Shown one piece after another: positions 1 to 64,000 of a stretch of DNA of 64,000 nt. Position 1 is the stretch's first letter. Every line of letters begins with the position of its first letter. Source of the DNA: Thermotoga neapolitana DSM 4359. GTDB taxonomy: Bacteria > Thermotogota > Thermotogae > Thermotogales > Thermotogaceae. The stretch covers positions 1,644,729-1,708,728 of the forward strand of contig NC_011978.1 of the NCBI RefSeq assembly GCF_000018945.1. Reading direction: 5' to 3'. The notes beneath the pieces were generated by a model, which was given only the letters and a program-made list of their open reading frames with translations, was not told the DNA's origin and did not search any database. A program made the translations under genes and the position numbers.

Positions 1-147
1 GGTGTGCTCGTTTCCATAGTCGAACGGACAGAATCCTTCCTGAACCTCTTCAACCTTTGTTCTCACAAAATCGTTGGGCCTTTTTGCCCTCTCGGTGGCT
101 ATTATGACCCATCTCTTTATTATGGGATCCTTTCTGAACTCAGCCAT
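1..147 (-). CDS. galT: Galactose-1-phosphate uridylyltransferase, N-terminal part (runs off the window)
   Basis: Only the first 49 codons are present; the gene continues beyond the left edge. The Leloir-pathway enzyme moves UMP between glucose-1-phosphate and galactose-1-phosphate. The visible start reads [20 protein letters not shown], the family's typical N-terminus, followed by a KRP segment and a CPFD motif that matches the usual CPFCxGNE region with the second Cys replaced by Asp. The ATG at 147 follows a strong GGGGGAG ribosome site and lies 12 bases after the glgA stop, so it is the last visible gene of the minus-strand operon. The assignment rests on this short N-terminus only. Confidence 0.85.
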
Positions 148-159
148 CTCTTCTCCCCC

Positions 160-1622
160 TCACTTTCCAACTTTGGCAAGGGCTTTTTTGTAAAGTTCCA
201 CGTACTCCTTTGCTGATCTGTCCCATGAGAGATCTGTGTTCATAGCGTTCGTCATGATCCTCTTCCAGTGTTCTTTCTCTCTGTAGTAAAAATGCAGCGC
301 TCGAGAGATGGCCTTCAAAAAATATGAAGAATCAAAGGGTTTGAAACCAAACCCGGTTCCTTCCATGGTTTGAGGATCGTATTCCTTCACCGTATCCGCA
401 AGCCCACCGGTGTACCTTACAACGGGAACTGTTCCGTATCTCATGCTGAACATCTGTCCAAGGCCACACGGTTCGTACTTGCTGGGCATGAGGAATATAT
501 CAGAGCCGGCGTATATATCTTCTGTGCCAAATCCACGTCGAACTTTATGTTCACTGAAACCTTATCTGGATACTTTTCCTGGAACTTTCTCAGAGCGCTT
601 TCGTAGTATTCATCACCCGTTCCCAGAACAACGATCTGAAGATCAAAGAGCGTGAGATAGTCCATGATGTCGAGCAGAAGGTCGAGCCCCTTCTGTGGGA
701 CGAGTCTGCTGATGAGACCTGCCACGGCAGTTTCTTTTTTCACAGGAAGTTTCAGTTCTTCCTGAAGTTTCACCTTGTTTTCCCATTTGAGTTCCAGGTG
801 ATTCACATCGTAGTTGACGTAGATTCGCCTATCTGTTGCGGGATTGTAGAGTTCGTAATCTATCCCGTTCAGGATTCCATATAGATCTTTTGATCGCATC
901 CTCAGAACTCCATCCAGTTTTTCACCGTACTCTTCCGTTTGAATCTCCTCAGCGTAGGTTGGGCTCACCGTGTTTATCACATCGCTGAATACAATCCCGC
1001 CCTTCAGGAAGTTCAGCTGACCATAAAACTCAAGACCATCGATGGAAAATACGTAATCTGGGAGACCAGAGAAAGAAAGGTACTTTGGATCGAACACACC
1101 CTGATAACCAAGGTTGTGTATGGTGAGAACTGTTGCGGTTTTGGAGAAGTACGGATCGTCCCTGTAAAGGGTCTTCAGGTAAACGGGGATGAGCGCTGTC
1201 TGCCAGTCGTTCACGTGGATGACATCGGGCTTGAGGTCGAGGTGTTTCACCAGATCCAGCGTGGCAGCAGAGAAGAATATCGACTGCTCTCCGAGATCAG
1301 GACCAGCGTAAACATCGTCGGCCGAAAAGTAGTACTCGTTCGCCACGAAGTAGGTCTTCACGTTGCTTCCAGGAAGTGTGGACTCATATATATCGAATTT
1401 TTCGCTTGTTTTCACATAGGAGGCGGAAATATCACTGGCCACCTTTTTGAGATCGTAGTCGAATTTTTCCGCGTTCTTTTCAACCAATCTGTGCTTTGGC
1501 ATCACTATAAAAACCTCTACTCCCTGCTTTTCCAGGTACTTTGGGAGCGTTCCGGCAACGTCTGCCAGACCTCCCACCTTTGCAAACGGAAACACCTCGT
1601 ATGAAACAAAGACCACTCTCAT
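160..1622 (-). pseudogene. glgA: Glycogen synthase split by a frameshift in an AT repeat
   Basis: This is a bacterial GT5 glycogen (starch) synthase that extends alpha-1,4-glucan from ADP-glucose. The N-terminal half (1622 to about 516) starts with MRVVFVSYEVFPFAKVGGLA, which contains the KVGGLADV substrate loop. The C-terminal half lies in another frame and holds the EPCGLGQ and GGLADTV motifs. The break is at 511-519, where the minus strand reads AAGATATATACGCC. Removing one AT restores the frame through IYAGSDIFLMPSKYEPCG and gives a 486-residue protein, the normal length. As written the protein ends shortly after the shift with about 25 foreign residues. The gene overlaps the upstream hydrolase by ATGA. 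The cause could be a real mutation, reversible slippage or a sequencing error. Confidence 0.85.
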
Positions 1623-2248
1623 CTTTTCACCTCCGGTTTCAGTGGTGCATCGTGTGGAAACACCAGAAGATCAACGTCTCCCACATCGGAGAGGAACCTC
1701 TTCGCATGACCTTCTTCGTACCCTTTGATTATATCATAGTAACTAAGCCTGTTAGGTATCACATCTCCCGTCACAAGTACCCTCCCCATGTTTTCCGTGT
1801 AAAGAAGGAAAGAAAGGTGTTCTCTGGCGTGCCAGGGAGTGTGAAAAACCTTCATCTTTCCATCCATGAGAACTTCGCTCCCTTTCAACGGAACAATCCT
1901 CTTCCAGGAAGATATCACCTGAGAGTAAAGTCTTCCAAGAAGAGGACCAAAGGATCGATAATTCTTTGTTGCGTAGCTTTCGTGTACATAGAAAGTCGCG
2001 TTCTCGAAAAAGATGGAGTTGAAAATGTGATCCAGGTGCAAATGAGTGAAAAAAACGTCTGTAATTTCTTCGGGTGAAACACCGATTTCTGAAAACCTCT
2101 TTTCCAGTTCATCTATCGAAGGAAGGTTTCCCGGATCTATCAGGATCTTTCTGCTTTCGTGTTCCAGATAGACTACGGTGGAGAAATGAGCGTTCAGTCT
2201 CTCCGGCACGAAGACACTACCGCCTGTGAGAAGGATTTCCATCTTCAT
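1619..2248 (-). CDS. Metallo-beta-lactamase-fold hydrolase
   Basis: This is a 209-residue MBL-fold protein. The metal-binding motif H69-x-H71-x-D73-H74 is intact, a second histidine region lies at H136 to H144 (HTPWHAREH, matching the usual HTPGHTxGH), and a TGDV motif lies near residue 160. Family members are zinc- or iron-dependent hydrolases of the glyoxalase II/MBLAC1 type; the substrate cannot be read from the sequence. The ATG at 2248 follows GGGGTGA, which overlaps the uppP stop. The stop overlaps the glgA start as ATGA, so translation of the two is probably coupled. A role in carbohydrate metabolism is not implied by anything other than position. Confidence 0.8.
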   Translation of the reverse strand: MKMEILLTGGSVFVPERLNAHFSTVVYLEHESRKILIDPGNLPSIDELEKRFSEIGVSPEEITDVFFTHLHLDHIFNSIFFENATFYVHESYATKNYRSFGPLLGRLYSQVISSWKRIVPLKGSEVLMDGKMKVFHTPWHAREHLSFLLYTENMGRVLVTGDVIPNRLSYYDIIKGYEEGHAKRFLSDVGDVDLLVFPHDAPLKPEVKR

Positions 2249-2253
2249 TCACA

Positions 2254-2964
2254 TCACCCCACAAAATAGCTCACGATCGCCACAAAAAGACAGTAGTAAG
2301 CGAACTGCCACATCTTACCGGACCTGACACTTCTTGAGAGTATGTAGAGCGCTAAAATTCCAGATAAGAAAGCAAAAAAAGGTGCTGTCAGTGAGATGTT
2401 TCCTTTTTCCATTCCCAGGATACCCGCCCCCAGGACAACCGGTATGGACATCAAAAAAGAGTACTGGAGGGCATCCTCTCTTCTGTACTTTAAAAAGAGG
2501 AGCGTCGCTATGGTGATTCCACTCCTCGAGACACCGGGAAAAAGAGCCAGTACCTGTGCCAGGCCCACCAGCGTGGCATCCAGTATGGTCATCTCTTCCA
2601 TCCTCTTCTCACCGGAGAACGAACTGGTAAACAAAAGTACGAGCGCCGTGAAGGAAAAGAAGAGTGGAAGAACAACAGGGGAAGAAAATGCTTCGTCAAC
2701 ACGACTTTCGAAAAGAACACCGAAGACACCGGCCGGTATCGTGGAGATCACAAGGTTGAGAATCACCCTCCAGTTTCTCAAACTCCTTCTTATACCTTCA
2801 AGGGCGAAAACGACAACGGCAGCGAGCGTTCCAAGATGCAATATCGCTGTTTGATAAGCGTTGAGATCCATCTTGAAAACGTGGGAAAAGAGAACCAAAT
2901 GGCCCGAACTCGAAACTGGTAAAAATTCGGTCAGTCCCTGAACGATTCCAAGTAGCATCTCCAT
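2254..2964 (-). CDS. uppP: Undecaprenyl-diphosphate phosphatase
   Basis: UppP (BacA) dephosphorylates undecaprenyl diphosphate to recycle the lipid carrier for peptidoglycan and other envelope polymers. The 236-residue protein is hydrophobic throughout, with several predicted membrane helices. It carries both family signatures: GLTEFLPVSSSGHL near the N-terminus and PGVSRSGIT near residue 143. It is slightly shorter than the E. coli enzyme. The start at 2964 has only a weak upstream purine stretch because it is packed against the end of the CBS-ACT gene, so an in-frame ATG two codons later is possible. It shares an operon with dxr and ispG, which feed polyprenyl synthesis. Confidence 0.93.
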   Translation of the reverse strand: MEMLLGIVQGLTEFLPVSSSGHLVLFSHVFKMDLNAYQTAILHLGTLAAVVVFALEGIRRSLRNWRVILNLVISTIPAGVFGVLFESRVDEAFSSPVVLPLFFSFTALVLLFTSSFSGEKRMEEMTILDATLVGLAQVLALFPGVSRSGITIATLLFLKYRREDALQYSFLMSIPVVLGAGILGMEKGNISLTAPFFAFLSGILALYILSRSVRSGKMWQFAYYCLFVAIVSYFVG

Positions 2965-2966
2965 TC

Positions 2967-3572
2967 TCAGAATCCCTCTTCTTTCTCCATGCTTTCCACT
3001 TCTATTCCGACCATTCTCAGAAGATCACGAAGCAGTTTTTCATCCTCCGTATCTACTTTCACAACGACCTCTTTTTTTCCGTCGAGCTCTCTGGCTGTGA
3101 GAATCGACAGGATGTTTATTTTACCGCTTGAGAGTGCGTCTACGAGTTTCTTCAACTCCCCGGGTCTGTCCTCCAGAGTCACAGAAAAACGGATTCCGGG
3201 CACATCCATGGCGAGCGCTTCCACCAGTGCTTCGAGAAAATCGTGAAGACTCACCGCTCCCACAACCCTGAGCTCCTCATCGACCACAGGAAGATATGGC
3301 TCCTGATGTTCCAGAAACAGAAGAAGGGCGTGGGTGATGCTATCGTTCTCGTGGATGAAGAACTCCGGAAGAGAGATCCTATCAGAAATGGGAGAGTCCA
3401 TTTCCAGATCTATCAAATCTTCTCTGTTCACAACTCCCTTGAGATGTCCTTCACTGTCTTTTACCACACACTCGTTCGTCTGGTACTGTCTCATCTTGCG
3501 AAGACACTCACCGACGGTTGCCGTCTCTTCCACAACGGGAAAGTCGTGTGTGATCCATTTTTTGATGTTCAT
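2967..3572 (-). CDS. CBS-pair and ACT domain regulatory protein
   Basis: This 201-residue protein has two CBS motifs (roughly residues 5-60 and 68-120) followed by an ACT domain (about 128-195, containing the VTLEDRPGELKKLV segment typical of ACT). CBS pairs usually bind adenosyl ligands and ACT domains bind amino acids, so it is probably a ligand sensor. No catalytic domain is attached. The start codon directly abuts the ispG stop (TGAATG), and uppP follows at once, so it is co-translated with the isoprenoid genes. I cannot name its partner or ligand. Confidence 0.8.
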   Translation of the reverse strand: MNIKKWITHDFPVVEETATVGECLRKMRQYQTNECVVKDSEGHLKGVVNREDLIDLEMDSPISDRISLPEFFIHENDSITHALLLFLEHQEPYLPVVDEELRVVGAVSLHDFLEALVEALAMDVPGIRFSVTLEDRPGELKKLVDALSSGKINILSILTARELDGKKEVVVKVDTEDEKLLRDLLRMVGIEVESMEKEEGF

Positions 3573-4604
3573 TCAATCCACCTCCTTCAAGAGTTCATCT
3601 ATGTAAAACCTCAGGCGATCGATGACCCTCTCCTTCGGAACTTTTTCCATTATCTTCCCTTTCACGAATATCACCGCACCATCCTTCAAACCCGCTACAC
3701 CCAGATCGGCATCCTTTCCCTCACCGATACCGTTCACAACACATCCCATAACCGCCACCTTCAGGTTCCTGTTGATGTGAAAAAGGCTGCTTTCAACTTT
3801 TTGTGCCAGTTCTTCAACGTCTATCTCGGCCCTTCCACATGTGGGACACGCTATCACTTCCAGGCCCTCTCTCAGTCCGAGGGATATCAGGATTTTCTTC
3901 CCCACGATCACCTCTCGGACGGGATCTCCGGCTATCGATACCCTTATCGTGTCTCCGATTCCCTTCAGCAGAAGATAACCAATGGCAATCGAAGACTTCA
4001 CAACAGCGGTTTCCGCAACCCCCGCTTCCGTCACACCGAGGTGTATGGGATAATCCACTCTTTCGGCAATATACTCGTTTGCTCTTATCGTCTCAAGAAC
4101 GTTCGAACTCTTCACGGACACGACGATATCGTAGAAACCTTCCATTTCGAGGGCCCTCACTTCTTCGAGAGCAGACTCTGCCAGGTCCTTCCATCTTTCT
4201 GATGTCCTGTGTTTCAGTGACCCAACGTTCGCCCCAACGCGGATGGGTACACCGTACTCCTTCGCTACACTGACCACATCCCTCAAACGTTCTTTGCTCA
4301 TGTTCCCCGGATTTATTCTTATTTTGTCCGCACCGTTTTTCACGGAAAGGATCGCAAGCTTGTAATCAAACTGTATATCCGCCACCACGGGAATGGAAAC
4401 TTTCTCTTTTATTTTCCTGATCGCCTTTGCATCCTCTTCATCCTGGACGGCCACGCGCACGATTTCGCATCCCGCTTCTTCGAGTCGCTTTATCTGAAGC
4501 ACGGTTCTTTCCACATCCGATGTCTTCGTTGTGGTCATCGACTGTACACTCACCGGGGCTCCTCCACCTATCGTCACCCTTCCAACCCTGACGGACCTTC
4601 TCAT
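3573..4604 (-). CDS. ispG: 4-hydroxy-3-methylbut-2-en-1-yl diphosphate synthase
   Basis: IspG (GcpE) converts MEcPP to HMBPP with a [4Fe-4S] cluster, the penultimate step of the MEP isoprenoid pathway. The 343-residue protein opens with a [10 protein letters not shown] motif. The cluster ligands are visible as C253 and C256 (CPTCGR) and C288 (MGCVVNG), followed by E295, which corresponds to the fourth ligand in the E. coli enzyme. The start overlaps the rseP stop as ATGA. It sits one gene away from dxr, so two enzymes of the same pathway are in one transcript. Confidence 0.96.
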
Positions 4605-6082
4605 ATTCCCATCAACCTTCCTATGTCGAGGAACGTGATGTAAAGGAAAAGAACCATGAGGAGTATGAAACCAATAAAGTGAATGATGTTTTCAATCTGT
4701 GGATCCAGTCTCTTTCTGGTCACCATCTCCACGAGTGAGAAAACGATCCTGCCACCATCGAGTGCGGGAAGCGGAAGAAGATTCAGAACTCCCAGGCTGA
4801 TCGTTATGATGGCTACAACGGTGAGTATGGCCTCCATACCGCTCTTAGAAGCCTGTCCGATCACTCCCGCAAGCCCCACCACACCGACTATCTGACCCGT
4901 CTGAACGTTTCGGAAAAAGTTCTTCAAAGAAGAGGCCGTTGCCCAGAGTACGTAGTTACATGCTTTCACCGAAAGGCTCACAGTTTCCACAAAATTTTCA
5001 GGTCTGTAGCGCGGCACCTCGTTTTCTAGAACACCGGGGGTTTCCAAAACCGTCTTCAAAGAACTAGTGTCGATCTGCACTTTGATCAACTTTCCTGCCC
5101 TTTCCACCGTCACATCTACCGTACCTGAAAGCCCTCTCCACCACTCAACATTTTCTCCCTGAACACTCAGCATCAAAACCCTATCACCAAGGGTCAACCT
5201 CTGATAGAGTACTATCAAATCCTGCCAGCTGTCTATCTTCTGGCCCTCGACCTCAACGATTCTGTCTCCCCGCTGGAAAACAGAGAAATCTTCCTTGAAG
5301 ATGGGAGCAAGACCCGCAAAGGAGATACCGATCATGTATCGCTTTGGTATCTCGTTGAACTGTTTCAGGATGCCTTTGACCGTGCCACCTTCGAACCCCA
5401 AAGTGACGTACTCGTTCACGTAGTCCTTCAGGATGGAGAGGTCCGGGTTTCCGTTGACTGAAACGAGTTTTCCTTCTGGTCTTCCCTCGGCACTTTCCAG
5501 AACGATTTCGTAGGTTTCAGGGTACATCCTGGGCACGATTCGAATCGGCACTTTCTTTCCGTCTCTGACGACCACCAGTTCCACGGGAAGTCCTTTCTGG
5601 ATCTCCTCGGATATGATAGCGGTATCGAAGGCGATCCTTCCGTTCACAGAGTATATGATATCTCCTCCCATGAGCCCTGCCTCTTCTGCGGGGCTGTTCG
5701 GAAGGACCTCTCCCACACCCGGTAGGGCAATTCCCCAGTGGAGCGTTATGGGAAGAAAAAGAACATATCCCGCAACGATGGAAAAAAGAGGACCTGCCAG
5801 GGTTATCAGAAGTCTCTGCCACGCTGGTTTGGCGTAGAAACTCTTTTCTCTTTCTTCCACTACCTCCTCTCCTTCTTCGCCCAGCATCCTCACGTATCCA
5901 CCTATCGGGAAGACGTTGAACCTGAAGGTGGTTTCCTTTCCTTTCACAGAGAAAACTCTGGGTCCAAATCCCAGAGCAAACTCCAGGACCTTCACTTTGA
6001 AAATTCTTGCAAAAAGGTAGTGTCCAAGTTCGTGAACCATGATCACACCGGTGAGTATCAGGATGAAATAGATGACAACCAT
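4601..6082 (-). CDS. rseP: Site-2 protease family intramembrane metalloprotease
   Basis: This is an RseP-type site-2 protease that cuts transmembrane substrates, typically anti-sigma factors or signal peptides. The zinc-binding HELGH motif (H17, E18, H21) lies in the first membrane helix and the LDG motif (LPALDGGR) lies in the C-terminal membrane region. Between them are two PDZ-like domains; one contains a [18 protein letters not shown] segment. At 493 residues it is somewhat longer than E. coli RseP. The start overlaps the end of dxr by 25 bases; the distance from the start to HELGH fits the family. The rseP-dxr-ispG-uppP grouping is common in bacteria. Its substrate here is unknown. Confidence 0.93.
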
Positions 6083-7185
6083 TCTGTCACCCTTTCTGCG
6101 ATTTTTCGCGCTTCATCGTGGATCTGTTCCACTTCTTCCAGGTTCTCCGGCTCCGGATATCCGTCGATCCTCTCAAGAGTTCTTTCTATGACCCTGTGTA
6201 TTCCTCCAAACTTTATTTTACCCTTCAAGAACGCGTCAACTGCCACTTCGTCTGCTGCATTGAAGGCCGTTCTGAGGGCGTAGGAGTCTTTTATCTGATT
6301 CAGTAAAAAGAAAGCCGGGTATCTTTCCGGGTTTACTGGATCGAAAGAGATTTTCATCGTCTCGAGGGAAAAAGATCCAAGGGCAGCACGCTTTGGATAG
6401 AGAAGAGAATAACTTATGGGAATCCTCATGTCAGGCGGTGAGAACACCATCTTCACATTCCCGTCAGGCAGTATAACAACCCCATGAACCAGTCCCTCTC
6501 TGTGTATTTTCACATCTATCTTCTCGAAGGGAAGATCGAAGAGTTCCATCGCTTCCAGAACTTCAAAAGCCTTGTTCACCATAGTGGCGGAATCCACCGT
6601 GATGCGTGCCCCCATGCTCCAGACGGGATGTTTCAGCACGTCGTTTGGTGTTGCAGTCTCTATCTTTTCCAGATCCCAATCCCTGAGCGCACCACCCGAT
6701 GCCGTCAGAACGATTTTCTGAACATCCGGTTCGATTACCTGGAATATCGCACTATGTTCGCTATCCACGGGAATCAGTTCGACACTTTTTTCCTTCAACT
6801 TCCTCTTCACAAGGAACCCCCCACATACGAGAGATTCCTTGTTCGCAAGACAGACCCTTCTTGAGTGCTCCAGAGCGGCCAGAACGGCCCTCAACCCGCT
6901 GAAACCAGAAACCGCCACCATCGTGATATCTGGCTTCAGCGCTTCCATCATATCCTCCAGCGCATGAGGCCCCTTCCAGACCTTCGCACTGCACTCAAAA
7001 GAAACATCACCGGTAACTACCACGTTTTCCACTTGAAATTCTTTCACAATCTTTTTTGCCAGTTCCACGTTCGTGTGAAAGGAGATCCCCACGAGTCGAA
7101 TGCCCTCTATCTTTCTCAAAACATCAAGCGTCTGTGTTCCTATGGAGCCCGTTACTCCCAGTATCACAAGGGTTCTCTCTTCCAT
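6058..7185 (-). CDS. dxr: 1-deoxy-D-xylulose 5-phosphate reductoisomerase
   Basis: Dxr makes MEP from DXP with NADPH and a divalent metal, the first committed step of the non-mevalonate isoprenoid pathway. The 375-residue protein has the N-terminal NADPH loop GVTGSIGTQ, the conserved NKES segment, [11 protein letters not shown] in the metal site and the [16 protein letters not shown] motif. The start overlaps the thiamine pyrophosphokinase gene by 22 bases, with AGGAGG about 15 bases upstream, which is a long spacing. No upstream in-frame start fits better. Confidence 0.96.
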
Positions 7186-7772
7186 CTGAAGAAGATCACA
7201 CCTCCTTTTTTAACCTCTATCTCAACCTCACTGGACACCGCTTCGTTGCTCACGCCGTACGGCTTTACAACAGGCATTTTTGCATCTTCCAGGGTATATT
7301 TGAATCCCCTGAGACTCACCCCTTCCGCATCAGCACCGAGTGGGAGTATGGACCACTTTTCTCCTGGCCTGGCGAAAAGAACCTTTTTTCCCTCCACGTA
7401 GCCAATCGTTAGATTTTCCGACTCAAGCACGGTGTTTTTGAAACGTTTCAGCAAATAGAAGAGGGCAAGGATCATATCCAGGCGGTCACCCTGCCATCCG
7501 AAGACAATCTTTTCTTCACTTTCAAACTGTTGAAGTGCAAGTTCCAGGTCTATTTCGTCCTTTTCTTCTGGAAACAGTTTCATCATCACACCGTGTTTTT
7601 TCAGCCACTCCATCGTTTCTTCTGATACCGAATCGGCATCCCCGACGAAAACGTCGGGAACGATGTTTTTCGATCTCAAAAAGTTCGCCCCACCATCCAC
7701 GGCTACAATCCTGTCACATTTTGAGAGATCGATTCTTTCATCGTAGCGACCGTTCGCAAATATACACACCAT
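7164..7772 (-). CDS. Thiamine pyrophosphokinase
   Basis: This 202-residue protein matches the thiamine diphosphokinase family, which transfers pyrophosphate from ATP to thiamine. Visible motifs are [10 protein letters not shown], then [11 protein letters not shown], then [14 protein letters not shown], which corresponds to the family's KDxTDxxxAL segment, and a later GGxxGR-like GWQGDRLD. The ATG at 7772 is preceded by GAGGAGG with good spacing. It is the promoter-proximal gene of the long minus-strand operon and is divergent from ogt. No other thiamine genes are nearby. Confidence 0.85.
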
Positions 7773-7797
7773 TCATGGAGTCCTCCTCGAACGAGCC

Positions 7798-7806
7798 TGT
7801 TATAAT
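7798..7806 (+). promoter_or_regulatory. Extended -10 promoter for ogt
   Basis: The plus strand reads TGTTATAAT, a TGn plus perfect TATAAT. No recognisable -35 lies 17 bases upstream, as expected for extended -10 promoters. The predicted start of transcription is about 20 bases before the ogt ATG. Confidence 0.6.
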
Positions 7807-7831
7807 TCTATCAGGAGGTGGTGATTTTTTC

Positions 7832-8245
7832 ATGAAAGATCTTCCCGGAAACATCTCCGTTCGTGTTGAGAACGGAAAGGTGGTCGAAATAAAACTGGGA
7901 AGCGATGAATCAAACTGCCCACCGAAAGTGAAGAAAGAACTGGAAGAGTACTTTTCTGGCAAAAGAAAAGAGTTTTCTTTCCCGGTTGAAATCAGGGGAA
8001 CTTCCTTTCAAAAGAAGGTTTGGGAAGAAGTGAGAAAGATTCCATACGGTGAGACACGAACCTACAGAGAGATCGCAGAAAAACTCAACACCTCTCCACG
8101 AGCCGTTGGACAGGCCCTTGCGAAAAATCCTCTTCCCCTCTACATACCGTGTCACCGGGTAGTTTCAAAACGAGGGTTAGGAGGGTTCAGTGCCGGTCTT
8201 GAATGGAAGAGATTTCTGATCGATCTGGAGCGAGGTAGTCGATGA
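7832..8245 (+). CDS. ogt: Methylated-DNA--protein-cysteine methyltransferase
   Basis: This suicide DNA-repair protein removes alkyl groups from O6-alkylguanine. The 137-residue product carries the active-site signature IPCHRV, the helix-turn-helix region (GETRTYREIAEKLNTSPRAV) and the Arg finger within that region. I chose the ATG at 7832 because AGGAGGTGGTGA stands directly upstream; the open frame extends further 5' but only into the promoter. Its stop overlaps the next gene as ATGA. Confidence 0.93.
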   Translation: MKDLPGNISVRVENGKVVEIKLGSDESNCPPKVKKELEEYFSGKRKEFSFPVEIRGTSFQKKVWEEVRKIPYGETRTYREIAEKLNTSPRAVGQALAKNPLPLYIPCHRVVSKRGLGGFSAGLEWKRFLIDLERGSR

Positions 8246-10173
8246 GGAAGTTCTTTGTGTCTTTTTTGATCTCTGCCGCTTTTGTCTTCTCAACACTCTG
8301 GGGGCTTTACTTCCTTTTCACGAAAGATCTACCACCGCCTGAAAGCAGGCTTGTTCCGACTTTCAGGGTATTCTACAGTGACGGAACACCACTTTTCATT
8401 TCCAGAAACGTCTGGATAGATCTTTCGAACGTGCCGGAGAGTTTCGTAAACCTTCTTTTGACTTCTGAGGACGAAGATTTCTACAGGCATCCCGGGTTCG
8501 ATTTGAAGGGTTTCATAAGGGCAATTCTGGTGGATATAAAGACCCTGAGTTTTTCACAGGGAGGAAGCACTCTCACCCAGCAACTTGCAAGGACTCTTTA
8601 TCTTTCCACGGACAAATCCATCGTCAGAAAACTGAAGGAGATTTTCATCTCGTTCTGGCTCGAACGAACGAGAACAAAAGATGAAATCCTGGAGATGTAC
8701 ATAAACTCTGTTTACATGGGAAACGGAATCTACGGATTTCAAACAGCAGCACTCTATTACTTCGGGAAGAACCTGTGGGAACTCTCCGAACCAGAAATGG
8801 CCGTCCTTGTTGCTCTGATCAAGTCTCCTGAAAACTTCAACCCCGAAAAGAACCCAGAAGTTTCCAAAAAAAGAGCAAAGATCGTACTTGAAAGGATGCT
8901 TTCGGAGGGAAAGATCGATCAACAAACGTACCAGAGATATGTCGAAGAGCTCTCAGAACTGAAATTCCAGGTGCACTGGCTCACAGTGGATGAGGAGCTT
9001 TTCTGGAGGATCGTGAGGGAAGCCCAGAGGGCAGGTTTTGATCTGAACGAACTGAGGCACGGCTACAAGGTGTTTCTCACGCTGGACAGAGATTTGCAGG
9101 AACGGGTCTTCAACATCATCCAGGACGAAAAGACAGCCTTCGTTGCCGTGAAGACGAAGACGGGCGAGATAGTGGCCTATCGGGGAATCGGTATCGAATA
9201 TGGAACGGGCTGGAGACAGGTGGGATCCGCCATAAAACCACTGTATTACTACTACGCCCTCCTGAAAGGAATGAATCCTTCGAATCTTTTGATCGACCTT
9301 CCTGTCAGGGTGGGAAACTGGGAACCGGAGAATTTCGATGAAAAATACAGGGGGATGGTCAGTCTCGAGGAGGCCATCGTGGAGTCCAGAAACATCCCTT
9401 CCGTGCTGCTGTACTCTCATATTCAACCGGAGAACGCGAAAACTTTCATCACAGAAACATTGAAACTGAGATCCAGATATCCGGACGACCTCACCGCCGC
9501 CCTGGGAACCGTTGAAACGTCCCCAGAAGAACTGGTGAAAGCGTATTCGGCAGTGTTCAACGGAGGTGTTGTCCTTCAGCCCTACATCATAGATAGAGTA
9601 GTGGACCGAAACGGGAGAGTCGTTTACAGGGGGTATCCAAAGGTCGTATCGATCGTACCATCTTTCGTGAGAACACCACAGGAAGCGAGCGAGATCATGA
9701 AGTGGATCATGAAAGAAGTCGTGGAAAGAGGGACGGGTGTTCGAGCAAGAATCCCGGGAAAGACAGTGGCAGGAAAGACGGGAACGGCAGAAAACAACGC
9801 CTGGTTCATAGGAGGAGATGATGAGTACGTAGCTGCCCTGGTGAAGGATGGAAAGGATCTTCTTGGCGGAAGAGACAGTGCCCCCGTCTGGAAAGAGATC
9901 GTGTCAGACTGGAAGAACTTCAAAGGCCTTCTCACGTACAGAGAAGTGCACGGTGAAAAGAAACTTGTGATCGACGATCAAATCGTAAGTTACATCAATT
10001 ACAACAGGCTTGTTGAACTTTTGAACGAAGGAAGTGTTGGACTGGAAAGGATCGTGGAAATCCTCAAATTTATGGACTACAATCATCAAATAGAGTTTCT
10101 TTCAAAAGTAAACGCAGTAGATCCGGTTCTATCCCTCGAAATCTGGAAGAAATTTCTGAAGGAAGGGGGATGA
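8242..10173 (+). CDS. Class A penicillin-binding protein (PBP1A type)
   Basis: This is a bifunctional peptidoglycan synthase. After a membrane anchor (about residues 5-27) comes a GT51 glycosyltransferase domain with EDEDFYRHPGFD and GGSTLTQQLARTLYLS. The transpeptidase domain has SxxK at S329-K332 (GSAIKP), an SRN motif (VESRNIP) and KTG at 512-514 (GKTGTAENN). At 643 residues it is short for a class A PBP and has about 65 residues after the transpeptidase. It is translationally coupled to ogt and followed after three bases by the PK-C protein; neither neighbour has an evident cell-wall role. Confidence 0.93.
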   Translation: MRKFFVSFLISAAFVFSTLWGLYFLFTKDLPPPESRLVPTFRVFYSDGTPLFISRNVWIDLSNVPESFVNLLLTSEDEDFYRHPGFDLKGFIRAILVDIKTLSFSQGGSTLTQQLARTLYLSTDKSIVRKLKEIFISFWLERTRTKDEILEMYINSVYMGNGIYGFQTAALYYFGKNLWELSEPEMAVLVALIKSPENFNPEKNPEVSKKRAKIVLERMLSEGKIDQQTYQRYVEELSELKFQVHWLTVDEELFWRIVREAQRAGFDLNELRHGYKVFLTLDRDLQERVFNIIQDEKTAFVAVKTKTGEIVAYRGIGIEYGTGWRQVGSAIKPLYYYYALLKGMNPSNLLIDLPVRVGNWEPENFDEKYRGMVSLEEAIVESRNIPSVLLYSHIQPENAKTFITETLKLRSRYPDDLTAALGTVETSPEELVKAYSAVFNGGVVLQPYIIDRVVDRNGRVVYRGYPKVVSIVPSFVRTPQEASEIMKWIMKEVVERGTGVRARIPGKTVAGKTGTAENNAWFIGGDDEYVAALVKDGKDLLGGRDSAPVWKEIVSDWKNFKGLLTYREVHGEKKLVIDDQIVSYINYNRLVELLNEGSVGLERIVEILKFMDYNHQIEFLSKVNAVDPVLSLEIWKKFLKEGG

Positions 10174-10675
10174 AACATGATACTGTTCAGAGAACCAGGA
10201 AGGACAAACACGAAGAAGACCCTGGAGATAGCAATCGAAAAGGCTCGAAGTCTTCCTTCCAGAAAGCTTCTGATAGCTTCTGCCACGGGGTACAGTGCGA
10301 AGATGGCACTGGAAATGGCGAAGGATTTGAAACTCATCGTGGTGACACATCACACCGGTTTCGAAGAGCCGGACACACAGGAGTTCGATGAAAACACAAG
10401 AAGACTTTTGAAAGAAAAAGGACATGAAGTTCTCACCGCCACCCACGCCCTCTCCGCTGGAGAGAGGTGTCTCAGAAAAAAGTTCGGAGGCATCTATCCT
10501 CTGGAAATCATAGCGAACACCCTGAGGATGTTCAGCGAAGGTGTGAAGGTGGCTGTGGAGATATCTCTGATGGCGGCCGATGCAGGACTTGTGAGAACAA
10601 CGGAACTCGTCGTGGCCTGCGGGGGAACTGAAAGTGGCCTCGACTCTGCCGTCGTTATAAAACCGGCGAACTCTT

Positions 10676-12832
<2,157 letters not shown>

Positions 12833-12842
12833 TACCCACAAT

Positions 12843-12870
12843 TTGACACGAAGATTCAGTAAGGTAGTAC
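12843..12870 (+). promoter_or_regulatory. Probable metY-metA promoter
   Basis: A perfect TTGACA (12843-12848) is followed after 16 bases by TAGTAC (12865-12870); TACTAA three bases on is an alternative -10. The -35 is convincing and the -10 is weak, which may mean the promoter is activated. Confidence 0.5.
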
Positions 12871-12920
12871 TAAATTCTTGATAGAGCACACCAGAAATTC
12901 TATCATGGGAGGTGAATACA

Positions 12921-14213
12921 TTGGACTGGAGGAAGTACGGATTCAACACGAGGGCACTCCACGCGGGCTATGAACCTCCTGAACCGACAACAGGTTCTAG
13001 AGCCGTTCCCATTTACCAGACGACCTCTTATGTCTTCAAAGATTCCGATCACGCAGCAAGACTGTTTGCCCTGGAGGAGCCCGGGTTCATCTACACGAGG
13101 ATCGGAAATCCAACGGTGAGTGTTCTTGAAGAGAGAATAGCGGCACTGGAAGGTGGTGTTGGTGCCCTCGCTGTTTCCAGCGGACAGGCAGCCATCACGT
13201 ACGCCATCCTGAACATAGCAGGGCCCGGTGATGAGATCGTCAGTGGAAGCGCCCTGTACGGTGGAACTTACAATCTCTTCAAACACACGCTGTACAGGAA
13301 GTCCGGTATTGTGGTGAAGTTTGTGGATGAGACAGATCCAAAGAACGTAGAAGAAGCTATCACGGAGAAAACAAAAGCAGTGTACCTTGAAACCATTGGG
13401 AATCCGGGTCTTACGGTACCGGATTTTGAGGCAATAGCAGAAATCGCTCACAGGCATGGAATACCTCTCATCGTGGACAACACAGTGGCACCGTACATCT
13501 TCAGGCCATTTGAACACGGAGCAGACATCATCGTGTACTCTGCTACGAAGTTCATAGGAGGACACGGCACATCGATCGGTGGACTGATAGTGGACAATGG
13601 AAAGTTCGACTGGAAGAACGGGAAATTTCCAGAACTCGTGGAGCCGGATCCCAGTTATCACGGTGTGAGTTACGTGGAAACGTTCAAAGAAGCCGCTTAC
13701 ATAGTGAAATGCAGAACGCAGCTTCTGAGAGACCTTGGAAGTTGTATGAGTCCGTTTAACGCGTTCCTGTTCATTCTGGGGCTTGAAACCCTAAGTCTGA
13801 GAATGAAAAAGCACTGTGAGAATGCACTCAAAGTCGTTGAATTCTTGAAGACACACCCTGCGGTGAGCTGGGTCAACTATCCGATCGTTGAAAGCAACAA
13901 AACCAGAGAAAATGCTCTGAAATATCTTAAAGAGGGATACGGTGCCATAGTGACCTTCGGTATAAAAGGAGGAAAAGAGGCTGGAAAGAAGTTCATCGAC
14001 AGTCTCACACTCATCTCCCACCTTGCCAACATCGGAGATGCAAGAACACTGGCCATCCATCCTGCTTCCACCACCCACCAGCAACTCACCGAAGAGGAAC
14101 AGTTGAAAACAGGAGTCACTCCAGATATGATAAGATTGTCTGTTGGAATAGAGGACGTGGAGGACATAATAGAAGATCTCGATCAGGCTCTCAGAAGATC
14201 TCAGGAGGGATGA
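12921..14213 (+). CDS. metY: O-acetylhomoserine sulfhydrylase
   Basis: This PLP enzyme of the Cys/Met metabolism family forms homocysteine from O-acetylhomoserine and sulfide. The 430-residue protein has the family's N-terminal [11 protein letters not shown], the PVYQTTSY-like [10 protein letters not shown], the SGQAAI phosphate-binding region and the PLP lysine in [11 protein letters not shown] chose TTG 12921 because GGGAGGTGA lies five bases upstream; the GTG at 12912 is inside that ribosome site. It is followed by metA after three bases, and the two together make homocysteine from homoserine. Confidence 0.93.
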
Positions 14214-14216
14214 AGA

Positions 14217-15131
14217 TTGCCAATAAACGTTCCAAGTGGTCTTCCTGCTGTCAAGATTCTGGCAAAAGAAGGAATCTTTGTGATGACGGAAAAGAGGGCG
14301 ATACACCAGGATATCCGCCCTCTCGAAATACTCATATTGAACCTGATGCCAGACAAGATAAAGACGGAGATACAGCTTCTCAGACTCCTTGGAAACACTC
14401 CTCTTCAGGTGAACGTGACATTGCTCTATACGGAATCGCACACACCGAAACACACTCCCATCGAGCACATCCTGAGGTTCTACACTACGTTTTCTGCTGT
14501 GAAGGACAGAAAGTTCGACGGATTCATCATCACAGGAGCCCCTGTGGAACTTTTGCCTTTTGAAGAAGTGGATTACTGGGATGAACTCACGGAGATCATG
14601 GAGTGGAGTCGTCACAACGTGTATTCGACCATGTTCATCTGCTGGGCGGCTCAGGCGGGGCTGTACTACTTCTACGGTGTACCGAAGTACGAACTACCCC
14701 AGAAGCTCTCCGGTGTTTACAGGCACAGAGTTACGAAGGAAACGGTCCTCTTCAGGGGGCACGATGACTTCTTTTGGGCACCGCACTCCAGATACACGGA
14801 GGTCAGAAAAGAAGACATAGAGAAAATCCCAGAACTGGAAATCCTCGCAGAATCGGACGAGGCCGGGGTTTATGTGGTTGCAAACAAAAGCGAAAGGCAG
14901 ATATTCGTGACAGGACATCCAGAGTACGACAGATACACCCTGAGAGATGAATACTACAGGGATATAAACCGAAATTTGAAGGTACCCATTCCGGCTAACT
15001 ATTTCCCAGACAACGATCCGACGAAAACACCTGTTCTCACCTGGTGGAGCCATGCCCATCTTTTCTTCAGCAACTGGCTGAACTACTGTATCTATCAGAA
15101 AACACCTTACAAACTGGAAGACATTCACTGA
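14217..15131 (+). CDS. metA: Homoserine O-acetyltransferase (MetA family)
   Basis: MetA acylates homoserine on its hydroxyl. The nucleophile is C142 (FICWAAQ), with H234 and E236 (GHPEYD) completing the catalytic set. Residue 111 is Glu in TGAPVELL, where E. coli has Gly; Glu at this site is associated with acetyl-CoA instead of succinyl-CoA, and the T. maritima enzyme is reported to be a transacetylase. This agrees with the neighbouring O-acetylhomoserine sulfhydrylase. The start is TTG with AGGAGG eight bases upstream. A strong terminator overlaps the stop codon. Confidence 0.94.
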
Positions 15132-15159
15132 GAAGAACCCCGCAGGGGGTTCTTCTTTT
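15131..15159 (+). terminator. Intrinsic terminator after metA
   Basis: An 11-base perfect stem (AGAAGAACCCC, 15131-15141, with GGGGTTCTTCT, 15146-15156) and a GCAG loop are followed by a T-rich run. It starts at the last base of the metA stop codon. Confidence 0.9.
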
Positions 15160-15160
15160 G

Positions 15161-15169
15161 TGCTAGAAT
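15161..15169 (+). promoter_or_regulatory. Extended -10 promoter of the gcdB operon
   Basis: TGCTAGAAT matches TGn plus a five-of-six -10. It lies just after the metA terminator and about 30 bases before the gcdB start. No -35 is visible. Confidence 0.5.
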
Positions 15170-15199
15170 ATCTCTGGCTGCACAAAGGGAGGGAAAGAG

Positions 15200-16324
15200 T
15201 TGTCCGTCTTATCAACACTGGAGAACTTCTTCAATCAAACCGCCTTTCCTCATCTCACAATTGGAAACGTTATCATGTTTGCAGTAGCGATCTCCCTGCT
15301 CTACGTGGCGATAGTGAAACACTCAGAACCCCTTCTGCTGATACCGATCGCCTTCGGCATCATCCTCGCGAACATTCCACCTGAGGCTTCAGGAATTCTG
15401 AACGAAGGAGGTTTTCTCTATTACATAAAGAAGGGTCTCGACCTGGGAATCTATCCCCCTCTCATCTTTCTTGGAATCGGTGCTCTCACAGATTTCTCTT
15501 TCATGCTCTCTTACCCGATAACCATTTTCCTCGGTGCCGCTGCCCAGATGGGGATATTCTTCACACTCTTTGTTGCAAAAATGATCGGTTTTTCATTGAA
15601 ACAGGCAGCATCGATCGCTATCATCGGTGGGGCAGATGGACCCACCGCCATCTACATCACCAACACGCTGTCTCCTGAACTCATCGCTCCCATTGCCATC
15701 TCTGCGTACTCTTACATCGCCCTCATACCGATATTACAGCCTGTTGTTTCAAAAATGCTGACCAGTAGGGAAGAAAGGAAAATACGCATGAAACCTCCCA
15801 GAAAGGTGAGCAGGTTCGAAAGACTCTCGTTTCCCCTCATCATAACCATCGCCACCGCCCTTCTGATACCAAAGTCACTGCCACTCGTTGGTTCACTCAT
15901 GCTTGGAAACCTCCTCAGGGAGGCCGGGGTGGTAAAGAGACTGGTGGAAGCAGCTAGCAGATACATTCTCGACACGGTGACCATACTTCTCATGCTTTCC
16001 GTTGGAGCGTCTGCAAGGGCGGACGTATTCTTACAACCTCAAAGCCTGAAAATATTCTTCCTGGGAGCCACCGCTTTCATCGTGTCCATGAGTTCTGGTA
16101 TTCTGTTCGCAAAACTCATGAATCTCTTTTTGAAAGACAAGATAAACCCTCTCATAGGTGCTGCTGGTGTTTCCGCCGTTCCAGACTCTGCCAGAGTCGC
16201 TCAGAGACTCGCCCAGGAGGAAGATCCGAGCAATCACATACTCATGCACGCAATGGGACCGAATGTGGCGGGTGTGATCGGATCCGCAACGGTAGCCGGT
16301 GTGTTTTTAATGTTCCTCAGCTGA
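15200..16324 (+). CDS. Sodium-pumping decarboxylase beta subunit (OadB/GcdB family)
   Basis: This 374-residue polytopic membrane protein belongs to the beta subunits of biotin-dependent Na+-translocating decarboxylases (oxaloacetate, methylmalonyl-CoA or glutaconyl-CoA). It has the signature GGADGPTAIY, whose Asp takes part in Na+/proton movement, and a C-terminal GVSAVPDSARVAQ and MGPNVAGVIGSA. The start is TTG with AGGGAGGG upstream. The alpha (carboxyltransferase), gamma and biotin subunits are not in the window, so the substrate cannot be assigned. It is followed by a ferredoxin and a 2-oxoacid oxidoreductase subunit, which may be co-transcribed. Confidence 0.88.
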   Translation: MSVLSTLENFFNQTAFPHLTIGNVIMFAVAISLLYVAIVKHSEPLLLIPIAFGIILANIPPEASGILNEGGFLYYIKKGLDLGIYPPLIFLGIGALTDFSFMLSYPITIFLGAAAQMGIFFTLFVAKMIGFSLKQAASIAIIGGADGPTAIYITNTLSPELIAPIAISAYSYIALIPILQPVVSKMLTSREERKIRMKPPRKVSRFERLSFPLIITIATALLIPKSLPLVGSLMLGNLLREAGVVKRLVEAASRYILDTVTILLMLSVGASARADVFLQPQSLKIFFLGATAFIVSMSSGILFAKLMNLFLKDKINPLIGAAGVSAVPDSARVAQRLAQEEDPSNHILMHAMGPNVAGVIGSATVAGVFLMFLS

Positions 16325-16336
16325 GAAGGTGAGGTT

Positions 16337-16543
16337 ATGGGATATAGAATCGAGGTAAACTACGATTGGTGCAAGGCCTGCAAACTGTGTTCCTGGATCT
16401 GTCCCACAAAAGCCATCACAAGCGATGAACTGGGAAGACCCGTGATACGCGAAGAAAAATGCGTCGGGTGTCTGAGATGCGAGAAAATTTGTCCTGAGAT
16501 GGCAATAGAGGTACTGGGAAGTGAAGAAAGATGCCAGAGATGA
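16337..16543 (+). CDS. 2[4Fe-4S] ferredoxin-type subunit of a 2-oxoacid oxidoreductase (KorD type)
   Basis: This 68-residue protein has two complete cluster motifs: C12, C15, C18, C22 and C42, C45, C48, C52, each ending in CP. It overlaps the next gene, a KorA-type subunit, by 13 bases, which identifies it as the electron-transfer subunit of that oxidoreductase and not a free ferredoxin. An ATG at 16337 follows AGGTGAGG. Confidence 0.88.
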   Translation: MGYRIEVNYDWCKACKLCSWICPTKAITSDELGRPVIREEKCVGCLRCEKICPEMAIEVLGSEERCQR

Positions 16544-17685
16544 TGTTTTTGCAGGGAAACGAAGCGTGTGCCCTGGGAGCCATAAGAGCGGGATGCAGGT
16601 TCTTCGCTGGCTATCCCATCACACCTTCCACAGAGATAGCCGAAGTCATGGCAAGGGAGTTACCAAAGGTCGGAGGCGTGTTCATCCAGATGGAAGACGA
16701 AATAGCCAGTGCTGCAGCCGTCGTTGGGGCCTCTCTTGCCGGTGTGAAGGCCATGACCGCAACGAGTGGCCCCGGATTCAGCCTCATGCAGGAAGTGATC
16801 GGATACGCGATAATGACAGAGACTCCGTGCGTTTTTGTCAACGTCATGAGGCTGGGACCGTCCACGGGTCTTCCCACAAAACCGGCTCAGGGAGACATAA
16901 TGCAGGCAAGATGGGGAACACATGGTGATCACGCCATAATTGCCCTCTACCCTTCCACGGTGGAAGAAGTGTATCGTCACATAATCACCGCTTTCAACAT
17001 GGCAGAAGAATACAGAACACCGGTTATCTTTCTGATGGATGAGACCCTGGGGCACATGAGGGAAAGCTTCTATCCTCCAAAAGACGAAGATCTTTTCGTC
17101 ATAGAACGACTGAAAGACACATCTTTCGGTGAAGAAGAGTTGTTCGTTCCGTTTTCCGAGAGCGAGTACGCAGAACCCACACCGCTACCAATGGCAGAGA
17201 TGGGAAGGACCAAGTTCCACGTTTCCGGTCTTGTACACGATGAATCTGGTTTTCCTCTCAGCTCTCCTAATGTGGCGGAGAAACTGATAAGACGGCTCAC
17301 CAACAAGATAAGGCTTCACTCGGACGAACTCGCCCTGTACGAAGAGTACGAAGTGGAAGATGCAGAGATTTTGGTGGTGGCGTACGGTATTGTCGCAAGA
17401 AGTGCTCTGAAGGCTGTGAAAATAGCAAGACGCGACCGGATCAAAGTGGGACTGTTCAAACCCATTACGATCTGGCCAGCTCCCATTTCGAGATTCAGAA
17501 AGCTGGTGGAGAAGGTGAACACAATTATCATCGCCGAGATGAATCTGGGGCAGTACGCAAAGGAACTGATCAGTGCCATCGACAGAAAGTCGAAGGTCAT
17601 AAGAACGATAAACAAAGTGAACGGAGAACTCATAAAACCGGAAGAGATACTCGATGTTATAACCGAAACTCAAATAGAGATTTAA
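16531..17685 (+). CDS. 2-oxoacid:ferredoxin oxidoreductase alpha subunit (KorA type)
   Basis: This 384-residue protein is the alpha subunit of a ferredoxin-dependent 2-oxoacid oxidoreductase, most like the 2-oxoglutarate (KGOR) group. It shows GNEACALGAIRAGCRFFAGY, PITPSTEI and MEDEIASAA, followed by TSGPGFSLM, which are conserved at the alpha/beta interface near the thiamine diphosphate. The beta subunit that binds TPP and the gamma subunit are not present here; eno follows directly. They may be encoded elsewhere in the genome, as I believe is the case in Thermotoga. In-frame ATGs at 16540 and 16543 are alternative starts. Confidence 0.88.
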   Translation: MPEMMFLQGNEACALGAIRAGCRFFAGYPITPSTEIAEVMARELPKVGGVFIQMEDEIASAAAVVGASLAGVKAMTATSGPGFSLMQEVIGYAIMTETPCVFVNVMRLGPSTGLPTKPAQGDIMQARWGTHGDHAIIALYPSTVEEVYRHIITAFNMAEEYRTPVIFLMDETLGHMRESFYPPKDEDLFVIERLKDTSFGEEELFVPFSESEYAEPTPLPMAEMGRTKFHVSGLVHDESGFPLSSPNVAEKLIRRLTNKIRLHSDELALYEEYEVEDAEILVVAYGIVARSALKAVKIARRDRIKVGLFKPITIWPAPISRFRKLVEKVNTIIIAEMNLGQYAKELISAIDRKSKVIRTINKVNGELIKPEEILDVITETQIEI

Positions 17686-17696
17686 TCAGGATGGGG

Positions 17697-17702
17697 TACA
17701 AT
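17697..17702 (+). promoter_or_regulatory. Possible -10 element upstream of eno
   Basis: TACAAT lies 35 bases before the eno start codon, just after korA. No -35 is recognisable, so the support is weak, but it would give eno its own promoter. Confidence 0.3.
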
Positions 17703-17707
17703 ATTGA

Positions 17708-19027
<1,320 letters not shown>

Positions 19028-19028
19028 A

Positions 19029-19053
19029 AAAGGCCCACCCCCGGTGGGCCTTT
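19029..19053 (+). terminator. Intrinsic terminator after eno
   Basis: Perfect 11-base arms AAAGGCCCACC (19029-19039) and GGTGGGCCTTT (19043-19053) enclose a CCC loop. The T tract is only the three T of the arm, so termination may be partial and the exporter gene downstream may be reached by read-through. Confidence 0.8.
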
Positions 19054-19073
19054 ACCCATTGAGGTGAGGTTCG

Positions 19074-19988
19074 TTGGAAAGACACGATGAGATAAAAAAA
19101 GGTGCATGGGTTGGAATCGTTGGAAACACCATCCTTGCGTTGTTGAAGGTGATCACAGGACTCTTCACAGGAAGTTATGCGATACTTGCGGATGGAATAG
19201 ATACGTCAACTGACATATTCACATCTTTTGTCATCCTCCTGTCGGCGCGCATCTCAGGAAAACCCCCCGACAGAACACATCCTTATGGTCACGGAAGGGC
19301 GGAAACTGTGGCTTCAAAGATCATCTCGTTCATCATGTTCTATGCAGGAGCTTCCCTGTTGATAGAGTCCGTAAAAAGACTGATCACCGGCGAGATCTCT
19401 CTGGAGCTGTCTTTTCCTGCCTTCTTCGTGGTTGGAGCTTCCGCTGCAGGAAAGACTTTCCTCTTCCTGTACAAACTGTCGCTTGGAAGACGTCTCAACA
19501 GTCTCGCTACGATCAGTGACGCTCTGAACATGAGAAACGACATCATGATCTCCGGCACCGTGCTGGCTGGAATGATAGCGATGAAGACGCTTGGCTGGTG
19601 GTGGTTGGACAGTGCTCTTGCGATATTCGTTTCGATAATGATCCTCAGAACTTCTTTCCAGATCTTCTACGAGGCTGCCTTCGAGTTGATGGATGGAATG
19701 AAAGAATCGGAATTAGATATATACACGGACATTTTCAGGGTTTTAGAAAAGTTTCCAGATGTACACAACCCCCATAGGGTCAGGGTGAGAAAAGTAGGAA
19801 CAAAATATTACATAGAGATGGATATAGAAGTTGATGGATCGATGACCGTGGAAGACGCCCACGACCTGACCGTGAAAATAAGAGAAGAGATAATGAGCAA
19901 AAGAGACGATATAGAAGACTTGACGATACACGTGGAACCTCTTGGTAATGTGGAGAAAGAGGGTTTTGGCGTGAGGAAAGGGGTGTAG
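19074..19988 (+). CDS. Cation diffusion facilitator family metal exporter
   Basis: This 304-residue CDF transporter has about six membrane helices and a C-terminal cytoplasmic dimerisation domain (about residues 210-290). The transport site reads D43-x3-D47 in helix 2 (DGIDTSTD) and N152-x3-D156 in helix 5 (DALNMRND). Zinc exporters such as YiiP have His at the position of N152. The lack of His suggests Mn2+ or Fe2+ instead of Zn2+, which is inference. The start is TTG 19074 after GAGGTGAGG. It is coupled to the orphan gene and tsaB that follow. Confidence 0.9.
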   Translation: MERHDEIKKGAWVGIVGNTILALLKVITGLFTGSYAILADGIDTSTDIFTSFVILLSARISGKPPDRTHPYGHGRAETVASKIISFIMFYAGASLLIESVKRLITGEISLELSFPAFFVVGASAAGKTFLFLYKLSLGRRLNSLATISDALNMRNDIMISGTVLAGMIAMKTLGWWWLDSALAIFVSIMILRTSFQIFYEAAFELMDGMKESELDIYTDIFRVLEKFPDVHNPHRVRVRKVGTKYYIEMDIEVDGSMTVEDAHDLTVKIREEIMSKRDDIEDLTIHVEPLGNVEKEGFGVRKGV

Positions 19989-19991
19989 GCG

Positions 19992-20465
19992 TTGAAACTG
20001 ATGGACAGTCTGGAGATCTTCTACCGGAGAAAGGACAAAGATACCAGAGACCTCGAGAGGAAAATCAGGGAGATCTTGCGAGAAACTGGTATCACTCTAG
20101 ATGTTGTGAACTCGGAGTCGGCAGGAAGGATATTTCTCAGGATCAACGTTCTGGAAGATCAGGAACAAATTCCGAGTTTTATTTTGAAGGCCTTAATCCC
20201 GGAAACCGATGCCACCAGGCTTCCCCTCGGAGAGTGGGCAACCCTGAACGTCTTTGTGGAAGAAGCCTCTTATCTGGAAGATTACGATTATATGAAGATA
20301 CACTCAGATGGTAACAGATACACACTCTACGTACCGTACTCCGCTGTGAAAAGCAAAAACAGAGATGAAGTGGTGGCAGACTTCATGAAGTACTTTTTTG
20401 AAACAAAAGGCTGGGATCCAGGAAACTATGAGTTCTTCGTTCAGGAAGTGGACAGCATAATATGA
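19992..20465 (+). CDS. Thermotogales orphan protein (TM0875-like)
   Basis: This 157-residue soluble protein has no motif I can link to a function. It resembles T. maritima TM0875, which I recall as an orphan whose crystal structure showed a new fold. It is rich in charged residues, with an amphipathic N-terminal helix (residues 15-33) and a C-terminal DPGNYEFFVQEVDSII. The start is TTG 19992 after AAAGGGG; ATG 20001 is an alternative. It lies between a metal exporter and tsaB, and its stop is nine bases from tsaB, which suggests co-expression but nothing about its role. Confidence 0.75.
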   Translation: MKLMDSLEIFYRRKDKDTRDLERKIREILRETGITLDVVNSESAGRIFLRINVLEDQEQIPSFILKALIPETDATRLPLGEWATLNVFVEEASYLEDYDYMKIHSDGNRYTLYVPYSAVKSKNRDEVVADFMKYFFETKGWDPGNYEFFVQEVDSII

Positions 20466-20474
20466 GGTGAAAAA

Positions 20475-21098
20475 ATGATCGTGCTGGCGCTGGATACCTC
20501 TCAAAGAATAAGGGTTGGTCTGAAAAGAGATGAAGATGTAATCGAAGTCTCCTACACAGGGCAGAGAAAACACGCAGAGGTGCTGCCTGTTCTGATAGAG
20601 AGACTTTTGAGTGAAAATGGTATCTCTGTAAAAGATCTGAGCGCTGTGGGAGTGGGTATCGGTCCTGGAACACTGACCGGACTCAGGGTTGGAATCGCAA
20701 CCATTATAGGGATGGCGGCTCCTTTCGATATTCCCGTTGTTCCTTTGAACTCTTTCGAAATGGCCGTGAAGAGTCTTCCTATCGATGGCACGGTCCTTGT
20801 TTCCAAAAGGGCACGTAAGGGCTATCGTTACCTTGCAGTCTACTCGAAACAGAAAGACCTCTTGAACACCATCAAAGAACCTGCTGTTCTCTCAGACGAG
20901 GAGGTTCAGAAGATCCTGCGTGAGACAAAACCCTCCACCGTTCTGGAAGAAGAAATCTTCATATCACCGAAAGTGCTCGTTGAGGAAACAGAAAAGGCGT
21001 TTAAAGAAGGAAAATTTGTGCATTACTACGAAATAGAACCCCTCTACCTCCAAAAGTCCATAGCGGAGTTGAACTGGGAAAGAAAAAGAGGGGGATAG
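20475..21098 (+). CDS. tsaB: tRNA t6A synthesis protein TsaB
   Basis: TsaB is the inactive-kinase-fold partner that supports TsaD in making N6-threonylcarbamoyl-adenosine at position 37 of ANN-decoding tRNAs. The 207-residue protein begins with VLALDTSQRIRVGL (an ASKHA phosphate-1 motif) and has the GIGPGTLTGLRVGIATI segment typical of YeaZ/TsaB. The tsaC (Sua5) gene of the same pathway is also in this window (40247-41254). The ATG follows GAGGTGA. The stop codon sits in the loop of the clpC terminator. Confidence 0.92.
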   Translation: MIVLALDTSQRIRVGLKRDEDVIEVSYTGQRKHAEVLPVLIERLLSENGISVKDLSAVGVGIGPGTLTGLRVGIATIIGMAAPFDIPVVPLNSFEMAVKSLPIDGTVLVSKRARKGYRYLAVYSKQKDLLNTIKEPAVLSDEEVQKILRETKPSTVLEEEIFISPKVLVEETEKAFKEGKFVHYYEIEPLYLQKSIAELNWERKRGG

Positions 21099-21106
21099 TC
21101 CCCCTC
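21081..21106 (-). terminator. Intrinsic terminator of clpC inside the tsaB 3' end
   Basis: Arms of 8 bases (GAGGGGGA, 21088-21095, and TCCCCCTC, 21099-21106) enclose TAG, the tsaB stop codon. On the minus strand the stem is followed by TTTTTCTTT, so it terminates clpC transcription. On the plus strand no U-run follows. Confidence 0.8.
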
Positions 21107-23483
21107 AATTTACTTTCTCAACTTCTCTTGCAACCTCGAGTATCAGTTTTTCACCGTCGAAGTCCACCCTTACCGTCTGACCTTCTTTGACCTCGCCTGC
21201 TATGATCATCCTGGCCAGAGGTGTCTCTATCTCCCTTTCAATGAGCCTTCTCAGCGGTCTTGCTCCGAACGTTGGATCGTACCCTTTCTCTGCGAGGTAC
21301 TCTTTTGCTGCATCGGTGATGGTCAGTCTTATGTTTCTGTCCTTCAAACGACCTTCGAGTCTCTTCAACATGATCTCCACTATCTGTTTCATGTGTTCCT
21401 TGGTGAGTGGTTTGAACACGACCACGTGGTCTATCCTGTTTATGAACTCCGGTCTGAAGTAGTGTTTCAACTCCTCCCTCACTTTTTCCTCGATCTCCTC
21501 AAAGCTTTTACCTTCTCTGACGAAGTTCAGGATGAGATCGCTTGCTATGTTGCTCGTCATTATTATGATCGTGTTTTTGAAATCCACGACGTTTCCTTTG
21601 GCATCGGTCAGTCTGCCATCATCCATGATCTGAAGCAGTATGTTGAACACGTCCGGATGAGCCTTTTCTATTTCGTCAAGCAGGATCACACTGTACGGCC
21701 TTCTTCTCACAGCCTCTGTGAGCTGACCACCTTCTTCGTATCCTACGTAACCCGGTGGTGCTCCAATCAGTTTGGAAACGGCATGCTTTTCCATGTATTC
21801 ACTCATGTCGATTCGAATGAGGGCGTTTTCACTTCCAAAGAGCACCTCAGCGAGTGTTTTTGCGAGTTCTGTTTTTCCAACCCCTGTTGGTCCCAAAAAG
21901 AGGAACGTTCCAACAGGCCTGTTTGGATCTTTTATCCCCGCGCGTGCTTTCCTTATGGCATCTGCCACAACCCTGACGGCCTCTTCCTGATCCACCAGTC
22001 TCTGATGTATGATCTCTTCAAGTTTGAGCAACTTCTCCTTCTCCGACTCCACTATCCTGGACACGGGCACACCAGACCAGGATTCCACAACTTCCGCTAT
22101 TTTCTCCGCTGTGACGACCGGTCTTCCACTCTTCAAGGACTCGTATTCGCTCTTCAGTCTGAAAAGTTCTTTCTTGAGATCCGCAGCTTCTTTGTACTGG
22201 GACCTCACGGTGAGCTCGTCGATTCTGTTCTCGAGCTCTTTTATCTTTCTTTCGAGTTCCTGAAGCCTTGCCTCATCCTTTTCCTGTTTTGAGAAGCCCA
22301 GTTTCACCCTCGCAGCCGCTTCATCCAGCAGGTCGATCGCCTTGTCCGGGAGGAATCTGTCTGTTATGTATCTTGCAGAAAGCTTTGCAGCGGCCTCTAT
22401 TGCTTCGTCTTCTATTTTGACCTTGTGATGTTCTTCATAAACCCTCTTGAGACCTTTCAGGATCTCTATTGTTTCTTCCACACTGGGTTCTTTCACCAGA
22501 ACCGGCTGAAATCTTCTTGCGAGCGCTTTGTCCTTTTCTATGTGTTTTCTGTATTCATCCAGCGTGGTCGCTCCTATGACCCTGATCTCACCTCGGGCAA
22601 GGGCAGGTTTCAACATGTTGGCAGCATCCATTGCCCCTTCAGCTGCTCCCGCTCCAACTATGGTATGGATTTCGTCGATGAACAGAATGGTTTTTTCTTT
22701 CTGTTTCATCACTTCGTCGAGGAAGGATTTCAGCCTTTCTTCGAACTCACCTCTGTACTTGGTACCAGCTATCATCCTGCCAAGGTCGACCATCAACACA
22801 CGCACATCTTTCAAAGGATCGGGCACTTTTCCTTCCACGATCCTCTGCGCAAGTCCCTCCACGATGGCTGTCTTTCCAACTCCAGGATCTCCGATGAGTA
22901 TCGGGTTGTTTTTCGTTCGCCTCATCAAAATCTCGATCACGCGCTCGATCTCTTTTTCCCTTCCTATAATGGGACCAATCTTTCCTTCCCTGGCAAGCTT
23001 CGTCAGATCTGTGGCAAACGCCGTGATCGGTGATTGCTTATCCATAAACTCATCTTCGTGCTCTTTCACTTTCTGAAGCACCCTTTCGTAGTCCACTCCG
23101 TACTTTTTGAGAACGCGCGCTGCATGCGTTGAACCGTCCCTCAGGAGTCCCAGAAGGAAGTGAAGAGGCCCCACGTCTTTCTGCTTGAAGAGCCTGGCTT
23201 CCTTTCTTGCCAGTTCCAGGATGTACGAAAGTTCCCTGGAAACGTACACCTGATCGGAGAATCCATAGAATATTCCGTACTGGGAATCGATGTAGCTCTC
23301 CAGTTCGTCGGCGATCTCTTCCGTGTTCACATTGAGTTCTTCCAGTATCTTTGTGACCTCGTTTTCGTCGTACAGGAGCTGAAGGAGAATGTGCTCAGGT
23401 CTGAGTAAATTCTGGTTCCTGTCCTTAAGATCCTCTACACTCTTTTCAAAGATATCCTTCATCTTGTCGTTCAGGTTTCTCAT
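21105..23483 (-). CDS. clpC: Clp/Hsp100 AAA+ ATPase, ClpC-like
   Basis: This 792-residue Hsp100 protein unfolds or disaggregates proteins. It has an N-domain, AAA+ module 1 (GDPGVGKT, then FIDEIHT), a short coiled-coil middle domain (about residues 405-460) and module 2 (GPTGVGKTEL, then LLDEIEKAH, pore loop GAPPGYVGYEEGG). The middle domain is about half the ClpB length, which points to ClpC. The region after IMTSN that in ClpC carries a VGF/LGF-type ClpP-docking tripeptide is shorter here and I see no such tripeptide. The start at 23483 (ATG) fits GGAGGTG upstream; the GTG at 23492 is within it. A CIRCE-like element precedes it. Confidence 0.92.
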   Translation of the reverse strand: MRNLNDKMKDIFEKSVEDLKDRNQNLLRPEHILLQLLYDENEVTKILEELNVNTEEIADELESYIDSQYGIFYGFSDQVYVSRELSYILELARKEARLFKQKDVGPLHFLLGLLRDGSTHAARVLKKYGVDYERVLQKVKEHEDEFMDKQSPITAFATDLTKLAREGKIGPIIGREKEIERVIEILMRRTKNNPILIGDPGVGKTAIVEGLAQRIVEGKVPDPLKDVRVLMVDLGRMIAGTKYRGEFEERLKSFLDEVMKQKEKTILFIDEIHTIVGAGAAEGAMDAANMLKPALARGEIRVIGATTLDEYRKHIEKDKALARRFQPVLVKEPSVEETIEILKGLKRVYEEHHKVKIEDEAIEAAAKLSARYITDRFLPDKAIDLLDEAAARVKLGFSKQEKDEARLQELERKIKELENRIDELTVRSQYKEAADLKKELFRLKSEYESLKSGRPVVTAEKIAEVVESWSGVPVSRIVESEKEKLLKLEEIIHQRLVDQEEAVRVVADAIRKARAGIKDPNRPVGTFLFLGPTGVGKTELAKTLAEVLFGSENALIRIDMSEYMEKHAVSKLIGAPPGYVGYEEGGQLTEAVRRRPYSVILLDEIEKAHPDVFNILLQIMDDGRLTDAKGNVVDFKNTIIIMTSNIASDLILNFVREGKSFEEIEEKVREELKHYFRPEFINRIDHVVVFKPLTKEHMKQIVEIMLKRLEGRLKDRNIRLTITDAAKEYLAEKGYDPTFGARPLRRLIEREIETPLARMIIAGEVKEGQTVRVDFDGEKLILEVAREVEKVN

Positions 23484-23507
23484 ACGTCTCACCTCCGGTG
23501 AAATATA

Positions 23508-23534
23508 TTAGCACTTAATTATTAAGAATGATAA
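23508..23534. promoter_or_regulatory. CIRCE-like HrcA operator upstream of clpC
   Basis: TTAGCACTT, nine bases, GAATGATAA. Against the CIRCE consensus (TTAGCACTC-N9-GAGTGCTAA) 15 of 18 arm positions match with the exact 9-base spacing. It overlaps the proposed clpC -10. A perfect CIRCE precedes hrcA at 41487-41513 in the same window. Confidence 0.6.
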
Positions 23535-23556
23535 ACAAAAAAGTAACAATAAGCAA
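23528..23556 (-). promoter_or_regulatory. Probable clpC promoter
   Basis: On the minus strand TTGCTT (23556-23551), a 17-base spacer and TATCAT (23533-23528). The -10 lies inside one arm of the CIRCE-like element, an arrangement suited to repression. Confidence 0.55.
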
Positions 23557-23584
23557 CGACGCCGTCTTCTTCCTCCAACACAAC

Positions 23585-23604
23585 AGGTATACACCTGTGT
23601 ATCA
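23585..23604. repeat. Overlapping palindromes between clpC and rsmH
   Basis: ACAGGT-ATAC-ACCTGT (23585-23600) overlaps ATACAC-CT-GTGTAT (23591-23604); both have perfect 6-base arms. They lie in an otherwise unassigned 115-base stretch between two divergent promoters. They may be an operator or a coincidence; I know no matching regulator. Confidence 0.4.
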
Positions 23605-23622
23605 AACTATTCATACCGATAA

Positions 23623-24648
<1,026 letters not shown>

Positions 24649-24649
24649 A

Positions 24650-24904
24650 CTGCCAGCGAAGGTAAACCAGAAGTCAAGGGTTCTTGTATTCTCTCATCAA
24701 CTCGTCTTTACGATCATCATGGTCGTCATGTTGATATTCATGGGAATAACAGCGTTGAGAATGGGGGTTCTGACGTTTCAACTGACACAGGCCAACAGAC
24801 AGCTGGAGATCAAGATAGAAGAGATGAAAACAACGTATCAAACTCTGAGAGAAGAATTCAACCACATTTCCTCCTATTTCGATGTTGTGCATCCTGCGGA
24901 GTGA
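24650..24904 (+). CDS. FtsL-like small bitopic division protein, possible CTG start
   Basis: This 84-residue protein has one membrane helix (about residues 12-35, with FTIIMVVMLIFMGI) followed by a coiled coil (LTQANRQLEIKIEEMKTTYQ). Topology, size and position between rsmH and ftsI fit FtsL, the divisome protein that links FtsQ/B to FtsW/I, although FtsL is poorly conserved. There is no in-frame ATG or GTG in the right place. AAGGAGG stands eight bases before a CTG at 24650, so CTG may be the start. A TTG at 24626, still within rsmH, is the alternative but has poor spacing. Confidence 0.65.
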   Translation: MPAKVNQKSRVLVFSHQLVFTIIMVVMLIFMGITALRMGVLTFQLTQANRQLEIKIEEMKTTYQTLREEFNHISSYFDVVHPAE

Positions 24905-24913
24905 AAGAATTAG

Positions 24914-26665
24914 ATGGAGAAAAGGCTGACTCTGCTTCTGGCAGTGTTTGCGTTGTTTCTGGCGGTCTCGTTCATAAACCTTTTCTTCTTTCCCCCTGCA
25001 GGACAGAAGTCCCACTGGTATGTTTCAATCCCTCCAAAGCGCGGTAGTATTCTGGACGCGAAAGGAAGAAAGATCGCTTACGATTCCCCGGTGTACGTTG
25101 CATATCTGGATGTTGAATTCTTCAAAAGACAACATGGTAGCAAAAGTGCTCTTGAAAGGACTCTGAAGGCCTGTGGTATCGAAAAAGATCCGGAAGAAGT
25201 CCTGAAGTACAGATTCTACAGACTAACAGAGGCAGAGGATAAGGAAAGCGTCCTGAAAAGGCTTGATCCCGACATCCTACCTTTTGTCAGCCTGGAAGTG
25301 GAGTACAGAAGAAAAAAGTTTCAAGACTACAGCACAGGTGTGTTGATAGGTGCGGTTTTGAACGGTCAAGGAAAAGGTGGCGTTGAAGGTTTCTTCGACG
25401 ACGCTTTAAAAGGAAAGAGAAAGGGCACCTTGGAGTTTCTCTACAAAGGTGCAAGGCTCTCTCCAGTGCTCACCGATTACGTCCTTCCAGAGGATGGCCA
25501 GGATGTCCATCTATCCATAGACCTGGATCTTCAAAGGCATGTCTACAGAATAATTTCCGATGCGGTGAAAGAATTCTCCGCGGAGGCAGGACACGCCATT
25601 GTCATGGAATCTAAGACAGGAAAGATTCTATCGATGGTGACCACAAGAGACTGGAACGACCTAATCGGCGGTTACATCGAACCCGGCTCCACCATAAAAC
25701 CTGTGGTTTATGCCATCGCTCTTGAGACAAAGTCTGCTTCGCCGTCCTTCTCCGTAGAATGTGAGGGGATGATAAAACCGGTTGAGAACCTGAACATCAT
25801 CATAAGAGACATAGAAGAACATGGAAAAGTGGACTTTCTCACGGGAATCGTAAAGTCCTGTAACGTTATGAGTGTGAGGGTGGGAGATCTGATCGTAAGG
25901 CACATAGGAGTTGAAGGATTCTACGAGTGGCTGAAAAAAGCAGGTTTTGGTGAAAAAACAGGAATGGAAATGGAAGGGGAAATCGATGGGGTACTGAGAA
26001 ATCCAAAAGAGTGGTCACTCATAGATCCAGCGGAGATCTCCATAGGCCAGGGAATCGGGGTCACACCCGTTCAACTTGTGGCTTTTCTCAACGTGTTTGC
26101 CAACGGTGGATACTGGATAAAACCATCCATTTTGAAAGAAAGCCCCGTTCAGAAGAGGAAAGTCTTTTCTGAAACAACAGCAGAGACGATCAAGAAAGCC
26201 ATGATAGAAGTCGTTGAAGAAGGCACGGGAAAACTCGCACAGGTCAGAGGATTGGAAATCGCTGGCAAAACCGGAACGGCCCAGAAAGCCGTTGGAGGAA
26301 AATACCAGAATCTCTACCACTCACTCTTTGTAGGTTTCTTCCCTGCAGATGATCCCAAATACACAATAATGGTGCATCTGGACAGTCCCTCCGAAGCGTT
26401 CTATGGGGGTGATGTTGCCGCTCCTGTGTTTAGAAAGATAGTGGAACTTCTAACGGAAAAAGAGAAGAAAAAAATAACCCTCATAAGAGGTCTAATGCCC
26501 GATCTAGTGGGCCTGCCGGTGAGAGATGCCCTCCTTGTGCTGGAAGAGCTCGGTATCGAGGATGTAGAACTGAAAGATAAAGGGTGGATGGTGTCCGATC
26601 AGACACCCCCACCCGATCATCCACTGGAAGGAAAGGTTGTTTTGATCCTGGGTAATCAGAAGTAA
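24914..26665 (+). CDS. ftsI: Class B penicillin-binding protein with PASTA domain (FtsI/SpoVD type)
   Basis: This is a division-type transpeptidase. The 583-residue protein has an N-terminal membrane helix, a PBP dimer domain with the RGSILD motif, and the catalytic motifs S259-TIK (GSTIKP), SCN and K452-TG (GKTGTAQK). A C-terminal PASTA domain starts at MPDLVGLPVRDALLVLEELG (about residues 530-580). It is four genes' worth of divisome function together with ftsL-like and rsmH. Its 3' end overlaps the convergent trxB by 10 bases. Confidence 0.92.
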   Translation: MEKRLTLLLAVFALFLAVSFINLFFFPPAGQKSHWYVSIPPKRGSILDAKGRKIAYDSPVYVAYLDVEFFKRQHGSKSALERTLKACGIEKDPEEVLKYRFYRLTEAEDKESVLKRLDPDILPFVSLEVEYRRKKFQDYSTGVLIGAVLNGQGKGGVEGFFDDALKGKRKGTLEFLYKGARLSPVLTDYVLPEDGQDVHLSIDLDLQRHVYRIISDAVKEFSAEAGHAIVMESKTGKILSMVTTRDWNDLIGGYIEPGSTIKPVVYAIALETKSASPSFSVECEGMIKPVENLNIIIRDIEEHGKVDFLTGIVKSCNVMSVRVGDLIVRHIGVEGFYEWLKKAGFGEKTGMEMEGEIDGVLRNPKEWSLIDPAEISIGQGIGVTPVQLVAFLNVFANGGYWIKPSILKESPVQKRKVFSETTAETIKKAMIEVVEEGTGKLAQVRGLEIAGKTGTAQKAVGGKYQNLYHSLFVGFFPADDPKYTIMVHLDSPSEAFYGGDVAAPVFRKIVELLTEKEKKKITLIRGLMPDLVGLPVRDALLVLEELGIEDVELKDKGWMVSDQTPPPDHPLEGKVVLILGNQK

Positions 26666-27609
26666 TGCTTTGCGGCATGTTCCACCGCTATGGCCCCGTC
26701 TGCAACGGCTGTTACGATCTGTCTGAGGTTTTTCTTCCTCACGTCCCCAACAGCGTACAGACCTTTGATACTTGTTTCCATGTTTTCGTCCGTTATGACG
26801 TAACCGTAAGGATCCAGTTCCACGAGTCCTTCGAGCAGTTTGGAGTTGGGATCCAGTCCTATGAATATGAACACCCCATCTGCTTTCAGCACCTTCGTTT
26901 CGCCGGTCTTCACGTTCTCTATGACGACCTCTTCAACCCTGTCCTTTCCCCGTATCTCCTTCACCGTGGAATTGTAAATCACCTCTATCTTCGGATTGCT
27001 CAACACCCTTTCCTGGAGAACCTTCGCCGCAGTGAGGGTCTCCAGAAGCTGGACCATGGTGATCTTGTTTACAATATTGGAGAGAAAGATCGATTCATCG
27101 CACGCGCTGTCTCCTCCTCCAACAACCACAATGTCCTTTCCTGCAAACAGATACCCATCACACGTTGCACAGTAAGAGACTCCCCTTCCGAAAAACTCCT
27201 TTTCTCCGGGAACGTTCAGCCTCTTTGGATTGGCACCCGTTGCAACGATCACCACAGGTGCCTCTATCCTCTTACCGTCATCCAGTTCGACCACTTTTTT
27301 ATCCTCTTTGACTTCCAGTTTTACAACTTCTGCGTTGTAAATTTCTGCCCCAAAGCTTTCCGCGTGTTCCTTGAACTTCGATGCGAGTTCCTCACCGGAT
27401 ATCTTTGGAAAGCCCGGGTAGTTTTCAACCAGGTGGGTGAGATTCACGTACCCACCCTCAATTGCTTTTTCAACAACAAGAACAGACAGTCCCGCCCTTC
27501 TTGCATATATGGCAGAAGCAAGACCTGCTGGTCCGGCACCGACAACCACTATGTCGTATTTATCCTTGATCTCTTTTTTCTTCACAGAACCCGTGTCAAA
27601 GAAGACCAC
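26656..27609 (-). CDS. trxB: Thioredoxin reductase family flavoprotein
   Basis: This 317-residue FAD- and NAD(P)H-dependent reductase has the FAD loop GAGPAGLASAIYARRAG, the redox pair C147-x2-C150 (CATC), the second nucleotide loop VVGGGDSACDE and the C-terminal YAVGDVR FAD contact. It starts at GTG 27609, six bases after GGGGTGA. The gene directly follows a two-CxxC protein disulfide oxidoreductase, which is its likely electron acceptor in place of a classical thioredoxin. Whether NADH or NADPH is preferred cannot be settled from the sequence. Confidence 0.93.
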   Translation of the reverse strand: MVFFDTGSVKKKEIKDKYDIVVVGAGPAGLASAIYARRAGLSVLVVEKAIEGGYVNLTHLVENYPGFPKISGEELASKFKEHAESFGAEIYNAEVVKLEVKEDKKVVELDDGKRIEAPVVIVATGANPKRLNVPGEKEFFGRGVSYCATCDGYLFAGKDIVVVGGGDSACDESIFLSNIVNKITMVQLLETLTAAKVLQERVLSNPKIEVIYNSTVKEIRGKDRVEEVVIENVKTGETKVLKADGVFIFIGLDPNSKLLEGLVELDPYGYVITDENMETSIKGLYAVGDVRKKNLRQIVTAVADGAIAVEHAAKHYF

Positions 27610-27615
27610 ATTTCA

Positions 27616-28281
27616 TCACCCCTTTGCAAGCCTCAAAACCTCATTTATGAACTCCTTCTCAGGATAGGCTCCTACGAAGAACTTTGAAGGATCTCTGTTC
27701 ACCACGATGTGCGGGACAGAGGAAACACCGAATTTCTCACTCAATTCCCAGTATTCGTTCGCCTCGATCATCTCTCCAATGATCTTGTCGCTTGCCATAG
27801 CCATGTTGTGGGCCATCAGAACCGCCCTTGGACAGTAAGGACACGTCGGGGTGACGAACACGCTTATCCTTATCGGCTCTTCAAGATTCTGGAGTTTCTG
27901 GATGCTTTCCTCAGAAAGCTGTGGTTTTCCCTTTGAAACGGTGATGATATCCTGTATGAGCGTGCCAAATTCATGGCCCGAAGGAACACCGTAGAACCTT
28001 ATGCCGTAGTCTTTTTCCTCTTCGGAGAGCAGAATTGTGGCAGGGACCAGTTCCACCTGGTACTTCTCGACAACTTCTTTTTCGGTGTCAAAATCGTGAA
28101 CTTCGAGTTCAATCCTTGGATCGATGGAAACCAGCTCGTTGAGCACCTGTTCCGTGATTTCACAGTACTGACAGCGTGCTTTGTCATCGGTTTTGAAGAA
28201 CAGCACCTTCACCTTTTTCTCCAGTTCTTTGTTGAAAAGATCCTTGAGATACGCCACGTCCTTTTCAGACAGAATACCCAT
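27616..28281 (-). CDS. Glutaredoxin-like protein disulfide oxidoreductase (two thioredoxin folds)
   Basis: This 221-residue protein has two thioredoxin-fold halves, each with a CxxC: C37-QY-C40 and C147-PY-C150. This matches the PDO family of hyperthermophiles, which reduces or isomerises disulfides in the cytoplasm. It precedes trxB by six bases and has its own extended -10 promoter, so the two probably form a redox couple. ATG 28281 follows GGAGGTG. Confidence 0.9.
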   Translation of the reverse strand: MGILSEKDVAYLKDLFNKELEKKVKVLFFKTDDKARCQYCEITEQVLNELVSIDPRIELEVHDFDTEKEVVEKYQVELVPATILLSEEEKDYGIRFYGVPSGHEFGTLIQDIITVSKGKPQLSEESIQKLQNLEEPIRISVFVTPTCPYCPRAVLMAHNMAMASDKIIGEMIEANEYWELSEKFGVSSVPHIVVNRDPSKFFVGAYPEKEFINEVLRLAKG

Positions 28282-28299
28282 TTTTTCACCTCCATTATT

Positions 28300-28308
28300 A
28301 TTCTACCA
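28300..28308 (-). promoter_or_regulatory. Extended -10 promoter for PDO-trxB
   Basis: The minus strand reads TGGTAGAAT (28308-28300), TGn plus a five-of-six -10, giving a very short leader before the GGAGGTG ribosome site of the PDO gene. Confidence 0.5.
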
Positions 28309-28310
28309 AA

Positions 28311-28793
28311 TTAGTCGAATTTATTTATTCCGTTCAGTAAACCGATTGTTACACCAAGGAGCAATATCGCTGGAACTATCAGAGGACTCTTCAGATCAAC
28401 GTTCGAGAAGACGGCGTACAAACCAAAGAATTTCAGGGCAGGTTTCACGAAAGATCTGAACAGTCTCTTTCTGATCTGGTACAGGCTGAATTCCCTGTCG
28501 TTGTATTCGAAGGACAGAAACATGATGCGATACTGCTTGTCTATACCCATCAAAAAATGAGCGGATTCTCCAAGAAAAAAGAGTACAGCAAGAACGGCAA
28601 CCAGAAATCGAAAAACCATGGAGTTGAAGACCCAGGAAAACAGGAAGATGAGTCCCAGAACAGTGAACTCGTTGAAAATCCTGAAAGCACTTAAGTCCAG
28701 TTTTTCCCTCTCTTTGAGGTAAAAGTAAGAGAAGAGAATGGAAGTGGCAAGTCCCACTCCACAGAACAGAAGTCCTTCAAAAAACCACGTCAT
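28311..28793 (-). CDS. Polytopic membrane protein of unknown function
   Basis: I do not recognise this 160-residue protein. It has about five hydrophobic segments (near residues 5-25, 42-58, 60-78, 118-130 and 136-152) with a charged loop between residues 85 and 113. Its start overlaps the stop of the SPFH protein gene as ATGA, so the two are translationally coupled. It may be an accessory of the SPFH-NfeD membrane complex, but that is only positional. Confidence 0.7.
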
Positions 28794-29710
28794 TTCTCAT
28801 CCCTCTTGTCCTCGCCCTTTTCTTTGAACATCTCCGAGATGACCCCCAGACTTGCAAGTATGGAACTTGCTTCGAACGGAAGGAATATTTTTGTCGCCTG
28901 GCCGTTCGCCATCTCTTTGAGGGTCTCCAGATACCTGACGGTGAGAAGATCCTTTGTTGGTCTGCCTTCGTGTATGGCACCAAAGACGAGTTTTATTGCC
29001 TCGGCCTGCCCACGCGCCTCGAGTATGAGTTTTTGCATGTTCGCTTCAGCAACTCGTTTTATCGCTTCGGCTTCTCCTTCTGCCCTCAGTATTGCTGCGT
29101 TCTTTTCACCTTCTGCCCTCAGGATCTGAGCCTGTTTGTAACCTTCAGCCTCTAGTATAGCCGCCCTTTTTGTTCTTTCAGCTTTCATCTGCTTACTCAT
29201 GGCGTCTGTGATATCCTGAGGAGGATCTATCTTTTTGATCTCAACACGGGTGATCCTTACACCCCACTTGTCGGTAGCCTCATCGAGGACCGTTCTGAGC
29301 TTCATGTTTATCCTCTCTCTGGAAGTGAGTGTCTGATCCAGTTCCAGCTCTCCTATAACGTTTCTTAGATTGGTCTGAGCGAGTTTTATGGTGGCCATTT
29401 CAAAGTTACTCACGTTGTACACCACCTTGTAGGCATCCGTGATCTCGTAGTAGATGACAGCGTCGACGGTTACAACCACGTTGTCCCTCGTTATCACTTC
29501 CTGTGGTGGAACATCGATCACTTTCTCCCTCATATCGACTTTTATCATGCGTTCGAAGAACGGAATGATGAAGTGTATACCCGCTCCAACTTCCCTTTTG
29601 AACTTTCCAAGCCTTTCCACCAGACCACGTTCGTAAGGTCTCACTATTCTCAGAGAACTGGCGGCAACGATCACCAGAAACAGAACGATAACAACAAGGG
29701 CTATCAACAT
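28790..29710 (-). CDS. SPFH/stomatin-type membrane protein
   Basis: This 306-residue protein has an N-terminal membrane helix, an SPFH (band 7) domain (about residues 20-190, with [15 protein letters not shown] and VEIKKIDPP) and an Ala/Glu-rich coiled coil containing repeats of ILRAEGE. These proteins assemble into large membrane rings that organise lipid domains or proteases. The ATG at 29710 is chosen because GAGGAGG is eight bases upstream. The NfeD partner gene directly precedes it. Confidence 0.9.
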
Positions 29711-29723
29711 ACCCCTCACCTCC

Positions 29724-30146
29724 TCAAACTTTTTTCACAACAACGTGGGCTCCTTCCACCTTCAGTATTTTCACGTGTTCGCCCTTTTCGATGACTTCCT
29801 CATCGTCTTCTGCAAATGCCCTCCACACGTCTCCGTTGATCTTCACAAGACCGGTTCCCTCTTTGTTGTTTATCGTTTCGATAACGAGCGCCACCTTACC
29901 AACGATCTCTTCAACGTGGATCTTCCTGGGAGATTCCCAGCTCTGAACCAGTCTCCTGGTAAAAAGAACCAGAACTATTGAAACAACGGCAAAGACGATT
30001 ATCTGAATGTAAACACCCAGGTACAGGGATACCAGTGAAGCTGCGAGTGCTCCCACCCCGAACCAGAAAATGAAAAAGGTGGGTGTGAGGATCTCCGCTA
30101 CCATGAGTATGACACCAAGAACAAGCCAGAATACCCACGCCTCCAT
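29724..30146 (-). CDS. NfeD family membrane protein
   Basis: This 140-residue protein is a short NfeD with several membrane helices in residues 1-65 and a C-terminal OB-fold domain (about 80-140, with [20 protein letters not shown]). The family is found with SPFH proteins and probably binds or regulates them. No ClpP-like protease domain is attached. ATG 30146 follows GGGGGG; the frame extends five codons further upstream without a ribosome site. Confidence 0.88.
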
Positions 30147-30157
30147 ATTATCCCCCC

Positions 30158-31000
30158 TCACATTTCGAACACTCTCCTCGGATCCATATAGGTGATTTCC
30201 ACGTCAGGCAACATCTCCCTGTACTTTTTTATGACACTCCTGATACTTCTTATGTAGCGTGTTGAAATGTGGTAAAGGATCACCCTTTTCACACCCGCTT
30301 TCTTCACCGTTTCCATGACCTCGTCGATCGAAGCGTGGTTCTTGTACCTCCGGTCACGGGGATCGAGAAAGGTGCACTCGTGGATCAGAAGCTCTGTTCC
30401 CTCTACCTCTTCTGGATCGAGCGCCAGAGAATCACCGCTGATGGTGAGGATTTTCTTGTGATACTCCCTGGTTACAAAGTCCCGCCCCTTCTCCTTCACC
30501 AGTCTGGCGATCACTTTGCTGTCCAGTCCCTGAAATTCCTCCTTCAGTTTCCTTCTAACCTCGAAGATGTGATACCCGAAACTCACCTCGGTCGCCACAT
30601 GTTTTGTTCTGAAAGGCTGAACGTACCGTTTGAAACCACCTGCATCCCGGAGAAACACCCTATCTCCTTCCTCCAGGGGATGAACGTTGAAGGAGAATCG
30701 AAGTTCGGGGTTTGCCTTTTTTATGAAACTGGTGTACTCCTCAACTGCTCTGTTTCCTTTGGGGTAAAAAACATCGAGCGGTTTTTCCCTGTCACCCATC
30801 CCGTTGTTTCTTATGTTCACAACACCCCACAATCCTGCTATGTGATCCACGTGACCGTGTGTGAGAAAGACGTACTTGAAGGCGTAAACCTTACTTCCAA
30901 GAGTGGTGGAAACTCCCTCTCCCGCATCGAAGAGAATCCGCTCCGGAGAGTAATAGATCCAGGTGGAAAAAAGAGCCTTTGAAAACCCTATTATGTTCAT
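30158..31000 (-). CDS. rnz: tRNase Z (tRNA 3' endonuclease)
   Basis: This 280-residue MBL-fold nuclease matures tRNA 3' ends. The metal motif is H48-x-H50-x-D52-H53 (THGHVDH), with GDSLALD and HECTFLD further on. The T. maritima enzyme is known to cut after an encoded CCA instead of before it, and the tRNA-Leu in this window does encode CCA. ATG 31000 overlaps the rplI stop as ATGA. The frame is open 36 codons further upstream, but that part lies in rplI. Confidence 0.93.
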
Positions 31001-31446
31001 TCCTCTCTCTCCACCCTGATCTCTATTGTGTCCCTGACACCACCAGGCAGAATTACTTCCACCGAGTACTTTCCGATTTCTTTTATGGGTTTGTCCAGTT
31101 TGAACCATTTTTTGTCGAGGCTCAGACCGGTGAGTTTTGAAATCTCTTCCGCAAGAGTCGCTGCCGTAACGGCCCCGAAGATTTTCCCGGCTTCACCTGC
31201 CTTTGCTTTGATGACATGAGTCCTCTTTTTGAGCTCTTTCAGTATTCTTTCGCTTTCTTCCTTCTCACGCTCTTTCTTTCTTCTTTCCATCTCCTTTTCA
31301 TGTTCTATTGCCTTTTCAAGACCTTTGGTGTACTCTCTGGCAAGGCCACGGGGAATGAGGTAGTTCCTCGCGTACCCATCGGAAACCTCCTTGATCTCAC
31401 CCTTTTTCCCGATCTTTGGAACATCTTTCAGGAGTATCACTTTCAA
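30997..31446 (-). CDS. rplI: 50S ribosomal protein L9
   Basis: L9 binds 23S rRNA near the L1 stalk. The 149-residue protein shows the conserved N-terminal domain ([20 protein letters not shown], then [13 protein letters not shown]), a long connecting helix rich in Lys and Glu, and the C-terminal domain with [16 protein letters not shown]. The start is TTG 31446, nine bases after GGGAGGTGA. It is the first gene of a minus operon with tRNase Z. Confidence 0.97.
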
Positions 31447-31479
31447 GTTCGTTCACCTCCCAATAGTTTTTCCTTACTT

Positions 31480-31488
31480 ATTCTATCA
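31480..31488 (-). promoter_or_regulatory. Extended -10 promoter for rplI
   Basis: The minus strand reads TGATAGAAT (31488-31480). It is divergent from the promoter of the nucleotidyltransferase gene only 9 bases away. Confidence 0.5.
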
Positions 31489-31496
31489 TGGTCGAT

Positions 31497-31505
31497 TGAT
31501 ATAAT
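31497..31505 (+). promoter_or_regulatory. Extended -10 promoter for the nucleotidyltransferase gene
   Basis: TGATATAAT is TGn plus a perfect -10. The predicted transcript starts next to the AAAGGAGG ribosome site, so the leader is very short. Confidence 0.6.
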
Positions 31506-31524
31506 TTTTGAGAAAGGAGGTGTA

Positions 31525-32592
31525 ATGGTGAAAAAAGCGATTGTGCTCTGTGCGGGAAAAGGTACCAGACTCAGGCCCCTGACGTTCACCACCGCAAAAC
31601 ATCTCATACCCATCGCAAACAGGCCCATCCTTTTCTACAGTCTGGAAAACATTGCACGGGCTGGAATCGAAGAAGTAGGAATCGTCGTGAGTCCTTACAA
31701 CGCGGAGGAATTCAGAAAGGTTGTGGGGGACAACCCCTTCGGTCTGAAAATCACCTACATCGTTCAGGAAGAACCAAAAGGACTTGCCCACGCCGTCTGG
31801 GTCTCCAGGGACTTCCTCGGTGATGAAGACTTCATGATGTACCTTGGAGACAACCTTATCCTCGAAGATCTCAGAAAGTTCGTTGAAGATTTCGAGAGGT
31901 CAGACTATGCTGCCTCCATCCTGCTCTCACCGGTTAAAGACCCAACCCGTTTCGGTGTAGCCGTGATGGAAGGAGACAGGGTCGTAAAGGTCGTTGAAAA
32001 ACCAAAGGTTCCTCCAAGTAACCTCGCCATCGTGGGGCTGTACCTTTTCAGAAACAGGATCTTCGAGGGTATAGAGAACATAAAACCCTCCTGGAGGGGT
32101 GAACTTGAGATAACCGACGCCATAGAGTATCTCATAGAAAAAGGTGAGAAGGTAAAAGGATACATCATCTACGGCTGGTGGAAGGATACGGGAAAACCCG
32201 ATGATCTGCTGGAGGCCAACAGAAAAATCCTCATGGGAACAAACGAGGAGATCCTCGGTGAGGTGGACGACAAAACCACCATTCAGGGAGCAGTGATGAT
32301 CGGAAAAAATTCCAGGGTTGTTAACTCACTGATCAGAGGCCCCGTGGTCATAGGTGAAAACTGCCTCATAAAGGATACTTACGTGGGACCTTACACATCC
32401 ATCGGAAACAACGTGATCCTGGAAAGCTGTGAGATCGAAAACAGCATAGTGATGGACAGTTGCTCTATAGTGGGCATAGAAAAAAGGATAGACTCCTCCA
32501 TTCTGGGAAAGGGAGTTTCGGTCAGAAGTTCTGCAAGAAGACCTGCAACTTTGAGTCTCATTCTGGGAGACATGAGCAGGGTGGAATTTTAA
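31525..32592 (+). CDS. Sugar-1-phosphate nucleotidyltransferase (long glucose-1-phosphate thymidylyltransferase type)
   Basis: This 355-residue protein has an N-terminal nucleotidyltransferase domain with LCAGKGTRLRPLTFTTAKHL and MYLGDNL, and GLYLF in the sugar-binding part. A C-terminal left-handed beta-helix with hexapeptide repeats spans about residues 245-335. It belongs to the long RmlA-like group that makes dTDP-glucose or a related nucleotide sugar. No rhamnose or other sugar-pathway genes flank it, so the product is uncertain. It stands alone between its own promoter and a terminator. ATG 31525 is followed by an in-frame GTG that has better ribosome-site spacing. Confidence 0.83.
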   Translation: MVKKAIVLCAGKGTRLRPLTFTTAKHLIPIANRPILFYSLENIARAGIEEVGIVVSPYNAEEFRKVVGDNPFGLKITYIVQEEPKGLAHAVWVSRDFLGDEDFMMYLGDNLILEDLRKFVEDFERSDYAASILLSPVKDPTRFGVAVMEGDRVVKVVEKPKVPPSNLAIVGLYLFRNRIFEGIENIKPSWRGELEITDAIEYLIEKGEKVKGYIIYGWWKDTGKPDDLLEANRKILMGTNEEILGEVDDKTTIQGAVMIGKNSRVVNSLIRGPVVIGENCLIKDTYVGPYTSIGNNVILESCEIENSIVMDSCSIVGIEKRIDSSILGKGVSVRSSARRPATLSLILGDMSRVEF

Positions 32593-32613
32593 AAGAGGGG
32601 CTTTCGCCCCTCT
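32590..32613 (-). terminator. Terminator shared by convergent genes, best for secF
   Basis: The perfect stem AGAGGGGC (32594-32601) and GCCCCTCT (32606-32613) has a 4-base loop. On the minus strand it is followed by TTTAAAATT, directly after the secF stop. On the plus strand no U tract follows, so it ends the nucleotidyltransferase transcript less well. Confidence 0.75.
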
Positions 32614-33491
32614 CACTTTGACCATTTCACAACGATGGGGGAGACCACGTACAGAGAAGAGTAGGTTCCTATCACCGTCCCTATCGTCATTCCAAAGGCG
32701 AAAGGTTTTACGGCGTTTCCCGCAAACAGCAGCAAGACGAAGACGACGAAGAACGTGGTAAGAGAGGTGTTGATCGTTCTGGCAAGTACCTGGTTTATGC
32801 TCATGTTCACGATGTTAGCCATATTCCTTCCACGGTATCTCCTCATGTTCTCTCTGATCCTGTCCGAAAGAACGATGGTGTCGTTCAACGAATAGCCAAG
32901 CAGCGTCAGAAAGGCTGCAACGGCAGCCACGTTGATCTCGTACCCGAAGAGCGAGAAAAAGCCCATTGTGATGAGAACATCGTGAACGAGAGCAACGATC
33001 GCTGCCACACCGAACACGAATCTGAACCGTATGGTGATGTAGATGAGGAGAACCACCAGCGCCACCAAAATGGCTGTCCATGTACCCCTCCTGATCTCCT
33101 CTGCTGCTGTCCCACTGATTTCGTTGAAAGAAACAACCTTCCCCGGAAGAAGACTTTCGAGTTCTTTTTGAATTCTCTCCTTTTCATCTGGTTCGTAGGT
33201 TTTGGGAACGACTATCGAATACTTCAGAACGCTTGCAGGATCTCCCGCGGAGCGCACCTGAACGATCCTGGCCGTTGCGAATTCATCGGAGATCCGAGAG
33301 ATCGCGTTTCTTATATCGGACTCTGTGATCTCCACGTTTTCAAAGCGCACGATGATTTCGGAGCCACCTGTGAACTCCACTCCGAAGTTGAAGCCTTTTG
33401 TGAATATCGAGACGAGAGAAACCACTATCAGTATCAGTGAAACCGTTATGAAGAACTTCGATTTTCCCATGAAATCGATCTCTCTTCTCAT
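32613..33491 (-). CDS. secF: Protein translocase subunit SecF
   Basis: SecF works with SecD to drive late steps of Sec-dependent export using the ion gradient. The 292-residue protein has six predicted membrane helices, the periplasmic domain after helix 1 (GVEFTGGSEIIV), and the conserved GYSLNDTIVLSDRIREN motif in the membrane. The start overlaps the secD stop as ATGA. SecD and SecF are separate proteins here. Confidence 0.96.
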   Translation of the reverse strand: MRREIDFMGKSKFFITVSLILIVVSLVSIFTKGFNFGVEFTGGSEIIVRFENVEITESDIRNAISRISDEFATARIVQVRSAGDPASVLKYSIVVPKTYEPDEKERIQKELESLLPGKVVSFNEISGTAAEEIRRGTWTAILVALVVLLIYITIRFRFVFGVAAIVALVHDVLITMGFFSLFGYEINVAAVAAFLTLLGYSLNDTIVLSDRIRENMRRYRGRNMANIVNMSINQVLARTINTSLTTFFVVFVLLLFAGNAVKPFAFGMTIGTVIGTYSSLYVVSPIVVKWSK

Positions 33492-34885
33492 TGTTTGCTC
33501 CCTCCCTGAGCTTCTTCAACCCGGGGCGGTTTTATGAGAGGAGCGAGGCTGTCGAGGAGAAGTCTGCTGAACACGAGGTTCACAAAGATACTGCCGAGAA
33601 CACCGATTATCAACGTGATGGCAAACCCCTTGATGGTTCCCGTTCCGAAATAGTAGAGTATGAGTCCGGTGAGGATGGTTGTGATGTTCGCATCCAGAAT
33701 CGTCGAAAGCGATCTGTCGAAACCTGCCGCTATGGATGTCTTAACGGGTTTTCCTGATCTCATTTCTTCCTTTATTCTTTCGTATATGATCACATTCCCG
33801 TCCACCGTCGTTCCGATGGTGAGGATGATACCCGCTATACCGGGAAGGGTGAGTATGAACTTACCGGCTGCCATCACACCAAGAAGAAGTATCGTGTTGT
33901 AGATGAGGGCAAGGTCTGCAACAAGCCCCATCGTTCTGTAATAAACCAGCATGTACACAAGGACAAGGATAAGTCCCATTATTCCTGCTTTCAGAGAAGC
34001 ATCGATCACGTCACGACCAAGAAGCGGCGCCACCCATCCAGAGGAGGTCTTCACAAGTCTTGCAGGTAAAGCACCACTTCTCAAAATGGCGGCAAGCTGT
34101 TTTGCCTCTTCGAGGGAGAAGTTTCCTGTTATCTCGGCCTTTCCATCCGGTATGATGGCAACAACCTGCCCTGCAAACTGCACAACGTCATCCAGAACGA
34201 TCGCAAGCCTTTTCTTTGGATCGTAAGTACCTTCGGGAACGTAAAGGGCCTGTGTGATCTTTTTGAATTTGTCCACGTATTCTTTGGCAAGTTCAAACGA
34301 AACTTTGTAACCGTATCTTCCCGCTCTCGTTTCTACCTCTGGCCTGGCGTAGACGATCCGTGGTGCTTCAAGAACCAGGTCTTTCCTTCCCATTATCTCC
34401 TTCTTCACAAGGTACCATTTTCCGTCTCTTCCTTTGAGCCAGGTCGCCTTTTCTCTTTTAGCTTCAAGAGAGAGCTCTGGTACCTTGTAAGGATCTTCAC
34501 CGTCGTATTCGTCCAGCACCTGGGCAAAATAGAGCACACCCGTTGAACCTATGAGTTTTTCTGCCTGAACGGTATCGGTTGCACCGGGTATTTCCACGAC
34601 TATGTAGGATCTGTTCTCGCGGAACACTTTCTTCACGGACGCTTCAGTGTAGCCGGCCGCATCGAGCCTGTTTCTCAGAACCGTCCACACGTCGTCGACC
34701 ACATCGGAAGGGGTCTCCGTTCCCTCTTCCACTTCAACGAGATACTCTATCCTCGCACCACCTTTTATATCCAGTCCAAGGCGAATGTTGGATGTCCATC
34801 CTCCCTTACTGGGCCAGAAGAGGGCCAGTAGAGCACCGACCAGTACGATCAGCACTACCACAAGCCTTACCCTGTCTCCCCTCAT
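33488..34885 (-). CDS. secD: Protein translocase subunit SecD
   Basis: The 465-residue protein has an N-terminal helix, a large external domain with LGLDIKGGARIEYLV and the P1 region, and a C-terminal six-helix bundle with the TIGTTVDGNVIIYERIKEE motif. It pairs with SecF downstream and YajC upstream, the usual accessory complex of the SecYEG channel. ATG 34885 follows AGGAGGGA. Confidence 0.96.
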   Translation of the reverse strand: MRGDRVRLVVVLIVLVGALLALFWPSKGGWTSNIRLGLDIKGGARIEYLVEVEEGTETPSDVVDDVWTVLRNRLDAAGYTEASVKKVFRENRSYIVVEIPGATDTVQAEKLIGSTGVLYFAQVLDEYDGEDPYKVPELSLEAKREKATWLKGRDGKWYLVKKEIMGRKDLVLEAPRIVYARPEVETRAGRYGYKVSFELAKEYVDKFKKITQALYVPEGTYDPKKRLAIVLDDVVQFAGQVVAIIPDGKAEITGNFSLEEAKQLAAILRSGALPARLVKTSSGWVAPLLGRDVIDASLKAGIMGLILVLVYMLVYYRTMGLVADLALIYNTILLLGVMAAGKFILTLPGIAGIILTIGTTVDGNVIIYERIKEEMRSGKPVKTSIAAGFDRSLSTILDANITTILTGLILYYFGTGTIKGFAITLIIGVLGSIFVNLVFSRLLLDSLAPLIKPPRVEEAQGGSKQ

Positions 34886-34888
34886 CGG

Positions 34889-35230
34889 TTATCCCTCCTG
34901 ATTCTTCTCCTTTATGACGGTGGATATGGCCCTTTTTGTGATTTCAAGTTCTGTGGCGTTGGCAGTTTTGATCTTTACGGTGTCTTTCTTGATATCGATG
35001 ACCTTTCCAACGATACCACCTATCGTGACAACTGTGTCTCCCCGTTTCAGCTGACTCAGCATCTGCTGAAACTGCTTTTCTCTTCTTCTCTGTGGAAGGA
35101 TGATCAGAAAGTAGAAGATCGCTATGAAGAAGATCAGCATGAAGAGGAGACTTCCCCAGCCACTGCTTGCCGGGGCTGTGGCACTGCCGTTTGAAGCACC
35201 TGGAGCTGCTGCGTAGATGATCTCAGGCAT
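34889..35230 (-). CDS. yajC: Preprotein translocase subunit YajC
   Basis: This 113-residue single-span protein has an N-terminal Ala/Ser-rich stretch, a membrane helix (about residues 28-48, LLFMLIFFIAIFYFLIILPQ) followed by RRREKQFQQM and a small beta-rich domain with GDTVVTIGGIVGKV. It associates with SecDF. ATG 35230 has GGGAGG eight bases upstream; its first codons overlap the restored end of the ECF S-component gene. Confidence 0.94.
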   Translation of the reverse strand: MPEIIYAAAPGASNGSATAPASSGWGSLLFMLIFFIAIFYFLIILPQRRREKQFQQMLSQLKRGDTVVTIGGIVGKVIDIKKDTVKIKTANATELEITKRAISTVIKEKNQEG

Positions 35231-35725
35231 TCTCCTTTCCTCCCTTCTCAAGTATCAATTGAAGTCTTCTATAGACGAGTGGAACAAGAACAAATTGAAG
35301 CACAATACCGGGAATCCCCGTGGTGAAGCTCAGAAGAATCGAGGTGAGCGGCTGAAGTTTTATTCCAATGAGTGCTCCTAAAGCGTAATAAGATACCGAG
35401 TAAACCAGTCTGCCAAGAAGAACCGCAACGGCGAGTCTGAGGAAATATTTTTCTTCTCCATCACCCCCAGAATGAAACCGTACACGAAGACTTCAGGAAT
35501 CATGAACAGAAACATCGGAAAGGGTGGCATACCCATGGTCAGAAAAGACAGAACCGGAAGAAGCCCTCCAACAATCCCTCCCACAAAAGCACCGGAAACC
35601 GCTCCGGCGAGCATGGCGACCAGATGAAGCGGCAGAAACATCCTGCCAAGGTTCACCAGATGCAGAAGGTAGGCGAGGGCAACTCCAACGGCCAGCCACA
35701 TGGCTGTGTAGGTCAACTTTTTCAT
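35223..35725 (-). pseudogene. ECF-type S-component membrane protein, broken by a one-base frameshift
   Basis: The first 88 residues form membrane helices with an ECF S-component look (AGAVSGAFVGGIVGGLLPV and MGMPPFPMFLFMIPE). As written the frame ends at 35378 after a short non-hydrophobic tail. At the run of five T at 35448-35452 (A5 on the coding strand) one added base restores a hydrophobic continuation (YFLRLAVAVLLGRLVYSVSY, then about 60 more residues) to a stop at 35223. The restored protein is 167 residues and overlaps yajC by 8 bases, like other genes here. It overlaps the ribF stop by ATGA, so riboflavin or a flavin precursor is a plausible substrate. A homopolymer error is the simplest alternative. 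Confidence 0.7.
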
Positions 35726-36612
35726 TCACCATCACCCCTTCTGGATAACTTCGAATTGATTATATCATCCATCAATCGTTTTGCAGTCTCGACGTCCTGA
35801 GTGATCGTATTTTTCAACTCCTCAATTGAGTTGAACTTCTTTTCTGGTCTTATGAACTTCAGAACCTCCACCTTCAGGTGGGCACCGTACAGATCTCCCT
35901 CGAAATCCAGTATGTAGACCTCGTACTTCACGTGCGTGGAATCGCTCACGGTGGGTCTGAACCCCACGTTCATGACACCGAATTTCTCTTCCTGATTCGG
36001 CAAATTCACTTTCACAAGATATACTCCGTTTTTCAAATTCACGAGTTTTTCTCTTCCCCTGTCGATGTTGGCCGTTGGAAACCCAAGTTTTCTTCCGAAC
36101 TGCCTGTCTCTGTAGACAATCCCTGATATCTCATAGTACCTGCCAAGATAGGGTGGTATCTCTTCCACCCTTCCCTCCTGGACGAGTTTTCTGATCAGAG
36201 AACTGCTCACTTTCTTTCCGTTAACGATTGTGTCGGGCACTTCGTACACTTCCAGTCCGTTTTTTCTCAAAAAAGAAGTATCCCCTTCGGCGTTCTTTCC
36301 GAACCTGAAGTCCCTTCCAACGACCACTCCGAAGACACCTGGCAAATACTTTTCGACAAATTCTTTCGGCGACAGGTCTTTGATCTGAAAAAAATCCAGT
36401 ACGACCACTTCCGAAAATCTTGAAAGAATCGCCACTCTCTCTTCTACAGACAACAAAAGTCCTGGAAAATCGGGTGAGAGATATTCAGGGGGATGAGAAA
36501 TGGTGAACACAAGAGCGGGCATCTTCTTTGAAGAGGCCACTTCCCTGAGTTTCTCAAGAACCCTGCGATGCCCGATGTGTACTCCGTCGAAAACACCGAT
36601 GCTGACAACCAT
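35722..36612 (-). CDS. ribF: Bifunctional riboflavin kinase/FMN adenylyltransferase
   Basis: RibF converts riboflavin to FMN and then FAD. The 296-residue protein has an N-terminal nucleotidyltransferase domain with SIGVFDGVHIGH, GRDFRFGKN and SSSLIRKLVQEG, and a C-terminal kinase domain with GRKLGFPTANI and GVYLV. By memory it is clearly diverged from the T. maritima protein, whose structure is known, which is one reason to place the window in a sister species. It is coupled to the membrane protein gene downstream. Confidence 0.95.
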   Translation of the reverse strand: MVVSIGVFDGVHIGHRRVLEKLREVASSKKMPALVFTISHPPEYLSPDFPGLLLSVEERVAILSRFSEVVVLDFFQIKDLSPKEFVEKYLPGVFGVVVGRDFRFGKNAEGDTSFLRKNGLEVYEVPDTIVNGKKVSSSLIRKLVQEGRVEEIPPYLGRYYEISGIVYRDRQFGRKLGFPTANIDRGREKLVNLKNGVYLVKVNLPNQEEKFGVMNVGFRPTVSDSTHVKYEVYILDFEGDLYGAHLKVEVLKFIRPEKKFNSIEELKNTITQDVETAKRLMDDIINSKLSRRGDGE

Positions 36613-36616
36613 TCTT

Positions 36617-37546
36617 TCACCTCATGTTGAAAACCTTCTTCAATTTCAAAACACGTTCGTTCCTGCCCTGTCTTTTCAATGTACGAAGAAAAGAAGCGTT
36701 TCTTTCTGCCTCCGCAAGTGCAAGAAGGTTTCCTTCTTCATCGAAAACTCTCACCGTGTCTTCCTTCCTGAACTCATCCCATTCTTTCAGCATCTCCAGA
36801 AACACCTGAGATCCGTTGAGGATCCTTTCGGAAAAATCCTGAAATATCACCACGCGCGGGAGCCACTCCAGGCACCTCTCCATCGGTATCACTCTGTTTT
36901 CTATTTCCTCCGGCGATGCTTCGAAGACGTTGAGACTTTCTTCGAGGGTGTGCGGCCCCACGCTCTCTCTCACAAGCTCTACAGCGGTCGCTCCACAACC
37001 CAGCCTGTATCCGATGTCCATGCAGAGAGACCTCACATAGGTTCCGGGTGAGACTTCCACCCTGAAAGAGACGGTCTTTCCCTCTATCACTACATCCCAG
37101 ATTTTGAAGATCTTCACCCTCTTTGGAGGAAGTCTTATGATTTTACCCTCTCTTGCCAGTTTGTAGAGCCGCTCACCCCTGTATTTCTTTGCAGAGTAAG
37201 CCGGCGGCACCTGATCGTACTCTCCAACGAAAGAAAAGATGGCCTCTTTTATCTCCTCTTCCGTGACGTTGCATTCTCTTTCCTCAACGACTTCTCCAGT
37301 TATGTCGAAGGTCTCTGTAATCAATCCGAGTTTCATCTTCACCCAGTAGACCTTGTTCAGGTTCTTGTAGAACTCAAGAAGACGCGTTCCCTGGTTCACC
37401 CCTAGAATGAGCACACCGCAGGCAAAAGGATCCAGGGTTCCACCGTGTCCCACTTTACGTGTTTTCAGTTTCTTCCGTACCTCATCCACCACATCGTGTG
37501 AGGTTGGACCTTTTGGTTTGTACGCTACAAGGATTCCGTGTTTCAT
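36617..37546 (-). CDS. truB: tRNA pseudouridine(55) synthase
   Basis: TruB makes pseudouridine 55 in the T arm of tRNAs. The 309-residue protein opens with LVAYKPKGPTSHDVV and has the catalytic motif GGTLDPFACGVLILGVN with its nucleophilic Asp. GTYVRSLCMDIGYRLGC follows, and the C-terminal part carries a PUA-like domain (KEDTVRVFDEEGNLLALAE). It overlaps rbfA by ATGA. The rbfA-truB-ribF order is common in bacteria. Confidence 0.96.
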   Translation of the reverse strand: MKHGILVAYKPKGPTSHDVVDEVRKKLKTRKVGHGGTLDPFACGVLILGVNQGTRLLEFYKNLNKVYWVKMKLGLITETFDITGEVVEERECNVTEEEIKEAIFSFVGEYDQVPPAYSAKKYRGERLYKLAREGKIIRLPPKRVKIFKIWDVVIEGKTVSFRVEVSPGTYVRSLCMDIGYRLGCGATAVELVRESVGPHTLEESLNVFEASPEEIENRVIPMERCLEWLPRVVIFQDFSERILNGSQVFLEMLKEWDEFRKEDTVRVFDEEGNLLALAEAERNASFLRTLKRQGRNERVLKLKKVFNMR

Positions 37547-37932
37547 TCTTTGTCTTCACCTTCCTCTTCTTCGCGTTTAAACGGATCGAATCCCAGTTGA
37601 TTCAGCAGCTGATGTACCCTGACGCTCGCTTCTATTCCCTTGTCTTCGTAGAAGCGAATCTCTGGAGCAACGTAGAGTTTCAGATTCTTTGCCACATAGG
37701 TTCTGAAGAATCCCTTTGCCCTGTTCAGTATCTCCACTGCTTCCCTTCGCTCCTCAGGGCTTCCCAGAAAACTCACATAGACGTCAGCGTATCTCTTGTC
37801 TTTTGAAAGTTCGACGCGAGAGAAGGTCACAAATTCTTTCTTCAAACGCGGGTCCCTCAACTGTTGAAGTGCCTCGGTCAGAAGTTTTTGTATCTCCGAT
37901 TCCAGCATCGCCTTTCTATAGAGAGGATGCAT
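37543..37932 (-). CDS. rbfA: 30S ribosome-binding factor A
   Basis: RbfA assists late maturation of the 30S subunit and 5'-end processing of 16S rRNA. The 129-residue protein is a single KH-type domain with DPRLKKEFVTFSRVELSKDK and an acidic C-terminal tail. ATG 37932 is chosen because the upstream in-frame GTG at 37941 is part of GGAGGTG. Confidence 0.94.
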   Translation of the reverse strand: MHPLYRKAMLESEIQKLLTEALQQLRDPRLKKEFVTFSRVELSKDKRYADVYVSFLGSPEERREAVEILNRAKGFFRTYVAKNLKLYVAPEIRFYEDKGIEASVRVHQLLNQLGFDPFKREEEEGEDKE

Positions 37933-37944
37933 TCTTTTCACCTC

Positions 37945-38808
37945 CTAATCCAGGCTCAGAAACTCCTTTGCCTTCTCGTATTTTTCTCTGGTTCTCTCAA
38001 AAACTCTTAAAACAACACGTGGCTTCAGCCTGAGAGTGTTCAGAGCAAAAGGAGAAAGAACAGGATCACCCCACGAGAGGGACGCACCTTTCATCATGAG
38101 ATTCGCCAGGACATCTCCAACATGGACCATCGACACCTGATTGATGAACAGTTCGTTCGGATTTGCTTCAACTCGATGATGATAGTCCGCGGTGAAAACG
38201 AGAAGATCCGGAAAATTCCAGTTTTTCAGAAGTTTTGCTCCAACTTCGGTGTGAGGGGGCACCTCCAGTTCCTCTTCGACTTCGATCAGGTTCTTCTTCA
38301 ACTTCTGAGCGATTTTTACCTCCATTTCCAGAACGTCGGAGAGAAGAAAGTCGTAAACCACTTTTCCTATGTCGTGAAGCAGGCCCGCTATGAAGATCTC
38401 TTCCTTCAGCGGATAACCAACTGTTTCTGCAATGGTCTCCGAGGCAACAGCCGTTGCTATGAAATGCGCCCAGAGTTTTTCTCTGTCGATGCTGGAAGAT
38501 CCGTTCTTGAAGATCATATCGTAGGTGAAAACGCTCAAAGCGAGGTTCCTGACGGTCTTGAATCCCAGTATCATGACTGCTTCACTCAGGGTTGTTATTT
38601 TCCGGGGAATCCCGTAATAAGCAGAATTTGCAAGCTTCAAGACCCTGGCACTGAGACTCGCATCCATCATGAGGGTGCTGGCAACTTCCGAGGAAGAAGC
38701 ATCTGGTTTTGAACACACTGCCACTATCCTTTGAACAACAATGTTTGGAGATGGAAGTTTGTCGATACCCTCGAGTATCTTATCGATTATCTTCAGTGCC
38801 ATGATCAT
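37945..38808 (-). CDS. HDOD domain signalling protein
   Basis: This protein of about 287 residues is an HDOD domain (about residues 15-220). It shows LMMDASLSARVLKLANSAYY and ILGFKTVRNLALSV, and it keeps HDIGKV, which looks like an HD motif, although HDOD proteins generally lack phosphohydrolase activity. They act in signal output, often next to two-component genes. The start lies inside the 3' end of the histidine kinase gene (29-base overlap), which supports joint function. ATG 38802 is an alternative start; neither has a strong ribosome site. Confidence 0.88.
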   Translation of the reverse strand: MIMALKIIDKILEGIDKLPSPNIVVQRIVAVCSKPDASSSEVASTLMMDASLSARVLKLANSAYYGIPRKITTLSEAVMILGFKTVRNLALSVFTYDMIFKNGSSSIDREKLWAHFIATAVASETIAETVGYPLKEEIFIAGLLHDIGKVVYDFLLSDVLEMEVKIAQKLKKNLIEVEEELEVPPHTEVGAKLLKNWNFPDLLVFTADYHHRVEANPNELFINQVSMVHVGDVLANLMMKGASLSWGDPVLSPFALNTLRLKPRVVLRVFERTREKYEKAKEFLSLD

Positions 38809-40237
38809 ACGGGATCCACACGAAAAACCTGGATCCCTTCCCCTCCTCACTCTCAACCCATATTCTTCCGCCGTGGAGTTCCACGATCTCTTTTGTGATG
38901 GCAAGTCCCAGACCCGTTCCAGAAACTTCGTAAGTCAAGGAAGAGTCAACTCTGTAGAACTGTTCGAAGATCTTTTCTCTGGCGTGTTCCGGTATCCCTA
39001 TACCGTTGTCTTCCACAACGATGAGGATTCCATTTTCATCTTTGTCCAGAACCACCTTCACGTATTTTTCTGGTTCATCCTTCTTCGAGTACTTCACGCC
39101 GTTGCTCAGAAGGTTCAAAAGAACCTGTTTCATCCTCGTTGGATCGACTTCCGCCTCGAAACAGGGAACCTTCTTTTCCAGAAAGACTTTTACACCCTGA
39201 GAAGCTGCGAACTCCTTGATGGCACCGACGGCACTTTCCAACAACTCACAAATGTTGGTTTTTTCCTTTTTTATCTGCAGTGCTTTTCTTTCGAGTCTGG
39301 AGAAATCTAGCAGTTCGTTGAGGAGATTTTCAAGGTGATTGCTCTGATCGAGTACAACTTCCAAGAATTCCTTCAGGGTATCCGTGTCGAGTTCCTCCAG
39401 ACTGTTATACATGGTCTCCGTGTAGGCTTTTATGGCAGTTAAAGGAGTTCTGAGCTCATGGGATATGTTCGCAACGAACTCTGTCTTCATCCTGTCTATG
39501 CGTTTTAGCCTTTCCAGTTCCTTCGATGCCGTGATGTTTTCCACGATCGTCAGAGCCTGTGTTTCACCGTTGTAGAGCAAAGGAATGGAAGTGATGGAAA
39601 AGAACTTATCCTCAGATTCGATCTCTCCAGTTCTCTGAACCCCAAGCGAGATCGCCTCTTCTGAAATTTCCATCGCCTTCTTCATAACTTCTTCCGGGAA
39701 ATTTTCCCTTGCGAATCTCTCGTTCTGAAAACGTATTTCTCCGTTTGAATAAACGAAGATACCTTCCGGAAGGTTGTTGAGTATGGTGTTCACGTAATCA
39801 TAAGTTTCTTCAAGTTCTCTGTAGAGCCTGACGTTTTCCAGTACGATGGAAGAAAGAAACGAAAAAATTCTGAAGATCTCCGTCTCTTCCATCGAAGGCT
39901 GGTGATCCATGAAAACAATCAGACTCCCGAAGGACCTTCCGAGTTTGACCAGGGGTATGATTCCGACGTATCCTCCTGCTTCTTCCACAAAAGCCGGGGA
40001 TGCCTGTTTCGTAGCCCATTCTATGAACTCCTCGAATCTTGAAACATCGAGTTCTCTTCCCAGCACAACCCGCTTGTTTTCGTCGACCAGAACCAGATCG
40101 TTCACATCGACGACCTTCTTCACAAGGTTCAACAAACTGAGAAGGACATCCCTCTCTTCCTTTACGTTGGAAAACTCCATTATCAAAATAGAAAGAAGCA
40201 AGAGCAACTTATCGGTTCGTTCCTGGGTTTTATCCAT
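38780..40237 (-). CDS. Sensor histidine kinase (HK853 type)
   Basis: The 485-residue protein has a hydrophobic N-terminal stretch (residues 11-20), a GAF-like sensor region (about 25-140), a PAS region (about 145-240), a HisKA dimerisation domain with phospho-acceptor H260 (NISHELRTPLTA) and a HATPase domain with LLNLLSNGVKYS, DNGIGIP and GTGLGLAI. The numbering of H260 equals that of T. maritima HK853, the well-studied model kinase. Its known partner RR468 is not encoded here. The downstream overlapping HDOD gene is the most likely linked component. Confidence 0.95.
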   Translation of the reverse strand: MDKTQERTDKLLLLLSILIMEFSNVKEERDVLLSLLNLVKKVVDVNDLVLVDENKRVVLGRELDVSRFEEFIEWATKQASPAFVEEAGGYVGIIPLVKLGRSFGSLIVFMDHQPSMEETEIFRIFSFLSSIVLENVRLYRELEETYDYVNTILNNLPEGIFVYSNGEIRFQNERFARENFPEEVMKKAMEISEEAISLGVQRTGEIESEDKFFSITSIPLLYNGETQALTIVENITASKELERLKRIDRMKTEFVANISHELRTPLTAIKAYTETMYNSLEELDTDTLKEFLEVVLDQSNHLENLLNELLDFSRLERKALQIKKEKTNICELLESAVGAIKEFAASQGVKVFLEKKVPCFEAEVDPTRMKQVLLNLLSNGVKYSKKDEPEKYVKVVLDKDENGILIVVEDNGIGIPEHAREKIFEQFYRVDSSLTYEVSGTGLGLAITKEIVELHGGRIWVESEEGKGSRFFVWIPYDHGTEDNR

Positions 40238-40246
40238 CTAGATCGT

Positions 40247-41254
40247 TCACCTCACGATCCTGGAGGCAGCCTTCCTCAATCGGTTCATCACCGCAAAGAG
40301 TATGCCCCTTTCCTCCAGCCCCTCAACAATTATATACTCTTTTTCTCTCTTTTCCGCTTCTCTGAGTGCTGCAAACAGATTTTGTGCTATGCTGTAGGGA
40401 TTTTTCAAAGAACCTATGACGATTCTGTCTCTGTACAACTCCTTCCTTTCTTCGACACATATCACAACGTGATCGGGAAACTCTCTCAAAACGTCCTTCA
40501 TCTTCTCGAGGTTTTCCACGAGTATCAACGGCTTTGAGGGAGCGTAGTGACGGTATTTCATGCCCGGTGCCAGCGGTTTTCCTCTGAACTCACTCTTTTT
40601 GACGAAATCAGGTACAACAAGATCGGGAAAGAACTCTTTCAATTTTTCAACCTCTACAGGGCCTGGCCTCAAAAGGACAGGCTTTTCCCTTGACAGGTCT
40701 ATTATGGTGGATTCCAGACCAAACGGTGTGTTCCCTGCGTCCAGTATCAGGCTCACCCGTCCCATGAAGTCCTCCACAACGTGTTCCACGCTCGTCGCGC
40801 TGGGTCTTCCAGACAGGTTCGCACTCGGGGCAGCTATGGGATCCCCCAGCATTTCTATCAGTTTCAGGGCCACCGGGTGAGCCGGCATTCTCACAGCCAC
40901 CGTGGGAAGTCCCGCAGTGACCACATCGGAAATTCGCTGGGATTTCTTTGGGAGTATGACCGTTAAAGGACCAGGCCAGAATCTCTCCAGAAAGTCCCTG
41001 AAAGACTCATATCCATCTGCCACCTCTTCGAGTTGAGAAAACGAACATATGTGGACTATCAGGGGGTTGTCTGCGGGTCTTCCTTTGATTTCGAATATCT
41101 TTCTGCACGCTTCCTCGTTGTAAGCATCCGCACCTATTCCGTAGACCGTCTCTGTCGGAAAGACAACAACCTCTCCTTTTTTCAGAAGATCGGCAGCTTC
41201 TCTCAGGGATCTTTCATCGGGAAAAAGAGGATCCACTTTTACGACCCTGGTCAT
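40247..41254 (-). CDS. tsaC: Threonylcarbamoyl-AMP synthase, Sua5 type
   Basis: This enzyme makes threonylcarbamoyl-AMP from Thr, bicarbonate and ATP for tRNA t6A37. The 335-residue protein has a YrdC domain (FPTETVYGIGADA, then KGRPADNPLIVHI and PSANLSGRPSATS) and a C-terminal Sua5 domain (about 245-335), which the short TsaC form lacks. PGMKYRHYAP is the linker motif. ATG 41254 follows AAGGAGG. It pairs functionally with tsaB at 20475-21098. Confidence 0.94.
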   Translation of the reverse strand: MTRVVKVDPLFPDERSLREAADLLKKGEVVVFPTETVYGIGADAYNEEACRKIFEIKGRPADNPLIVHICSFSQLEEVADGYESFRDFLERFWPGPLTVILPKKSQRISDVVTAGLPTVAVRMPAHPVALKLIEMLGDPIAAPSANLSGRPSATSVEHVVEDFMGRVSLILDAGNTPFGLESTIIDLSREKPVLLRPGPVEVEKLKEFFPDLVVPDFVKKSEFRGKPLAPGMKYRHYAPSKPLILVENLEKMKDVLREFPDHVVICVEERKELYRDRIVIGSLKNPYSIAQNLFAALREAEKREKEYIIVEGLEERGILFAVMNRLRKAASRIVR

Positions 41255-41271
41255 CGATCAGCCTCCTTCAT

Positions 41272-41299
41272 TAAAAACAAATGGGGCTCCCAGAGCCCC
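41272..41299 (-). terminator. Intrinsic terminator after tRNA-Leu
   Basis: The stem GGGGCTC-TGG-GAGCCCC (41299-41283 on the minus strand) is followed by ATTTGTTTTTAA. It separates the tRNA from tsaC. Confidence 0.88.
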
Positions 41300-41302
41300 T
41301 CC

Positions 41303-41389
41303 TGGTGCCGAGGGCGGGACTTGAACCCGCACGGGGTCATCCCCCAGCTGATTTTGAGTCAGCCGCGTCTGCCATTCCGCCACCTCGGC
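41303..41389 (-). tRNA. tRNA-Leu (anticodon CAA)
   Basis: An 87-base class II tRNA. The acceptor arms GCCGAGG and CCTCGGC pair perfectly, the anticodon arm is GCTGA-CTCAAAA-TCAGC with anticodon CAA, the long variable arm reads TGGGGGATGACCCC, and the T arm is GCGGG-TTCAAGT-CCCGC. The 3' end CCA is encoded after discriminator A. It reads UUG codons. Confidence 0.97.
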
Positions 41390-41453
41390 CCCTGTATAAT
41401 ATGGTAGCAATTTTCCATTCGTAAATCAAGTCCTTCGTTTCCCTCTTCTGACC

Positions 41454-41482
41454 TTGAATTCTTTCAAGATGTATGCTAAACT
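41454..41482 (+). promoter_or_regulatory. hrcA-grpE-dnaJ promoter
   Basis: TTGAAT (41454-41459), a 17-base spacer and TAAACT (41477-41482) with TGC just before it (extended -10). Transcription would begin at about 41489, inside the CIRCE element. Confidence 0.7.
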
Positions 41483-41486
41483 ATTA

Positions 41487-41513
41487 TTAGCACTCAAAAG
41501 AAAGGAGTGCTAA
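41487..41513. promoter_or_regulatory. Perfect CIRCE operator
   Basis: TTAGCACTC, nine bases, GAGTGCTAA is an exact CIRCE, the binding site of HrcA. The right arm overlaps the AAAGGAG ribosome site of hrcA, so it may also form a hairpin in the mRNA that hides the start of translation. Confidence 0.96.
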
Positions 41514-41514
41514 A

Positions 41515-42534
41515 ATGAGAAGGCTCTCAAATAAGGGTGAACACCAGAGAAACCTGAACGACCGCCAGAGAAAGGTACTTTACTGCATTGTGAAAGAGTA
41601 CATAGAAAACAAAAAACCCGTCAGCTCACAGAGGGTTCTCGAAGTGAGCAACATAAATTTTAGCAGTGCCACCATAAGAAACGATATGAAGAAACTGGAA
41701 TATCTTGGTTACATATACCAGCCCCATACCTCGGCTGGCCGGGTCCCAACGGACAAGGGACTCAGATTCTACTACGAAGAAATGGTAAAGCTCTCCAAAG
41801 AAACCGAAGAACTGAACCTGGAGGTGGACACCTTCAGGTCCATTCCGCTCGCAGATCCAGAAAAGGTCCTGCTTCTGGCTGGAAATCTTCTTGCCCGGCT
41901 GGCTGAAGGGTACGTCCTCATAGAAAGACCAAATCCCAGAGATTTGAAAATACTCAGGGTGATGCTCATACCGGTATCCGAGGATTACCTGATTTTCTCG
42001 ATACTGACAGAATTCGGCATTTCGAAGATCACTCCCATCAGAATCCATGAGGATTTGAATTGGGAGGAAATAGAAAGACAGCTGAACTTCCTTTTGAGGG
42101 GAAGAACAGTTGAAGACGTGCTAACAGGAAAGGTAGAAACTCTCAGAGGAAGCGGTATTCTCAAACTCATAGAATCCGTGATGAACGAAAAACTGGAAAG
42201 GTACATAGACGTTGGTTTTGAAAATCTCCTGAAAGATGACACGCTCTCTCTGGAAGATATAAAGCACCTTCTGGAAGAGATAAAGGACCATCGTTTCCTG
42301 GAGAGTCTCATAGGAAACGACAAAGACGTCACGGTGAAGATCGGAAAAGAGATCGGGAGTAAAAAACTGGAAAGATTCGCCGTTTTTTCCGGTAGATACT
42401 ACAAAGGATCATCGCCGATTGGAAGTGTTCATCTTTTCACCTCAAAAATCACCAGGTACGACAGAAACCACAGGGTTTTCAACTACGTACTCAACAGACT
42501 TTCAGAGTACTTCACATCGGCCGCCAGGAGGTGA
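41515..42534 (+). CDS. hrcA: Heat-inducible transcription repressor HrcA
   Basis: HrcA binds CIRCE and represses chaperone genes; its folding depends on GroEL in studied bacteria. The 339-residue protein has an N-terminal winged helix (LNDRQRKVLYCIVKEYIE, then SSATIRNDMKKLEYLGYIYQ), the conserved PHTSAGRVPTDKGLRFY segment, a GAF-like centre and a dimerisation part. ATG 41515 lies just after the CIRCE, so the gene is autoregulated. Confidence 0.97.
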   Translation: MRRLSNKGEHQRNLNDRQRKVLYCIVKEYIENKKPVSSQRVLEVSNINFSSATIRNDMKKLEYLGYIYQPHTSAGRVPTDKGLRFYYEEMVKLSKETEELNLEVDTFRSIPLADPEKVLLLAGNLLARLAEGYVLIERPNPRDLKILRVMLIPVSEDYLIFSILTEFGISKITPIRIHEDLNWEEIERQLNFLLRGRTVEDVLTGKVETLRGSGILKLIESVMNEKLERYIDVGFENLLKDDTLSLEDIKHLLEEIKDHRFLESLIGNDKDVTVKIGKEIGSKKLERFAVFSGRYYKGSSPIGSVHLFTSKITRYDRNHRVFNYVLNRLSEYFTSAARR

Positions 42535-42538
42535 TAGA

Positions 42539-43045
42539 ATGTCTGAAAAAGAAAAGAAGGATCTCTCTCAGGAATGTGAGGAATTGAAGGAAAAATACAG
42601 GGAACTCGAAGAATACGCCAAAAGACTCAAGGCCGAATACGAAAATTACCGTGAGGAGGTCGCCAGGGAAAAAAGAGAACTCATAAAGAACGCAAACGAA
42701 TACCTCATCTCAAGACTGATTCCCATACTCGACGATTTCGAAAGGGCCTTGAACCAGAAGGATCATGAGGAATCCTTTTACGAGGGTGTGAAGTTGATAT
42801 ACAAAAAGCTTCTAAACACACTGGAAAAGGAAGGTCTCTCTAAGATCCAGGTGGGAGAGACTTTTGATCCGTTCGAATATGAGGCAGTTGAGAGAGTCGA
42901 AACGGACGACGTGGAGGAATACACTGTACTCGAAGTGCTGGAAAGTGGCTACAAATTCCACGGGAAAGTACTGAAGCCAGCGAAGGTGAAGGTGGCCGTG
43001 AGACCAAGAAAGAAAGATGAGGAATCTCCCGATAAAAAGGAGTGA
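42539..43045 (+). CDS. grpE: Nucleotide exchange factor GrpE
   Basis: GrpE releases ADP from DnaK. The 168-residue protein has a long N-terminal coiled coil (residues 1-65), the dimer region with IPILDDFERAL, and the C-terminal beta domain (FDPFEYEAVERVETDD, then GYKFHGKVLKPAKVKV). It follows hrcA by four bases with AGGAGGTGA upstream. DnaK itself is not encoded in this window. Confidence 0.96.
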   Translation: MSEKEKKDLSQECEELKEKYRELEEYAKRLKAEYENYREEVAREKRELIKNANEYLISRLIPILDDFERALNQKDHEESFYEGVKLIYKKLLNTLEKEGLSKIQVGETFDPFEYEAVERVETDDVEEYTVLEVLESGYKFHGKVLKPAKVKVAVRPRKKDEESPDKKE

Positions 43046-43051
43046 TTCTCC

Positions 43052-44164
43052 ATGAAAAGAGAAAAAAAGGATTACTACGAAATCCTCGGTGTTCCGAGAA
43101 ATGCCACGCAGGAAGAGATAAGAAAAGCGTACAAAAGGCTGGTAAAGGAATGGCATCCAGATAGACATCCAGAAAACAGAAAAGAAGCCGAGCAGCGCTT
43201 CAAAGAGATTCAGGAAGCCTATGAGGTCCTCAGCGATCCTCAGAAGAGGGCCATGTACGATCGTTTTGGATACGTTGGGGAACAACCCGTCTATCAAGAA
43301 GCAGAAACCGGTGGCAGTTTTTTCGAAGACGTTTTCAGAGAGTTCGAAAACATCTTCAACAGGGATATATTCGACGTGTTCTTCGGTGAAGAGTCTGGAC
43401 GAAGGGAGAGAAGGGAATACGCTCGAAGGGGAGAGGACATACGCTACACCATAGAAGTGAACCTTTCTGACCTGATCAACGGTACGGAGATTCCCATCGA
43501 ATACGAAAGGTACGAAACGTGTCCAAGATGCGGAGGAACCGGTGTGGAACCAGATTCGGGATACATCAGTTGTCCACGCTGTGGTGGAACGGGAAGGATC
43601 AGAGAGGAAAAAAGGTCGTTCTTTGGATACTTCGTCAGTGAAAGAACCTGTGACGAATGCGGCGGAACAGGAAGAGTTCCTCAAGAGTTGTGTCACGAGT
43701 GCGGAGGAAGTGGAAGAGTTCTCAGAAGAGTGCGAAGAACGATAAAAATACCTCCAAACATCGAAGACGGAGGGCATTTGAGAATACCCGGCGGCGGTAA
43801 CGCGGGTTATTACGGTGGACCCTACGGTGATCTGATAATCACCGTTCGAGTGAGATCGGATAGCAGGTTCAAGAGATCTGGAAAAGATCTGATATACGAT
43901 ATCACGATAGATTACCTCCAGGCGATACTGGGAACAACCGTCGAGATCCCTCTTCCAGAAGGTGGCACAACCATGCTGAAGATACCACCTGGCACACAGC
44001 CCGAGACGGTCTTCCGTCTGAAAGGGAAAGGACTGCCGGGTGAGTACGGTAGAAGGGGCGATCTCCTCGTCAACGTACACGTTGAAATTCCAAAGAACCT
44101 TTCGAGAGAAGAAAGAAAAGTACTGGAGGATCTGGCAAAGAAAAGAGGCATTCCCGTTGCCTAA
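43052..44164 (+). CDS. dnaJ: Chaperone protein DnaJ
   Basis: DnaJ delivers substrates to DnaK and triggers its ATPase. The 370-residue protein has a J domain with HPD (KEWHPDRHPENR), a linker that is poor in Gly/Phe compared with E. coli, four zinc-finger CxxCxGxG repeats (CPRCGGTG twice, CDECGGTG, CHECGGSG) and the C-terminal substrate domain. It completes the hrcA-grpE-dnaJ heat-shock operon. Its stop overlaps the convergent yqeH stop by 4 bases. Confidence 0.96.
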   Translation: MKREKKDYYEILGVPRNATQEEIRKAYKRLVKEWHPDRHPENRKEAEQRFKEIQEAYEVLSDPQKRAMYDRFGYVGEQPVYQEAETGGSFFEDVFREFENIFNRDIFDVFFGEESGRRERREYARRGEDIRYTIEVNLSDLINGTEIPIEYERYETCPRCGGTGVEPDSGYISCPRCGGTGRIREEKRSFFGYFVSERTCDECGGTGRVPQELCHECGGSGRVLRRVRRTIKIPPNIEDGGHLRIPGGGNAGYYGGPYGDLIITVRVRSDSRFKRSGKDLIYDITIDYLQAILGTTVEIPLPEGGTTMLKIPPGTQPETVFRLKGKGLPGEYGRRGDLLVNVHVEIPKNLSREERKVLEDLAKKRGIPVA

Positions 44165-45252
44165 CGGTTGGGGTTCACCAGGGCTTCTCTCACAACGAGT
44201 TTCACATTTTCCGGGACGGTAACTTCGACCGTCAATGGTCCTCTTCTGACGCTCATCCATCCCAGTCCTGCCACCGCCAGTTCTTCTCCTTCGTTCAGAA
44301 CGAACTTTTCCTTTTTCCACGTGAAATCTTCGTACCTCGCTTTCGAGCAGGGAGGTTTTAGAAGATCTCCCAGTCTGTTTTTCATCAACTCGTCTGCTCT
44401 TTCTCTCCTTGTCTCATGAAAGGTAACCTCTCTGGAGGAAAAGAGCAAGAATATGGGGCTTCTCTCCGTTTCGTAATCTACGTCGAAACGACACAATCCT
44501 CCCATGAAGATCGTTCTGTTCCTCTCTGGTTTGAAGGTTTTTCTGGAGAGCTCTTCTTTCGGAAGGATCGTCTTCTGACATTCCGGATCCAGAAGATCAA
44601 GGATTCTGTCTTTCGTCATAATACCGGGAGTGTCGTAAAGGTAGAGATTTTCACCTTTTACCTTCCTCCTCAGTATTCCAAGGGTCGTTCCTGGAAACGA
44701 ACTGATGGTATTTTCGTGAGTGCATATCCTGTTTAAAAGGGAGGATTTTCCAACGTTTGTCACCCCTATCACCAGTGCTTTATCGGTCAATCGTGCAAGC
44801 AGTTTTACCAGGGACTTCAGACCGTAATTCTTCTCGGCACTCACTATTCTTATTCTTTCGGGGTCTTTCGCCTTTATTCTCTTTTTCACCCATTCTTTCA
44901 CTTCCTTGACGGTAACTGCCCTGGGAAGAAGGTCGAGCTTGTTGATCACATACACAACGTCCTTTCCTTCCAGCAGGTTTGCTATGTCTTCTCTGTACGT
45001 GCCCTCAAAATCGAAGATGTCGATCACCCACAGAACCACCTCGAAACCACCAAGATAAGATTTCAACTGATTCCTGAAATCCCAATCGTACTCTATAGGT
45101 TCCAGTTTTCCATAGTGCTTTATTCGAAAACATCTCTGGCACAGAATTTCTTTCCCTTCCTCCAGCCTTTTTTCAAAGGCTTCTCTTGGAATGTATCCCG
45201 GTTTCTTTGGATCTTCGAACTGTATGTTGGCACCGCATCCTGGACACTTCAC
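44161..45252 (-). CDS. yqeH: Circularly permuted ribosome-biogenesis GTPase YqeH-like
   Basis: This 363-residue GTPase has an N-terminal zinc finger (C3, C6, C38, C41) and G motifs in permuted order: NKLDLLP (G4), VSAEKNYG (G5), then GVTNVGKSSL (G1), FPGTTLG (G2) and DTPGI (G3). YqeH homologues are needed for 30S subunit assembly. The start is GTG 45252 after AGGTGATG. The next downstream gene on the other strand is dnaJ; upstream is era, another 30S GTPase. Confidence 0.9.
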   Translation of the reverse strand: MKCPGCGANIQFEDPKKPGYIPREAFEKRLEEGKEILCQRCFRIKHYGKLEPIEYDWDFRNQLKSYLGGFEVVLWVIDIFDFEGTYREDIANLLEGKDVVYVINKLDLLPRAVTVKEVKEWVKKRIKAKDPERIRIVSAEKNYGLKSLVKLLARLTDKALVIGVTNVGKSSLLNRICTHENTISSFPGTTLGILRRKVKGENLYLYDTPGIMTKDRILDLLDPECQKTILPKEELSRKTFKPERNRTIFMGGLCRFDVDYETERSPIFLLFSSREVTFHETRRERADELMKNRLGDLLKPPCSKARYEDFTWKKEKFVLNEGEELAVAGLGWMSVRRGPLTVEVTVPENVKLVVREALVNPNR

Positions 45253-45263
45253 CGAACATCACC

Positions 45264-46166
45264 TCATTCTATATCGTGTTTCAGGCCGATCTCCTGAAGG
45301 ATTATGAAGTCTTTTTCCCTCCACTTTTCTTTCACCTTGACATTGAGATCGAGAAACACTTTCCTTCCAACAAGGAATTCTATCTCTTCACGTGCAAGGG
45401 TTCCTATTTTCTTTATCATGCTTCCGTTTTTCCCTATCAATATCCCCTTCTGTGAATCACGTTCTACGTATATGTTGGCCCGTATGTAAAGGACGCCGTT
45501 CGGTCGGTCTTTTATCTCCTCGATGACAACGGCGGTGGAATGCGGTACCTCTTGACGAGTCAGGTGGAAGATCTTCTCCCTTATGATTTCAGCCGCCATG
45601 AAAGAGAGTGGGCGATCCGTGATCATGTCCTCAGGATAGTACTGCGGACCTTCTGGAAGTTCTTCCTTTATCCTGTCAAGCAACTCGAAAACACCGATTC
45701 CTTTCAGGGCAGATATGTAATGAACAGAAACAGCGTTTTCAACCATACTTTTCGCGAGTTCTCCTACCGACTTTGCTTTTTCTTCTCCTGCTACATCTAT
45801 CTTGTTCACGGCGATGATGGTTTTTGTTCTGGATTCGTTCACGATCTTTGCGACCTGTTCATCTGTTTTGGTGAAACCATCGGCGGCATCCAGCATGAAG
45901 AGGACAATATCAACTCCCTTCAGAGCCTGAACGGCAGCCCTCACCATGTATTCTCCCAGACGATGAAGTGGTTTGTGTATGCCCGGGGTGTCCACGAATA
46001 CGATCTGTGCGTCTTTGTCGGTGTAGATACAGTTTATCCTGTTTCTGGTGGTCTGGGGTTTATCGGAGACGATCACAACCTTTCTACCCAGAACAGTGTT
46101 TATGAAAGTGGACTTTCCAACGTTCGGCTTCCCAGCCAGCGCAACAAAACCCGACTTAATGTTCAT
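45264..46166 (-). CDS. era: GTPase Era
   Basis: Era binds 16S rRNA and checks 30S assembly. The protein of about 300 residues has [12 protein letters not shown] (G1), TTRNRI (G2), DTPGIHKP (G3), NKIDV (G4) and SALKG (G5), and a C-terminal KH domain with [15 protein letters not shown]. The start is unclear. The ATG at 46166 almost touches the GGGAGGTGAT ribosome site, while the spacing favours ATT at 46160, followed by [12 protein letters not shown], where I recall the T. maritima protein begins. The 5' end overlaps the cdd stop. Confidence 0.94.
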
Positions 46167-46551
46167 CACCTCCCAGTCTGAAACCTCTTGGTAGAAGATC
46201 TTTCAACCTCGCCACCTCGTAATCTCCGTCTCTGTTTGCCATGATCACATCCATGTCCTCAGAGAATTCGTAGAGCACCTGCCTGCAGGCACCACAGGGA
46301 ACAGTTTTTTCAGGGGAATCCGAAGCTATTGCGATCGCAACAAATTCTCTTTCTCCTTCAGAAACCGCTTTGAACACGGCCACCCTTTCTGCACACACGG
46401 TGAGGCCGTAGGAAGCGTTCTCCACGTTCACTCCCGTGAACACCTTTCCGCTCTTTGTGAGAAGAGCAGCCCCTACTCTGAATCCAGAGTATCTAGCGTA
46501 AGCCTTTTCCCGAACCTCCAGAGCCATTTCCACCAGTTTCTCCGGTTTCAT
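46156..46551 (-). CDS. cdd: Cytidine deaminase
   Basis: This enzyme deaminates cytidine and deoxycytidine in pyrimidine salvage. The 131-residue protein has the zinc site C53-x-E55 (CAERVAVF, with the catalytic Glu) and C86-x2-C89 (PCGACRQ), and the substrate motif [10 protein letters not shown]. It begins inside the 3' end of the CNNM gene with a 59-base overlap. This is the tetrameric short form. Confidence 0.95.
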
Positions 46552-47854
46552 CTCTTCCCCCCTCCAGGACTTTTATCATGATCTTCTCTATCCTGTTTTT
46601 ACCGACTGCCAGCACTTTGAAGTACAGGTTACCGATGACAGCCTCCTCACCAACGTTCGGTATCCTCTTGAAGTGTTCCAGAAGGTATCCTGCTATCGTT
46701 TCGTACTCTGTCTGCGGAAACTGGATTCTCAACTCTATCTCCAGATCGTTTATGGGAGTACTACCATCGACAATGTAAGTCTTCTCCCCGATTTTCTTTA
46801 TACCGGACACTTCGTCGTAGTCGTATTCGTCCATGATATCACCGAAGAGTTCCTCTATTATGTCTTCGAGGGTCACAATCCCGGCCGTTCCACCGTACTC
46901 GTCCACAACTATAGCTATATGGATCTTTTTCGACTTGAGGATTTTCAGGAGTTCATCTATGTTCATGGTCTCCGGCACGTAGAGGGCGTCTCTCATTATG
47001 TCCTTCACCTTCATGTTCTTTACCTCTTCACAATCCTTCTCCGCCAGAATTGAAAGGACGTCTTTGGCGTAACAGACCCCCACGATGTTGTCTATGGTCT
47101 CCCTGTAGACAGGAATCCTGGAATAGCCTTCATCTTCTATCAGTTCAATGAGATCCCTCACCGTCTGGTTCTCCTCTATCGCTACGATGTCAACGCGGGG
47201 CGTCATTATCTCCTTGACGGCTATCTGTTTCATTTCGAAGGCACGTTTCACTATTCTTTCCTCTTCCTGCTCTATGACTCCCATTTCGCCTCCAACCTGA
47301 ACGATGGAGACGATGTCTTCCTCGGTGATGAACAGATCTTCGGATATTTTCTTTCCATGCCTCAAAGCGATGATACCGTCGGAGATCTTCACCAGAAGTC
47401 TTCCGACAGGATCGAAAACCCTGGTGAGAAACCTGACCACACCTATCGATCTCTGGAAGATACGGTCTGGCTCGGCCCTTGCCATAACTTTTGGGGTGAT
47501 TTCTCCGAATATGAGAAGAACGGCGGTAATGAAGAGGGTGGAAACCACTGCCACAAGTTCTTCGCTCACTCCTCTGAGAAGATTCAGGAAGATCAGAGTG
47601 GAGATGGATGAGGCAAATAAATTGACGAGGTTGTTGCTTATCAGGATCGTCGTGAGGTACTTGTTGAAGAGATGGATGTAACTTTCCCTTTCTGATTCTT
47701 CCTCTTTCTTTTCCAGAAATTCCTTGATCTTCACCTTGCTCATCAGGGTCAGGGCGGTTTCTGAAGAGGAAAAGAAGTTAGAAAGATAGATCAAGACAAC
47801 AAGCAGCAAACCTTCAAGACCGAGTGTCAACATGCTACTGACAGGATCTTCCAC
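46493..47854 (-). CDS. CNNM/CBS/CorC-domain membrane protein (hemolysin family)
   Basis: This 453-residue protein has an N-terminal CNNM (DUF21) membrane domain with about four helices (residues 1-150), a CBS pair (MTPRVDIVAIEENQTVRDLI and the following repeat, about 205-330) and a C-terminal CorC/HlyC domain (about 345-430). Family members act in Mg2+ or other divalent cation export. The last 23 residues (from [17 protein letters not shown]) are a Gly-rich tail encoded over the start of cdd. GTG 47854 is chosen because GGAGG lies ten bases upstream. Confidence 0.88.
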   Translation of the reverse strand: MEDPVSSMLTLGLEGLLLVVLIYLSNFFSSSETALTLMSKVKIKEFLEKKEEESERESYIHLFNKYLTTILISNNLVNLFASSISTLIFLNLLRGVSEELVAVVSTLFITAVLLIFGEITPKVMARAEPDRIFQRSIGVVRFLTRVFDPVGRLLVKISDGIIALRHGKKISEDLFITEEDIVSIVQVGGEMGVIEQEEERIVKRAFEMKQIAVKEIMTPRVDIVAIEENQTVRDLIELIEDEGYSRIPVYRETIDNIVGVCYAKDVLSILAEKDCEEVKNMKVKDIMRDALYVPETMNIDELLKILKSKKIHIAIVVDEYGGTAGIVTLEDIIEELFGDIMDEYDYDEVSGIKKIGEKTYIVDGSTPINDLEIELRIQFPQTEYETIAGYLLEHFKRIPNVGEEAVIGNLYFKVLAVGKNRIEKIMIKVLEGGRDETGETGGNGSGGSGKGLR

Positions 47855-47870
47855 TTCCGTTCCACCTCCA

Positions 47871-48326
47871 TCAGTAATGGTAATTTTCTCCACGTATTAT
47901 TTTAAACGCCCTGAACACCTGCTCCAAAACTATGAGAACGCTCATCCCGTGGGTGAAGGTCATCCTGGACAGAGAAAAAACACGGTGGGCCTCGGAGAGT
48001 ATCTCCTCACTCAGTCCATAAGGCCCACCGATCAGGAACGTGATATCTTTTCCCTTCATCTCCACCTCTTTGAGGAACCCGGCAAATTCCTCTGAAGAGA
48101 GGTTCTCACCCCTTCTGTCCATAACCACCATCAAACTGCCGGGTAAGACCCTCTTTTTCAGTTCCTCTGTCTCTCTTTTTACAATTTCTTCGACGCTTCC
48201 TCCATGGGTGCGTTTCAACTCGATGATCTCGGTTTTGCAAAACCTCCTGAGAAATTTTTTGTAATGGTCCACCCCCATCTTTATGAAATTATCCAGCTTT
48301 CCACCCACAACGATTCTTATCCTCAT
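47871..48326 (-). CDS. rlmH: 23S rRNA (pseudouridine(1915)-N(3))-methyltransferase
   Basis: RlmH methylates pseudouridine 1915 in helix 69 of 23S rRNA in the assembled ribosome. The 151-residue SPOUT protein shows [17 protein letters not shown], the knot signature [13 protein letters not shown], and the C-terminal [20 protein letters not shown]. Its start overlaps the ftcD stop as ATGA. Confidence 0.95.
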
Positions 48327-49237
48327 TTCCCGGCTTCCTTGACCAGTATGTCGAGCAAATTCGATTCTATGACCTTTTTACTGTTGAGGTTCGTTCTCAG
48401 ATAATACGAAACCGTCTGTATCAGGGAATCCAGTGGAAAGAGCCCCACTATTTCAGAGCTCAAAACGGGAACACCGTAGCGTTCGGCCTCCATCTTTATC
48501 ATCTCAAAGACGCGATACAGGGGTGTTTTTTTGTGATTGGTGATGTTGATCGATACCTGTACGATTCCCTTTTCCTTCAACTCGATGCCTATTGCCTTGA
48601 CGTACCTGAGACCACCACTCGAAAACCTGATTGCTTTTGCTATCTTCTCTGCTATCCTCACATCCCCTGTTCCAAGGTTCACGTTGAAGGCTATGAGAAA
48701 TTCTCTGGCACCGACTGCCGTCACTCCGGCGGAAGGATGAACACGATCGGGCCCAAAGTCAGGCTTCCACATGGGATCCTTTATCTTTTCGAAGAACCCT
48801 TCGAACTCACCTCGCCTGATGTTTGCGAGATTTTCCCTTTCAGGGTGTGTGGCGGATTTCTCGTAGAGATAAACCGGCACACCTAGTTCTTCGCCAATCC
48901 TTTTTCCCAGGATTTTCGAATACTGGACACACTCGTCCATCGTCACGTTGTAGAGAGGAACAAGAGGAATGACGTCTGCTGCTCCCATTCTCGGATGCTG
49001 CCCTGTGTGGTTTCTAAGATCGATCAATTCCACCGCTTTCTTGGTCATGTCAAAGAGGGCATTTATGAGGTTTTCAGGTTCTCCCACAAGGGTCACAACC
49101 GATCTGTTGTGATCTGCGTCCATGGACCAGTCGAGAACCCAGACCCTGTCGTATTTTTTGGCCTCGGCTACGATCTTTTCAACCACTTCTTTCCTTCTTC
49201 CTTCGCTGAAGTTTGGAACGGATTCCACCAGCTTCAA
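48323..49237 (-). CDS. ftcD: Glutamate formimidoyltransferase
   Basis: This enzyme passes a formimino group between formiminoglutamate and tetrahydrofolate. The 304-residue protein has VPNFSEGR at the start and [14 protein letters not shown], followed by [16 protein letters not shown]. Only the transferase domain is present; the cyclodeaminase domain of the fused mammalian enzyme is absent. No histidine-degradation genes are nearby, so its role here may be in one-carbon supply. The start is TTG 49237 after GGGGGGAAGTGAG. Confidence 0.9.
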
Positions 49238-49238
49238 C

Positions 49239-50000
49239 TCACTTCCCCCCTAGCTCTGCCAGTCTGTTCTTCAGCGAGAGGATGAACTCTTCGTAGGTCT
49301 TTCCATCATCTGGATAACACACGTAGACGTATTCGAAACTCTGTGAAAGTTTTTCCTTCATCCTTCCTGTAACAGCAGTGATCCCATGCTTTCCCGTAAG
49401 TGTTAGAACGAAGACGTATTCGCTGGCAGAAATCGGCAGAATGTAATCCGTCTCTCTGAAGAACTTTTTGATTGCCTCGTAATTCCTCATCACACCGTTG
49501 AATCTAACGTACATGACACAGAAATGTCCTCCGGCTCTGCTGCAGCGCTTTATCTCTTTTCTCACGATCTCTTCGAACTTCAAAGTTATCTCCATATCTT
49601 CGATGTTCTTTCTGACAGAAACAGACACCCTTGATGTTTCAGGAGAAGACAGTATCTTCTTCACCCTGCCAAGAAGGTAATCCTGCTTGAAGGGTTTCAG
49701 GATGTAGTCGATCGCTCCCGCTTTCACCGAATTGATAACAAGGTCTTTGTCGACATAGGCACTCAGAACGGCCACTTTTGTATCGGGAAAACTCTCACGT
49801 ATCTCTCTTATCAGGTTGAGACTCTCTTCACCCTCGAAGATGTCCACAAAGACAAGATCCACATGTTCTCTACGAAGGGTTGAGATGGCTTCCTGTCTGT
49901 CTCTTGCCCACAGAACCCTGTATCCTTCCTTTTCGAGGGCGTTTTTCACAGCCAGAAATGTGATCTTTGATTCGTCAATTACCATGATCGTTGCTTCCAT
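49239..50000 (-). CDS. Response regulator with degenerate GGDEF-like output domain
   Basis: The 253-residue protein begins with a receiver domain: phospho-acceptor D53 (LVFVDIF), S80 and K102 (ILKPF) are in place. The C-terminal domain (about 138-250) has the secondary-structure pattern of a GGDEF domain, but the signature is replaced by SASEY (191-195). It therefore should not make c-di-GMP; a binding or protein-interaction role is likely. ATG 50000 follows GGAGGG. It is next to ftcD and a PEGA protein; no kinase gene is adjacent. Confidence 0.75.
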   Translation of the reverse strand: MEATIMVIDESKITFLAVKNALEKEGYRVLWARDRQEAISTLRREHVDLVFVDIFEGEESLNLIREIRESFPDTKVAVLSAYVDKDLVINSVKAGAIDYILKPFKQDYLLGRVKKILSSPETSRVSVSVRKNIEDMEITLKFEEIVRKEIKRCSRAGGHFCVMYVRFNGVMRNYEAIKKFFRETDYILPISASEYVFVLTLTGKHGITAVTGRMKEKLSQSFEYVYVCYPDDGKTYEEFILSLKNRLAELGGK

Positions 50001-50034
50001 TCCTCTACCCTCCTCAAGATCATTTTATCATCGT

Positions 50035-51405
50035 TCACTCGATTCTGCTCAGGATGAACTTGAAATATTCTTCCTTTTCGTCGAAGGTCACCGTTTTGAC
50101 GATCGTTCTGTATCCAGGTTTGACGATCGTGATCTCGTACGTTCCAGTTTGAACGTAGATGGTAATGGGTGTTTCGCCGTGGTAGTATCCGTTGAGATAC
50201 ACCGTGGCCCCGGATGGCTGGGTCTCTATCCTGACCTCAGAGAAGACCACCTTTTCCTCAAGACGTCTGAACACTTCCTTTTCTTCACCGGCTTTCAGAT
50301 TCACCGTGAAACTGTCCGTTTCGTATCCTTCCTTTTCGAGCCTTATACTGTAGGTTCCAGGATCAAGAACGATGGTCAACCCACTCTCAGAGGTTGTTCC
50401 AGCGTACCTTCCATCCATGTAGACGTCCACACCGACAGGATCCGTTCTCAACCTCAAAGTTGCCCGAAGCGGTTTCAGATCGATGTGAATGGATCGGGAC
50501 TCTCCCTCACCGAGGGTGATGTACCGGGTCTCTTCACGGTAACCTTCTTTTCTGAAAGTCACACTGTAGTTTCCAGGCGAAAGATTCAATGTCAGAGGAG
50601 TTTTCCCTCTGTAGTCTCCGTTTATGTACACATCTGCCCCACTCGGTGAAGAGCTGAGCGAAAGCTTTGCAAAAGGAAGTCTGGCTATCACACGTACGGT
50701 CTGATTTTCCCCCACGTACACTTCCTTATAGAAAGTGTAGTTCTCAAAGTACACCGTCACGTAATGTGTTCCTTCGTCCACTGTCATCGTGATGGGTGTT
50801 TTTCCCCTGTAAGATCCGTCCACGTAAACTGTCATCCCGGGAGGATCTGAGTCCACGATCAGAGTACCAAAGGCAGGTGCCCTTCCCACGTAGAAATACG
50901 TGATGTCCGAGACCCACTCTCCTGTGAGATAGGGTTTCAGCCTCTTTTGAACGTACTCTTCGACGTTGTCAGACAGGGTGGGAAACATCTGCGTTGTGCC
51001 GAGTTCTTTCAACTCTTTGAAGATGGGAATTGGAGTGGTACTGGCGATCACCTGAATGTACTCTTTGCCGTATGGTGGAGAGACCCTGAGAGAGTAAGTT
51101 GATCTGGATGGGATCTTCTTGATCTCGTTTGCACGAACGAAGTTATCGCTCTCGTACTTGTTCGGAAAAATGAGCGTTACCTTCCCCTGGGCGTTTATAT
51201 CGTAGACCAGTATGTAGGCATCCCTTGAAGACTTCACGAAGATCTCAATCCTCTCTCCCACGTTGTAGACAGATCCCTCCGGTTTGTCGAGCCACACGTC
51301 CACCGTGAAGTACGGCTTTTCGGGAAAGATGATGATGCTTTTCACGTTGAACGAGAAGGAAAGAATCGAAACAAGAACAAGCAAAATAAACAGATACCTT
51401 CTCAT
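50035..51405 (-). CDS. Exported PEGA-repeat protein with N-terminal DUF4384-like domain
   Basis: A signal peptide (MRRYLFILLVLVSILSFSF) precedes a domain of about 90 residues (DUF4384-like, with YILVYDINAQGKVTLIFPNK) and then four PEGA repeats starting near residues 180, 248, 318 and 390. Each has a core such as DVYINGDYRGKTPLTLNLSPG followed by a GxYxVTFRKEGY-like strand. PEGA domains are usually found in surface or cell-wall-associated proteins and often bind envelope components. It is followed upstream by a lipoprotein and rodA, which suggests an envelope role. The exact function is unknown. Confidence 0.8.
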   Translation of the reverse strand: MRRYLFILLVLVSILSFSFNVKSIIIFPEKPYFTVDVWLDKPEGSVYNVGERIEIFVKSSRDAYILVYDINAQGKVTLIFPNKYESDNFVRANEIKKIPSRSTYSLRVSPPYGKEYIQVIASTTPIPIFKELKELGTTQMFPTLSDNVEEYVQKRLKPYLTGEWVSDITYFYVGRAPAFGTLIVDSDPPGMTVYVDGSYRGKTPITMTVDEGTHYVTVYFENYTFYKEVYVGENQTVRVIARLPFAKLSLSSSPSGADVYINGDYRGKTPLTLNLSPGNYSVTFRKEGYREETRYITLGEGESRSIHIDLKPLRATLRLRTDPVGVDVYMDGRYAGTTSESGLTIVLDPGTYSIRLEKEGYETDSFTVNLKAGEEKEVFRRLEEKVVFSEVRIETQPSGATVYLNGYYHGETPITIYVQTGTYEITIVKPGYRTIVKTVTFDEKEEYFKFILSRIE

Positions 51406-51422
51406 CGCTCACACCTCCCTGG

Positions 51423-52086
51423 TTATTCTGGCCACACAACTTCCGCACCGAGGATTTTCCTCTCTGATTCAGGAGTTACCGTTTTGCTCGATAGAACTTC
51501 CTGAACGAAGACTGCAAAGCCGTGTGTGCTGTCTCTATCAACCTGTCCGAGATGATACACATCGTTGGCTTGATCATAACTCGGCTCCGTTATAGATAGA
51601 ACACGAAAGTATTCACCGTCTTTTACGAATTTCACCAGAAACACCCTGTTTCCAACAAGTTCAAGACGTGAAAGAGGTCTTACGCGAGCCTGCCATTCGT
51701 CTTCATCGTACTGGTACCACACGTCCACATCGTAAATCGGTGTGTAATTCTGCCAGATACTGGTCAGCCTTTCTGTATCTACAATCTCTCCAGCTGTACC
51801 CACAATCACTCCAGCCGCGGCGACGAAATCACCATTTTTCTCGTAAAAAATCTGTCTTTGGGAGTAAGGAGAGTTAGGATCTGTGCCACTTTCATACATA
51901 GAGCAACAGCACGGGATGTTCCTGAATCAAGTAGTCACTGTAAGATGGCTGGTACCAATTCTTGACATCGTTCAAATACGCATTTCCCACTACCTCCACT
52001 ATGAACTCGTGTTTTTCTTCAAGAATTGGCAGGCAGGATGTCAGAAGCAAAAAAGCCACCACCGAAAGAAGAAAAAAACGCTTCAT
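51423..52086 (-). pseudogene. Putative lipoprotein with a frameshift at a TATG duplication
   Basis: The 5' part encodes a clear lipoprotein signal, MKRFFLLSVVAFLLLTSC, with Cys at 18 as the lipid site. It runs to a stop at 51892. A second frame, 51899-51423, starts MYESGTDPNSPYSQRQIFYE and has no signal of its own. At the junction the coding strand reads CTCTATGTATGAAAG, a tandem TATG. Removing one copy gives LLLYESGTDPN and a single 219-residue protein. I consider one broken lipoprotein more likely than two coupled genes (ATG-TATGA overlap). Function unknown; neighbours are the PEGA protein and RodA. Confidence 0.65.
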
Positions 52087-52136
52087 GGTGTTCACCCCCT
52101 TCGGTTTTAAGACTTGCGGAAGAAAAAAGAGGTTCT

Positions 52137-53213
52137 CTACATCTTCCTTTCAACCCTTGCAATCGCTATTCCTTTCAAGATGAGGCCGGCGATAAGAGAA
52201 AACACGAGGGTGGACGTTCCACCGTAGCTGATGAAGGGAAGAGGAACACCCGTGACGGGAAGAAGACCCAGGTTCATCGAAACGTTCTCGAAGACATGAA
52301 ACCAGAGAAGACCACACGAAGAAACCATGAGGATCTCCCAGTATTCGTCCTTCACGTTCAGGATCCACCTTGAAACTTCGAAAAAGAAAAGACCAAAGAG
52401 CGAAAGAAGAGACACGATACCAAGAAAACCAAATTCCTCTCCAATGACGGACACGATGAAATCCGTGTACGAGACGGGAACGTACCCCATCAGATTCGCT
52501 TTTCCTTTCATGTAACCTGTACCGAAAAATCCCCCGGCACCGATCGCATGTATGGACTGAAGCACGTTGTAGGAATAGCTCTTTCCGTACTCCTCGGGGT
52601 TGAGGAAGGAAAGAATTCTTGCCCTCTGGTAATCCTTCAGACCAAAAAAGAAGAACACGGGAAGCAGGATCAGAGCAACCACCAGGAGAACAAGAAGGGG
52701 CTTCTTATCGACCTTGGAAGACAGAACGGCAAAGAGCCAGATCAATCCCATGGAGAAAGCGGTCCCGAGGTCCGGTTCCAGAAAAACGAGTATTCCGGGA
52801 ACGAGAGTGAGAAAAAGGCTCTTCCAGAACCACCTTCTTTCCAGAAGATACGGAAGCAAAACGATGAGGGAAAGTTTTGCCAGGTCTGAAGGTTGAAAAC
52901 TGATTCCCGCTATTTTGAACCATCTTCTGGAACCACCGATCGGCGTTCCCTTTAAAAGGAGTGCTATCAGCAAAACAACAGAGATCACGTACAGGACCAC
53001 GGAAAATCTTCTTATGGTGCTGTCCTTTACGAAAAGAATCGAGATCATCAGTGAAAAACCAAGAACATCCCAGATCACCTGTTTCGAAAACAGCGTTTCG
53101 TTCTCTCCGTAGGTGGCACTCCTCAAAGTGAACAATCCAAATACCATCAACGCGCCAACAACGACCACGATGAGCCAGTCTATCCTCTTGTTCTCATGCG
53201 GAATAACTCTCAC
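52137..53213 (-). CDS. rodA: SEDS-family peptidoglycan polymerase RodA
   Basis: SEDS proteins polymerise lipid II with a class B PBP partner. The 358-residue protein has about ten membrane helices, GSRRWFKIAGISFQPSDLAK in the second quarter, LEPDLGTAF with the functional Asp region, and the C-terminal GVPLPFISYGGTS signature. The PBP2 partner is not adjacent. The start is annotated at GTG 53213; its ribosome site is poor and an ATT at about 53204 would fit GAGGTGA better. Confidence 0.92.
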   Translation of the reverse strand: MRVIPHENKRIDWLIVVVVGALMVFGLFTLRSATYGENETLFSKQVIWDVLGFSLMISILFVKDSTIRRFSVVLYVISVVLLIALLLKGTPIGGSRRWFKIAGISFQPSDLAKLSLIVLLPYLLERRWFWKSLFLTLVPGILVFLEPDLGTAFSMGLIWLFAVLSSKVDKKPLLVLLVVALILLPVFFFFGLKDYQRARILSFLNPEEYGKSYSYNVLQSIHAIGAGGFFGTGYMKGKANLMGYVPVSYTDFIVSVIGEEFGFLGIVSLLSLFGLFFFEVSRWILNVKDEYWEILMVSSCGLLWFHVFENVSMNLGLLPVTGVPLPFISYGGTSTLVFSLIAGLILKGIAIARVERKM

Positions 53214-53214
53214 C

Positions 53215-54423
53215 TCACTCAGAGGCGATTATCTCCATTTCTTTTACGAGTCTGTCATCCTCGCTTTCCACCACCACAACCATTCTGTAGGTTCCAGGTT
53301 CGTCGAATTTTATAAGATCGTACGTCGTTGTTTTGAAGATCTCTCTGGAGGAAAATTCATCCAGAACGATTCTGAATTCATCCGACCTGGAGTAAGAAAA
53401 AACGGGTTCCTTTCTGGTGATGACGATCAGAACGCTTTTTAGGACAAAGTACTTTCTCTTTTTCTCTTCGTTCAAAAGTTTCACAGAAAAGTCGTACCTT
53501 TCACCAACGCTCACGAATTTTGCCCCTTCAACCACCAAGGTTGTTCCTCTCAGATTTTTCTGGTATTCTTCGGTCACGATTAAGGGCAAAACGCGTTTCA
53601 GGGTGCCTTCTTCGGTCTCAAGTTCTAAAACGATGAGGTAATCCCCCGGCCTTTCAGGAGCGGAAAGGCTTTCTCTGTGAACTTCTACCGTTCCCATGGG
53701 AGCCGCTCTGAAGGCACTTCCCAACGTTGTCTTCTTCTCGACAATCGTTCTTTCATCTTCTTCCAGAATCTTCAAAGTCACACTCTTCACTGTTATATCC
53801 CTTTGTCTGGAACTGATGTTTTCAAGATAGGTCGAAAAATCGATTTCCTCGTATGGAAAGTAAAAGTCCTTCAGGTTATCGACCTCGACCCTCCACTCTT
53901 CGATGACCGTCACGATCTTTCCTATTGTCACTCTTTGGCCGTTCACTCTCATGGAAACTGTCACCAGGTAATCCCCACCGTCCAGATCAATCAGCTCCAC
54001 TTCTCTTTCCAGATCAAAGACCAGAACACTTTCAAAGGCATCGAGTTCTTTCTCAACCCGCTGTGGATAGTGAAATTCGTATACTACGTTTTCTTTCTTC
54101 TTTACAGAGAATAGAAAATCTTCGAGGACAAGTTTTCCCTTTCTCCTTTCTCTGTTGTAGATCTTCACCCTGATACCAAGAGGTTCGTCTGGAAGGTACG
54201 ACTCCTTCGAGTCAATCACTATCTGGAACTGTCCAACAACACCTTCCGGTCTGTTGGGAAAGAAGGCTTTCGTGAAGAAGAAGAGGAAAACCACAATGGC
54301 GAGGTTCAAAACAACAATAAAGTTCGCCCTTCGGCGAATTCTGTTTCTCCTCTCTCTTTCTTTCCGCTCTTTTTCCTCGTCCGATTTTTTCCAGTCTTCC
54401 GGGCTTCTGGAAAAGTACTTCAT
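53215..54423 (-). CDS. Membrane-anchored beta-rich protein of unknown function
   Basis: I do not recognise this 402-residue protein. A very basic cytoplasmic N-terminus (residues 10-32) and one membrane helix (about 33-51, ANFIVVLNLAIVVFLFFFTK) anchor a long external part made of what look like three or four Ig-like beta domains, with DSKESYLPDEPLGIRVKIYN and repeated GDYLVTVSM, GDYLIVLEL and GTYRMVVVV edges. It is coupled to pilB by an ATGA overlap and its stop is next to rodA. This suggests an envelope or pilus-machinery role, which is inference from position only. Confidence 0.7.
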   Translation of the reverse strand: MKYFSRSPEDWKKSDEEKERKERERRNRIRRRANFIVVLNLAIVVFLFFFTKAFFPNRPEGVVGQFQIVIDSKESYLPDEPLGIRVKIYNRERRKGKLVLEDFLFSVKKKENVVYEFHYPQRVEKELDAFESVLVFDLEREVELIDLDGGDYLVTVSMRVNGQRVTIGKIVTVIEEWRVEVDNLKDFYFPYEEIDFSTYLENISSRQRDITVKSVTLKILEEDERTIVEKKTTLGSAFRAAPMGTVEVHRESLSAPERPGDYLIVLELETEEGTLKRVLPLIVTEEYQKNLRGTTLVVEGAKFVSVGERYDFSVKLLNEEKKRKYFVLKSVLIVITRKEPVFSYSRSDEFRIVLDEFSSREIFKTTTYDLIKFDEPGTYRMVVVVESEDDRLVKEMEIIASE

Positions 54424-56123
54424 GGCAGGGTGGTCACCCTGAAGACTTCCTCAAGGCTCGTCAGGCCCTGCGCTACCTTCTCAAGGGCATCCACAAACAT
54501 GGGACGCATGCCCTTTTCCATGGCGCGTCTTGCGATTTCCATCTCACTGGCCCTCGAGGATATCAGCGCCCTCATCTCTTCATCGACTATCAAAACCTCT
54601 CCGATGGCCATTCTTCCCCTGTACCTCATTCCCCTGCAGACAGGACATCCCTCTTCAGAAGGGTAATAGATCTGGTCAGGCACTCTTCCAAAAAAGCGCT
54701 CGAAATAGGATTTTGCGTTCTCATCTTTCACTTCTCCTGGAATTTTGCACTCGTCACACAATTTCCTCACGAGCCTCTGTCCTATAACTCCTATCAAGGA
54801 GGTGCCCAGAAGGTGTGGATCTATACCCATCTCCATGAGCCTTGACACGGCTCCCGCCGCTGTGTTGGTGTGGAGCGTGCTCAAAACTAGGTGTCCTGTG
54901 AGAGAGGCCTCGACGGCAAGCTGGGCTGTCTCCCTGTCTCTGATCTCACCAACCATGATGATATCTGGATCCTGTCTCAGAAACGCCCTCAGGTATCGCG
55001 CAAAGGTGAGCCCTACCTCCGGGAAAACCTGACATTGAGTGACACCATCGATGGTGTACTCCACGGGATCTTCAGCGGTGACGATGTTCACACTTTCACT
55101 CTTCAGGTGATTTATCATGGCGACGAGTGTTGTGGATTTTCCACTGCCTGTCGGGCCGGTAACTAGGATGATTCCATAGGGTTTTTCAAGAATCGACAGA
55201 ATCCTTTTGTAGTTGTACTCGCTGTATCCGAGTTCCTCTAAACGTTTGTTTGCGGCAGAAACTTTCAGGATCCTCATCACAACCTTCTCGCCGAACGTAG
55301 AGGGCATGGTCGATACACGAAAGTCGTACTGCTCTCCACCCTTTATCGTGTAGAATTTACCATCCTGGGGCAGTCTTCTCTCCGAAACATCGAGACCACT
55401 CATGATCTTGATACGTGCCACAACGGAGTTATGCTGTCCTTTCTGATACTCCAGAACCCTTCTCAAAACACCATCTATCCTGAACCTCACCCTCACGGTT
55501 CTTTTCATCGGTTCTATGTGGATGTCGCTCGCTCCCATTTCTATGGCGCGGTTTATGATGTTGTTTACGAGCCGAACGATCGGTGCCTCTTCCACTGCCG
55601 CCTCTTCAGACTCTTCTGCCTCTTCTACCTGTTCTTCCGTTTCTTCTATGGCAACATAAGGTTCTTCGAAGAGCTCAAGGGGTACACCCAGCACGTAAGT
55701 CTGGTACAGCATGGAAAAATCTCTGCTTGCAACCAGGTAGATCTCTGGATCCTTTCCGGTGAGAAAACGTATTTCCTGCCTTATTCTGGGAATGTTCGTT
55801 CCGTTATCTGTGACGACAACGAGAGTACCGTCTTCTTTCTTATCGATGGGAATCACGTGGAGAGATTCTATGATGTTCTTCGGAAGAGAACCAACCACGT
55901 TGAGCGGAATGTTCTTGGGAAGGTCCTTCAAAATCGGTGCGTTGTACTGCTCACTGAGGGCGTCCAGGAGCTGATCCTCTGTGATGTAACCCAGTTCCAC
56001 AAGAACTTCTCCCAGGGGCTTTTTCAGTTGCTTTTGTATCTCAAGAGCCCTTTCCAGTTCTTCTCTGGTTATGAATCCCCTCTCGACCAGTATCTCCCCC
56101 AGTTTTCTGTACCTTCTGAGCAT
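54420..56123 (-). CDS. pilB: Type II secretion/type IV pilus assembly ATPase
   Basis: The 567-residue hexameric ATPase drives pilin or pseudopilin polymerisation. It has an N-terminal MshEN domain (LGEILVERGFITREELERAL, a region that binds c-di-GMP in some homologues), an acidic linker (about 160-178), and the ATPase core with Walker A GPTGSGKST, AEDPVEY, GEIRDRETA, and a zinc-binding CDEC...CPVC pair. Other pilus genes are not in the window. Its start shares one base with the ftsZ stop (TAATG). Confidence 0.92.
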   Translation of the reverse strand: MLRRYRKLGEILVERGFITREELERALEIQKQLKKPLGEVLVELGYITEDQLLDALSEQYNAPILKDLPKNIPLNVVGSLPKNIIESLHVIPIDKKEDGTLVVVTDNGTNIPRIRQEIRFLTGKDPEIYLVASRDFSMLYQTYVLGVPLELFEEPYVAIEETEEQVEEAEESEEAAVEEAPIVRLVNNIINRAIEMGASDIHIEPMKRTVRVRFRIDGVLRRVLEYQKGQHNSVVARIKIMSGLDVSERRLPQDGKFYTIKGGEQYDFRVSTMPSTFGEKVVMRILKVSAANKRLEELGYSEYNYKRILSILEKPYGIILVTGPTGSGKSTTLVAMINHLKSESVNIVTAEDPVEYTIDGVTQCQVFPEVGLTFARYLRAFLRQDPDIIMVGEIRDRETAQLAVEASLTGHLVLSTLHTNTAAGAVSRLMEMGIDPHLLGTSLIGVIGQRLVRKLCDECKIPGEVKDENAKSYFERFFGRVPDQIYYPSEEGCPVCRGMRYRGRMAIGEVLIVDEEMRALISSRASEMEIARRAMEKGMRPMFVDALEKVAQGLTSLEEVFRVTTLP

Positions 56124-57178
56124 TAAAGGAGTCCCTCCAGACCGTATCTGTATATGGCGGGAATGTCACCTTCCGGGAAGAGTATTTTGTCTTCGTCCGG
56201 GAATCTTGTTGCAATGAAAATCACGCGGATCTCATCTTCGGGTATCTCATCGTCGAAGATGAGTCCGAATTTCACATCCGCATCCTCGCTGCTGTTTTGC
56301 CTTATGATCATGGCGGCTTCGTGTACCTCTTCCATTCTGATGTTGCTGGGGGCCGTTATGTTGAAGACGATGGAACTGGCGTTCTCAACGGGATGCTCTA
56401 TCAATTTGCTCTCCATGGCCTTCTTCGCCGCTTCTCTGGCCCTCTGTTCACCTTTTCCGACTCCTATTCCGAGGATCGCCGCTCCTGCGTCTTTCATCAC
56501 AGACTCTATGTCCGCAAAGTCGAGGTTTATGTATCCTCTCTTCGTTATGAGCTCTGAGATACCCTTCACTCCCTGGTGAAGAGTTTCGTCTGCCTTCAGG
56601 AAGGCATCCTTTATCTTCACGTCCCTCGGGAGTTCTTCCATGAGTTTGTTGTTGGAGATCTTTATCAGAGTATCGACATGTTCTCTGAGTTTCTTCAGGC
56701 CCTTTATCGCTTTGTTGAGTCTTTCAGGACCTTCGAAGTAAAAAGGAGTGGTAACGATTGCCACCGTCAGAATCCCCATCTCCTTGGCTATCCTGGCTAT
56801 GACAGGTGAGGCTCCCGTTCCCGTTCCACCACCGAGCCCTGCCGTTATGAAGACCATGTGGGTATCTTCGAGGACCTCACGAATCTTCTCCTCGCTTTCC
56901 ATGGCTGCTTCCTCGCCTATTTCCGGTCTTCCACCGGCACCAAGACCACGCGTGATGTTTTCTCCTATCTGTATCTTGACATCGGCGTTGGAGGCCTCCA
57001 GTACCTGTAGATCCGTATTCACGGCAACGAACTCAACGCCGTGTATTCCTATCTCTATCATTCTGTTTATGGCGTTGTTCCCCGCACCTCCGACTCCTAT
57101 GACCTTTATCTTGAGGTTGTTCGCCTGGGGTATGTTTCTGCTTTCCTTCTTTTTCTCAACGTCAAGATCAAAGCCCAT
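56123..57178 (-). CDS. ftsZ: Cell division protein FtsZ
   Basis: FtsZ is the tubulin-like GTPase of the division ring. The 351-residue protein has [13 protein letters not shown], the tubulin signature [15 protein letters not shown], and the T7 loop region [15 protein letters not shown]. The C-terminus is short, with a terminal YGLEGLL instead of the usual D/E-I-PxFLR peptide that binds FtsA. It follows ftsA by 16 bases with GGGAGG upstream. Confidence 0.96.
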
Positions 57179-57194
57179 ACTCTTAACCTCCCGA

Positions 57195-58454
57195 TCACTC
57201 CATCAATTCCCTGAACAATCTGAAAATCCTTTTAAAAGGATTCTCCCGTTTCACCGGTGCTTCCTCGTATGGATTCTCCATCGATGAAAAGACGTTCCCA
57301 AAGGCAGCAGCAAACGAAGGATCGTAGGCAGCCTCGTCCGAGTTGACGATCAACGGTTTGTCCGAATTTGCATAGCATCCTGTTCGCACGGGAACCCTGA
57401 ACACCTCCGTCGCCAGATCGTTTATCCTGGGAATTTTGGCACCCCCACCCGATAGGACGACTCCACCGGGTATTCCTATCTCTCCCTCTTCCATTATCTT
57501 TGCCTCTACTTCCCTGAAGACTTTCTTCGACTTACTCATTATCTCTCTGAGGCGGGCGTGTATGATGACGGCGAGTTTCTTCACATTTGTGGTCTTCACC
57601 GTGTTCCCATCCAGTCCCCTGTACTGTATCTCCTCTTCTTTGATGTCGCTGTAAACCGCGTTGCCGTAGGTGATGATCAACCTTTCCGCTTCTTCGAAGG
57701 AAGTATCCAGAACAGCGGAAACATCCTTGATCACGTGTTTCATACCGACGGGAACGTAGGCGATCTTTATGGGAACACCGTTCTTGTAGGCTATAAGACC
57801 CGTGAAGTTGTATCCCAGATTCAAAACCACCACACCGCGGTCCTTTTCCGACGAAGTAAGAACCCCCTCTGCCGTGGATACAAGAGAAGATCTCAGCTGA
57901 AAGGGACTCTTCACTATATCCTGCAGGAAATTGTAAAACATCTCGTAAATTCTCACAGGGATTACTATGGAGGTATACTCAACCGTGATCTTCGATGCTT
58001 TCATGTCGAGGGGATTGAAAACGATCCTCTCACCATCAAGAAGGTACCTCTTGGAGAAGAGATGAAGGGGTTTTTTTCCATCTTCCTCCAGTTTTCCCAG
58101 GGCCTCTGACTGCATCTCTCCGAGGATGTCCAGGTTTATCACTCGCCTGTCTTCTCCGAAATCTTTCTCCGACACAACGTCTCTTCTTTCGAAATTCACA
58201 TTACTGAAAGATATGATGAAATCGCTTCTTAAAGATCTTTGAATCTGCTCCTCCAGTTCTTTCAAAAGTGTGTTCACAGATTCCTTGAAGGCTATGGCAT
58301 CCTTTATCTCTCCCTCATCCAGCCCTCTAGACTTCACACTCGAATAAGCGAGCGCTTCCCACTCCTGATCGTGTTTTCTCAGAACCAGGCCCTTTATGTA
58401 TCTGGAACCTATATCTATGGAGGTGAAGAAGGACGCCTTTGGCAAATCAATCAC
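57195..58454 (-). CDS. ftsA: Cell division protein FtsA
   Basis: FtsA is an actin-like ATPase that tethers FtsZ to the membrane. The 419-residue protein has [45 protein letters not shown], and a C-terminal amphipathic helix ([15 protein letters not shown]) for membrane binding. The length equals that of the T. maritima protein. The GTG at 58454 gives the usual protein, but it lies in the GGGGTGA ribosome site; TTG 58445 has better spacing and starts one base past the upstream stop. Confidence 0.96.
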
Positions 58455-58998
58455 CCCTTATTTTTATCAGAATACCACTCTCGGTCAGAAAATACTCACT
58501 CCTTGGTTCGAGAAAGTCTATCTGCGACTTCAACATCTCAAAATTATTCACAAAATCCCGCCAGTCTCTGAAAGAAAGTGTAACACCTTTGATGAGAATC
58601 ACCTTTTTTGACTCAAAGAAAACGGTCGAGACAAAACCACTGTTCAGAACGGGTTCCAGAAGACTCAGGATCTTTTTTCCTTCCTCTGAAAGTTGCAACC
58701 CCTCCAGTTTCACTTCCAGAAACAAAGGGTAAAGCCTGAAAAGCTCTTCGCTCAAAACAGAAGAAACCAGATTGCCATCGTCAGAACACAGGTAGTAATT
58801 CCCCTCGCTGAAGACTATTCCAGCAACTTTTCTCGAATCTATTATAATACTTTTTCTGGAAATGTTAAAATTTTCTATCAAATTGTGTGCGATCTTTTCT
58901 GGAACGGCCACTGCTTCTCCAGGATTTGAAAAAGTCTTCATAAAAAATAGAGCATACATCGCAACAAGTATCATCAAAACGATTCTCAAAGACCTCAT
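58447..58998 (-). CDS. FtsQ/DivIB-position bitopic protein
   Basis: This 183-residue protein has one N-terminal membrane helix (about residues 5-21) and an external domain. Its place directly before ftsA, its topology and a beta-strand pattern with LEPRSEYFLTESGILIKI near the end (FtsQ proteins carry a similar Leu-x-x-x-Arg/Gly motif) suggest a minimal FtsQ/DivIB. No POTRA domain is obvious from motifs and the protein is shorter than usual. The stop overlaps the ftsA start region. Confidence 0.55.
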   Translation of the reverse strand: MRSLRIVLMILVAMYALFFMKTFSNPGEAVAVPEKIAHNLIENFNISRKSIIIDSRKVAGIVFSEGNYYLCSDDGNLVSSVLSEELFRLYPLFLEVKLEGLQLSEEGKKILSLLEPVLNSGFVSTVFFESKKVILIKGVTLSFRDWRDFVNNFEMLKSQIDFLEPRSEYFLTESGILIKIRGD

Positions 58999-59002
58999 GG
59001 CC

Positions 59003-60913
59003 TCAGATGTCGAGTTCTTTTACCTTCAGTGCGTGCCTTTCTATGAATTCTCTTCTGCTTGATGGATCGTTTCCCATGAGGATTTCAAAGAGCCTGTCGG
59101 CCTCTTCAGCATCCTCTATGGTCACTCTTATTATCTTTCTGGTCTCAGGGTTCATGGTCGTCTCCCACAACTGCTCCGGATTCATCTCTCCAAGTCCCTT
59201 GTACCTTTGTATCTCCATCTTTTTTCCCTCAAACATCTTCCTGTACTCCATCAGCTCCGCATCACTGTACACGTAGAAATCCTCTTTTCCGACCCTTATC
59301 CTGTACAGCGGAGGAAGCGCTATGTAGATCCTTCCATCCTCTATCAATGGTTTCATGTACCTGTAAAAGAGTGTCAGAAGGAGTGTTCTGATGTGAGCCC
59401 CATCGATATCGGCATCCGTCATGATGATTATCTTCCCATATCGCAGTTTGTTTATGTCGAAATCGTCTCCTATTCCGGTCCCAACCGCAACGATTATGTC
59501 ACTGATCTGCTCGTTCTTCAGCAGACGATCCAGGGAGGATTTTTCAACGTTCAGGATCTTTCCCCTGATCGGAAGAACTGCCTGGAACACCCTGTCACGT
59601 GCCTGTTTGGCGGATCCTCCAGCAGAATCACCCTCTACGATGAAGAGTTCGGTGTTTTCACGGTCGGTAGAACTGCAATCTGCCAGCTTTCCGGGGAGGG
59701 TGGTGCTCTGAAGTACGTTCTTTCTTCTCACCATCTCCCTTGCCCTTCTTGCTGCTTCTCTTGCCTGTTTTGTGCTCATTATCTTTGACAGTATTGTCCT
59801 GACAAGATCGGGACTGGCGTCGAAAATTTTCTTCAACTCCTCCCTCATCGCTCTGTTCACCGCTTCTTTCACTTCTTCGTTGCCGAGTTTTGACTTGGTC
59901 TGTCCCTCAAACTCCGGATTCTTCACATACACACTTATAACAGCGGTGAGTCCCTCCCGTACGTCATCTCCCTGGAAGGAGTCTCCGTTCTTCAAAAAGT
60001 TGTGTTTTCTTCCATATTCGTTCATCAGCCTCGTGAGGGTTGTTTTGAAGGCTGTAACGTGTGTACCTCCATCGACAGTCTTTATGGTGTTCGCAAAGGA
60101 AAGAATCTCTTCCGAATAAGAATCGGTGTACTGAAAGGCGATTTCCACGATTACCTCGTCTTCTTTGTCTTTGACCTTGACTTTCTCCGTTCTCTTCAGA
60201 TATATCACGTCATGAAGCACTTTTTTTCCACGATTCAAGTACTTCACGAATTCTTTCAAACCACCATCGAATTTGAACGTCTTCTTCTCGTTGTTTATTC
60301 TGTCTTCGAATTCTATTTTCAATCCCGGCACGAGGAAGGCGATTTCTCTCAACCTGTGTTCGAGTATGTCAGGATCGAATTCGGTCTCAGAGAATATGAG
60401 AGGATCCGGTTTGAACCGGACGACCGTACCGTGTTTGTCAGTTTCGCCGATCACCTCAACAAGTGTAACTGGCTTTCCCCTTTCGTACCTCTGCCTGTAG
60501 ATCTTACCGTCTCGATAAACTCTCACCTCGAGCCATTCAGAAAGTGCGTTCACCACAGAAACTCCCACACCATGAAGTCCACCGCTTATTTTGTAGGAAT
60601 CCTTGGAGAACTTTCCTCCCGCGTGAAGAACGGTGAAAACCACTTCAAGGGCACTTCTTCCTTCTTCCGGATGAACGTCAACAGGAATACCCCTTCCGTT
60701 ATCTTCAACCTCAACACTGCCATCTTCATGCAGTGTTACTTTGATCCAGTCGCAGTAGCCCGCAAGCGACTCATCGACACTGTTGTCGACCACCTCGTAC
60801 ACGAGGTGATGCAACCCACGCTTTCCTGTAGAACCGATGTACATTCCAGGGCGCATTCGAACGGGTTCCAGCCCTTTCAAAACCTTTATGCTCTCAGCCG
60901 AGTACTTTTCCAT
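59003..60913 (-). CDS. gyrB: DNA gyrase subunit B
   Basis: GyrB supplies the ATPase of gyrase. The 636-residue protein has YSAESIKVLKGLEPVRMRPG, EVVDNSVDESLAG, VEDNGRGIPVD and GGLHGVGVSVVNALS in the GHKL domain, and the TOPRIM motifs EGDSAGG and DADIDGAHI. It has no long insert. The start is ATG 60913 with a 20-base overlap with the dciA-like gene; its neighbour relation with a DUF721 protein is frequent near replication genes. Confidence 0.97.
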   Translation of the reverse strand: MEKYSAESIKVLKGLEPVRMRPGMYIGSTGKRGLHHLVYEVVDNSVDESLAGYCDWIKVTLHEDGSVEVEDNGRGIPVDVHPEEGRSALEVVFTVLHAGGKFSKDSYKISGGLHGVGVSVVNALSEWLEVRVYRDGKIYRQRYERGKPVTLVEVIGETDKHGTVVRFKPDPLIFSETEFDPDILEHRLREIAFLVPGLKIEFEDRINNEKKTFKFDGGLKEFVKYLNRGKKVLHDVIYLKRTEKVKVKDKEDEVIVEIAFQYTDSYSEEILSFANTIKTVDGGTHVTAFKTTLTRLMNEYGRKHNFLKNGDSFQGDDVREGLTAVISVYVKNPEFEGQTKSKLGNEEVKEAVNRAMREELKKIFDASPDLVRTILSKIMSTKQAREAARRAREMVRRKNVLQSTTLPGKLADCSSTDRENTELFIVEGDSAGGSAKQARDRVFQAVLPIRGKILNVEKSSLDRLLKNEQISDIIVAVGTGIGDDFDINKLRYGKIIIMTDADIDGAHIRTLLLTLFYRYMKPLIEDGRIYIALPPLYRIRVGKEDFYVYSDAELMEYRKMFEGKKMEIQRYKGLGEMNPEQLWETTMNPETRKIIRVTIEDAEEADRLFEILMGNDPSSRREFIERHALKVKELDI

Positions 60914-61199
60914 TGATCTTTCCCCTCCTGAACACCATGTCTCTGAATATCTTCCTTCCTGCTTTCTCGTTGAGTATTTGAAGAATTCTGTCCTTCTGAA
61001 GAGAAAGTTCGGTCAGCCACAACGAATCATCACAAACGACATGAACGATACCATTTTCAACCTTCTCCACTGCCGTATGTCTGGCAATGACAGGCCCTAC
61101 AAGGCCTATCCAATCCATCAATAGCATCCTAGTTTTCAACTCAGAAAACAGAGGGTTTTCACCCGCAAGTTCCTCGAACAATTTCCCAATAGGCTTCAC
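60894..61199 (-). CDS. DUF721 (DciA-like) protein
   Basis: This 101-residue protein matches the DUF721 pattern: a polar N-terminus, then VENGIVHVVCDDSLWLTELS and QILNEKAGRKIFRDMVFRRG. DciA, a member of the family, loads or helps the replicative helicase DnaB in bacteria without DnaC/DnaI. Its overlap with gyrB supports a link to replication. The start is GTG 61199 and overlaps the aminotransferase stop by GTGA. Confidence 0.72.
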   Translation of the reverse strand: MKPIGKLFEELAGENPLFSELKTRMLLMDWIGLVGPVIARHTAVEKVENGIVHVVCDDSLWLTELSLQKDRILQILNEKAGRKIFRDMVFRRGKINGKVLG

Positions 61200-62017
61200 G
61201 TTCCCACCCAGTTTTCCTCCAGATTCAAAACGAAGGGTTCGAAGTTTTCCATCAACGTCGACGTTATTGGTCCTGGTTCTTCCTCGAAGAACAGGTGATC
61301 GTTGAGCCTCCTCACAGGAACGATTCCTGCACTCGTGTGGGTCAAAAACATCTCGTCTGCCTCAAACAGTTCCCAGACCCACACAAATCTTTCTTCCAGT
61401 GGAATTTCCAATCTGTTCGCAAGTTTTATCACGTTTTCACGGGTTATTCCATCAAGGATGCCAGATTCGATAGAGGGGGTGATCAGCCTTCCTTCTTTCA
61501 CCAGAAAAACGTTGCTGAAACTTCCTTCACAGACCTGACCGTTCACACCCGTCAGAATCACATCGTAACATTCCCCAATCTCCCTCCGAGCAAGCAGAAT
61601 GTCCGTTCTTCCGGTTATCTTTAAACTCGGCGGTGTAGAAAGATCGGGAATCCTTCTGATCTTCGATATCTTCACATTCACTCCCTCTTCGACGCTTGAA
61701 ATGTTCAGTGGCGAAAAAACAAAGAACAGCTCAGCAGTTTTCACAGAGAGAAGCACTTTTATTCTGCTTTCACGATCGATCTGCCGGGTACCCTTTTTCA
61801 GTATGTCGACGAACTCTTCAAATGTCATGGAAAAGGGGATATCAAAAAAAGAAACAGACCTCATCAGTCTATTGTAGTGTTTGTAAGCGGCAAAGGGAAC
61901 TCTGTTGTACGTTCGCAGAGTTTCATAAACGAGTCCCTGAGAAACCTCCTCAAACATCTCGTAGTTCAGAAAGAACTCATCCGCGTGAATGAACCGCCCT
62001 TTCTGCCAGATCAACAC
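61196..62017 (-). CDS. Class IV (branched-chain/aminodeoxychorismate lyase type) PLP enzyme
   Basis: The 273-residue protein is of fold-type IV: YETLRTYNRVPFAAYKHYNRL near the start, the lysine in SLKITGRTD, GQVCEGSFSNVFLVKEGRLITP and GITRENVIKLA. Substrate specificity among branched-chain aminotransferase, D-amino acid aminotransferase and 4-amino-4-deoxychorismate lyase cannot be settled here. The start is GTG 62017, 41 bases inside the mtaB 3' end; the ribosome site spacing is long. Confidence 0.82.
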   Translation of the reverse strand: MLIWQKGRFIHADEFFLNYEMFEEVSQGLVYETLRTYNRVPFAAYKHYNRLMRSVSFFDIPFSMTFEEFVDILKKGTRQIDRESRIKVLLSVKTAELFFVFSPLNISSVEEGVNVKISKIRRIPDLSTPPSLKITGRTDILLARREIGECYDVILTGVNGQVCEGSFSNVFLVKEGRLITPSIESGILDGITRENVIKLANRLEIPLEERFVWVWELFEADEMFLTHTSAGIVPVRRLNDHLFFEEEPGPITSTLMENFEPFVLNLEENWVGT

Positions 62018-63281
62018 GACAGGAAATCACTCCTTCTTCCGAAAGAGACTTCACCCTCACATTGTGGAACACCCCTATACCATCACCCACGAATTCGTGT
62101 TTAACGTAGTATTCGTCGTATCCTGAAAGCACACCCTTTGCGATGTACCATTCCGCGAGAACTCTCCTCTTCTTGTTCACCATCCGCCTTTTGTATCTGT
62201 GAGACACTTCTTTTGCCTTTTCCTTTAAAATGTTCAAGCGTTCTTTCTTCTTGTGTTCCGGAACAGCATCGGAAAAGGTACTCGCAGGAGTCCCTGGCCT
62301 GGGAGAGTACCTGAATATGTGAACCCTGCTGAATTCGACCTCTTCCAGGAGTTTCACTGTCTTCAGGAAATCCTCGTCCGTCTCCCCTGGAAAACCAACG
62401 ATGATATCCGTCGTTATGGAAAAGTCTGGATTGATACTTCTCAGTTTTTCCACCACTTTCAGAAAGTCGGAGGAACTGTACCGCCTTCCCATTCTCTTCA
62501 GAACTCTGTCTGAACCACTCTGAACAGATATGTGGAGATGCGGACACAGTCTGGGGTTGTCCCGGAAAACTTCCACGAGTTCGTCCGTTATGTCCTCTAC
62601 GTTCAGAGAACTGAGACGCACCCTGTAATCGCCAGGAACATGTTCTACGATCTTCAAAAGATCGACCAGGGTGGTCCCGATATCCTTTCCGTACTTTCCA
62701 AGGTTGACTCCCGTGATGACGATTTCCTTGTATCCCTTTATCACCATTTTCTCGAATTCTTCTTTGAACAACTCCAGTGGTTTGCTTCTCACCTTCGTTC
62801 CACGTGCAAACCTTATAGCACAATAAGTGCAGCCGTTGTCACATCCGTCCTCCACCTTTATGTAGGCTCTTGTTCTATCCTCAAAACTTCCCTTCACCTT
62901 TTCGTAAACGGGGCTATCAGGAGCCGACACTACCAGTTTCTGTTCTCCGTTCAGAGAGAGAAGATGATCGACTATGTTCTTCTTCTCCGAGATTCCAAGG
63001 ACCATGTTCACGGGAAGCTTCTTTGCCTCTTCAGGAAAGAGCTGTGCAAAACATCCTGTGAGGATGATTTTTGCATCCCTGTTCTTCCTTCGTATGCTTT
63101 TAACCAACCTTTTTACCTTTTTCTCCACTTCTTGGGTGACCACACAGGAGTTTATTATGTAATAAGAAGCCTCGCCGGCTGGCAGAACGGTATAGCCGGC
63201 CTTTTCGAGCTGTTCGGCCATGTATTCACTTTCGTACTGGTTCACCTTACATCCAAAGGTCTCGATTCTCACCGTTCTCAT
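61977..63281 (-). CDS. mtaB: tRNA t6A37 methylthiotransferase
   Basis: MtaB adds a methylthio group to t6A37 to give ms2t6A. The 434-residue protein has the UPF0004 domain (TFGCKVNQYES, SCVVTQEVEKK, GCFAQLFPEE), a radical SAM core with CDNGCTYCAI and a C-terminal TRAM domain. Its substrate base is made by the TsaB and TsaC pathway, also encoded in this window. It overlaps the CBS gene by ATGA. Confidence 0.93.
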   Translation of the reverse strand: MRTVRIETFGCKVNQYESEYMAEQLEKAGYTVLPAGEASYYIINSCVVTQEVEKKVKRLVKSIRRKNRDAKIILTGCFAQLFPEEAKKLPVNMVLGISEKKNIVDHLLSLNGEQKLVVSAPDSPVYEKVKGSFEDRTRAYIKVEDGCDNGCTYCAIRFARGTKVRSKPLELFKEEFEKMVIKGYKEIVITGVNLGKYGKDIGTTLVDLLKIVEHVPGDYRVRLSSLNVEDITDELVEVFRDNPRLCPHLHISVQSGSDRVLKRMGRRYSSSDFLKVVEKLRSINPDFSITTDIIVGFPGETDEDFLKTVKLLEEVEFSRVHIFRYSPRPGTPASTFSDAVPEHKKKERLNILKEKAKEVSHRYKRRMVNKKRRVLAEWYIAKGVLSGYDEYYVKHEFVGDGIGVFHNVRVKSLSEEGVISCRVDLAERAVHSRG

Positions 63282-63730
63282 ATCTCCAGTTTCCCCTCCG
63301 AAACCACTCTCAGAACATCTATCCTTCTGACGATTCCAACAAGTTGCATACTATCATCGACCACAGGTAGTGATTTGAAACCATGCCTTATGAGATAATC
63401 CGCCGCCACTATGAGAGGATCGTCCTCCTTCACCACAACAGGTGGTTTGCTCATGTAATTCGATATGGGTTTGTCCTTTATTTTGACTATATTTCTGATC
63501 AACTGGTTGGTGTCCGGGATGAAAGAAGCGGATCTGAGAAGAGAAAAATAACTGGGAACCAGGGCCTTTATCAGGTCACTTTCACTGACAAACCCCACAA
63601 CTCGCATGTCGTGGTCGACAACAGGTATTCCAGAGAGATTCTGCCTTGACAGAAGTTTTATGACCGTTTCCACAGTTTCATCTTCGAATACGGCTGATAT
63701 ATCATAAATGACGGCATCCTTCACTCTCAT
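63278..63730 (-). CDS. CBS-pair protein
   Basis: This 150-residue protein consists of two CBS motifs (ETVIKLLSRQNLSGIPVVDHDMRVVGFVSESDLI and a second about residues 90-145). CBS pairs bind adenosine-type ligands. No other domain is attached, so it may regulate a partner such as the neighbouring sugar kinase or mtaB; this is inference. ATG 63730 abuts the stop of the kinase gene. Confidence 0.82.
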   Translation of the reverse strand: MRVKDAVIYDISAVFEDETVETVIKLLSRQNLSGIPVVDHDMRVVGFVSESDLIKALVPSYFSLLRSASFIPDTNQLIRNIVKIKDKPISNYMSKPPVVVKEDDPLIVAADYLIRHGFKSLPVVDDSMQLVGIVRRIDVLRVVSEGKLEI

Positions 63731-64000
63731 TTACTTCACCCTCTCCACGGTGAAGTGATCGTATTCCTTCTTTATCGCCTCGAGATCTGGCATGTATTTT
63801 TCTTTTCTTCTTGTTGCAGCGAGTGCAGAAGCAAAACCAAATTTTGCCATCTCCAGGAAATTCGCTCCGTGGGTGACAAAATAGTAAACCATTCCCGCCA
63901 CGTAAGCATCTCCCGCACCGAGCAGATGGGACGCATCTATCTCCTCTTTCGATTTTATGATCCACACACCGTCCTTTGTGGCAACTATGTCGTTCTTCAC
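63731..64000 (-). CDS. PfkB-family sugar kinase, C-terminal part (start lies beyond the window)
   Basis: The last 89 codons are present. HLLGAGDAYVAGMVYYFV is the anion-hole and catalytic GAGD motif of ribokinase/PfkB kinases, with the catalytic Asp. The sugar cannot be named without the N-terminal part. It leads into the CBS and mtaB genes. Confidence 0.88.
   Translation of the reverse strand: MKNDIVATKDGVWIIKSKEEIDASHLLGAGDAYVAGMVYYFVTHGANFLEMAKFGFASALAATRRKEKYMPDLEAIKKEYDHFTVERVK

Follow-up and report, generated by a model that had tools for sequence, protein, structure and literature searches.

The question raised by this locus of Thermotoga neapolitana is whether a CIRCE-like element upstream of an Hsp100 gene serves as an operator for HrcA. 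We analysed a stretch of 64,000 nt (hereafter the window), which carries at 23508-23534 of the + strand the sequence TTAGCACTTAATTATTAAGAATGATAA, composed of TTAGCACTT-AATTATTAA-GAATGATAA and read on the coding (-) strand of the gene as TTATCATTC-N9-AAGTGCTAA. Against the CIRCE consensus used here (9-bp arms TTAGCACTC and GAGTGCTAA with a 9-bp spacer), the arms match at 15 of 18 positions and the spacer is exactly 9 bp, the same count as given in an earlier reading of the locus made from the sequence only. This putative operator spans the interval from 51 to 25 bp upstream of the Hsp100 start codon (ATG). The sequence-only reading also named a perfect CIRCE at hrcA, which we find at 41487-41513 (+) with 0 mismatches. 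These are the two sites in the window with at most three mismatches, against a mean of 0.02 in 100 dinucleotide shuffles.

On the whole genome, a single contig of 1,884,562 bp, four CIRCE sites with at most three mismatches are detected and the reversed control pattern gives none. They lie before hrcA (0 mismatches), before groES (1), in the gap between a KaiC-like gene and argR (2), and before the Hsp100 gene (3). Summed genome by genome over 45 genomes of the order Thermotogales, there are 151 CIRCE sites versus 17 control-pattern sites. Since 17 control sites in 45 genomes correspond to about 0.4 per genome expected by chance for a lone three-mismatch site, the case for an operator rests on conservation and not on the single site.

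Identity of the Hsp100 gene

The gene occupies 21105-23483 on the - strand and encodes 792 amino acids from an ATG at 23483. The GTG at 23492, chosen as start in the list of open reading frames, falls inside the Shine-Dalgarno sequence; this ribosome binding site, GGAGGTGA at 23489-23496 (-), is kept in relatives. The sequence-only reading called the gene clpC. The T. neapolitana genome has three Clp ATPases of ClpC size, but the protein is not a canonical ClpC, for the ClpP-docking loop is absent. In detail, the loop motif [LIVM]GF in the second ATPase domain (D2) is missing from all 23 proteins of the window gene's type (type A). Type B also has no ClpP loop, likewise type D in the proteins with a readable loop region. 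The type C paralogue occurs in all Thermotogales genomes searched, and its docking loop [LIM]GF is present in 12 of 12 tested. When compared with solved structures, D2 of the window protein aligns without a gap at the loop position to the ClpB chain 1qvr, while the alignment to the ClpC chain 6em8, which has the loop, shows a gap there. The best NCBIfam model is ClpB (TIGR03346), with 1039 bits, below the curated cut-off of 1232 and split into two stretches with the long middle domain left out; no ClpB over this cut-off is found in the 45 genomes of the order. Taken together, the absent loop, the two structural alignments and the ClpB best model lead us to take the Hsp100, with a ClpB-like D2 and a middle domain of ClpC length, for a ClpP-independent, ClpB-like protein and not for the ClpC of a ClpCP protease, a function that we infer from such sequence features.

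Promoter of the Hsp100 gene

The earlier reading proposed a TTGCTT-17-TATCAT promoter. Both boxes are present (23551-23556 and 23528-23533, - strand), but even the closest species do not share TTGCTT, and TATCA within TATCAT is conserved as part of the promoter-proximal CIRCE arm in which it lies. A candidate -35 GTTACT at 23542-23547 (-), followed 17 nt on by a candidate -10 TAATAA in the CIRCE spacer at 23519-23524 (-), appears to fit better. In the seven Thermotoga species T.AC.T of this -35 is invariant except for one T/C change, TAA of the -10 is kept across the genus, and in the closest species a TTAC-like box with a TAATAT-like box 17 bases on is retained. Using the 7-bp spacing reported for T. 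maritima, the transcript is predicted to start near 23512, with a leader of about 29 nt that falls within the common class of 26-32 nt (PMC3636130); with TATCAT as -10 the leader would be about 38 nt. An automatic promoter and terminator scan gave nothing on the relevant strand.

Conservation of the site in relatives

Among the type A orthologues in Thermotogales, all 23 with readable upstream DNA, from three families and ten genera, have a CIRCE with 14-17 of 18 matches, which begins about 42-69 bp upstream of the point where the protein match starts. A score of 14 is reached in only 2 of 9200 dinucleotide shuffles of the 150-bp upstream regions, though this null overstates independence because the upstream sequences are related by descent. 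Outside the order, the orthologue of family f5 has a CIRCE of 16/18, and that of family f11 has one of 17/18 with a second copy of 16/18. Altogether, each of the 25 orthologues whose upstream DNA could be read has the element in this position, so that the conservation of both half-sites, proposed earlier as a check within Thermotogales, is seen in 23 of 23 orthologues there and in two more families.

Two observations concern individual genomes. The orthologue in G036 (G036:C1:895079-897456, L028) is split over two frames, by a frameshift or a sequencing error. In genus g8 of family f2, two genomes (G004, L012; G007:C98) carry a type A Hsp100 that is 80-84% identical to the window's and was probably acquired from Thermotogaceae in both; in G004 the gene is accompanied by a CIRCE of 14/18.

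HrcA, CtsR and the candidate regulon in Thermotogota

In the window, hrcA itself (41515-42534, +; Pfam HrcA and HrcA_DNA-bdg) follows the perfect CIRCE and precedes grpE and dnaJ. At the level of the phylum, 99 of 103 genomes have HrcA and 0 of 103 have CtsR, by a search which detected CtsR in Lactococcus as positive control. The other CIRCE sites of the order that we inspected mostly precede groES, hrcA, dnaK, hsp20 or clp genes. Genomes of family f2 mostly carry no more than two or three such sites, at hrcA and groES where inspected.

The Hsp100 paralogue behind the CIRCE is not always the same. Genera g10 and g11 have no type A; there the type D Hsp100 is preceded by a CIRCE, mostly with 0-1 mismatches, whose spacer contains a -35 TTGACA. 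The sister clade of type A in family f10 has a CIRCE of 14-16/18 in six of eight cases, and all seven of its members with a readable loop region possess the ClpP loop. In the Clp tree, type A and the f10 clade, the genes with a CIRCE of this type, form one branch with an SH-aLRT of 98, thus the link between HrcA and Hsp100 is probably old.

In g11 the gene row is CIRCE, KaiC-like ATPase, HTH protein, type D Hsp100 (L078:1559-5544). A KaiC-like gene with an HTH-like partner and a CIRCE-like site is also found in the T. neapolitana genome, where the site with two mismatches (G000:C1:291692-291718; L003:1501-1527) lies between the KaiC-like ATPase gene and argR. Similar sites are present in two further Thermotoga genomes, and the element may be an ArgR box instead of a CIRCE.

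A composite GAAC-CIRCE element in other genera

In genera g2, g3, g5 and g12-g14, each of the 14 type A promoters has TTAGCAGTC or TTATCAGTC as promoter-proximal arm, and in the same 14 the motif GAAC stands 17 or 18 bases before GTC of this arm. The f5 orthologue has GAAC-N17/18-GTC as well; in f11 both copies have it, the whole GAAC-CIRCE unit being doubled. GAAC-N17-GTCTAW has the form of an extracytoplasmic-function (ECF) sigma promoter. For most Thermotogales genera with the gene, Thermotoga excepted, there is about an even chance that the operator is one half of a composite switch, in which a GAAC-N17/18-GTCTAW promoter of ECF (RpoE) type would have its -10 within the CIRCE arm TTAGCAGTC, and the Hsp100 would answer to both RpoE and the release of HrcA.

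Of 14 genomes viewed across the phylum, 12 have the same motif GAAC-N17/18-GTC before htrA, T. neapolitana included; one genome lacks it, and in one the start was not resolved. In automatically cut 130-bp htrA regions it is found in 10 of 11, against 0.9% of shuffles. Of the known heat-shock genes of Kosmotoga, two rise at 77 C, namely rpoE and the heat-shock protease (PMC5674127), and a study of T. maritima reports that no motif for RpoE was found (PMC3636130); the element before htrA may be the RpoE promoter motif that was sought there. Genome-wide, GAAC-N17/18-GTCTAW is not above its reversed control and most conserved-looking matches lie in coding DNA, therefore the motif alone defines no regulon. 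The ECF reading is a good lead rather than a demonstrated one.

The other ClpC paralogue was considered as a further ECF target and rejected, with 0 of 6 upstream regions checked having the motif and one possible case in G034. Besides, several of twenty rpoE loci (L105-L124) have GAAC-N17/18-GTCAA close to where the rpoE frame begins, which may serve autoregulation or else be coding sequence.

Assessment of HrcA control

Our preferred reading, with a probability of roughly 0.86, is that the element is a true operator for HrcA over the promoter and start of the Hsp100 gene, which would give repression, release upon heat and co-production with GroESL and GrpE/DnaJ. Alone the site looks weak, but each relative that could be checked has it in this position, hence HrcA very probably controls the gene. 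The control suggested by the sequence-only reading thus gains support from the half-sites in 23 of 23 orthologues and two more families, with HrcA present and CtsR absent, for what is still a putative operator. Counting against it are the three mismatches in the window and four in G036, together with the drift of the promoter-proximal arm within Thermotoga (TTATCATTC, TTATCAAAC); for Mycoplasma gallisepticum, two mismatches are said to be the most that a CIRCE can have and still function (PMC5138195).

Such features could also be those of a decaying ancestral CIRCE, which works in other genera but is too weak for HrcA in Thermotoga, where the gene would now be constitutive. Most of Thermotoga has 3-4 mismatches versus 1-2 in several other genera, and the GAAC element conserved in those genera has been lost at the Hsp100 gene in Thermotoga. 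However, pairwise identity among the seven Thermotoga species is 90% in the arms but only about 39% in the stretch lying 31-70 bp further upstream, and AGTGCTAA in the distal arm does not vary, which makes decay unlikely. It is still less probable that the inverted repeat is an RNA leader hairpin setting mRNA stability and no operator at all. A CIRCE that is transcribed has been reported to influence mRNA stability, but the transcript start predicted above falls within the element, which would leave most of the hairpin out of the transcript, and Rfam gives no match for it. A chance likeness to CIRCE, for all the 0.4 sites per genome expected from the control pattern, is already refuted by the conservation in 25 of 25 orthologues and can be practically dismissed.

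Under HrcA control, we would expect HrcA on the operator to block RNA polymerase at normal temperature. On heating, chaperonin would be drawn away and HrcA would lose its activity; the Hsp100, a ClpP-independent, ClpB-like unfoldase, would then be made together with GroESL and GrpE/DnaJ. Here binding, repression and heat release are projected from the known Bacillus-type HrcA mechanism, and a disaggregase function of the Hsp100 is likewise presumed.

Relation to known systems

The arrangement resembles the class I CIRCE/HrcA system of Bacillus in its consensus (TTAGCACTC-N9-GAGTGCTAA), in the placement over promoter and start, and in an hrcA with its own perfect CIRCE, but differs in having an Hsp100 as target and three mismatches in the arms. 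Control of Hsp100 genes by HrcA is of a known kind: HrcA controls clpB in Mollicutes (PMC5138195) and, as cited in PMC3192767, clpL in Lactobacillus gasseri. The Thermotogota case, where such control is predicted, would be a new member of this kind, and the candidate composite promoter in relatives is the more novel part. Unlike in those two systems, the Thermotogota Hsp100 is ClpC-sized, ClpB-like and without a ClpP loop, and the operator stands at different paralogues in different genera. There is also a likeness to Firmicutes, where a repressor acts over Clp ATPases in heat shock, e.g. CtsR with sites at clpC, clpB and clpP in Staphylococcus epidermidis (PMC11298487), but none of the 103 Thermotogota genomes has CtsR. 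Our literature search found no description of the Thermotogales HrcA regulon; the Hsp100 may already be listed as an HrcA target in RegPrecise, the database used by the T. maritima paper (PMC3636130).

The analysis makes concrete a predicted HrcA regulon for Thermotogota with an Hsp100 in it, in which the link between regulator and chaperone would be retained though the controlled paralogue varies by genus. It also puts forward a candidate motif for RpoE promoters, for which the T. maritima study had found none (PMC3636130).
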